From Anaerolineales bacterium (GTDB lineage: Bacteria; Chloroflexota; Anaerolineae; Anaerolineales; JABWBV01), in NCBI GenBank assembly GCA_013359445.1, contig JABWBV010000006.1:1-32750 (forward strand): 32,750 nt of DNA. Direction: 5' to 3'. Shown here piece after piece: positions 1 through 32,750 of the stretch. The notes beneath the pieces were generated by a model, which was not told the DNA's origin, ran no database searches, and saw only the letters and a list, made by a program, of their open reading frames with translations. The position numbers were made by a program, and so were the translations under genes. Position 1 is the first letter of the stretch, and each line of letters begins with the position of its first letter.

Positions 1-28
1 CCAGCGGCTTAACAGGCGGGAATTGTCG

Positions 29-56
29 GAAGAGTTTATCAAAATGCAAACTCTTC
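29..56. repeat. Inverted repeat, possible hairpin
   Basis: Perfect 9-bp arms (GAAGAGTTT / AAACTCTTC) separated by 10 nt. There is no T-run after it, so it may be a weak hairpin or the end of an upstream transcript. Nothing else in positions 1-140 looks coding. Confidence 0.4.
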
Positions 57-140
57 GCGGCTCAGCGCCTTTGCGCCAAAAACGCCAAATGAGTTGATGG
101 GTTATGTGACTTTGTCACCGACAGATCTCAGCCCCCTTCC

Positions 141-146
141 TATAAT
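141..146 (+). promoter_or_regulatory. -10 like TATAAT box for the DUF2892-like gene
   Basis: A perfect TATAAT lies about 45 nt before the ATG at 192. A TTGTCA at 112-117 is too far upstream (23 nt) to be a convincing -35, so only the -10 is supported. Confidence 0.4.
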
Positions 147-191
147 GTGGATAACAAACCAACAAACCAACCCATTATAGGAGAACTCAAA

Positions 192-419
192 ATGAACCCC
201 TTCGTCAAATTTATGGCTTCCACCGCTGGCCGGATCACACGTATCGTTGCAGGGATTGCCCTGATCGCCTGGGGCCTGGCCGGAATCACTGGCACCACTG
301 GCATCATCGTCGCGGTGGTGGGCGCGTTGCCCCTCGCGGCGGGCCTGTTCGACTTTTGCGTGTTTGCGCCGTTGTTCGGTGCCCCGTTGAGTGGCCCGAA
401 AATCCGCGGAGCAAAGTAA
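192..419 (+). CDS. DUF2892 / YgaP-like small membrane protein
   Basis: A 75-residue protein with two hydrophobic segments (about residues 17-35 and 38-58). Between them is a Gly-rich turn, followed by an FDFCVFAPLFG motif. This layout (short amphipathic start, two helices, one Cys near the second helix, basic tail) matches the DUF2892 transmembrane domain also found in YgaP-type proteins. Those are small inner-membrane proteins, often beside sulfur or redox functions, with no defined role on their own. The frame is open further upstream, but I chose the ATG at 192 because AGGAGAA sits just before it and the upstream extension is polar and repetitive. A strong hairpin terminator follows directly. 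It appears to be transcribed alone. Confidence 0.75.
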   Translation: MNPFVKFMASTAGRITRIVAGIALIAWGLAGITGTTGIIVAVVGALPLAAGLFDFCVFAPLFGAPLSGPKIRGAK

Positions 420-433
420 ACAACGCTTTCAGA

Positions 434-465
434 GAAAAAACGGCGTGAAATACACGCCGTTTTTC
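434..465 (+). terminator. Intrinsic terminator
   Basis: The stem ACGGCGTG / CACGCCGT with a short loop is flanked by A6 on the left and T5 on the right. It begins 15 nt after the stop of the DUF2892-like gene and is suited to termination on both strands. Confidence 0.85.
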
Positions 466-508
466 ATTTTAAAGGGCCATTTTTAGGGGTGCGAGAAATA
501 GGGTGCGC

Positions 509-514
509 TATAAT
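509..514 (+). promoter_or_regulatory. -10 like TATAAT box for the zinc-ribbon gene
   Basis: TATAAT lies 35 nt before the GTG start at 550, after the terminator of the previous gene. No good -35 is visible. A strong GGAGGTG ribosome-binding site lies at about 539-545. Confidence 0.45.
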
Positions 515-549
515 TTAATTATCCCAACTTATGCCCCCGGAGGTGTGCT

Positions 550-780
550 GTGTCGTTGATTCAAAATCTGATCCGTTCCCTTTTGCCTGCCAAACTGGCG
601 GCTGACATGGAGGCCGATTCAAAACGCTGGGTGTTGACCTGCCCCAACTGCAACCACGTCCAATCCGTTTGGGAGATTGGCGGGGTGCGGTACAAGGCGT
701 TTTCCAAAGGGAAACGGACGGGGATTCGTTGCCTGAATTGCAAACAGTGGCACATGATGCCGATGACGTATCAAAAATAA
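550..780 (+). CDS. Small zinc-ribbon-like protein
   Basis: A 76-residue protein of unknown role. It has two CxxC knuckles, CPNC at about residues 31-34 and CLNC at about residues 61-64, separated by 26 residues that include a basic stretch. This spacing is typical of a zinc ribbon that binds one zinc ion. A GTG start is chosen because a near-perfect Shine-Dalgarno sequence lies 5 nt upstream. The next gene begins 11 nt after the stop, so the two are probably co-transcribed. I do not recognise a named family. Nucleic-acid or protein binding is possible but not shown. Confidence 0.7.
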   Translation: MSLIQNLIRSLLPAKLAADMEADSKRWVLTCPNCNHVQSVWEIGGVRYKAFSKGKRTGIRCLNCKQWHMMPMTYQK

Positions 781-791
781 ACAGGAGAAAT

Positions 792-1466
792 ATGAAATCC
801 ACAACCCCTCTTCAGTTTGTAGCCTATATCGAACACGTCAAAGAGGTGGCCCTCTACGGCACCGCGGACCTGGCCTTTTGGCGCAAAGAGTTGGCAAAGG
901 AAAACCTTTTTCCGTACAATGATCACGGGCGCGTCGGGATTTTAATCAGTGTACCGCAGGTGGTGTGGAAGGGCGCGCGGTTCAACGAGCTTTCGGTCTC
1001 GGTAGGGGTGAGCGAACGCGAGGATGGGAGCACCCCGGACGGGTTATTCCTGCCCCACGCGTTCAACTCGCTCCGCGCCTTTGCCTGGATGGAGCGGGTG
1101 TTTTTTCAGACGCCGTATTTTTACGCTGATGTGCAGGTGACGGAGAAACCCCCCGCCCGTTTCGCGGTGAAGCACGGGGCGGAGACAGCGTTCGAGGCGC
1201 GGATGTCCGGGGAACGTGCCCCCGCGCGAGCCGAGGTGGAGCACTTCGAGGGGCCGGTTTACCTGCCGGGGGGGAAGTATTTCCTCGCGCGGATCAGTGG
1301 GATGACCGATTTTTATCCTTTCGCCGCACAAGACACGCTTTCGATCCACTCGCGTGAAAAAGTTTTTCAGCAATTGGCTGAGTCTAATTTTTCGGCGGTG
1401 GAGTGGCGGATTCGGGGGGACGCGGTGCATGGGAAGGGGAAGACGCTTTCCCGAAAACGAGTTTGA
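792..1466 (+). CDS. Conserved hypothetical protein, possibly acetoacetate-decarboxylase/DUF2071-like fold
   Basis: A 224-residue soluble protein with no signal peptide or membrane segment. I do not recognise a family with certainty. The beta-rich pattern and the central part, a predicted strand-turn series ending in WMERVFFQTPYFYADVQV, resemble the acetoacetate-decarboxylase-like/DUF2071 beta fold, but this is a weak impression. The frame is open upstream to 669. The ATG at 792 is preferred because AGGAGAAAT precedes it and because the upstream part overlaps the zinc-ribbon gene. It follows that gene by 11 nt and likely shares its transcript. Confidence 0.65.
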   Translation: MKSTTPLQFVAYIEHVKEVALYGTADLAFWRKELAKENLFPYNDHGRVGILISVPQVVWKGARFNELSVSVGVSEREDGSTPDGLFLPHAFNSLRAFAWMERVFFQTPYFYADVQVTEKPPARFAVKHGAETAFEARMSGERAPARAEVEHFEGPVYLPGGKYFLARISGMTDFYPFAAQDTLSIHSREKVFQQLAESNFSAVEWRIRGDAVHGKGKTLSRKRV

Positions 1467-1546
1467 CCCGCCAGGGAACGGATCGAAGAGGGTTTTCGTT
1501 TTCAGTTCAACATCAACATTCAGGGTCTGAGATAAAGGAGTATCCT

Positions 1547-2536
1547 ATGAACAAAAAGATCATTTCCCTTTTTTTTATATTTGTAGCGAGTATTTGGTTG
1601 CTCGCAAGTTGTGCTGGCGCGGCTCCGGCGGAAAACTTTGCCATGGAAGAGGTGGAGGCCCCTATGGCTTTTGAGGAAACGATGGGCGAAGCCGCCCCCG
1701 CCGCGCCGCTTGCGGAGGCTGAAGCCCTGGATGCTCCGTCCGGGGGTGGGGGCGTGATTACCGAGGTCGGAAACACCCTCCCTATCGCCGCGCGGGATAA
1801 TCGTTTGATCATCAAAAATGCGGAGATGAATCTGTTGGTAGAAGATTCGGAAACCGCGATTGATCTGACCACGCAAGTGGTGACCGACGTGGGCGGGTAT
1901 ATCATCAGTTCACGGGTATGGTACGAAGAATGGGGGGAGACTTCCTACAAACACAGTACGATCACGATGGGCGTGCCGGTGGAAGAGTTTGAACGGGCGT
2001 TGCGCCGTTTGCGGGAACTGGCGATCCGCGTACTCGATGAAAATGCCTCGGGGGAGGATGTGACCGATCAGTTTGTGGATTTGCAGTCGCAGTTGGAAAA
2101 TTTGGAGGCAACACGGGATCGCATTCGCACGTTTTTGGATCAGGCGCAAACTGTTGAGGAAGCGTTAGCCGTGAATGAGGAACTGTCCAAAGTGGAGGGT
2201 GAAATCGAAACCATCCAGGGTCAGATCAATTACCTGGCGGATCGCGCGGCGTTTTCGACGATCACGGTGACGATTACCCCGGATTTGCCGGAACTGCCCA
2301 CCCCAACCCCCTTCCCCACCAGCACCCCCGAAGCCTGGAAACCCGGTGAAACGTTAGGAGAGGCGACGAAGACGTTACAGAGAACCTATCAAGGGTTTGT
2401 GGAGTTGTTGATTTGGCTTGTGGTGGTGTTTATTCCGGTGATTGCGCCCTTTGTGTTAGTGGGGTGGTTGGTTTGGTTTGTGGTGAAGAAGGCGACGACG
2501 AAAAAACAAGGGAAGGAAACGAAGAGGGAAGAGTAG
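1547..2536 (+). CDS. DUF4349-like membrane lipoprotein
   Basis: A 329-residue exported protein. Residues 1-22 form a lipoprotein signal with lipobox LASC (Cys22). An Ala/Glu-rich linker runs to about residue 80. The core (about 80-255) matches DUF4349: the start RLIIKNAEMNLLVED, a beta-alpha unit, a coiled coil with QLENLEATRDRI near 180, a second helix with VNEELSKVEGEIETIQGQI, and an ITVTI strand. A Thr/Pro linker (TPTPFPTSTP) leads to one C-terminal membrane helix (about 280-310) and a Lys-rich tail. The protein is thus anchored at both ends of an extracytoplasmic domain. The function of the family is unknown; envelope stress or cell-surface sensing is only a guess. The start is supported by AAAGGAG 6 nt upstream. 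Confidence 0.85.
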   Translation: MNKKIISLFFIFVASIWLLASCAGAAPAENFAMEEVEAPMAFEETMGEAAPAAPLAEAEALDAPSGGGGVITEVGNTLPIAARDNRLIIKNAEMNLLVEDSETAIDLTTQVVTDVGGYIISSRVWYEEWGETSYKHSTITMGVPVEEFERALRRLRELAIRVLDENASGEDVTDQFVDLQSQLENLEATRDRIRTFLDQAQTVEEALAVNEELSKVEGEIETIQGQINYLADRAAFSTITVTITPDLPELPTPTPFPTSTPEAWKPGETLGEATKTLQRTYQGFVELLIWLVVVFIPVIAPFVLVGWLVWFVVKKATTKKQGKETKREE

Positions 2537-2550
2537 GGTGCAGGATATTC

Positions 2551-2604
2551 GCCAGAAAAAAAGATGGGTGGGCATGTACATGCCCACCCATCTTTTTTTC
2601 TGGC
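2551..2604. terminator. Perfect 54-bp palindrome, terminator-like
   Basis: The two 27-nt halves are exact reverse complements with no loop. The order in each half is GCCAG, A7, GATGGGTGGGCATGT. The dyad centre is ATGTACAT. It lies 14 nt after the stop of the lipoprotein gene. The A7/T7 tracts would give U-rich 3' ends in either direction, so it can act as a two-way terminator. A relative with the same architecture lies at 23675-23730. Confidence 0.85.
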
Positions 2605-2711
2605 ACTTTTTCTCCAGTTTTCCCTGACACCTGTCCTCCCCATCACGGGAACAATCCCCCTACACTCGCGCTTCAAAAAACCGTATAAATCCATGAATTA
2701 CCTTCATCCGG

Positions 2712-2717
2712 TATAAT
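2712..2717 (+). promoter_or_regulatory. Possible upstream TATAAT promoter element
   Basis: An isolated perfect TATAAT in the 306-nt gap between the lipoprotein and mutase genes. No matching -35 is seen. The better promoter lies 40 nt downstream. Confidence 0.3.
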
Positions 2718-2753
2718 TTCCTTATGACAGGAATTCGTGTATTTATGTTCAAG

Positions 2754-2782
2754 TTGACGACCCAAAAACTCTATAGTATTAT
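2754..2782 (+). promoter_or_regulatory. Sigma-70-type promoter
   Basis: TTGACG (2754-2759), a 17-nt spacer and TATTAT (2777-2782). This is the best -35/-10 pair in the left third of the window. The expected transcription start (about 2788-2790) falls at the first base of the branched RNA described at 2790-2857. Confidence 0.6.
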
Positions 2783-2789
2783 GCCTTTT

Positions 2790-2857
2790 GCGTCTGGGAT
2801 GAGTCGCCAAGCGTCTCATCTTAGGGCTTTTAGCCCTAAAACCAGTCGCTTTTTTTT
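2790..2857 (+). ncRNA. Candidate ~70-nt branched small RNA or attenuating leader
   Basis: An outer stem pairs GCGTCTGG (2790-2797) with CCAGTCGC (2842-2849), with one T-T mismatch. It encloses two hairpins. Hairpin 1 is GATGAG / CTCATC (2798-2803 / 2815-2820), continued by CGC / GCG around a CAA loop. Hairpin 2 is TTAGGGCT / AGCCCTAA (2821-2828 / 2832-2839) with a TTT loop. A T8 run (2850-2857) follows at once, as in an intrinsic terminator. With the promoter at 2754 this forms a complete unit. It matches no riboswitch class I can recognise. It could be a free sRNA or an attenuator of the mutase gene, which starts 53 nt later. Confidence 0.5.
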
Positions 2858-2910
2858 ATTAAATTGTAGGGTGGATCAGCATTTGCGTTTCCCGTAGAAA
2901 AAAATAACCC

Positions 2911-4566
2911 ATGACAAATCTAACTTCATCTTTATCTCGTTGGGAACAAACCACCCTCCACCCCCCCCTCTCCCGCTTCCCCGAACGCAAACCGGACTTC
3001 CAAACCTCCTCCGGCATCCCCCTCCCCCGCCTCCTGACTCCCGAACACGAAGATCACTACGACGAAAAACTCGGCTTCCCCGGCGAATACCCCTTCACCC
3101 GCGGTGTCCAGCCCACCATGTATCGTGGCCGTTTCTGGACGATGCGCCAGTACGCGGGCTACGCCACCGCCGAAGACTCCAACGCCCGCTACCGCTACCT
3201 GCTCGGACAGGGGCAAAGCGGCCTCTCCGTCGCCTTCGACCTCCCCACCCAGATCGGCTACGACGCGGACGACCCGATGGCGGAAGGCGAAGTCGGCAAA
3301 GTGGGCGTCTCCATCTCCTCCCTCGCCGACATGGAAACGCTCTTCCGGGACATCCCGCTCGACAAAGTGTCCACCAGCATGACGATCAACGCCCCGGCCA
3401 CGATTCTGCTTGCCATGTACATCGCCGTCGGCAAACGGCAGGGCGTCGAACCCCGTAAGTTGCGCGGCACCGTGCAAAACGACATCCTCAAAGAATACAT
3501 CGCCCGCGGCACCTACATCTTCCCCCCCACCCCCTCGATGCGGCTCATCACCGACCTCTTCCGCTACTGCAAAGCCGAAGTCCCGCACTGGAACACCATC
3601 TCCATCTCCGGCTACCACATCCGCGAGGCCGGTTCGACCGCCGTGCAGGAAGTGGGCTTCACCCTCGCCGATGGCATCGCCTACGTGCAAGCCGCCATTG
3701 ACGCGGGGCTGGACGTAGACGACTTCGCCGATCAGCTCTCCTTCTTCTTCAATGCCCACAACAACTTCCTCGAAGAAGTCGCCAAATTCCGCGCGGCCCG
3801 CCGCTTGTGGGCGAAGATCATGCGCGAACGCTTCGGCGCGAAAAACCCGAAGTCGTGGATGCTCCGCTTCCACACCCAGACGGGGGGCAGTACCCTGACC
3901 GCGCAACAACCCGAAAACAACGTCGTCCGTGTTGCCCTCCAAGCCCTCGCCGCCGTCATGGGGGGCACTCAATCGCTCCACACCAACAGCATGGACGAGG
4001 CCCTCGCCCTCCCCACCGAAAAAGCCGTCCGCATCGCCCTCCGCACCCAGCAGATCATCGCCAACGAATCCGGCGTTGCCGACACCATTGACCCTCTCGC
4101 CGGTTCCTACGTCATCGAATATCTCACCGACGAAATCGAACGCGGCGCGGCGGAATACCTCCGCAAAATTGACGAAATGGGCGGTGCGCTCGCGGCCATC
4201 CAAAACGGCTACGTCCAGGGCGAAATTCAAGATGCCGCCTACCATGCCCTGCAAGCGGTCGAAACCGGCGAAGATGTTGTCGTCGGCGTCAACGCTTACG
4301 AAATCGAAGAAGAACTTACGCTTGAAAAACTCAAAGTAGACCCCGCCATCGAACACTCCCAACGCGCCAAACTCGCCGCCCTCCGCGCCACCCGCGACCC
4401 CGCCCGCGTCGCCGAACTCCGCACCCGCCTCGACACCACCGCCCGCACGAGCGAAAACCTCCTCCCCCTCTTTGTCGAATGTGTCGAAAACGATCTCACC
4501 CTCGGCGAAATCTGCCATACGTTGCGCGGTGTGTGGGGGGAGTATCAGGCTTCGAGTTGGATATAA
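2911..4566 (+). CDS. Methylmalonyl-CoA mutase, large (catalytic) subunit
   Basis: Converts (R)-methylmalonyl-CoA to succinyl-CoA by a radical rearrangement that needs adenosylcobalamin. The 551 residues cover only the substrate-binding TIM-barrel part. Visible family motifs are [12 protein letters not shown] (about 80-91), [14 protein letters not shown] (101-114), [11 protein letters not shown] (186-196), [13 protein letters not shown] (231-243, with the conserved active-site His) and [17 protein letters not shown] (about 323-339). The chain ends near residue 551 without the C-terminal B12-binding domain (no DxHxxG). It therefore needs a separate small cobalamin-binding subunit, a split arrangement known in archaea and several bacteria; that partner is not in this window. 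The epimerase acting just before it lies at 7735, beyond an inserted restriction-modification island. A weak ribosome-binding site precedes the ATG. Confidence 0.93.
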
Positions 4567-4567
4567 T
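4562..4567 (+). promoter_or_regulatory. -10 like TATAAT for the methyltransferase gene
   Basis: The box overlaps the stop codon of the mutase gene and lies 33 nt before the ATG at 4601. No clear -35 is visible. It would give the methyltransferase its own transcript. Confidence 0.35.
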
Positions 4568-4600
4568 ACGCGTACGATCTGAGACGTATAGAGAAACAAA

Positions 4601-6508
4601 ATGAGTTTGGCAATCTCCAACGGTTTTCAAAAATTCCTGGATGGGTTTTCCACCGAAAGCACGCGCGCGGCTTTTCTCCTCCATTGGGCGAAAACGAATG
4701 AAATTTCTGTTAAAACCATTCGTCGAGGCTATGCCGTTCAAAAATTATTAGAAGAGGGGAATAGCGCGGACTTAAAACCGTTGGAGGGGTATCTCAAAGC
4801 TAATGTTGGCAAAATCACGCTAAAGGATTTGGAAAAGGCTTTTGAAACCCTCATCGCGCCTGAAAAAAGACGTGCTTATGGGACGGTTTATACGCCAGAT
4901 TACATCATTGAGTATCTTTTCCGCAATGCACTTAAATTCTCTCAGGGACAACATCCCCAATATCCTCGAATTTGCGATCCATCGTGCGGGAGTGCAGGAT
5001 TTTTGCTTAAGGCCGCAGAAATTTTAGAAAAGGATTACGGCATTACGGCTGACAGGGCTTTTCAAGCGCATTTGATTGGAATAGATGTCGATCCGGTAGC
5101 GCTTGAAAACGCTCGCTGTTTGATTGAACTTTATCTCGCCTCAAAGGGTGTACAACAGGCAAACTTGTCGTTATTTCAATTGGATTCTTTGCTAACGGAG
5201 CAACTTGAACTATTGCGTTTAACCCAAACGCAAGATGGATTTGATGTGGTAGTTACCAATCCCCCTTATGTAAAGTTCCAGAACCTGGAACCAGAATACC
5301 GCACACAGTTGATGGAGAAATACAGCCAATTTGCGATGGGCAATTTCAGCCTTTCGCTCTTATTTTTGATGCGCGGGCACGCACTCTTGTCTTCTGGGGG
5401 TACGGTTGGGATGATCACACAAAATAACCTGTTCACCTCACTGGCCGGGAAAAATGTGCGTGCGTATTTACAGCAAACCGAAAGTGTCCGTCGCATTGTT
5501 GATTTTGGGCATCACAAGGTTTTTGAAAATGCCAGCGCATATACGTGTCTGGTTTTCCTGAGTGCAACGAAAAATAAAACCTTTGAATATGCGACGCTTT
5601 CACATGTCCAAACGCTTGATCCTCCTTCGCTTGAAACCCTTCGCTTTGCTTCCATTGCATTTGAGAAACTAAAAGCCAGCAAGTGGAGGCTGGCGAATGC
5701 AGATCACCTGGCAAATTTAGAAAAAATAGAGCGTATAGGTAAGCCTTTGGGAGTAGCCGCCGACATTAAAGTTGGGTTTGCCACCTTGAAAGACACTGTG
5801 TTTTTTGTGCAGGCAAATGGGAAAGATTGTTGGGTGAAATCGAAGAATGGAACTTTATACCATATCGAATCTGAAATCACCAAACCTGCCGTGAAAGTAT
5901 CCAGTCTCAAAGAGACTGCTGATTTAGCGCACAATACGCTACGAATCATTTTCCCCTACGAACGAAAGAATGGCGGTTATAAATTGATTTCCGAAGAGCG
6001 GTTGAAAGCGAACTATCCCAAAACCTATGCTTACCTTCTTGCCCAAAAAGACCTGTTGGCTCAGCGCGACAAAGGCAAAAAACAGTATGAAACTTGGTAC
6101 GCCTGGGCCAGAAGTCAAGGCATGGATGCGCCTGGCCCTAAACTCTTGACCAAAACCTTTAGCCGCTTTCCTCAATTTTTTTGGGATAAAAGTGATCAGC
6201 TCTTTTGTAATGGGTATGCTGTGTTTCCAAAGCCCCCGGATTTATTTAGCACAACCGTACCGATTGAGGTGTTGGAAAAGATCCTCAACAGTAAAATCAT
6301 GCATTACTATGCCAAATTAACAAGTTTTGAAATCGAAGGAAATTACCAGTGTTATCAAAAGAATTTTATTGAACGCTTTGGAATCCCCGAATTGAGTTCA
6401 AGCCAAAAGGAAAAACTATTGCAACTTGAAGGGGATGAAGTGAATTTATTTTTAGCAGCCCTTTATGAAATAGATATTGAAGAGATTCTGGAAATTGTCC
6501 CCCAGTAA
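4601..6508 (+). CDS. Type II N6-adenine DNA methyltransferase (gamma class, Eco57I/TaqI-like)
   Basis: Transfers a methyl group from S-adenosylmethionine to adenine in a specific DNA site and so protects the host from the cognate nuclease. The 635 residues show motif X (GTVYTPDYIIEYL, near 97-109), motif I (DPSCGSAGFLLKA, near 126-138), an acidic second strand (LIGIDVDPVALENAR) and motif IV NPPY near residue 224. The order X-I-IV with NPPY is the gamma class. A long C-terminal half (about 300-635) is the likely target-recognition domain. The first 95 residues form an extra helical domain. The gene is clearly more AT-rich than the mutase and epimerase genes beside it, which fits acquisition. 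It converges on the candidate nuclease with a 15-nt gap. Target site unknown. Confidence 0.9.
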   Translation: MSLAISNGFQKFLDGFSTESTRAAFLLHWAKTNEISVKTIRRGYAVQKLLEEGNSADLKPLEGYLKANVGKITLKDLEKAFETLIAPEKRRAYGTVYTPDYIIEYLFRNALKFSQGQHPQYPRICDPSCGSAGFLLKAAEILEKDYGITADRAFQAHLIGIDVDPVALENARCLIELYLASKGVQQANLSLFQLDSLLTEQLELLRLTQTQDGFDVVVTNPPYVKFQNLEPEYRTQLMEKYSQFAMGNFSLSLLFLMRGHALLSSGGTVGMITQNNLFTSLAGKNVRAYLQQTESVRRIVDFGHHKVFENASAYTCLVFLSATKNKTFEYATLSHVQTLDPPSLETLRFASIAFEKLKASKWRLANADHLANLEKIERIGKPLGVAADIKVGFATLKDTVFFVQANGKDCWVKSKNGTLYHIESEITKPAVKVSSLKETADLAHNTLRIIFPYERKNGGYKLISEERLKANYPKTYAYLLAQKDLLAQRDKGKKQYETWYAWARSQGMDAPGPKLLTKTFSRFPQFFWDKSDQLFCNGYAVFPKPPDLFSTTVPIEVLEKILNSKIMHYYAKLTSFEIEGNYQCYQKNFIERFGIPELSSSQKEKLLQLEGDEVNLFLAALYEIDIEEILEIVPQ

Positions 6509-6523
6509 GATGATCACTTCACC

Positions 6524-7381
6524 CTACAAACGCGTATGTCTTTGAAAATAAATCTCTGCAATATCTTTGGCAAAATTCATCGGAGATAACAAATCATAGC
6601 CAAGTGCATATGTTTCGGGTAAAAAACCGCAATTCCTTAACTCCTCAGTGGTCAAGAAAATTTTTGGCGGCGACTCCCGAAAATCTACAAAAATCAATGC
6701 TACTCGTTCGTACTTGTAAATCTCTGGATCAGACTTTCGAATCGAACGTCCACTGATCGCCAGAAAAGTGTTAATAAACTTTTGAATAGCTACTCGCTCA
6801 CTTTTCCAGGCAACCACGTTTCTTTTCATGAATAAGTCGTTGTATTCAACAACGGGTAGTAGATAAACATCTCCCATCACGAGATTTGGCAAACGCAAAC
6901 GAAGGTTCAACGTTTCCGCAAAAGTTCTTTCCATCAGGGTATCAAAATTTTTGTTGATACTGCTCAACTGACTTCTGACCCCAACGACAATCGCTTTTTC
7001 AGCTTTTTCTTGGCCCAATTCGTCAAACGCCCCTCGCAGAGGCCCTTCGCTAATGCGCCCGCCAGTTGCAACAATGTCGTCAAATAAAACAACGACATCC
7101 TGCTTTTTTCCCTTTAGTAAGCCCATGATGGACATCTCCGGGCTTCGTTGTCCTAATGGTGGATAAATTGTGAACCTGGTTGTGTACTTTGATAACTCAT
7201 CCAAAAGACTAAGCTTTACCACCTCATGAACTTTGAGAATCAGATTTTGGCTTCGAATGAGCGCCTCTTTTGCCACGAGGCCATTGGGATACTCTTTTCC
7301 CTTATAGGTTGCCGTTTGAATAGCCGTTTCAAGTTCTACTTTGATTTCGGTGATGGCCTGTTGCAGTAGTACGAGATTCAT
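6524..7381 (-). CDS. Candidate type II restriction endonuclease (family not recognised)
   Basis: A 285-residue soluble protein placed as the R gene: 12 nt downstream of a C-type regulator and convergent to an adenine methyltransferase. I do not recognise the family. Residues 81-95 (PEMSIMGLLKGKKQD followed by a VVVLF strand) could be a disordered variant of the PD-(D/E)xK core, but no textbook motif is present. Unusually, residues 96-111 (VVVLFDDIVATGGRIS) look like the PRPP-binding loop of phosphoribosyltransferases (hydrophobic strand, DD, then ATGG). The rest is mixed alpha/beta. The endonuclease call is therefore by position. A different role, such as a nucleotide-binding accessory enzyme, remains possible. 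AT-richer than the flanking chromosome. Confidence 0.55.
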   Translation of the reverse strand: MNLVLLQQAITEIKVELETAIQTATYKGKEYPNGLVAKEALIRSQNLILKVHEVVKLSLLDELSKYTTRFTIYPPLGQRSPEMSIMGLLKGKKQDVVVLFDDIVATGGRISEGPLRGAFDELGQEKAEKAIVVGVRSQLSSINKNFDTLMERTFAETLNLRLRLPNLVMGDVYLLPVVEYNDLFMKRNVVAWKSERVAIQKFINTFLAISGRSIRKSDPEIYKYERVALIFVDFRESPPKIFLTTEELRNCGFLPETYALGYDLLSPMNFAKDIAEIYFQRHTRL

Positions 7382-7393
7382 GTGATACCCTGA

Positions 7394-7639
7394 TTATGTG
7401 TTTTTAACAGCTGATATTCGTGCCATGAATTCCTGTGGCGTTAACGCTAATGCTTCAGCGATATGAAACAAGTTGACTAATGCGACATTTCTTACCCCTC
7501 GTTCAATCCCACTAATATATGTGCGATGTAAACCTGCCCGATTCGCAAATTCCTCTTGTGAAAAGCCCAATTCAATCCGTCTCTCGCGAACCACTTGTCC
7601 GAAAGCCAGGAGCAATTTAGAATTCTCATTGCTGTTCAT
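7394..7639 (-). CDS. XRE-family controller (C) protein of the restriction-modification system
   Basis: An 81-residue helix-turn-helix repressor/activator. The HTH covers about residues 24-55, with FSQEEFANRAGLHRTYISG and IERGVRNVALVNL, the classic HTH_3 pattern of C proteins. C proteins act as dimers on a C-box ahead of their own gene: first they activate C and R, then repress, so the nuclease appears after methylation. Here the order C-R in one direction, a perfect dyad 20 nt before the ATG (7659-7677) and an adjacent methyltransferase all agree with that job. Almost no leader separates the C-box from the start, also typical of C genes. Confidence 0.85.
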   Translation of the reverse strand: MNSNENSKLLLAFGQVVRERRIELGFSQEEFANRAGLHRTYISGIERGVRNVALVNLFHIAEALALTPQEFMARISAVKNT

Positions 7640-7658
7640 AATCCCAAAATTAACGCGT

Positions 7659-7677
7659 TGTAGACCTTAAGTCTACA
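7659..7677 (-). promoter_or_regulatory. C-box-like operator of the C-R operon
   Basis: A perfect dyad, TGTAGAC-cttaa-GTCTACA. Read on the minus strand it is TGTAGACTTAAGGTCTACA, close to described C-boxes with GAC-N5-GTC cores. It ends 20 nt upstream of the C-protein ATG, where autoregulation would occur. Confidence 0.7.
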
Positions 7678-7700
7678 TAATCCAAGTCACACCGCCAAAA

Positions 7701-7728
7701 TACGGAATACTCATTACTCATTACGGAT
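7701..7728. repeat. Short tandem-like repeat (TACTCAT / TACGGA units)
   Basis: A run of near-identical 7-8-mers (tacggaa, tactcat, tactcat, tacggat) directly before the epimerase ATG. The 15-mer TACGGAATACTCATT (7701-7715) recurs in reverse complement inside the next gene at 8447-8461. Confidence 0.55.
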
Positions 7729-7734
7729 TTTCCC

Positions 7735-8154
7735 ATGCCCACCATCAAACGCATTGACCACATCGCCATCGTCGTAGACGACATCCCCTCCGCTCTCACT
7801 TTCTGGCGCGACGCCCTCGGCCTTGAACTTGCCCACGTGGAAGACGTCCCCGATCAAGAATCCATCGTCGCCTTCCTGCCCACCGGGGAAAGTGAAATCG
7901 AACTCGTCAAACCCACCACTGACACCTCCGGTGTCGCCAAATTCCTGCAAAAACGCGGCGCGGGAATGCACCACATCTGCCTGGAAGTGGATGACATCGA
8001 CGCCATGCTCGCCCACCTCAAAGAAAAAGGCGTGCAACTGATCCACGAAACGGCCATCCACGGCTCAGGGGGCAAAAAGATCGCCTTCATTCACCCCAAA
8101 AGCACCTCCGGCGTTCTCGTCGAACTTTACGAACTCCCCACACCTGCCCCCTAA
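7735..8154 (+). CDS. mce: Methylmalonyl-CoA epimerase
   Basis: Interconverts (S)- and (R)-methylmalonyl-CoA, the step just before the mutase. The 139 residues form two VOC/glyoxalase beta-alpha-beta-beta-beta modules. IDHIAIVVDD at 6-15 carries the first metal-binding His. ESIVAFLPTGESEIELVKP supplies strand 4. GMHHICLEVDDID (about 82-94) carries the second metal His, and VLVELYEL near the C-terminus carries the catalytic/metal Glu. Length is normal for the family. There is no Shine-Dalgarno sequence before the ATG; a repeat element takes its place. Its natural partner, the mutase, lies 3.2 kb upstream across the restriction-modification island, so the pair was probably adjacent before the insertion. 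Confidence 0.93.
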   Translation: MPTIKRIDHIAIVVDDIPSALTFWRDALGLELAHVEDVPDQESIVAFLPTGESEIELVKPTTDTSGVAKFLQKRGAGMHHICLEVDDIDAMLAHLKEKGVQLIHETAIHGSGGKKIAFIHPKSTSGVLVELYELPTPAP

Positions 8155-8201
8155 CCCCTGTGCATGGAAAGGCTCCCGCCTCAGTTTCACATTCCACGCC
8201 C

Positions 8202-9752
8202 ATGCACAAACCCCGCGAAAAACTCTGGCTTCTCTTTCTGATAATTCCCGCCCTTCTCGCGCGGCTCTATTTTGCCGCACAACTACCCCACCCCGGGCAT
8301 GGCGATCCGGGCTTTTACTACACCATCATCGAAAGCATCACCTCCGGACGCGGGCTGGAAATCAACTACATCTGGCACTACCTCACCGCCCCAAACGCAG
8401 TCACCCATCCGGGAGCCGATTATTGGATGGTGTTTGCGTCGATGTTAATGAGTATTCCGTATTTCGTATTTCGGAATTTGTTCAGCATTTTGGTTTTGTC
8501 CAGCCTGTTCGGGGTTGGGATCGCCCTCCTGGCCTATCGGTTCACCCAGGCCTACACCTCCTCAAAATTCGTCGCCTTCCTCGTTCTGTTTTACCTCCTC
8601 TTTGAACCGGCCCTTTTCGACTTCTCCATTTCCGTAGATGCCCCAGTCTACTACGTCTTTTTTGTGATCCTGGCCTTGTTTTTGATGATCCAGGGGAATG
8701 AAAATCCCAAATACTTCGTCTGGGCGGGCGCGGTAACGGGCCTCGCCCACCTGACCCGCCAAGACGCCATCCTCCTCGCCCCGACCCTCCTCCTGACCAT
8801 CCTCCTCGCCCCCTTCCCCTTCAAAACCCGCCTCCGCTGGATGAGTCTCGCACTGGGCGCGTATGTCCTCGTTCTGCTCCCCATGCTGGTGTACAACGTC
8901 CAAAATTTTGGCGCCCTCCTCCCGCCCGGCCCCTCCCGCGTCGCCTTCGCCACCGAACACGAACAAGTGTACGTCTACTCCACCGACCTTTCCCTGGAAT
9001 CCTACCTCGCGCTCGGTTGGCGCGCGATTCTCAAACAAAAACTCCTGACCGGGCTTGCCAATCTAAAAATTGCCTATCGCCAATTAGGCTTATTTGCGAC
9101 CCTCTTCGTCGGGATCGCCTTTGCGGAGTTGGTCTTTTCCCCCGCGCGGCGCACCCTCTGGCGGAAATATTTGCCTGTCCTCGTCTTTTTTGTCCTTGAA
9201 TTTCTGTTTTACACCCTTGTCGCGACTGTAGTCAGCACGCATGGCTCGTATGGCAAAGCCATCCTGACCACCCTGCCATTTTTCATTTTGTTTGCTTTTG
9301 ACGCCCTATCACGGCATATCCCGCACAAACTCGTCGCCACCCTCCTCACAGCCGCCCTCATCTTCCCCCCCCTCCTCACCACCTACCCCAACGCGCAGGG
9401 CAAAATCGCCTTCCACACCGAAATCGCCCAAGAAATGCAAGATCTCGCCGCCACCCTCCAAAATCGCGTGGAACCCCGCGAAGACGACGATATCATCCTC
9501 ATGACCCGCGCCCCCTGGGAAGTCCACATCACCACCGGCTACCGCACCATCATGGTCCCCTACGAAAGCCTGGACGTAATCTACGAAGTCGCCCAACGCT
9601 ACGGCGCAAACTACATTCTTCTGCCCATCCCCTCCCGCCCCGCCCTCGACGACTTCCGCGAAACCTCCGAAAACGACCCGCGCTTTCAATTTATCGTGCA
9701 AGTCCAAAATTCCAACCTCAAAATCTACCGGATAGTGCCCGATGCCCCTTAA
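8202..9752 (+). CDS. Polytopic membrane glycosyltransferase (GT39/ArnT-like)
   Basis: A 516-residue membrane protein with about 10 hydrophobic helices and a C-terminal soluble domain (about 425-516). Transferases of this GT-C type use a lipid-phosphate sugar to glycosylate proteins or lipids on the outer face of the membrane. The first extracytoplasmic loop has HPGHGDPGFYYTIIESI, a PMT/ArnT-like loop with acidic residue (GD..FY). A GLAHLTRQDAILL segment near 185-197 is also typical. I chose the ATG at 8202 (MHKPREKLWLLF) because it starts right before the first helix; a GTG at 8160 would add 14 residues. The next gene overlaps its stop by 11 nt, so the two are translationally linked. The acceptor is unknown. 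Confidence 0.8.
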   Translation: MHKPREKLWLLFLIIPALLARLYFAAQLPHPGHGDPGFYYTIIESITSGRGLEINYIWHYLTAPNAVTHPGADYWMVFASMLMSIPYFVFRNLFSILVLSSLFGVGIALLAYRFTQAYTSSKFVAFLVLFYLLFEPALFDFSISVDAPVYYVFFVILALFLMIQGNENPKYFVWAGAVTGLAHLTRQDAILLAPTLLLTILLAPFPFKTRLRWMSLALGAYVLVLLPMLVYNVQNFGALLPPGPSRVAFATEHEQVYVYSTDLSLESYLALGWRAILKQKLLTGLANLKIAYRQLGLFATLFVGIAFAELVFSPARRTLWRKYLPVLVFFVLEFLFYTLVATVVSTHGSYGKAILTTLPFFILFAFDALSRHIPHKLVATLLTAALIFPPLLTTYPNAQGKIAFHTEIAQEMQDLAATLQNRVEPREDDDIILMTRAPWEVHITTGYRTIMVPYESLDVIYEVAQRYGANYILLPIPSRPALDDFRETSENDPRFQFIVQVQNSNLKIYRIVPDAP

Positions 9753-10287
9753 AATTTCTCCCCGCCTGAACGACGCCGAACCCATCCAACGCTGTGGCTG
9801 GCCTGCGTGCAAAGCTGCCTGCTGTGTGTACGGTGTCTGGATCGATCTGGATGAACAAGCCGACCTCCTCGCCCACGCCGACCTGATCAAACCCCACTTA
9901 CCCCCCAAACGCCAGGACCCCGCGCGCTGGTTCGACGGGGAAATCGAACCCGACCGCCACACCCCCTCCAAACAGGTCACCCACACCCGCGTGATCCGTG
10001 ACCGCCAACACTACGGCGGCTCCACCTGCATCTTCATGCGCCCGGACGACTACAAATGCGCCCTGCAAGTCGCAGGCGAAGCGGCGGGCGAACACCCCTG
10101 GCGCTTCAAACCCTTCTACTGCGTCCTGCACCCCCTCGATTTAGACGAAAACGGGCGCATCTTCCTGGACGAGATTCGTTTTATGATAGACGAACCCGCC
10201 AGTTGTGTGCGCCCGGCAGAGGGAGAGGTGGTTTTGAAGGAGTTATTTGCGGAGGAGTTGGAATATCTTTTGATTCGAGAAACGTGA
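9742..10287 (+). CDS. Cys-rich DUF3109/YkgJ-like protein
   Basis: A 181-residue soluble protein. The N-terminus has CGWPACKAACCVYGVWID (Cys about 18, 23, 27, 28), and later Cys residues occur in STCIF, YKCAL, FYCVLHPLD and ASCVRP. This scatter of Cys with an early CC pair and a late CxxHPLD-type motif fits the zinc/iron-chelating YkgJ/DUF3109 group, which may bind a metal or Fe-S cluster. No biochemical role is established. It overlaps the glycosyltransferase gene by 11 nt. Its stop codon lies within a large palindrome that separates it from the convergent ABC operon. Confidence 0.75.
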   Translation: MPLKISPRLNDAEPIQRCGWPACKAACCVYGVWIDLDEQADLLAHADLIKPHLPPKRQDPARWFDGEIEPDRHTPSKQVTHTRVIRDRQHYGGSTCIFMRPDDYKCALQVAGEAAGEHPWRFKPFYCVLHPLDLDENGRIFLDEIRFMIDEPASCVRPAEGEVVLKELFAEELEYLLIRET

Positions 10288-10322
10288 CCCGTGAAAATTC
10301 ACGGGTCACGTTTCACGAATCA
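10271..10322. terminator. 52-bp near-perfect palindrome between convergent genes
   Basis: The dyad is symmetric about 10296.5, with TGATTCG at 10271-10277 matching CGAATCA at 10316-10322. Only one base pair and the central AA fail to pair. The inner stem is AAACGTGACCCGTGAA / TTCACGGGTCACGTTT (10280-10295 / 10298-10313). It contains the stop of the DUF3109-like gene and ends just before the stop of the permease gene. It probably ends transcription on both strands, though there is no long T-run. Confidence 0.6.
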
Positions 10323-10326
10323 CGCA

Positions 10327-11559
10327 TCACTCGTACCGCAACGCTTCTACCGGTTCCAGACTCGCCGCGCGGTTGGCGGGGTAAATGCCAAAAAACAACC
10401 CCACCGCCGCGGAAAAGATTGTCGCCAATAGCACCGCATCCCACCCAATTTGGGGAACAAACACGGTTTCATTCGCCGCCGCGACCTGCTGGACAATTAC
10501 GGAAATCAACCAGCCCAGCCCGATCCCGATAATCCCCCCGATCAGACTCAACACCGATGACTCGGTCAAAAACTGAATTAAGATATCCGCTTTGCGCGCG
10601 CCCAGTGCCTTTCGCAAGCCGATCTCCCGCGTCCGTTCGGTGACAGAGACCAGCATGATGTTCATGATCCCGATCCCGCCGACAAGCAGAGAAATGCCCG
10701 CGATGCCGCCCAAGAAGATGGTCAGCACCCCAGTAATGGTCGAGAAAGTTTCCAAAAACTCTTGTTGCGTCGCAATCGTAAAGTCATCAATCCCAACCTC
10801 GGTTTTGTGACGGGTACGGAGAATATCCGCGATTTCGGCCTGGGCCTGGGGCACGGCTTCCGCGCTGATGGCTTGCACCATGATCATATCCACGCGATCC
10901 GCTGTACTGCGGCGGATCAAACGGGTTTGGGCGGTCGTGAGGGGAACCAGAATCTGATCGTCTTCGCTCGGGCCAAACCCGCCCCCCCCTTTCGCTTCGA
11001 GAATGCCGATCACCCGGAAGGGTTGCCCCTCCACGCGGACGGTTTCGCCCACGATGGCTTCAGTGCGCCCGAACAAGGCCTCTGCCACGTCCGGGCCAAG
11101 GACAACGACCGAGGCGCGGCCAATCAAATGTCCTTCATTGATAAATTCCCCCTCGGTCACGTTGTAATTCCGCAATGGGCCATATGCAGGCGTGATGCCG
11201 GTGAATTGGGTATTGGTGGTTTCCCCGCCAAAGGTCACTTCTCCGCTCCCTTGCAGGACAGGGGCCACCCCGGAAATCGAGGGGGCGGCAAACGGTTCGG
11301 CGAGCGCGTCCGCGTCGCCCATTGTGAGGGGATCAGGATTCCGAACGGAGTCATCGGGACTGCCGCGGAAAACGAACAGCAGATTGGTGCCGATGCCCTG
11401 AATCGAGCCGGTGATGGACGCTTCCGCCCCCCGCCCAATGGACAACATGGCGATCACGGCCCCCACCCCGATCACAATTCCGAGAATGGTCAACCCCGAA
11501 CGGAGTTTGTTCCCCGCGAGGGATTCGATAGCTTCGAGAAAGGCTTGAAATAGGGTCAT
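10327..11559 (-). CDS. MacB-type ABC transporter permease
   Basis: The membrane part of a tripartite-like efflux or mechanotransmission ABC system. The 410 residues have helix 1 (about 22-42, [19 protein letters not shown]), a large extracytoplasmic MacB_PCD domain (about 50-240) and an FtsX domain with three helices (about 280-405). Its signature is [25 protein letters not shown]. Length and layout are normal. The start overlaps the ATPase gene by 4 nt (ATGA), so they are coupled. With the upstream HlyD-like adaptor and MarR regulator it forms a four-gene operon. No TolC gene is present, which fits a cell without a classic outer membrane. The substrate is not evident; a lipid, peptide or drug is possible. 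Confidence 0.92.
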
Positions 11560-12236
11560 GGTTGTTCCTCTACCACTCCATCCCGAATCCGAATCACCCG
11601 CTGGGTTTGGGCGGCTACTTCGGGATCATGGGTGACGATGACGAGGGTGGTGCCCCGGTCTTTGTTCAGGTTGAGGAGTAGTTGCATGATTTCGACGCCG
11701 GATTTGGTGTCGAGGTTGCCGGTGGGTTCATCGGCGAGGAGGATGGCAGGGTCGTTGACCAACGCGCGGGCAATGGCAACGCGTTGTTGCTGGCCGCCGG
11801 ACAGTTCCGTCGGGCGGTGGTGAAGACGGTCGCCCAGGCCTACCGCTTCGAGGGCGGCTTTGGCGCGGGCTTTGCGCTCTTTGGTGACGCCTGCGTAACG
11901 CATGGGGAGTTCCACGTTTGCCAACGCGGTGGCCCGCGAGAGCAGGTTAAAACTCTGGAAGACGAACCCGATCTTGCGGTTGCGGACCGCCGCGAGTTGG
12001 TCGTCCCGCAGTTCGGAGACGCGTTCGCCGTCAAGGGTGTATTCGCCACTGGTGGGGATGTCCAACGCGCCGATGATGTTCATCAACGTGGATTTGCCCG
12101 ACCCAGAAGGCCCCATGATCGAGACCACTTCCCCGCGGAAGACCTCGGTGGACAGCCCACGCAGGGCATGGACTTCGACATCGCCCATTTTGTAGATTTT
12201 TCTTAAGTCTTTGGCAATAATGACTGAATCGCTCAT
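11556..12236 (-). CDS. ABC transporter ATPase, MacB/LolD family
   Basis: Hydrolyses ATP to drive the neighbouring MacB-type permease. The 226 residues have Walker [10 protein letters not shown] (about 41-49), a Q-loop with FVFQSFNLL, the signature LSGGQQQR, Walker [13 protein letters not shown] and the switch His in [10 protein letters not shown]. The frame is open for 42 more codons upstream, but the ATG at 12236 is right for the family, giving [18 protein letters not shown]. It follows the adaptor gene by 64 nt and overlaps the permease by 4 nt. Confidence 0.93.
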
Positions 12237-12300
12237 GATATTAGGTAGAGAAGAGAGGGGAGAGAAGGTAGCTTGGGGCTTGGTTTTACCTTGTTTACCA

Positions 12301-13863
12301 TTATCGCCCCGGAGGCCCCCCGCCGAAGATGACGCTGAAATCGGTGGGCGGGTTGAGGACAACGTTATCGCCTAGTTTGAGTTCACCGCCAATCACTTCA
12401 CTGTATGTTTCGGAGGAGACTCCCAATTCGATCACGACGGGGGATGGGGCAATGGAGCCGTCGGTGAGAATGTACACGACCCGTTCTCCATTTAGAACCC
12501 GGACCGCGCGGTTGGGGACGAGCATCACGTCTTCCAGCTCGCTCACGACGATGTTGACCCCTGCCGTCATCCCGGAGCGGACGTTTTCGTCAATATCCAG
12601 CAGTTCGACGGTGACTTTGAAACTGACCACGCCCGCGGAGGTGGTGCCAACGAGGGCAACTTCCGCAACCCGTCCCTGATATTCTTTGGCGAGGATGGCG
12701 TCAAAGGTGAGGATGGCAGACTGGCCGACTTTGATCCGGTTGATGTCTACTTCGGAGACTTCAACATCGACCAGCAGGTGGGAGAGGTCGTCGAGTTTGA
12801 AGGCGATGGAGCCAGGGCTGACCTGGTCGCCGGGTTTGACCACCACTTCGGAGATGACGCCCGCGAAGGGGGCTTTGATCGAGATGGTGTCGAGGGTGGC
12901 TTGCGCGGCGGCGACGCGGGCTTCGGCGGCGGCGACATCTTCGGGGTCGGGGCCGTCGCTGAGGTCGGTGTAATTTTCTTGGGCGTCGGTGAGTTGGGCG
13001 GTGAGGAGGGCGATTTCCGCTTCGCTGGGGCCGTCTTTGACTTCTTCGTAATCGCGTTGGGCCTGGAGGAGTTGGGCTTGGGCGGTGGCGACGTTCGCTT
13101 CGGCCACGGCGAGTTCGGTGGCGCTGGCGGTGTTGGCGAGCATTCCGTTCAGGTTGCGGACGGCGGCGTCGTATTCTTGTTGGGCGGCGGAGACTTTGGC
13201 GAGCAGGTTGGCGCGGATGATGTTGTCTTCGGGTTTGTTTTCCCAGGGTTCAAAGTTTTCCTGGGCACGTTCGAGGGCGTCTTCGGCGAGGATGACCTGG
13301 GCTTTGGCGGCGTCGATGTCGGCCTGACTGGCGGGGGTTTGCAGGAGGCGGAGACTACGTTCGGCGTCTTCGAGGGTTTTTTCGGCGTCGGCGATGGTTT
13401 GGAGGGCGAGGGCCTGCTGGAGTTCGGGGTTTTGGGCGTCGGTCAGGGCTTTTTCGGCGTCTTCGACTGCTTTGAGGGCCTGGGCCTGTTGCAGGGCGAC
13501 GTTGTACAGATCGTCGAGGGCGTTTTGCGCGCTGACGAGGTCGGCCTGGGCGAGGATGACGCTTTGGGGCAGAGTGGTTTGTTTGATCGAGGCGAGCACC
13601 TGATCGGCGGTCACGACATCCCCCGCGCGGACGGTGACTTCTTCAACGGTGCCGGAGGTTTCCCACATTAGGGTGGCACTTTGATTGGAGCGAACGACCC
13701 CGGTGGCGCCGACGGTCGCGGTCAACGAGCCGGTGGCGACGGTTTCGGTTTGTAAGCTGGCGAGGGTTTCGTCGCGGAGTTGTTGGGCACGGTATTGTCC
13801 AAAGGCAAAAATCCCGCCGCCAAGCACCACGACAACGAGCAGAATGGTGAGAAATCGTTTCAT
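12301..13863 (-). CDS. HlyD/MacA-like efflux adaptor protein
   Basis: A 520-residue envelope protein that links the ABC pump to the outside. It has an N-terminal membrane anchor (about 4-22), a first lipoyl half (about 45-85, with [21 protein letters not shown]), a long Ala/Gln/Glu coiled coil (about 90-310), the second lipoyl half ([23 protein letters not shown]), a beta-barrel domain and a membrane-proximal domain. The coiled coil is about twice that of typical MacA and holds repeat-like units ([17 protein letters not shown] compared with [17 protein letters not shown]), so it may have grown by internal duplication. A long hairpin may span a thick cell wall, since no TolC partner is seen. 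Confidence 0.88.
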
Positions 13864-13915
13864 AAAGGACCTCTTTGAGATTTGAAGGGGCGGAATTCAA
13901 CGGCCTGAGGAATTC

Positions 13916-14365
13916 CTATATATTCCGGCGCGTAAATGCAGAACGCAAAACGGATAACCCCGTGATAAGTTGCGCCATTTCGTCTGGGGAAAGGGGCGCA
14001 AGAATTTCTGTGATACGGTTTTCGGCGAAGGTTTGCACGGCGTCGAGGACGTCATGCCCCGCCGGGGTGAGGGAGATGCAAATCTGGCGGCGGTCGGCTT
14101 CCGATTGGGTGCGCTCTACCCAACCGCGTTCCACCAGGGTGGAAATGGTGTTGGACATGGTGGGGGCGGAGACGCTGTGTTTTTCGGCCAGTTCGCTCAG
14201 GTTGTGCGGGCCTTCGGCGAGCATGTAGAGCAGGTTGAAATGACCGGGCACAGGCAGTTGGGTAGATTGGCGCATGTCGGAGCCAAGCGAATGCATCACC
14301 AGGGGGATGATCTGGAGAAATTCGCGGGCGGCCAGTTGAGAAGGTGTGGACATCTTGTTTAACAA
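13916..14365 (-). CDS. MarR-family transcriptional regulator
   Basis: A 149-residue winged-helix repressor. The HTH lies at about residues 55-80 (NLSELAEKHSVSAPTMSNTISTLVERGW). The wing has the family motif ERTQSEADRRQICISLTPAG (about 83-102), where the D-R pair contacts DNA. N- and C-terminal helices make the dimer. It is the first gene of the efflux operon; the adaptor starts 52 nt downstream. A perfect GCTAA-TAG-TTAGC dyad sits between its promoter and its start, so it probably represses itself and the pump until a ligand binds. The start may be Met1 or Met5 (14353). Confidence 0.9.
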   Translation of the reverse strand: MLNKMSTPSQLAAREFLQIIPLVMHSLGSDMRQSTQLPVPGHFNLLYMLAEGPHNLSELAEKHSVSAPTMSNTISTLVERGWVERTQSEADRRQICISLTPAGHDVLDAVQTFAENRITEILAPLSPDEMAQLITGLSVLRSAFTRRNI

Positions 14366-14377
14366 TTGGTTAGAGAG

Positions 14378-14390
14378 GCTAATAGTTAGC
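14378..14390 (-). promoter_or_regulatory. MarR operator candidate
   Basis: A perfect 13-bp dyad, GCTAA-tag-TTAGC, ends 13 nt before the MarR start. It overlaps the expected transcription start of the promoter at 14399-14426, the usual place for a repressor site. A second dyad, GAATTA-N9-TAATTC at 14440-14460, could be another half of the control region. Confidence 0.55.
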
Positions 14391-14398
14391 AGGGCTAA

Positions 14399-14426
14399 AT
14401 ACTATCAAAAAAAGTTGCCTTGTCAA
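14399..14426 (-). promoter_or_regulatory. Sigma-70-type promoter of the MarR-efflux operon
   Basis: On the minus strand, TTGACA (14426-14421), a 16-nt spacer and TAGTAT (14404-14399). The -35 is perfect. The expected start site near 14392 falls beside the MarR dyad. Confidence 0.65.
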
Positions 14427-14515
14427 CGAAATGTGCCGTGAATTAATAGTTCTCTAATTCACAAAGGATAGTTCTTTCGGGGTGGCGCAGGCTTTTCTTT
14501 AAGTCGTGCGTCATC

Positions 14516-14603
14516 CCAGGTGCGACGCACTTGAGACCGATTTGGGGGAGGGGTTTTACCTAGAATTTTGGCCTAACTCCCTGCCAAAGTGCGTCGCACC
14601 TGG
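14516..14603. repeat. 17-bp inverted repeat with 54-nt spacer (CCAGGTGCGACGCACTT)
   Basis: CCAGGTGCGACGCACTT at 14516-14532 and its exact reverse complement at 14587-14603. Each arm holds the near-palindrome GTGCGACGCAC. It lies in the 338-nt gap between the divergent MarR operon and alkC. The spacer has no ORF. It looks like a MITE- or REP-like dispersed element. The rest of the gap holds the MarR promoter and a TATAAA at 14663-14668 ahead of alkC. Confidence 0.65.
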
Positions 14604-14703
14604 AGTTTATGAAAGGCCTGGGGGTGGTGCACAGACGGCGTGCAAAAACCGTGCTTGTGGGGTATAAACAAGAGACCCAAACCAAATTTTACAGGAGACA
14701 TCC

Positions 14704-15801
14704 ATGCCTGAACCACTCAAAAACATGTTTAACGCACGCACGGTGGACGCATTGGCCCAAGCCACCCAGCAAGAGTATCCGCCATTTGACCGGGAACGCT
14801 TCACCGCGCACGTGTTTGATGCGGAATGGGAAGGGCGCGAACTCAAACAACGGATTCGTCACCTCGCGACCCTACTGGGGGAATTTCTCCCCGCCGAATA
14901 TCCTGCCGCGCTCGCCATCCTGCGCCGGGTGGTTGTCCACCTGACCGAGCAAGGGTTTGAAAAGATGGTGTTCCCTGACTTCGTGGAGGTGTATGGCGTG
15001 GACGATTGGGAGACTTCGATCCCGGCGCTGGAATACTTCACCCAGTTTATGTCGGCGGAGTTTGCCATTCGCCCGTTTCTTCTGCGGGATTTGGACCGGA
15101 CGATGGCGCAGATGTTGGCCTGGGCGCACCACCCGCACGAGGACGTTCGTCGTCTGGCAACGGAGGGCTGTCGCCCGCGCCTCCCGTGGGGGATGGCGAT
15201 CCCCGCGCTGAAGGCTGACCCCGCGCGCATCCTCCCCATTCTCGAAATCCTGAAAGACGATCCTTCCGAAACCGTGCGCCGCAGTGTGGCGAACAATTTG
15301 AACGACATCTCGAAAGATCATCCCGCCCTCGTCGTCTCCACGCTCCAACGCTGGCAAACGGACCGCGAAGAAATCCGTGCCCTGACCCGCCACGCCCTCC
15401 GCACGTTGATCAAACAGGGCGATCCCGGGGCGCTGGCCCTGCTCGGTCATGCGGATGAAGTGGCGGTGGCGGTGCAGAATCTGCGCGTGAGTCCGGTTCA
15501 AGTCCCGCTGGAGGGCAAGGTGACGTTTTCGTTCGAGATCGTCTCGCTGGCAAACGTGGCACAAGATTTGATTATTGATTATGTCGTGTATTTGCAACGT
15601 GCCAATGGGAAACAAACGCCCAAAGTCTTCAAACTTTCGAAGCGCACCCTCCAACCGGGGGAAACGATCCAGTTTACACGTACTCATAGCTTTCGGCCTA
15701 TCACCACCCGCCGCTATTATCCCGGCCCCCATGCGATTGAACCGCAGGTCAACGGGAAAACGTTTGGGCGGGTGGAGTTCGCGTTAATCGCTCAGGATTA
15801 G
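14704..15801 (+). CDS. alkC: AlkC-type DNA alkylation repair glycosylase
   Basis: Removes cationic N3-alkyl bases from DNA using a HEAT-repeat scaffold. The 365 residues start with the AlkC hallmark MPEPLKNMFN. Six or so HEAT-like helical pairs follow (about 20-245), including WETSIPALEYFTQFMSAEF, HPHEDVRRLATEGCRPRLPW and DPSETVRRSVANNLNDISKD. A C-terminal beta-sandwich of Ig type (about 255-365, VPLEGKVTFSFEIVSLAN to FGRVEFALIAQD) is the extra domain that distinguishes AlkC from AlkD. The ATG is preceded by ACAGGAGACA. It appears to be monocistronic, with a palindrome after the stop. Confidence 0.88.
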   Translation: MPEPLKNMFNARTVDALAQATQQEYPPFDRERFTAHVFDAEWEGRELKQRIRHLATLLGEFLPAEYPAALAILRRVVVHLTEQGFEKMVFPDFVEVYGVDDWETSIPALEYFTQFMSAEFAIRPFLLRDLDRTMAQMLAWAHHPHEDVRRLATEGCRPRLPWGMAIPALKADPARILPILEILKDDPSETVRRSVANNLNDISKDHPALVVSTLQRWQTDREEIRALTRHALRTLIKQGDPGALALLGHADEVAVAVQNLRVSPVQVPLEGKVTFSFEIVSLANVAQDLIIDYVVYLQRANGKQTPKVFKLSKRTLQPGETIQFTRTHSFRPITTRRYYPGPHAIEPQVNGKTFGRVEFALIAQD

Positions 15802-15805
15802 GCAA

Positions 15806-15837
15806 CAGGGGACGGTCACGTAAGTGACCGTCCCCTG
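15806..15837. terminator. 14-bp stem hairpin between convergent genes
   Basis: CAGGGGACGGTCAC and GTGACCGTCCCCTG with a GTAA loop, 4 nt after the alkC stop and 16 nt before the stop of the convergent membrane-protein gene. It lacks a long T-run, so it is either a non-canonical terminator or a REP-like repeat. Confidence 0.6.
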
Positions 15838-15853
15838 GAATTCCTTGCACACC

Positions 15854-16960
15854 TTAACTTTCCAGGGCGGGCACTTCCACAGCCAGGGCGGGCAATGCTT
15901 TCAGTTCGCGGTAGACCAGCGTCCACACGGTGGATGTATAGACGGAGGCCCAACTGCCGAGCAGAAGCCACGGGGAAAAGGCGATCAGGGAGAACAACGG
16001 CAGGGCAAATACGCCCCCGACAATCCACGGTGCCCAACCACTCACGAAGAAACTGGCGATTCCACCGGTGATCAGAGCGGGGATGACGGCGATCAGGCCC
16101 CCGGCCACCCCCGTGAAGATCACGAGCGGGATGGTCACGACGATGGCGATGACGGACACAATCGCCCAGAGGATGCCCAACCCGATCATCACCAACCACA
16201 TGACACCTACATTCTTCCAGTTGGCCCGTGCCATCTGAAACCCGCGGCGCAGGGATTCACGCACGCCCACCTCTTCCAGCACACTCACCCGCCAGAAGAA
16301 ATTTCGCAGGAGGTTCAGGAACACCGAGACAATGATGACGACCAGCATCACCAGGATGAATATCCCGGCGAGAATGGCGGTGGTAGCGGTTGCCACTTGC
16401 ATTGACCCTCGCATAAAAGCCATAAAGACGGTCACGCCGATCACCAGGAAGAGAAGCACCGTGAGGAAACCCGGCAGGTTGACCAGCACGTTGATGAGGA
16501 AGAGCCGCCAGGAAGTGCGCGACCAACCCAGGCGAATGCCCTGGCGCACGGTCATTTTCGTGCCCGTGTCTTCGTACTCATCCACCATGCGGATCACCGC
16601 CGTTTCGGAAACATAGCGCGCCACCGCGAACACGATAGAGAGGATTACGCCGAAGACGATGAAGATGCCAACAATCCAATAGAGCGCCGTCCATTCTTCA
16701 GCGGTCAGGCCGACTTCTTTATAACCTTCGCGGAAGAATTGCTCCGCCTGTACCGTGAATTCTTGAAAAGCCTCCTTCATGTCCATATCTTCGGGAAACC
16801 GGTCTGAACGCGGGGAGTCTGAATCGTAGTTGTAATTGCTATTGGAGCCACGGCTAGTGGAACTGGCTCCAGCCAGTGCGAGAACCAGCCCGAACACCCA
16901 TAGAGCGCGATAGCTCCATAAGATTTGCCAGGCACGTTTTAAAATTTTGATGGGGTCCAT
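15854..16960 (-). CDS. Polytopic membrane protein of the ECF sigma operon
   Basis: A 368-residue integral membrane protein. A first helix lies at about 18-33, followed by a Ser/Asn/Asp-rich loop and a soluble segment to about 88. Then about five more hydrophobic regions follow (95-115, 150-180, 188-216, 252-285 and 290-345). The motifs RQGIRLGWSRTSWRLFLINVL and RESLRRGFQMARANWKNVG look like two copies of one unit. This recalls DUF-type proteins related to the glycerophosphodiesterase membrane domain, but no catalytic residues are visible. It starts 19 nt after the anti-sigma gene, so it is probably the effector or a partner of the same stress operon. Function unknown. Confidence 0.75.
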   Translation of the reverse strand: MDPIKILKRAWQILWSYRALWVFGLVLALAGASSTSRGSNSNYNYDSDSPRSDRFPEDMDMKEAFQEFTVQAEQFFREGYKEVGLTAEEWTALYWIVGIFIVFGVILSIVFAVARYVSETAVIRMVDEYEDTGTKMTVRQGIRLGWSRTSWRLFLINVLVNLPGFLTVLLFLVIGVTVFMAFMRGSMQVATATTAILAGIFILVMLVVIIVSVFLNLLRNFFWRVSVLEEVGVRESLRRGFQMARANWKNVGVMWLVMIGLGILWAIVSVIAIVVTIPLVIFTGVAGGLIAVIPALITGGIASFFVSGWAPWIVGGVFALPLFSLIAFSPWLLLGSWASVYTSTVWTLVYRELKALPALAVEVPALES

Positions 16961-16979
16961 AATATTCCTTCTTTTTTTG

Positions 16980-17651
16980 TTAATTCATTTTCGACGGCAG
17001 TCCGCTCACGTCCAAAAGTTGGCCTTCCTCCTGACGTGTGTGGCGAACCCACCAGATCGCTAACCAACCAAGATACAACACCGCAATCGCAACCTGCCAG
17101 ACGAACAGCGGCAGGGTATTGCGCGCAAAACTTTCAACCCGCGTGGCCCACGCCAGCCCGTCCCCCTGCAAAAGGCCAAGCCCCGACAGGGCACCCGCCC
17201 ATTCCGCAGAAGATTCGGAGACGAGCCAGGCTGGAAGCGTTTCGACCTGTACCGGCCCCATGTCAATCATGCCAACAGCCGTCGTGTCGAACAAGCCCCA
17301 CCGGTTCGCCGCAGAGACAAAATCTCCAATCCACCCCACCGCGGTGACGAGCATCCACACCGACAGCAGGCTGACCGGGATCAGCCACCACCCGGCTTCC
17401 CAAACTTTATGCTCAATGGATTGTGCATGGACGCGCGGAAGCCGCAGGTTAACCTGGGCGGACAACCGCTCCGGCGAGGTGAATTCCGGCGCAAGCACTT
17501 CATGGAGCAGAGTCGAAAGCCCCTGCAAATCATCCAGGGCGGCCTGACACACCTCACACTCGGCAAGATGCGTTTCGACGTGGTGGCGTTTGCCCCCGCG
17601 CAATTCACCATCCTGATAGGCACTGAGCCATTGGGTTACATGTTCAGACAT
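16980..17651 (-). CDS. Zinc-finger (zf-HC2) anti-sigma factor
   Basis: A membrane-bound inhibitor of the ECF sigma factor encoded just before it. The 223 residues start with a zinc-binding anti-sigma domain: SAYQDGEL at about 10-17 and HHVETHLAECEVC at about 23-35 carry the H-x3-C-x2-C pattern. A first membrane helix lies near 90-112 and a second near 182-202, with about 70 extracytoplasmic residues between. Two membrane helices are unusual, since most members have one. The start overlaps the sigma gene by 8 nt, so the two are made together. Release of the sigma factor probably follows an envelope signal. Confidence 0.88.
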   Translation of the reverse strand: MSEHVTQWLSAYQDGELRGGKRHHVETHLAECEVCQAALDDLQGLSTLLHEVLAPEFTSPERLSAQVNLRLPRVHAQSIEHKVWEAGWWLIPVSLLSVWMLVTAVGWIGDFVSAANRWGLFDTTAVGMIDMGPVQVETLPAWLVSESSAEWAGALSGLGLLQGDGLAWATRVESFARNTLPLFVWQVAIAVLYLGWLAIWWVRHTRQEEGQLLDVSGLPSKMN

Positions 17652-18213
17652 ACACAGCCTCCATCTCGGCTTTGTGGGTTTTTAGCTTTTCCTTCAATAA
17701 ATTGCGGGCATAGTTCAAACGGGACATGACCGTGCCCACCGGAATATCCAGCACATCCGAAATTTCCTGATAGGAAAGCCCTTCGTATTCTCGCAGAACC
17801 AACACCGCCCGGCTTGCATCTGGCAAGGAAAGCACGGTTCTTTTTACGAGGGCGATTTGCTCTCTGTTCAAAAAAAGGGCTTCCGGGCCAGGCCGCTGAT
17901 CCATCAGGTGCAAGTCTTCCATCGCACCGGGCAGAATGTGTTTCTCCTTACGGAGCATGTCAATCGCCGTGTTTACCGCAATCCGATACAACCAGTTCCG
18001 CAAAGAAGCCTGCGGGCGAAAAGAGCCGAGATTGAGCCAGGCCCGAATAAACGTCTCCTGTGCGGCGTCTTCCGCAAGGTGCGCGTCGCCACACATGCGG
18101 TAAATCACATGCTGGACGCCCTGCGCATGACGGCAGACCAACTCGCTAAATGCGTTTCGGTCACCATGCTGGGCCATGTTCACTAATGTAGCTTCACTAT
18201 CAACGACAACCAC
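17644..18213 (-). CDS. ECF-type RNA polymerase sigma factor
   Basis: Directs RNA polymerase to a stress regulon. In the 189 residues, sigma region 2 covers about 20-90 (FSELVCRHAQGVQHVIYRM, HLAEDAAQETFIRAWLNL, LRNWLYRIAVNTAIDMLRK). Region 4 covers about 120-172 (SLPDASRAVLVLREYEGLSYQEI, VGTVMSRLNYARNLLKEKL). I placed the start at GTG 18213 because AAAGGAAG lies 4-6 nt upstream; a further GTG at 18255 would make that ribosome-binding site coding. First gene of the sigma, anti-sigma and membrane-protein operon, probably self-activated. Confidence 0.93.
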   Translation of the reverse strand: MVVVDSEATLVNMAQHGDRNAFSELVCRHAQGVQHVIYRMCGDAHLAEDAAQETFIRAWLNLGSFRPQASLRNWLYRIAVNTAIDMLRKEKHILPGAMEDLHLMDQRPGPEALFLNREQIALVKRTVLSLPDASRAVLVLREYEGLSYQEISDVLDIPVGTVMSRLNYARNLLKEKLKTHKAEMEAVYV

Positions 18214-18301
18214 GAGACTTCCTTTATAAGTGCCTGTTTCACTATATTTACGCACAGGCCCTCGATTTTATTCGGAAATTCATCCAAAGTCTTTTCACAG
18301 G

Positions 18302-18307
18302 TATAAT
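18302..18307 (+). promoter_or_regulatory. -10 box of a near-leaderless gene
   Basis: TATAAT lies only 9 nt before the ATG at 18317. Transcription would start within a few bases of the start codon, so the next gene is probably translated from a leaderless or nearly leaderless mRNA. No Shine-Dalgarno sequence is present. Confidence 0.5.
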
Positions 18308-18316
18308 ATCCGGCAT

Positions 18317-18691
18317 ATGTACGACAAACTCACCCCCATCTACACCACCCCTGGCGACGCCGTCGCATACATTCAATACATCTACATCTTCAACCTGCAA
18401 GGGGAATGGATCGGCTTTATCACCCCGAACAAAGAAGTATTCTCCGTCCTGGGCAAATACGTCGGCTACCTGGCAGATGGCCCCCGCGTCCTCCGCAAGC
18501 GCTCCTACAGCTTTGACCGCCCCATCATCAAACCCCCGGAACCCCCCGCCATCATCATCAAAGTTCCGCCAACAGCCCCCCTCCCCCCCATGATGTCCGA
18601 AACCACCTTCAGTGAAATGGACGTGATGGAAGAAGAACCCGACCGTTTACTCCCCCGCAACGCCGCAGAAAACCTCACCGATTTGGATTAA
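18317..18691 (+). CDS. 4-fold beta-flower domain protein
   Basis: A 124-residue soluble protein. Its N-terminal 65 residues are built from short beta repeats: YTTPGDAVAYIQ, FNLQGEWIGFIT, KEVFSVLGKYVGYLADG and a final GPRVLRKR. Four G-x-x-(I/V)-(G/A)-(F/Y)-(I/L) turns are characteristic of the 4-fold beta-flower domain. A Pro-rich linker and an acidic tail (EMDVMEEEPDRLL) follow. The role of this family is not known. The ATG is favoured over an upstream extension because a TATAAT sits 9 nt before it. The thioesterase gene begins 3 nt after its stop, so the two form an operon. Confidence 0.7.
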   Translation: MYDKLTPIYTTPGDAVAYIQYIYIFNLQGEWIGFITPNKEVFSVLGKYVGYLADGPRVLRKRSYSFDRPIIKPPEPPAIIIKVPPTAPLPPMMSETTFSEMDVMEEEPDRLLPRNAAENLTDLD

Positions 18692-18694
18692 CCC

Positions 18695-19168
18695 ATGACC
18701 CTCCCCGGCAAACCTGTTTCCGCCTCCTGCACCACCGTGGTGCAGTTAATGAACCCCGAACACGCCAACAACCACGGCAACGTACATGGGGGCTGGATCA
18801 TGAAAATGATTGACGAAGCAGGCGGCCTGGCTTGTATGCGCCACGCCCAACGCCGCGTCGTGACCGTCGCCGTAGACACCCTCACCTTTCGCCAACCGAT
18901 CTTACTCGGCAATCTCGTCACCGTCCTGGCCGAAGTCAGCTACGTGGGACGCACCTCCATGGAAGTGGAAGTGCAAGTCTTTGCCGAAGATGTCATCCAG
19001 GGCACCAAAACCCACACCAACACAGCCTATCTCGTATACGTCGCCCTGGACGAAAACCGACGCCCGATTCCGGTTCCCCCGCTCATCCCCGAAACCGACG
19101 CCCAACAAGCCCGCATGGAAGCCGGACGCAAACGCCAGGAAGATCGTTTGAAACAGAGTACGACATGA
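18695..19168 (+). CDS. Hotdog-fold acyl-CoA thioesterase (YciA/BACH-like)
   Basis: Hydrolyses acyl-CoA to free acid and CoA. The 157 residues form one hotdog domain. Visible features are the strand TTVVQLMNPEHANNHGNVHGGWIM (about 13-36, with the catalytic N..GN.HGG segment), the central helix MKMIDEAGGLACMRHA, and strands VVTVAVDTLTFRQPI, VTVLAEVSYVGRTSMEVEVQV and TNTAYLVYVALDE. The length is as in YciA. It lies in the run after the beta-flower gene (3-nt gap) and overlaps the ATPase gene by 4 nt (ATGA). Confidence 0.92.
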   Translation: MTLPGKPVSASCTTVVQLMNPEHANNHGNVHGGWIMKMIDEAGGLACMRHAQRRVVTVAVDTLTFRQPILLGNLVTVLAEVSYVGRTSMEVEVQVFAEDVIQGTKTHTNTAYLVYVALDENRRPIPVPPLIPETDAQQARMEAGRKRQEDRLKQSTT

Positions 19169-20358
19169 CCCAAACCCCTCCGCCTACCTCAGACAGTTCC
19201 GCGCAAGAACCTCCTCGCCCCTATCAACCGCGTTCTCTGCGTGAACTGGTAGACTACGTCTCCGGGAGACATCTGCGCGGCAACTATCAGGGCGATGAAC
19301 TGGGGATTTCCGACGAACCGCCCTTCCCGCTTCTGGCGATGGTCGGCCAACAAGAGATGAAACTGGCCCTGTTCCTGGCCTTGATCAACCCCGCGTTGGG
19401 CGGCATCCTGCTCGTCGGCCCGCGCGGAACGGGGAAAACGACCGCGGTCCGTAGTCTGGCCGATCTCCTCCCGGAGGTACCACGCAGTCTGTGCGAGTAC
19501 GGGTGTTTGCCAGAAGATATCGAAGCGGGGGGGATGGACGCGGTATGCACGAACTGTGCCCAAAAATATGGCATGGGTGATCCCATCGCCGTCATCGACA
19601 AAGTTCGCCTGCTGGAACTCCCTCTCAACGCCCGGCTCGACGATGTCGTCGGAACCCTCGACGAACGGGCGGCAGGCACGGGCCTTTTTCGCGTACGGCG
19701 CGGGCTTCTCTCCCAGGCGGACCGCAACCTGTTATATGTGGACGAAGTCAATCTTCTCCCCGACGACATCGTAGATGCCATTCTGGACGCCTCGGCCCAG
19801 GGGCATTACACCGTTCGCCGTGGCCCCATCGCCTCCACCTACAACGCGCGCTTCGTCCTCATTGGGTCAATGAACCCCGAAGAGGGCAACCTCCGCCCAC
19901 AAATGATGGACCGCTTTGGCTTACGTCTCATTGTGCAAGGCCTCATCAACCTGGACGAACGCCTGGAAGCTTACCGCCGGGTTTTGGCATACAAACAAAA
20001 TGCTCGCCAACTGGCCCACGCCTACCACCCCATCACCGAACTGGCCCGCGAAGAAATTCAAACCGCGCGTCAACTTCTCCCTAGCGTACAATTGCCTGAT
20101 CGGGTTGCTCAAATGGGATTAGAATTAGTCCAACATTTACAAATCGACTCCCTCCGCGCGGAAATCACCTTGTTCGAGGCCGCCCGCGCCTATGCCGCCG
20201 CCGACAATCGCCTAGAAGTCGCCCCCGAAGACTTGCAACAAATTGCCCCCATGGCCTTGCGGCTCCGTCGTTCCCCCTTCATGGCCCAATATTTCGAACA
20301 TCAAAACCTCGAAGAAACCCATATCCAACAAATGATGGAAAAGGTTATTCATTCCTAA
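19165..20358 (+). CDS. ChlI-like AAA+ ATPase (magnesium-chelatase subunit I family)
   Basis: A 397-residue AAA+ ATPase. Walker A is GPRGTGKT (85-92). Walker B is LLYVDEVNLL (189-198). Sensor 1 is in LIGSMNPEEG and the Arg finger region in MMDRFGLRLIV. The insert ARLDDVVGTLDERAA is typical of ChlI/BchI. Residues 110-131 hold four Cys (C110, C114, C128, C131), likely a zinc site. The C-terminal part (about 285-390) is the helical lid. The usual partners ChlD and ChlH are absent here, so the target is not clear; many ChlI homologues serve with VWA-domain proteins instead. It overlaps the thioesterase gene (ATGA). Confidence 0.88.
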   Translation: MTQTPPPTSDSSAQEPPRPYQPRSLRELVDYVSGRHLRGNYQGDELGISDEPPFPLLAMVGQQEMKLALFLALINPALGGILLVGPRGTGKTTAVRSLADLLPEVPRSLCEYGCLPEDIEAGGMDAVCTNCAQKYGMGDPIAVIDKVRLLELPLNARLDDVVGTLDERAAGTGLFRVRRGLLSQADRNLLYVDEVNLLPDDIVDAILDASAQGHYTVRRGPIASTYNARFVLIGSMNPEEGNLRPQMMDRFGLRLIVQGLINLDERLEAYRRVLAYKQNARQLAHAYHPITELAREEIQTARQLLPSVQLPDRVAQMGLELVQHLQIDSLRAEITLFEAARAYAAADNRLEVAPEDLQQIAPMALRLRRSPFMAQYFEHQNLEETHIQQMMEKVIHS

Positions 20359-20381
20359 CCCCTTTACAACGGAGACCTCAG

Positions 20382-20780
20382 ATGAACTTATTTCGCAAAA
20401 AACAAACCGTCAGTGTGGCCACCTACAAAGCCGATCCAACCTCAATTACCCCCCAAACCTTTGAAGACTACATCAAACGCGGGTACGCCTACCACGCCCG
20501 CCAAGAATACGCCCCAGCCGACGAAGATTTCCGCAAAGCCATCTCAATGGATTCCAGTTCCACAGAAGCCTACTACGCCCTGGGCTTAAATCTGAAAGCT
20601 CAAAACCGCAAAGAAGAAGCCACCAAAGCCTTCCAACAAGCCCTCAACTTTATGAACGCCCTGGAAGAAAAAGACACCGTCCGCGCCCACATGCTTACCC
20701 GCCTCACCAAAGGCCATATCAACCAACTGGCAAAAGGCGACTGGGACCTGCGAAAAGAATTTTGGGGCAGTGATAAATAA
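20382..20780 (+). CDS. Small TPR protein
   Basis: A 132-residue protein with a basic N-terminus and about two tetratricopeptide repeats (about 30-95): YIKRGYAYHARQEYAPADED then TEAYYALGLNLKAQNRKEEA, followed by a third helix pair. TPRs bind partner proteins, and here the partner may be the ChlI-like ATPase just upstream (23-nt gap). The URO-D-fold gene follows 2 nt later. No catalytic residues. GGAG precedes the start. Confidence 0.8.
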   Translation: MNLFRKKQTVSVATYKADPTSITPQTFEDYIKRGYAYHARQEYAPADEDFRKAISMDSSSTEAYYALGLNLKAQNRKEEATKAFQQALNFMNALEEKDTVRAHMLTRLTKGHINQLAKGDWDLRKEFWGSDK

Positions 20781-20782
20781 TC

Positions 20783-21790
20783 ATGGCGAAAAGCGCAATT
20801 TCCCACCGCGCCCGGCTTGAAACCACCCTCTCCGGAGCCAAACCCGATCGCGTTCCGGTCGCCCTCTGGCGGCACTTCCCCGTCGATGACCAAACCCCCG
20901 CGGGGTTAGCCGAGGCCGTGGTCTCGTGGCAACGCACCTACGATTTCGACTTCGTCAAAGTCACCCCCGAATCCACCTACTCCGTCAAAGATTATGGCCT
21001 GCAAGACGAATGGCAAGGGAGCGCAGAAGGGACCCGCACCTACACGCACCGCCCGATCCGCACCCCCGACGACTGGCTCAAACTCACCCCACTTGACCCC
21101 CGCGCGGGCCGCATCGGCGACCAGATCACGGCCCTCCGCATGATCGTCAGCGCCCTCGGCCCAGACGTCCCCGTCCTCGAAACCATTTTCAGCCCCCTGA
21201 CCCTGGCGCGCAAACTAGTCGGCGAACAACAATTCCTCGTCCACATGCGCCGCTACCCCGACGCCCTGCACACCGGCCTCAAAACCCTCACCGAAACCAC
21301 CATCCGCTTCCTCGATGCCATTCGGGATACTGGCCTCTCCGGCATTTTCTACGCCCTGCAATACGCCCAACTCGCCCTCATGTCCCCCACCGAATTCCAG
21401 GAATTTGCCCGGCCCTACCACCTCCAGGTGTTAGAAGCGGCCTCCCGCTACTGGTTCAACGTCCTGCACCTGCACGGCAACGACGTGATGTTCAAGCAAG
21501 TGGCAGAGTTGTACCCAACGCCTTCCCCCGTTCATGTAATCAACTGGCACGATCAAGAAACGTTCCCCTCCCTGGCGGAAGGGAAAAAGATTTTTTCGGG
21601 CGTGGCCTGTGGCGGGTTAAAACAGTGGCAAACGATGGTGCTAGGCACCCCCGAACAGGTACGGGCCGAAGCCCAGGCGGCCATCGAAGCCACCGAGGGG
21701 ACACGGTTTATTCTCGGCACCGGGTGCGTCACCCCCATCACCGCCCCACATGGCAACCTCATGGCGGCGCGGAAAAGCGTTTCAGTTTAG
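20783..21790 (+). CDS. Uroporphyrinogen decarboxylase family protein (divergent)
   Basis: A 335-residue (beta/alpha)8 protein. It keeps the URO-D pattern: ALWRHFPVDD (about 27-36), YDFDFVKVTPESTYSVKDYGL (about 51-71), a PVLETIFSPLTLARKL helix start, and HLHGNDVMFK and NWHD near 235 and 255. It lacks the RQAGRY-type substrate loop of true HemE, so haem synthesis is doubtful. It looks closer to the MtaA/CmuA-type methyltransferase branch or to other uncharacterised URO-D proteins. It sits 2 nt after a TPR gene and in the same run as a ChlI-like ATPase. This may hint at a tetrapyrrole or corrinoid link, but that is inference. Confidence 0.82.
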   Translation: MAKSAISHRARLETTLSGAKPDRVPVALWRHFPVDDQTPAGLAEAVVSWQRTYDFDFVKVTPESTYSVKDYGLQDEWQGSAEGTRTYTHRPIRTPDDWLKLTPLDPRAGRIGDQITALRMIVSALGPDVPVLETIFSPLTLARKLVGEQQFLVHMRRYPDALHTGLKTLTETTIRFLDAIRDTGLSGIFYALQYAQLALMSPTEFQEFARPYHLQVLEAASRYWFNVLHLHGNDVMFKQVAELYPTPSPVHVINWHDQETFPSLAEGKKIFSGVACGGLKQWQTMVLGTPEQVRAEAQAAIEATEGTRFILGTGCVTPITAPHGNLMAARKSVSV

Positions 21791-21792
21791 AG

Positions 21793-21837
21793 GTAGTAAC
21801 GACTTCAGTCGTTCTGAGCGATTGAAATCGCCACTAC
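21793..21837. repeat. 45-nt three-way-junction repeat element
   Basis: Outer arms GTAGT (21793-21797) and ACTAC (21833-21837) enclose two hairpins: AACGACT-TC-AGTCGTT (21798-21813) and GCGATT-GA-AATCGC (21818-21831). It begins 2 nt after the URO-D-family stop codon. The compact form and location suggest a dispersed REP/MITE-like element or a 3' RNA structure. Confidence 0.65.
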
Positions 21838-21853
21838 GCACGGTTTAATCACC

Positions 21854-22411
21854 ATGAGCGGCATTCGGGTCATCGGCGGCACGGCAAAAGGGCGGAGATT
21901 GAACCAGGTTCCGGGGGATACCACCCGCCCGATCACAGATCGGGTCAAAGAATCGTTGTTCAACATCCTGGGAACGGACTTGCGCGGGGGCACGTTTCTC
22001 GATCTGTTTGCGGGCACCGGCGGGGTCGGGATCGAAGCCCTCAGCCGAGGGGCGGCGTTTGTGCGGTTTCTCGATCTCGAACCGCGAGCCATTCAAACCA
22101 TCCAAAGCAACCTCAAAATCACCCAATTTGAAAACAAAGCGGAAGTCCTGCGGGTGGACGCCTTCAAACTGCTGGAACGCCCCGCGGATCGCGCGTTTGA
22201 CTACATTTACATTGCCCCGCCGCAGTACAAAGAATTGTGGTGCAGAAGCCTGGAAGGAATTGACGCCCACCTGGATTGGTTGGCAGAAGAGGCCTGGGTG
22301 ATCGTGCAGATTGACCCTCGCGAATATCAAGTGCAAACATTACAACATCTGATCGAATTTGATCAACGCCGTTACGGAAATACCCTCCTCGTTTTTTACC
22401 GAGTACAATAG
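21854..22411 (+). CDS. rsmD: RsmD-like 16S rRNA guanine-N2 methyltransferase
   Basis: RsmD methylates G966 (E. coli numbering) of 16S rRNA. The 185 residues have the family start IRVIGGTAKGRRLNQ, then RPITDRVKESLFNIL (about 26-40), motif I LDLFAGTGGVGIEALSRGA (about 49-67) and the acidic motif II LDLEPRAIQTI. The catalytic motif IV appears as IAPPQYKEL (about 118-126) where most members have DPP(F/Y), so the usual first Asp is Ala and a Gln is inserted before the aromatic residue. This may be a lineage variant or a changed target. It follows a three-way repeat and has no obvious ribosome-binding site. Confidence 0.85.
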   Translation: MSGIRVIGGTAKGRRLNQVPGDTTRPITDRVKESLFNILGTDLRGGTFLDLFAGTGGVGIEALSRGAAFVRFLDLEPRAIQTIQSNLKITQFENKAEVLRVDAFKLLERPADRAFDYIYIAPPQYKELWCRSLEGIDAHLDWLAEEAWVIVQIDPREYQVQTLQHLIEFDQRRYGNTLLVFYRVQ

Positions 22412-22465
22412 CGCGAAATTGAGACGGATATAAATACATCATGTAACGACTCACAGGAGCTTCCC

Positions 22466-23635
22466 ATGCGTCGTCCCTTGCTCCGGCAGAGTATACAAAC
22501 CGCTTTTCCCGACATTTCCGATCACGAGGCCAGTCAACTAATCGCCATTGGCGAAGTGCGGGCCTATCCCCCCGATACAGTTCTGTGCCGGGAGGGGAAT
22601 ATCGAAGATACGTTTTATTTGATCCTGGAAGGGGAAGTGTTGGTGAGCAAAATCATCAACCAGATTCGCGAACACCCTGTCAAACCCCTGCAGGCAGGCG
22701 ACTTTTTTGGGGAATACGCGCTCATCCATGACGCCCCCCGCACCGCGACCGTGATCACCTCCCAGCCTACCACCGTCCTCGAAATTCGCCGCGCCGACTT
22801 CAATCAACTGCTCAAACAAAGCGCCAGCATGTCCATTGCCATGGTGCGCCATGTCAGCCGCCGCTTGCAAGAAAACGATCAAATGGCGATTGAAGACCTG
22901 CGGCTCAAAGCGGGCGAACTGGCAACTGCCTACCAACGTCTCGCCGAAATGGAATACGCCCGGCGCGAGTTCCTGACCTCGGTCGCCCATGAACTCCGCA
23001 CACCACTCACCTCCGCCAGCGGGTTTTTGCAACTCATTCAACTCGGCATCCTCCAGGGGGACGAGCTAAACTCCGGGCTAATCACCATCGAAGAGAATCT
23101 CCAACGGATCGTCGTCCTCGTGAACGATATTTTGTTCTTGCAGGAAATGGACCTGATTTTACAAGCCCCCAAACGCATGGATGTCTGTGCAATGGTGGCG
23201 GAAAATGTCGAAGCCCTGCGCGGCCCCGCCCAAAAACAAAACGTCTACCTCACACTGGATATCTCCCCACACACGCCCCTGCTCATGGGGGATCGAGACA
23301 GCCTGGAACGCGGGTTAAAAGCCATCCTGGAAAACGCCATCAAGTTCAGCCCTGATGGGGGCGATGTCGAAGTAGCTGTCGGCCAAAATGAAGAAGAAGT
23401 ATGGATCAAAGTTCAGGATCATGGCGTGGGCATTGCGGAAGATGTGAAACCCCACATTTTCAATCGCTTTTTCCACCTGGACCGGATCGGGGATCACGTC
23501 TTTGGCGGGCTGGGATTGGGATTGGCGATTGCCCATCAGGTGGTGCAACAGCACGAGGGGCGGATCACGGTGGAGAGTGAACCCGGCAGGGGGAGCACCT
23601 TTACCGTCTGGCTCAAAAAGAGTCCCGAAGAATAA
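22466..23635 (+). CDS. Histidine kinase with N-terminal cyclic-nucleotide-binding domain
   Basis: A soluble sensor kinase of 389 residues. The cNMP-binding domain covers about 15-135, with the phosphate cassette FFGEYALIHDAPRTATV (80-96, including the conserved Glu and Arg). A short coiled linker (about 137-165) leads to HisKA with the H-box VAHELRTPL (His175). The HATPase domain has N-box ENAIKFSPDGG, G1 DHGVGI, an F-box in FNRFFHLD and G2 GGLGLGLAI. There is no membrane segment, so the signal is cytoplasmic, perhaps cAMP or c-di-GMP. No response regulator lies beside it. The ATG follows an AGGAGCTT site. Confidence 0.93.
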   Translation: MRRPLLRQSIQTAFPDISDHEASQLIAIGEVRAYPPDTVLCREGNIEDTFYLILEGEVLVSKIINQIREHPVKPLQAGDFFGEYALIHDAPRTATVITSQPTTVLEIRRADFNQLLKQSASMSIAMVRHVSRRLQENDQMAIEDLRLKAGELATAYQRLAEMEYARREFLTSVAHELRTPLTSASGFLQLIQLGILQGDELNSGLITIEENLQRIVVLVNDILFLQEMDLILQAPKRMDVCAMVAENVEALRGPAQKQNVYLTLDISPHTPLLMGDRDSLERGLKAILENAIKFSPDGGDVEVAVGQNEEEVWIKVQDHGVGIAEDVKPHIFNRFFHLDRIGDHVFGGLGLGLAIAHQVVQQHEGRITVESEPGRGSTFTVWLKKSPEE

Positions 23636-23646
23636 AAAAAAAAAAA

Positions 23647-23759
23647 GTAATTACTCACCAAGAGTAGAAGATTCCGAAAAAAAAGGATGAAAGGGGGGAT
23701 GTACATCCCCCCTTTCATCCTTTTTTTTCGAGAAATCCGCTTTCACAGTGAGTAATTAC
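23647..23759. repeat. Outer inverted repeat GTAATTACTCAC around the large palindrome
   Basis: GTAATTACTCAC (23647-23658) and its exact reverse complement GTGAGTAATTAC (23748-23759), placed almost symmetrically around the 56-bp palindrome at 23675-23730. The nested arrangement suggests an inserted element with terminal repeats rather than a plain terminator. Confidence 0.6.
23675..23730. terminator. Perfect 56-bp palindrome, terminator-like
   Basis: Two exact 28-nt halves with no loop. The order in each half is CG, A8, GGATGAAAGGGGGGATGT; the centre is ATGTACAT. It has the same plan as 2551-2604: A-tract, GATG, G-rich block, ATGTACAT. It lies 39 nt after the kinase stop in a gap between convergent genes. 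Confidence 0.85.
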
Positions 23760-23760
23760 A

Positions 23761-23793
23761 AAAAAAAGCCGCACACTTTGTGCGGCTTTTTTT
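23761..23793 (-). terminator. Intrinsic terminator (bidirectional)
   Basis: GCCGCACA-ctt-TGTGCGGC with A7 on one side and T7 on the other, 11 nt beyond the stop of the TerC gene. It can stop transcription from both the TerC and kinase sides. Confidence 0.85.
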
Positions 23794-23803
23794 ATTCGGG
23801 AAG

Positions 23804-24577
23804 TTACTTCTTTTTGCCTTTTGCGGCTGGCGCAGGCGGTTCCACATAGGCCTCGTGCAGTTTAACCGGGTGCTCGGACTTTTTCCGCATCCGCAGGTTG
23901 AGCATTTCGACAAAGACGGAGAAGCCCATCGCAAAGTAGATGTAGCCTTTGGGGATGTGGACGTGAATGGCCTCGACGACGAGCGAGAAACCGATCAACA
24001 GCAAGAAACTGAGGGCCAGGATTTTGAGCGTGGGGTGTTGATTGACAAAGTCACTAATCGGGCCAGAGGCAAAGAGCATGATGCCAACTGCAATGACCAC
24101 CGCAGTAATCATAATGGCAATCTCATTCGCCATCCCCACGGCAGTAATGACCGAGTCCAGCGAGAAAACAATGTCCAACAGGGCAATCTGGATAATCACA
24201 CTGGTAAAAGTGCTGGCCACTTTGGCCGAGCTATGCCCTTCTATCCCTTCCAACTTATCGTGGATTTCATAGGTGGCTTTGCCGAGCAGGAATAACCCAC
24301 CTGCAATCAAGATAATCGCCTGCCCGGTCACTTCAAATTCACCGACATGAAACAGCGGTTCAGTGAGGCCAATAATCCAGGAGAGGGAGAGCAAGAGCAA
24401 AACACGTGTTCCCAACGCCAGGGCCAACCCTGTTTGACGAGCGCGTTTCTGATCGGCGGCTGGCAGTTTTCCAGCCAGGATCGAGATGAAGATAATGTTG
24501 TCAATGCCCAAAACAATTTCAAGGGCGGTGAGGGTAAGCAGAGCTACCCAGCTTTGAGGGTCGGCGAGCCAGTCCAT
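23804..24577 (-). CDS. TerC family membrane protein
   Basis: A 257-residue protein with about seven membrane helices. The TerC/YoaE hallmarks are ALEIVLGIDNIIFISILAGKL (about 19-39) with acidic residues in the membrane, RQTGLALALGTRVLLL, and DIVFSLDSVITAVGM with the second Asp-Ser pair. A His-rich end segment (EAIHVHIPKGYIYFAMGFSVFVE) is also typical. TerC-family proteins are linked to metal (manganese) export and to the loading of exported metalloproteins. A Lys-rich tail closes the chain. A structured leader lies between its promoter and start (24613-24716), so regulation in the RNA leader is likely. A terminator follows. Confidence 0.92.
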   Translation of the reverse strand: MDWLADPQSWVALLTLTALEIVLGIDNIIFISILAGKLPAADQKRARQTGLALALGTRVLLLLSLSWIIGLTEPLFHVGEFEVTGQAIILIAGGLFLLGKATYEIHDKLEGIEGHSSAKVASTFTSVIIQIALLDIVFSLDSVITAVGMANEIAIMITAVVIAVGIMLFASGPISDFVNQHPTLKILALSFLLLIGFSLVVEAIHVHIPKGYIYFAMGFSVFVEMLNLRMRKKSEHPVKLHEAYVEPPAPAAKGKKK

Positions 24578-24612
24578 AAAAAAATTCTCCTAAGAATGGT
24601 ATCTTGTGTGGG

Positions 24613-24716
24613 GCAAAAACCGAGTTTTTCCTTTTGTATGGGTGTCTCTCTTCCAAATAAGAGGGCATCTCATTAGACGCCACTTGCTTTGGCTGGAAAA
24701 AAACACGGTTTTTCGC
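24613..24716 (-). promoter_or_regulatory. Structured 5' leader of the TerC gene (candidate RNA switch or inserted element)
   Basis: Imperfect ~20-nt terminal arms (GCAAAAACCGAGTTTTTCC at 24613-24631 and GGAAAAAAACACGGTTTTTC with GC at 24695-24716) enclose a second stem, GGTGTCT / AGACGCC (24641-24647 / 24675-24681). Inside that is a hairpin, CTCTT-ccaaat-AAGAG (24648-24663). The TerC promoter predicts a start at about 24721, just before the outer arm. I cannot find the conserved blocks of the yybP-ykoY manganese riboswitch. It could also be a MITE-like insertion. Confidence 0.5.
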
Positions 24717-24727
24717 GCACTGCGGTG

Positions 24728-24756
24728 AGTGTATATCGGAATACGAGAAAATGCAA
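24728..24756 (-). promoter_or_regulatory. Candidate promoter of the TerC gene
   Basis: On the minus strand, TTGCAT (24756-24751), a 17-nt spacer and TACACT (24733-24728). It lies between the lipoprotein stop and the structured leader. Confidence 0.45.
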
Positions 24757-24763
24757 TCTTCGG

Positions 24764-25921
24764 TTACGGCTGAATCGTTAAAACCCAGAGATTCCGATCC
24801 GTCGCGGAGATGAACGCCACGTACCGCCCATCGGGGGACACCGTCCAATCGCCTTCCGCAACCTTAAAAGGGGTCAGCGCGGGGTCGGTCAGGGCGCGGG
24901 AATCGCCGGTCGCGGCGTCCACCTCCCACAGTTGGTGACTGGCGACCGGGCCACTCGCCGCGTTCGGGTCGAGGGGGATGATGAGGAGGTGATCGGCGTC
25001 CCGCCAGCGGTATCCGCCGAAGAGGGTGAGTTGGACGCGTGCGCCCGTCGCGATGTTCTGAATCCAAAGCCCGTTTTGCGCCGGGTCGGGGGCAAAGGTG
25101 ACGAGGTAGGCCACCCACGCGCCGCCGGGGGAAATGCTGATCGAGCGGATGCGCCCGCCCCGGACGAGTTCGCGCAGGGAGTTGTCTTCGAGCGAAAGCA
25201 CCCACAACGCACTTTCGGATTCATCCAATGTTTGCCGCCCGGTGACGAGGGCGTGTGTTTCCGAAATCCAGCCATTGAATCCCCCGCCGATCAAAGTGAC
25301 CACCTGCCGGGCATTGCTCCCATCGAACGCGCCGATGCGGATTTCGCGCAGGGCAGTGTCGAACGGTGGTCCGGCTGAGCCAATTGTCCACGCTACCTGC
25401 GCCCCAGTCGGGGAAAAGCTCACGCTCCGCCCGCCGTTGGGAATCGTCCAGCGTTGGGCATCGGCGAGGCGTTCGACGTAGGTTTGCCCCCCTTCGGGGT
25501 AGGCGACGAGTTGCTGGTCGGAGGAGTAAATGCCGAGGCGAGTCGTGAAGAGTTCGGGGGTGCCGCCCGTGATTGGGATTTGGTAGAGGCCGGTGGGTGC
25601 ATCCGGTGCGGGTTTGTCGAGGAAGAGGAGACGGGTGCTGTCGGGGGAGAAGAAGGGTTGGACGCAACAGCCGTTGGAAGTGAGTTGGAGGAGTTGGGGA
25701 ATGGGGGTGGGGGAGGGCGTGTCAGGTGTCGGGGTTTCAGGTGTCTGGAGGGGAGGCGGAGTGTTCGGGGAAAGAGGCGAGGAGGTGAGGAGGGGAAGAG
25801 GGGTGGGGGAATTGTCAATTGGCAATTGTGAATTGTCAATTGTCGGGGTCGGTTGCCCAGTGCAGGCAATTAAGCTCCCCAAAATCCATACGAAATACGC
25901 CATACGAATCACGTTTCTCAT
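24764..25921 (-). CDS. Lipoprotein with WD40/TolB-like beta-propeller
   Basis: A 385-residue exported protein. The signal peptide ends in a lipobox LIAC (Cys20). A Thr/Pro/Ser linker (about 21-88) leads to a six-bladed propeller with repeated motifs such as CVQPFFSPDSTRLLFLD, GRSVSFSPTGAQVAWTI, IRSISISPGGAWVAYLV and DWTVSPDGRYVAFIS. These FSPDG-type blades occur in TolB/WD40-like surface proteins that bind partners. The start ATG overlaps the peptidase stop by 4 nt. The codons of the signal peptide and of part of the linker fall in short repeat arrays (25810-25844, 25888-25913), an unusual case of repeats used as coding sequence. Enzymatic role unknown. Confidence 0.85.
   Translation of the reverse strand: MRNVIRMAYFVWILGSLIACTGQPTPTIDNSQLPIDNSPTPLPLLTSSPLSPNTPPPLQTPETPTPDTPSPTPIPQLLQLTSNGCCVQPFFSPDSTRLLFLDKPAPDAPTGLYQIPITGGTPELFTTRLGIYSSDQQLVAYPEGGQTYVERLADAQRWTIPNGGRSVSFSPTGAQVAWTIGSAGPPFDTALREIRIGAFDGSNARQVVTLIGGGFNGWISETHALVTGRQTLDESESALWVLSLEDNSLRELVRGGRIRSISISPGGAWVAYLVTFAPDPAQNGLWIQNIATGARVQLTLFGGYRWRDADHLLIIPLDPNAASGPVASHQLWEVDAATGDSRALTDPALTPFKVAEGDWTVSPDGRYVAFISATDRNLWVLTIQP
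25810..25844. repeat. AATTGTCA-type short tandem repeat inside a coding region
   Basis: Four or so near-copies of an 8-mer (AATTGTCA, ATTGGCA, ATTGTGA, ATTGTCA). It is read in frame as part of the lipoprotein linker (residues near IDNSQLPIDNS). Similar arrays are normally intergenic in such genomes. Confidence 0.6.
25888..25913. repeat. TACGAAATACGC-type short repeat
   Basis: Units TACGAAA, TACGCCA, TACGAAT in series. The 12-mer TACGAAATACGC also occurs at 29071-29082. It encodes residues near the start of the lipoprotein signal peptide on the minus strand. Confidence 0.6.
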
Positions 25922-26619
25922 CGCGTCCACTCCGGGGGCCAGGGGTTGGCGTAGTCGTTGAGCATGGGACCCCAAAATTGCACGTCGGGCTGATCGGCGA
26001 GGAATTGCCATTGGCGGGGGTTGCTGAGGTCGCGGGAGAAGCCAGTGCCGAAGGAGCCGATGAGGGCGAGGCTGTCCCAGTCGGCGTGGATGAGCGGGGC
26101 GGGGTTGTAGGCGAGGTTGTAGGCCGCGGCGTTGCGGATTTCGAGGTGGAGATGAGGGCGGGAGGTGCAGGTTTCGTCGGGGTCGCCGGACAGGGCGATG
26201 GTTTGACCTTGTTGGACGGCTTGCCCGGCTTGCAGGTTCGGTGTTTCGAGCAGGTGTCCGTAGAAGGAGGCGTACCCGTTGGGGTGGTCAATCATCAGGT
26301 TGTGCGGCGCGGAGCCAAACCCGAGATTGTCCACGTAGGTGACGACGCCATCGCCCACTGCGACGATAGGTGTGCCACACGGCGCGGAAAAATCCATGCC
26401 GAAGTGGAGGCCCTGCCCGGCCTGGTAGAAGTTGATGCGGTTGACGTATGCGCCGGTAGTGTTGCCGTAGGTCTGCCCGAGGAGCCAGGTGGAGGGGGAG
26501 GGCGGGTCGGCGAAGGGGAGGATGAAGGGGGGCGTGTCGCTTTGGGCGAGGGGAGAGGCGTGGGCAGGGAGGGCGAGGAGGAGCAAAAGGGTAAGAAAAG
26601 AAAGGAATTTAGCAGACAT
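25918..26619 (-). CDS. Exported M23 (LytM-type) metallopeptidase
   Basis: A 233-residue secreted peptidase that probably cuts peptidoglycan cross-links. The signal peptide covers about 1-22 (LLLLLALPAHA). The M23 domain covers about 45-190, with zinc ligands H72 and D76 in GLHFGMDFSAP, then PIVAVGDGVVTYVDNLG, catalytic H122 in YGHLLETP and HLHLE (156-160), where the second His binds zinc. All key residues are present, so it should be active. The gene runs into the lipoprotein gene with a 4-nt overlap; the two may work together at the cell surface. Confidence 0.92.
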   Translation of the reverse strand: MSAKFLSFLTLLLLLALPAHASPLAQSDTPPFILPFADPPSPSTWLLGQTYGNTTGAYVNRINFYQAGQGLHFGMDFSAPCGTPIVAVGDGVVTYVDNLGFGSAPHNLMIDHPNGYASFYGHLLETPNLQAGQAVQQGQTIALSGDPDETCTSRPHLHLEIRNAAAYNLAYNPAPLIHADWDSLALIGSFGTGFSRDLSNPRQWQFLADQPDVQFWGPMLNDYANPWPPEWTR

Positions 26620-26630
26620 TTTATGGAATT

Positions 26631-27488
26631 TCAGCTCAGCCTTCTTAAAACCAAACTTCCGTTCGGTAGCTTTTTCACAAAGTTGGGGGTTGATTCAGGC
26701 TTATATTGGTTTATTTTATGCCTCAGTTGAGGCCCCACAATGATATATTCATTTTTGACAGGCCACTTATTTTCAACAAGTAGTTCATAAGAAAAATCGC
26801 TTGACCGCGTTTCATCATCTAACCAGCCAAAATGAGGTGTGACCTGATTGCAGATATTCTCAACCATTTTTAAAATTTGGCTCTTATTGTATTGGTGTGT
26901 TTCCTCTTGACCATACATAAGCACGTATTCTTCCCAAGTATGGATAGCTATGGTGATATTGTTGCCAGAAATTCGATCTTCCTCAGACCAAAAATTCAGT
27001 CTAACTTGTTTTACGATGCAAGCTATTTCTTTACCAAGTTTCATCAGAATTTTCTCATCAAAGTGGAAGTCAAACTCAAAGAAAAATTGTATTCCAGGAG
27101 ATCGTTGTCTTTCTTTTCCAGTTGTTCTCCATATTTCTAAATCCTTAATTGCATAACTCACAGCCTCATTCAAGTCTAATTTTACGGGTGCGCGCATTAA
27201 GGCCTGGCGCATCTGTGGCAATTTGTCATTATGGAGAATAGTTATTTCTGCAAGCTGATAAACGCAACCCGATTCCACTAACCCTTCCACGGTCTTTTGA
27301 ACAATTTCTGCGAGGGTGTTTTCGGTAGGGTTTTTATAGAGGGAAATCCAGTAATATGCAGGCATGGGTATTGCTATAAAGTTTTGGAATGCATCTGAGA
27401 GTACAGAAATTGTACGGGAAATTACTTTTTGCGGATTTGGGACGCGGACGAGAACGGATGAACGCGGATGGGTTAAGAGGTTTTCCAC
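26631..27488 (-). CDS. Hypothetical protein
   Basis: A 285-residue soluble protein of unknown family. There are no motifs I can name; it is mixed alpha/beta with many charged residues and two acidic patches (FFFEFDFHFDEKIL and GWLDDETRSSDFSYELL). Base composition is more AT-rich than the peptidase and amylase genes around it. The GTG start at 27488 and the first ~20 codons lie on a repeat-like array (27431-27472), so the true start could be a later codon such as ATG 27365. It lies 7 nt after the next hypothetical gene and 11 nt before the peptidase gene, so an operon is likely. Confidence 0.55.
   Translation of the reverse strand: MENLLTHPRSSVLVRVPNPQKVISRTISVLSDAFQNFIAIPMPAYYWISLYKNPTENTLAEIVQKTVEGLVESGCVYQLAEITILHNDKLPQMRQALMRAPVKLDLNEAVSYAIKDLEIWRTTGKERQRSPGIQFFFEFDFHFDEKILMKLGKEIACIVKQVRLNFWSEEDRISGNNITIAIHTWEEYVLMYGQEETHQYNKSQILKMVENICNQVTPHFGWLDDETRSSDFSYELLVENKWPVKNEYIIVGPQLRHKINQYKPESTPNFVKKLPNGSLVLRRLS
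27431..27472. repeat. GCGGAT/GACGCGGA-type short repeat
   Basis: Imperfect 8-11-mer copies (GCGGATTTGG, GACGCGGACGA, GAACGGATGA, ACGCGGATGG). It overlaps the 5' end of the hypothetical gene on the minus strand. Confidence 0.5.
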
Positions 27489-27495
27489 GCACTTT

Positions 27496-27912
27496 CTACT
27501 TGGCTTGAGAAAGTTCTTTTTCCTTTTTCTTTCTTGCTTGATTATAGGCGTTCATCTTTTCTTCAAGCGTCCAATGAGAGAAGACTTCAAATGGAGCCAA
27601 TTGGACAAATTCATGGTGATATTGGGGAATTTGAGGGTGTTCCTGGGTTCGATATGAAAATTCAAGCCAGGCATAGATATATTTGCTTTCTAAGCCTACC
27701 TCTTCAGCAAAGGTTGAGAGGCCACTGCCGTCGTAAGGATCACCCAAATTAGCACATACGTGACTGGATGGTAGCCAAATAGCAATTCCATGTTGCTGAC
27801 ATTGAATGGGTTCGATTAACGGATTCTTTTCTTTAGGATCAATCGGTTTTGGTGTGTCTTTTTTCGCCCATTTGCAAAGGAAGCAACTAGGCATCATACC
27901 GCCGTTTGGCAT
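27496..27912 (-). CDS. Hypothetical Cys-containing protein
   Basis: A 138-residue soluble protein, family not recognised. The N-terminal CFLCKWAKKD (Cys10 and Cys13) and CQQHGIAIWLPSSHVCANL (about 38-56) supply C-x2-C, C-x2-H and a further H/C, a likely zinc site. The C-terminus is helical and Lys-rich. Start supported by AAGGAGTAAACC before the ATG. AT-rich like its neighbours. A 7-nt gap to the next gene suggests one transcript. Confidence 0.65.
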   Translation of the reverse strand: MPNGGMMPSCFLCKWAKKDTPKPIDPKEKNPLIEPIQCQQHGIAIWLPSSHVCANLGDPYDGSGLSTFAEEVGLESKYIYAWLEFSYRTQEHPQIPQYHHEFVQLAPFEVFSHWTLEEKMNAYNQARKKKEKELSQAK

Positions 27913-28056
27913 GGTTTACTCCTTGATTATTTTTTTCTACCTTACTTTGCTCTCGAACGGTCATTCTCAAACGGTCGTTCCATTCAGCTTTAGGACAAAG
28001 TTACCCAACCGCGGTGATTGATTGCAGAACTTGAACCGCGCTACACCTTGAGGCAT

Positions 28057-28125
28057 CGTGATTTAGGACATCCTTGGTGTGGCGAAGCCTTAAATCACCG
28101 TGATTTGGGATATCTTTGGCGAGGG
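28057..28125. repeat. Two imperfect direct copies of a 27-nt unit, with a hairpin
   Basis: CGTGATTTAGGACATCCTTGG (from 28057) and CGTGATTTGGGATATCTTTGG (from 28099) lie 42 nt apart. A small hairpin AAATCA-ccg-TGATTT (28092-28106) overlaps the second. The 260-nt gap from 27913 to 28172 otherwise holds no gene I can support. Confidence 0.5.
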
Positions 28126-28172
28126 ATGGCAAGAAGGAAAAGAAAATGGTTTTTGGTTGCATGAGAAAAAAA

Positions 28173-28907
28173 TCAGTATCCCATTGTCGTCAACTTCAAA
28201 AGTTGTCCTTGAAGAACTAGTTTTAGGATATTTATTGTCTCTTGGATATCATCAAATTGACGTGTATATCCATTTGCCTGAACATTTAAGTTGCCGAAGA
28301 GAATTACTCTGATTTCGAACCGACCTTGAGTTGTACTCATTTCAAGATGTTTATTTTGATTGTTCAGTAGCCATGTTTCAGATGGAAAGTTTTTGTCATC
28401 TGCTATATCAACTGCAAGAAAACCTTCAGCTAATTTTGAGTTTTTTCGCTCAAGCAAACTTAATCTGGCCTCTTCTAAACTTTGGTGAAAAGTTAGGAAT
28501 AGTTCAAGTTCAACGGGGGTTTGACTCGCTTTAGATATTTCAAGTTGTCCAGCCCAACCCAACTCATTGGGTTCATTCCTAATGACGATCAGCCCATTAT
28601 GCTCTAAGGTCGCGATATCGGGGAAAATTATATCGATAAGTTCAGGATCGGTAATTATGAGTTCGAATAAGTTTGGAAAATAAGGTGTAGCAGTAGATGT
28701 GAAAACTAAAGTTGGTGGCGTTACTTTCGTTACTTGAATAGTAACTGATGCAAAGGGTGTACTTGTCAATGAAGGCGTTGACGATGGTGTTTGGGCAGTA
28801 GTAACTGACGGTCTCGAAATTAAAGCACTAGACTCGCTAGAACGCTGAGTTGGAGAACAAGCCGCCAATAGAAGTGATACAAAGAAAATTGCAATGAGTT
28901 TTTTCAT
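28173..28907 (-). CDS. Hypothetical lipoprotein
   Basis: A 244-residue exported protein with a signal peptide and lipobox LAAC (Cys17). It has a Ser/Thr-rich linker (about 20-80) and a C-terminal domain of mixed alpha/beta type (about 85-240) that I do not recognise. The ATG at 28907 is preferred because it gives a clean MKKLIAIFFVSLLLAAC signal. The frame is open to 29084, but that part begins with a non-ATG codon inside a repeat array. AT-rich patch, so recent acquisition is possible. Confidence 0.65.
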   Translation of the reverse strand: MKKLIAIFFVSLLLAACSPTQRSSESSALISRPSVTTAQTPSSTPSLTSTPFASVTIQVTKVTPPTLVFTSTATPYFPNLFELIITDPELIDIIFPDIATLEHNGLIVIRNEPNELGWAGQLEISKASQTPVELELFLTFHQSLEEARLSLLERKNSKLAEGFLAVDIADDKNFPSETWLLNNQNKHLEMSTTQGRFEIRVILFGNLNVQANGYTRQFDDIQETINILKLVLQGQLLKLTTMGY

Positions 28908-29090
28908 TAATGTTATCTGTTCTTGTCCGCGCTCGTCAGCGCCAATTTTGCTTGCAATATTATCCAGCGGCCTTATCATCTTCCATATACACATTATCCC
29001 AATAATCATAAGGCTCCAGATTGCAAACACTGAATTTGCCGCCCAATCATACACTGTGCGGCGATCAAGATACGAAATACGCAATACGCA
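28908..29090. other. Gene-free gap with possible remnant of a small membrane protein
   Basis: The open frame on the minus strand encodes one hydrophobic stretch (FAIWSLMIIGIMCIW) and then GADERGQEQ, directly joined to the lipoprotein frame. It has no proper start codon. It may be leftover coding sequence. The right end (29071-29090) is a TACGAAA/TACGCAA repeat. Confidence 0.3.
29071..29090. repeat. TACGAAATACGCAATACGCA short repeat
   Basis: Three 7-8-mer copies (TACGAAA, TACGCAA, TACGCA). Shares 12 nt with 25889-25900. Confidence 0.55.
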
Positions 29091-30623
29091 CTAGACCCGC
29101 TTATATCGGCTATACCCCCCCAACGACCGCTCGCGGGGCATCAAGACATAGACGGTTTCGGCGGGCACGGTGATATCCATGAAGGCGGCTTCAATCCGGC
29201 TTATAGCCGGGGAATCTGCCGGGGTGAGGAGGTTGATCACGGGCGTATCGTCCATCAGGCTGGCGTTGGCGATCATGATCCGCTCGGACACCGCGGCCCC
29301 GGACGGGTTCGCGACAACGATCACCGTTTCCAGCGCCCGGTCGGTGAACCGTTCAAACGCAAACAAACGCTCCGTTTCAATCGTCCGAAAATCCCCGATG
29401 CGTAAAACCCGGTGCTGTTTCCGTAGCCCGATCAAATTTTTCATCCACGCGAGTTCCTCGTTTTCGGCGGTCACGAGGTCCCAACGCATGGGGGCGCGGT
29501 TTTCCGGGTCACTGCCCCCGACCATGCCGGTTTCACTGCCGTAATAGACGTTTGGCGAGCCGGGCAGGGTAAATTGCAGGGCTTGAACCAATCGCCGCCG
29601 GGGAAGGTGGGGGAGGATCGTCGCCATGCGGGGGATGTCGTGGTTGTCAATCAGCGTCCAGGATTTGAGGATGGGTTCGATGCCCGCGTCGGCAATCAGC
29701 CGGGCGGCCATGCGCCCCGCGGTCAGGGGCGAAATCTGCCCGGAGGCCAACCCCAGCACGATCAGGCGCATACTGAAGTTCATCACCGCGTCAATGGACT
29801 TCAGCCATGTGTCGGGATAGTTGACGATCTCGCCCACGATCAGAGAGCCGGGCTTTTCGGCGTGCGCCGCGCGGGTGAGGTCGCGCAGAAAGTCATACCC
29901 TAGCTCGTAAGCGGTATCCAGCCGCCAGCCATCCGCGCCATCCCGCAAATAACTCCGCACCACGGAGTCGGCGGCCTCGTACAGATAGGCGCGCACGGCA
30001 GGGTTTTCGAGATTCAGCTCGGGCAAATTCTGAAACCCCGTCCACGAGCGGGAACCGCCCGCATACTGGGGGCCGATGGCGAACCAATCCCGCGTGGGGC
30101 TGTCCGGGTTTTGGAGGGCGTCTTGAAAGATCGGGGCGTTCCGGCCCATGTGGTTGAAGACGCCGTCCAGCACCACCTTCATGCCGCGGGCGTGGACTTC
30201 CGCCATCAGTTGCTTGAACTCTTCCCGGTCGCCAAATTCCGGGGAGATTTGCATAAAATCCAGCGCATCGTATTTGTGGTTGGTGTAGGCCAGGTGAATG
30301 GGGTTGAGATAGAGGACATCCGCCCCCAAATCTTGGATGTAGTCCAGCCGGGTCCGCAAACTAGCGAAGTCCCCGCCCCAGAAGTCAAGCTCGTGACTGC
30401 TCAATCGTTGGTCGTGCAGATAAGGCCCGGGTTGGGGCACTTCGTCCCAATTCCGTAGACGTTTGGGGGCAGGATACAGCGCGCGCTTATCCGGGTGGGC
30501 GGAGGGGGCAAACCTGTCTACCAGCACCTGATAGACAATGGCACCATTCCGCCAATCCTGTTCGCGCTGGGCGAAGGTTTCGGCGGCGGTATCCCGATGG
30601 AGGGCGTTGGTTGTGTGATTCAT
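29091..30623 (-). CDS. GH13 alpha-amylase family glycoside hydrolase
   Basis: Cleaves alpha-glucosidic bonds in maltodextrins or starch; cytoplasmic, since there is no signal peptide. The 510 residues form a (beta/alpha)8 barrel with all GH13 regions: DGVFNHM (153-159), GWRLDTAYE with nucleophile D236, GEIVN with acid/base E265, and DNHD with D329. LYLNPIHLAYTNHKYDALDFM is the region before. A beta-sandwich (about 430-500) follows. The N-terminal YQVLVDRFAP is like neopullulanase/cyclomaltodextrinase members. Monocistronic, with a short repeat element upstream. Confidence 0.93.
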   Translation of the reverse strand: MNHTTNALHRDTAAETFAQREQDWRNGAIVYQVLVDRFAPSAHPDKRALYPAPKRLRNWDEVPQPGPYLHDQRLSSHELDFWGGDFASLRTRLDYIQDLGADVLYLNPIHLAYTNHKYDALDFMQISPEFGDREEFKQLMAEVHARGMKVVLDGVFNHMGRNAPIFQDALQNPDSPTRDWFAIGPQYAGGSRSWTGFQNLPELNLENPAVRAYLYEAADSVVRSYLRDGADGWRLDTAYELGYDFLRDLTRAAHAEKPGSLIVGEIVNYPDTWLKSIDAVMNFSMRLIVLGLASGQISPLTAGRMAARLIADAGIEPILKSWTLIDNHDIPRMATILPHLPRRRLVQALQFTLPGSPNVYYGSETGMVGGSDPENRAPMRWDLVTAENEELAWMKNLIGLRKQHRVLRIGDFRTIETERLFAFERFTDRALETVIVVANPSGAAVSERIMIANASLMDDTPVINLLTPADSPAISRIEAAFMDITVPAETVYVLMPRERSLGGYSRYKRV

Positions 30624-30638
30624 GAGTTCCTGTGAATG

Positions 30639-30766
30639 CTGTTACAGTTTGGAACAGGTCTGGTAGCACCCTGAGCGGAGGGTTGAGCGGAGGCTTTGCG
30701 AAGTCGAAACCCGTAGTCGAAGGGTGCGGAGACGATAACCTTTGCTGGTATCCTGTTACAGTTTGG
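30639..30766. repeat. 14-bp direct repeats flanking a short inverted-repeat element
   Basis: CTGTTACAGTTTGG occurs at 30639-30652 and 30753-30766. Between the copies lies a segment with ends GCACCCT (30666-30672) and AGGGTGC (30721-30727) and internal pieces TGAGCGGAG and GAAGTCGAA. The right copy overlaps the dcd stop codon. It may be a small insertion with target duplication. Confidence 0.5.
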
Positions 30767-31310
30767 GCAGAACAATAGACTGCTGACCCTGATATTTCCC
30801 CTTTTTATCCGCATACGAAGTCTCGCATTCCTCATCGGCCTCGAAGAACAAGACCTGGGCGATGCCCTCATTGGCGTAAATCTTTGCCGGGAGGGGGGTC
30901 GTGTTTGAGATTTCGAGGGTGACAAAGCCTTCCCATTCGGGTTCGAAGGGCGTGACGTTTACGATGATGCCACAACGCGCATACGTGCTTTTCCCCACAC
31001 ACACCGTCAACACACTGCGCGGAATCCGAAAATACTCCACCGTCCGGGCCAGGGCAAACGAATTCGGCGGGATGATGCAGACATCGCCTTTAAAATCCAC
31101 CATGGATTTGGTGTCGAAATTCTTCGGGTCTACAATCGCAGAATACACATTCGTAAAAATCTTAAACTCATCGGCCACACGGATGTCATACCCATACGAC
31201 GACACGCCGTAAGAAATGACCCCTTTCCGAACCTGCGCGGCCTCGAACGGCTCGATCATGCCGTGCTCCTGCGCCATTTTGCGAATCCAGTGATCGGGTT
31301 TGATGCTCAT
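30756..31310 (-). CDS. dcd: dCTP deaminase
   Basis: Makes dUTP from dCTP as the first step to dTMP, or dUMP in the bifunctional type. The 184 residues have the family start [16 protein letters not shown], the [13 protein letters not shown] block (about 34-46), [19 protein letters not shown] (about 107-125), which contains the active-site Ser/Arg loop, and [15 protein letters not shown] with the catalytic Glu. The C-terminus [14 protein letters not shown] closes the active site. The ATG at 31310 has GAGGAG upstream; the longer frame to 31361 is not needed. The chain is of normal length. Confidence 0.93.
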
Positions 31311-31362
31311 CTTAAGTTGCTCCTCAAAGGTGGGTTTATAAAGGGGTAGTTTACCACGCATA

Positions 31363-31390
31363 GACCGAAGACCGATGACCGAAGACCGAT
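31363..31390. repeat. 14-bp tandem duplication (GACCGAAGACCGAT x2)
   Basis: Two exact 14-bp copies, each itself two 7-mers (GACCGAA, GACCGAT). It lies between dcd and the CapA-like gene. A related C-rich run of CTCCGTC/CCCGTC units follows at about 31421-31452, beside the CapA stop. Confidence 0.7.
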
Positions 31391-31455
31391 GCCGAAATCA
31401 TTTCAATTCCATATATCTCCCCTCCGTCTCCCGTCCTCCGCCCCCCGTCTTCCTC

Positions 31456-32750
31456 TTACCACCCACTCCCCCCAAACACCGTCCGCAACAAATCCCACCG
31501 CTCCCCCTCCGACATCGGACGCGCCCGCGCATAATCTTCAAACCGCATCGTCAACAACTCCGTCCCAATGTATCGCCCGTCATAAAACACATGATGATCC
31601 ACAAACCCCTGCTCCGTCCCCGGTGACACGCCATACTGATCAAAAAACAGATTCCCCAATCCAAAGTGCAAAAACGAGTCCCCCACAAACTCAAACCCAT
31701 GCGGATGATGCGCCTGACTGCCCGACACCACCACCGCCCCCGCCTGTGCCAACCGCCGAAAATCCGCCTTTGTCACATCGGGGATGTCGTAACTGTAATA
31801 CTCAAAATGCTGAAAACTGGCGATGACCATGTACCCCTCCGCCTTCAACCGGGCGATCTCCCCTTCCAGCCACGGAAAATCACAATGCACCGACCCCGGG
31901 AACGTATCCGACGCCCGCGCAAACCCGCCCCCCTTCCCATTGCACCCAATGAACGCGAACCGATTCCCGTTATGTTCCAACAACGCCGCCTGTTTCCCCT
32001 CGTCGAATGTCGCCCCGCCCCCGTACACCGGCCACCCTTTCTCCGCATACAGCCCCAATGTGTACAGCATCGCCTCCCCACCCCAATCGTGGAAATGATC
32101 CCCCGTCAACTCCACCACATCCGTCCCCACATCCTCCAACAATTGCAAATATCGCGTATCCGAGCAAAACACCACCCCCTCCTGCACCGGGTTCGGGTAC
32201 GGACAATCCTCCGCAAACGGCACTTCGTTGGAGATATGCGTAATGTCCGCGTTCCGCAACCACGTGCCGATGTCCCGCGCGGGGTACAGAATCCCCTGTT
32301 GTTCCATCCCGAACGCGGTCGCCCGCACGAGCGCGGTCACGCCGGTCATCGCCACCACGGTCAACTTGTCGGGGTCGTAATTCGGCGCGGGGGCTTGTAC
32401 CTGTGCGGTCAACGGATACGCCGCGGGGTCAAAATCGTTGCGGAGCGGGGATTGCCCGTCAATGGCGATCACTTTCCAGCGCGGGGAAAGTTCCTGAAAC
32501 GGGATAATCGCCCAGGCATCGCGCTGTGCCCAGGCGTTATCCAGCAACTCTTCGGCAGGCATGATCCGAACGTTGACCGGCGCACCCCACGCGGGGGCGA
32601 ACGCGTCTACGGTCGCTTGACTGGCGAGAAGCGGAGGCCCATCCTCGGCCCACGCGGCTTGCACGTCCGCGAGGCTTACGTTATCGGTCAGCGTGGGGAA
32701 CGCGGCGGCGAGGACGAAAATCCAGGGGGTAAAGGGCACGTCCGGGGTGG
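31456..32750 (-). CDS. CapA/PGA_cap-type metallophosphatase-like protein (5' end outside the window)
   Basis: At least 431 residues; the frame continues past the right edge, so the N-terminus is missing. About 125 residues of a variable first domain are seen, then a CapA-type domain: KLTVVAMTGVTALVRATAF, HISNEVPFAEDCP, VVELTGDHFHDWG, SGSQAHHPHGFEFV and HFGLGNLFFDQ, a set of His/Asp/Asn metal-binding motifs of the calcineurin-like PGA_cap family. Members take part in capsule or poly-gamma-glutamate production, but many Chloroflexota-type homologues have no proven role. The first domain may be a surface or substrate-binding module. Confidence 0.85.
   Translation of the reverse strand, partial: TPDVPFTPWIFVLAAAFPTLTDNVSLADVQAAWAEDGPPLLASQATVDAFAPAWGAPVNVRIMPAEELLDNAWAQRDAWAIIPFQELSPRWKVIAIDGQSPLRNDFDPAAYPLTAQVQAPAPNYDPDKLTVVAMTGVTALVRATAFGMEQQGILYPARDIGTWLRNADITHISNEVPFAEDCPYPNPVQEGVVFCSDTRYLQLLEDVGTDVVELTGDHFHDWGGEAMLYTLGLYAEKGWPVYGGGATFDEGKQAALLEHNGNRFAFIGCNGKGGGFARASDTFPGSVHCDFPWLEGEIARLKAEGYMVIASFQHFEYYSYDIPDVTKADFRRLAQAGAVVVSGSQAHHPHGFEFVGDSFLHFGLGNLFFDQYGVSPGTEQGFVDHHVFYDGRYIGTELLTMRFEDYARARPMSEGERWDLLRTVFGGSGW

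Follow-up and report, generated by a model that had tools for sequence, protein, structure and literature searches.

Introduction

RNAs linked to genes of the DUF3800 family are a kind already known from Rfam, in which their function is unexplained. The DUF3800 RNA motifs reportedly originate from Weinberg et al. 2017. In DUF3800-VI (RF02915, 52 nt), an outer stem encloses two hairpins, and the RNA lies directly 5' of the DUF3800 gene. The leader of the DUF3800 gene in Pseudomonas phage Marin was recognized as DUF3800-VI (45.2 bits, cut-off 35), and there a sigma-70-type promoter immediately precedes the RNA, while a terminator separates it from the gene. Among other RNA–protein pairs, the gene order of ToxIN is promoter, RNA, terminator, and protein gene. 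ToxIN is a type III toxin–antitoxin system that combines an RNA antitoxin with a protein partner (PMC8860590). In the AbiF/RCd22 system of Clostridioides difficile, the RNA acts both in cis and in trans, neutralizing a toxic protein through direct RNA–protein binding (PMC12373285). An RNase H fold has been predicted for DUF3800 in published work (PMC10910872), and DUF3800 proteins were described as accessories in Cas12a2 and VI-F/V-A2 CRISPR loci (PMC10910872; PMC12669027).

The window analysed here is a stretch of 32,750 nucleotides of DNA from an Anaerolineales bacterium. A first-pass annotation made from its letters had placed a compact promoter, a branched RNA, and a terminator in front of a mutase gene. 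The RNA, its homologues, and their neighbouring genes were examined and compared with the systems above.

Architecture of the RNA Unit

The features of the unit and the gene behind it are listed in Table 1. The positions given in the first-pass annotation for the promoter, the junction, and the T8 tract were exact to the base on re-examination. The minimum free energy of positions 2785–2860 was −33.2 kcal/mol, compared with −14.8 on average for shuffled sequences (z −6.7; 0 shuffles as stable). This fold and the covariation described below bear out a closed three-way junction, in which an outer stem and two hairpins are followed by the T8 tract.

Table 1. Coordinates of the RNA unit and the downstream gene in the window.
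Feature	Position	Strand	Remarks
−35 hexamer TTGACG	2754–2759	+	kept as TTGACA in most homologues
−10 hexamer TATTAT	2777–2782	+	17-nt spacer; end 6 nt before RNA model position 1
Small RNA gene, model R1 (69 positions)	2789–2857	+	94.6 bits
P1 5' strand GCG-U-CUGG	2790–2797	+	partner 2842–2849; U.U mismatch 2793.2846
P2 hairpin GAUGAG-U-CGC CAA GCG-U-CUCAUC	2798–2820	+	second U.U inside
P3 hairpin UUAGGGCU UUU AGCCCUAA	2821–2839	+	variable helix, strong covariation
P1 3' strand CCAG-U-CGC	2842–2849	+	partner 2790–2797
T8 tract	2850–2857	+	intrinsic terminator together with P1
Methylmalonyl-CoA mutase large-subunit-like gene (PF01642)	2911–4566	+	bystander; at the place of the relatives' DUF3800 gene

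Seven matches to a TTGACG-17-TATTAT-type promoter were found in the window, whereas 6.2 were expected by shuffling. A single match at this chance level was uninformative, and the homologous loci were therefore used for comparison. In 78% of the 37 homologous loci, the best −35/−10 score was at least 9, a level reached by 3% of control stretches; the −10 hexamer ended 5–7 nt 5' of the RNA in 34/37 (Fisher p ~2e-19). The window promoter is credible because the two hexamers are conserved at a fixed distance from the RNA in the homologues. A T-rich tract was present 3' of P1 in most homologues and absent in L145 and L148. Judged from its sequence, the segment 2754–2857 is a predicted promoter, RNA, and terminator unit for a small RNA of approximately 62–70 nt. 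The conserved structure and the promoter geometry support the original proposal of such a unit for a ~70-nt small RNA.

A very strong palindromic terminator of 20 pairs (GATGGGTGGGCATG/CATGCCCACCCATC) was observed at 2554–2601, between a DUF4349 gene and the RNA unit. Hence, the small-RNA promoter would be insulated from upstream transcription.

Homologues and Covariation of the RNA

One copy of the RNA was found in its own genome. A further 36 copies were collected from Chloroflexota, a Leptospira plasmid, and IMG/VR contigs, giving 37 sequences with the window copy. A blastn search of 400 genomes of the same order gave matches in 11 other genomes, one in each; most were 80–96% identical and limited to the RNA itself, and the matches began at its first base. 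These matches comprised nine complete copies, a 20-nt fragment (L100), and a probable chance match (L101). The covariance model built from ten complete copies matched 23 of the 396 genomes of the class, the match in G765 (L128) being apparently due to chance, and it also detected further copies in the phylum. The RNA is thus rare in the class (22/396 genomes, all credible matches) and usually occurs once per genome. L109, L128, L100, and L101 were excluded from the alignment as chance or fragmentary matches.

A scan of IMG/VR with the RNA core pattern matched three contigs, with a DUF3800 start downstream in 3/3, and a protein-led scan yielded one additional RNA sequence on two contigs (L150, L151). 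The same RNA was present on a Leptospira weilii plasmid, 8 nt 5' of DUF3800. No match was obtained in a second IMG/VR pattern scan or in a search of phage and plasmid DNA with the RNA region. The module adjoined tRNA genes on the IMG/VR contigs L150/L151 and L146 (Ser; Arg/Ile), and these tRNA-adjacent copies suggest carriage by integrative elements. Integration at tRNA sites was rejected as a general rule, since it was seen only in L146 and L150/L151.

In the alignment of 37 sequences, 84.6% of the three-way-junction pairs were kept. Changes on both sides were observed in 14 pairs, with 57 such cells, and 0/500 shuffles reached any of the measures. The covariation scores were far lower when the partners were slid by one to three columns. 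Covariation therefore supports all three helices, and the compensatory changes that the annotation had proposed to look for in homologues were present in the 14 pairs. P3 was both the most variable and the most covarying helix, with both-side changes in 7/8 pairs. P1 and P2 were nearly invariant, except for P2 in L108 and L129. A motif was duplicated in P1 and P2 with the strands swapped: 5'-GCGUCU-3' stood opposite 5'-AGUCGC-3' around a central U.U mismatch. The mismatch positions were non-standard in 35/37 and 34/37 sequences. Two distant copies, L108 and L129, had C-G or U-A instead of the P1 mismatch, which places the two positions opposite one another in a helix; P2 was altered in these copies as well. 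The repeated U.U mismatch motif is a putative protein docking site.

These data also bear on the idea that the element is a mere terminator hairpin of an upstream gene, or a repeat or transposon end acting at the DNA level. P1 and the T8 tract qualify as a terminator, and the near symmetry of the structure gives the reverse strand a weak score as well. Base-paired covariation, a promoter conserved at a fixed distance 5' of the RNA, and the separate strong terminator already present at 2554–2601 make this explanation highly improbable. Moreover, the many scattered copies that would have marked the element as only a repeat did not appear, given the single copy in its own genome and usually one per genome elsewhere.

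Genes Adjoining the RNA

The position of the RNA in front of an adenosylcobalamin enzyme gene raised the possibility of an attenuator of the mutase or a cobalamin-related riboswitch. In this single genome, the start codon of the mutase lies 54 nt 3' of the RNA. In contrast, none of 80 mutase homologues had the RNA nearby in blastn and covariance searches, which refuted the link to the mutase as a general association. In the relatives, the RNA precedes DUF3800. The RNA matched none of the Rfam B12 riboswitch families, in agreement with the initial impression that cobalamin-riboswitch features were missing, and no other Rfam riboswitch. This explanation is hardly tenable. Just 3' of the mutase gene, an Eco57I-type DNA methyltransferase gene was observed at 4601–6508, and a restriction-modification locus is possible near the mutase and the RNA.

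The regular neighbour of the RNA was DUF3800. A DUF3800 gene lay directly 3' of the RNA on the same strand in 20/37 loci (16 full length; four cut by the contig end, shortened, or frame-shifted), and a short DUF3800 fragment followed the RNA in eight more (in L119, recognized by eye). The remaining nine loci, including the window, had no DUF3800 of the usual subfamily. One of these nine, L124, carried a DUF3800 of a different subfamily (L124:631–1413, − strand) 87 nt behind the RNA, which brought the total to 21/37 loci. The upstream sequence of L124 was 85% identical to that of L114, which carries the usual subfamily, and L124 looks like a protein exchange behind a retained RNA. The distance from the RNA to the DUF3800 gene was 8–87 nt across the 21 loci. 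The start codon followed 8–34 nt after the RNA in the 14 full-length cases measured, leaving no room for a separate DUF3800 promoter.

The identity of the downstream proteins as DUF3800 was confirmed by Pfam. The similarity between unrelated loci extended from the promoter or the RNA to the end of the DUF3800 gene, indicating that the RNA and the gene were inherited as one module. In the reverse test, the RNA stood directly in front of the gene in 8/11 class genomes with this DUF3800 subfamily. A structured RNA beside a same-strand DUF3800 gene was found in the 21 loci, and beside a fragment in eight, but not at the window copy itself. The window RNA, of roughly 68 nt, is almost certainly a conserved DUF3800-associated RNA.

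Comparison with Catalogued RNAs

No match above an Rfam gathering cut-off was obtained for the window or the homologues, and the weak matches to mir-135, c4-2, and L20-leader were at chance level. The best weak score of a homologue was a full-length match to the c4-2 RNA (RF02944) with 15.2 bits and an E value of 1.4, which is chance against a cut-off of 41 bits. For the window and L093, no DUF3800 model was among the matches up to E 5–10, and RF02915 gave no score above its gathering cut-off in the window or the homologues. A search for RF02969 (DUF3800-I) in 151 genomes gave no match, and the positive controls were silent too. The earlier statement that no known class fits therefore held for the sequence, which no Rfam model matches, but not for the anatomy, which is that of DUF3800-VI.

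The sequence was unrelated to DUF3800-VI and to the other Rfam DUF3800 RNAs (DUF3800-I, RF02969; DUF3800-IX, RF02968). Compared with DUF3800-VI, the window RNA had a longer P1, and the U.U motif occurred in both P1 and P2. P1 was also the terminator stem, whereas a separate terminator hairpin was found in the phage Marin and Escherichia coli plasmid leaders. The DUF3800 genes of E. coli/Klebsiella plasmids and Pseudomonas phage Marin (~25% identical) had leaders in which a 50–60-nt three-way junction came first, then a terminator, and then the gene. The leaders L149, L158, and L159 on small E. coli/Klebsiella plasmids had a three-way-junction RNA and a strong terminator 5' of DUF3800, and nothing above an Rfam cut-off was found when the E. 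coli leader L149 was scanned directly. In the genome G919 (L135, ~2395–2466, − strand), which is a ninth among the 11 class genomes with this DUF3800 subfamily, an RNA of unrelated sequence folded as a three-way junction at the same place, in front of the DUF3800 gene (z −4.6). TTGACA-17-TACATT preceded this RNA and TTTTCTATT followed it, and the promoter geometry was the same. The G919 leader RNA had no Rfam match and is a candidate for a second uncatalogued class.

The shared three-way-junction anatomy implies that the window RNA would work like DUF3800-VI, as far as anatomy tells; by score, it is not a member. Its sequence is distinct and absent from Rfam 15, and a published motif outside Rfam may share it.

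Orphan Copies and Loss of the Protein Gene

No detectable relative of this DUF3800 protein was found in the genome's own assembly, which is 95% complete in 822 contigs and could lack the gene. The window RNA copy was accordingly regarded as an orphan. No convincing DUF3800 remnant was present in the window, and the segment after the RNA (2852–2960) was rejected as an inserted repeat because it is single copy. Across the loci, the protein gene was repeatedly lost while the RNA stayed. The RNA was better conserved than its flanks in the orphan pairs L118/L120 (p ~0.001) and L111/L113 (p ≤0.015). In L120/L123 and L125/L127, the RNA drifted as fast as the flanks, indicating that orphan RNAs need not be functional.

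In L107, a transposase gene followed a truncated DUF3800 start. In L091 and L119, the sequence just behind the T tract was joined, by two separate deletions, to almost identical points in DUF3800 (codons DLVF(K/Q)RA), and the gene was gone while the RNA was kept. These losses were perhaps short-homology deletions.

Structure of the DUF3800 Protein

The AlphaFold2 model of the DUF3800 protein had a pLDDT of 81 and a pTM of 0.81. With VIA-align, the closest PDB structure to the model was RNase HII (Z 9.0, 166 residues), followed by other RNase H-like proteins, including Argonaute. RNase HII was also ranked first by Foldseek, at a level that was not significant. An RNase H-like fold is predicted for DUF3800 on the basis of this model, in line with the earlier published prediction (PMC10910872). 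The invariant residues included D7-E8-S9-G10, E53, H55, E147, D150, D197, and D245, and the C-terminal pattern H-x5-C-x-C-x2-C was invariant.

The predicted fold is consistent with an RNA that serves as a guide or cofactor and activates an RNase H-fold nuclease in a defence or mobile-element ribonucleoprotein. The accessory DUF3800 proteins of the Cas12a2 and VI-F/V-A2 CRISPR loci (PMC10910872; PMC12669027) and the scattered distribution of the module, with plasmid and IMG/VR contigs and the tRNA-adjacent sites L150/L151, point in the same direction. However, the RNA is nearly all paired and conserved, without a variable single-stranded spacer, and no solid PADLOC match was found. A guide or cofactor role is considered improbable.

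Proposed Mechanism

The reading that we lean toward, with modest confidence, is a two-part module composed of a promoter, a ~62-nt three-way-junction RNA, a terminator, and a DUF3800 gene, in which the RNA either partners or inhibits the DUF3800 protein. Transcription would start at approximately position 2789. P1 and the T tract would stop most of the transcription, leaving the RNA in excess, and read-through would supply little DUF3800 mRNA and protein, since a second promoter would not fit into the gap of 8–34 nt. The RNA would bind the DUF3800 protein, and the duplicated GCGUCU/AGUCGC U.U motif would be the likely dock. The bound RNA may hold DUF3800 inactive or may form a working ribonucleoprotein, as in RCd22/AbiF and ToxI/ToxN. 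In this genome, the RNA half would stand alone, either as a recent leftover or as an anti-addiction "antitoxin" without a toxin. Loss of the protein and survival of the RNA fit an antidote-like RNA.

By analogy, AbiF/RCd22 (abiF-motif RNA) is the nearest tested analogue, for there, too, a single protein gene is accompanied by a small structured RNA. Its protein is Abi_2/AbiF rather than DUF3800 and RCd22 has two motifs; the likeness is one of analogy only. The gene order of type III systems (promoter, RNA, terminator, protein gene) was found in the loci keeping DUF3800. A tandem-repeat RNA antitoxin, as expected of type III, was not found; the RNA is a single unit with internal motif duplication only. 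ToxI consists of repeats in a row, and the fold of the endoribonuclease ToxN differs from the RNase H-like fold predicted for DUF3800.

The main rival to the two-part module is a purely cis-acting leader. In this case, the RNA would be a transcription attenuator of DUF3800, in which protein or ligand binding alters read-through, there would be no role in trans, and the window copy would be a dead relic. The terminator sits within the 8–34 nt gap between the RNA and the start codon, Rfam types DUF3800-VI as "Cis-reg", and some orphan RNAs drift neutrally; these points favour a cis leader. Against it, visual inspection revealed no alternative antiterminator pairing, and the terminator stem is P1 itself. 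In the window, where the gene is missing, the RNA, its promoter, and its T tract are all at consensus (94.6 bits), and in two orphan pairs the RNA has changed less than its flanks. Furthermore, the junction is retained where the T tract was lost (L145, L148). A cis-acting leader is hence a possible but unlikely explanation.

A broader extension of the two-part module is speculative. DUF3800 proteins and their leader RNAs might represent widespread RNA–protein addiction or defence modules with one anatomy and fast-changing, partner-specific sequence, and the orphan RNA might be a functional solitary antidote.

Significance

Proteins of the DUF3800 family are common, but neither their function nor that of the several catalogued DUF3800 RNAs is explained. 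The present RNA represents a further sequence class that is not catalogued. Its helices covary strongly, its promoter geometry is exact, the protein is present at some loci and missing at others, and its anatomy recurs in unrelated sequences. These properties make the RNA–protein partnership directly testable. The test system would consist of one RNA and one RNase H-like protein, with clean orphans as natural controls.
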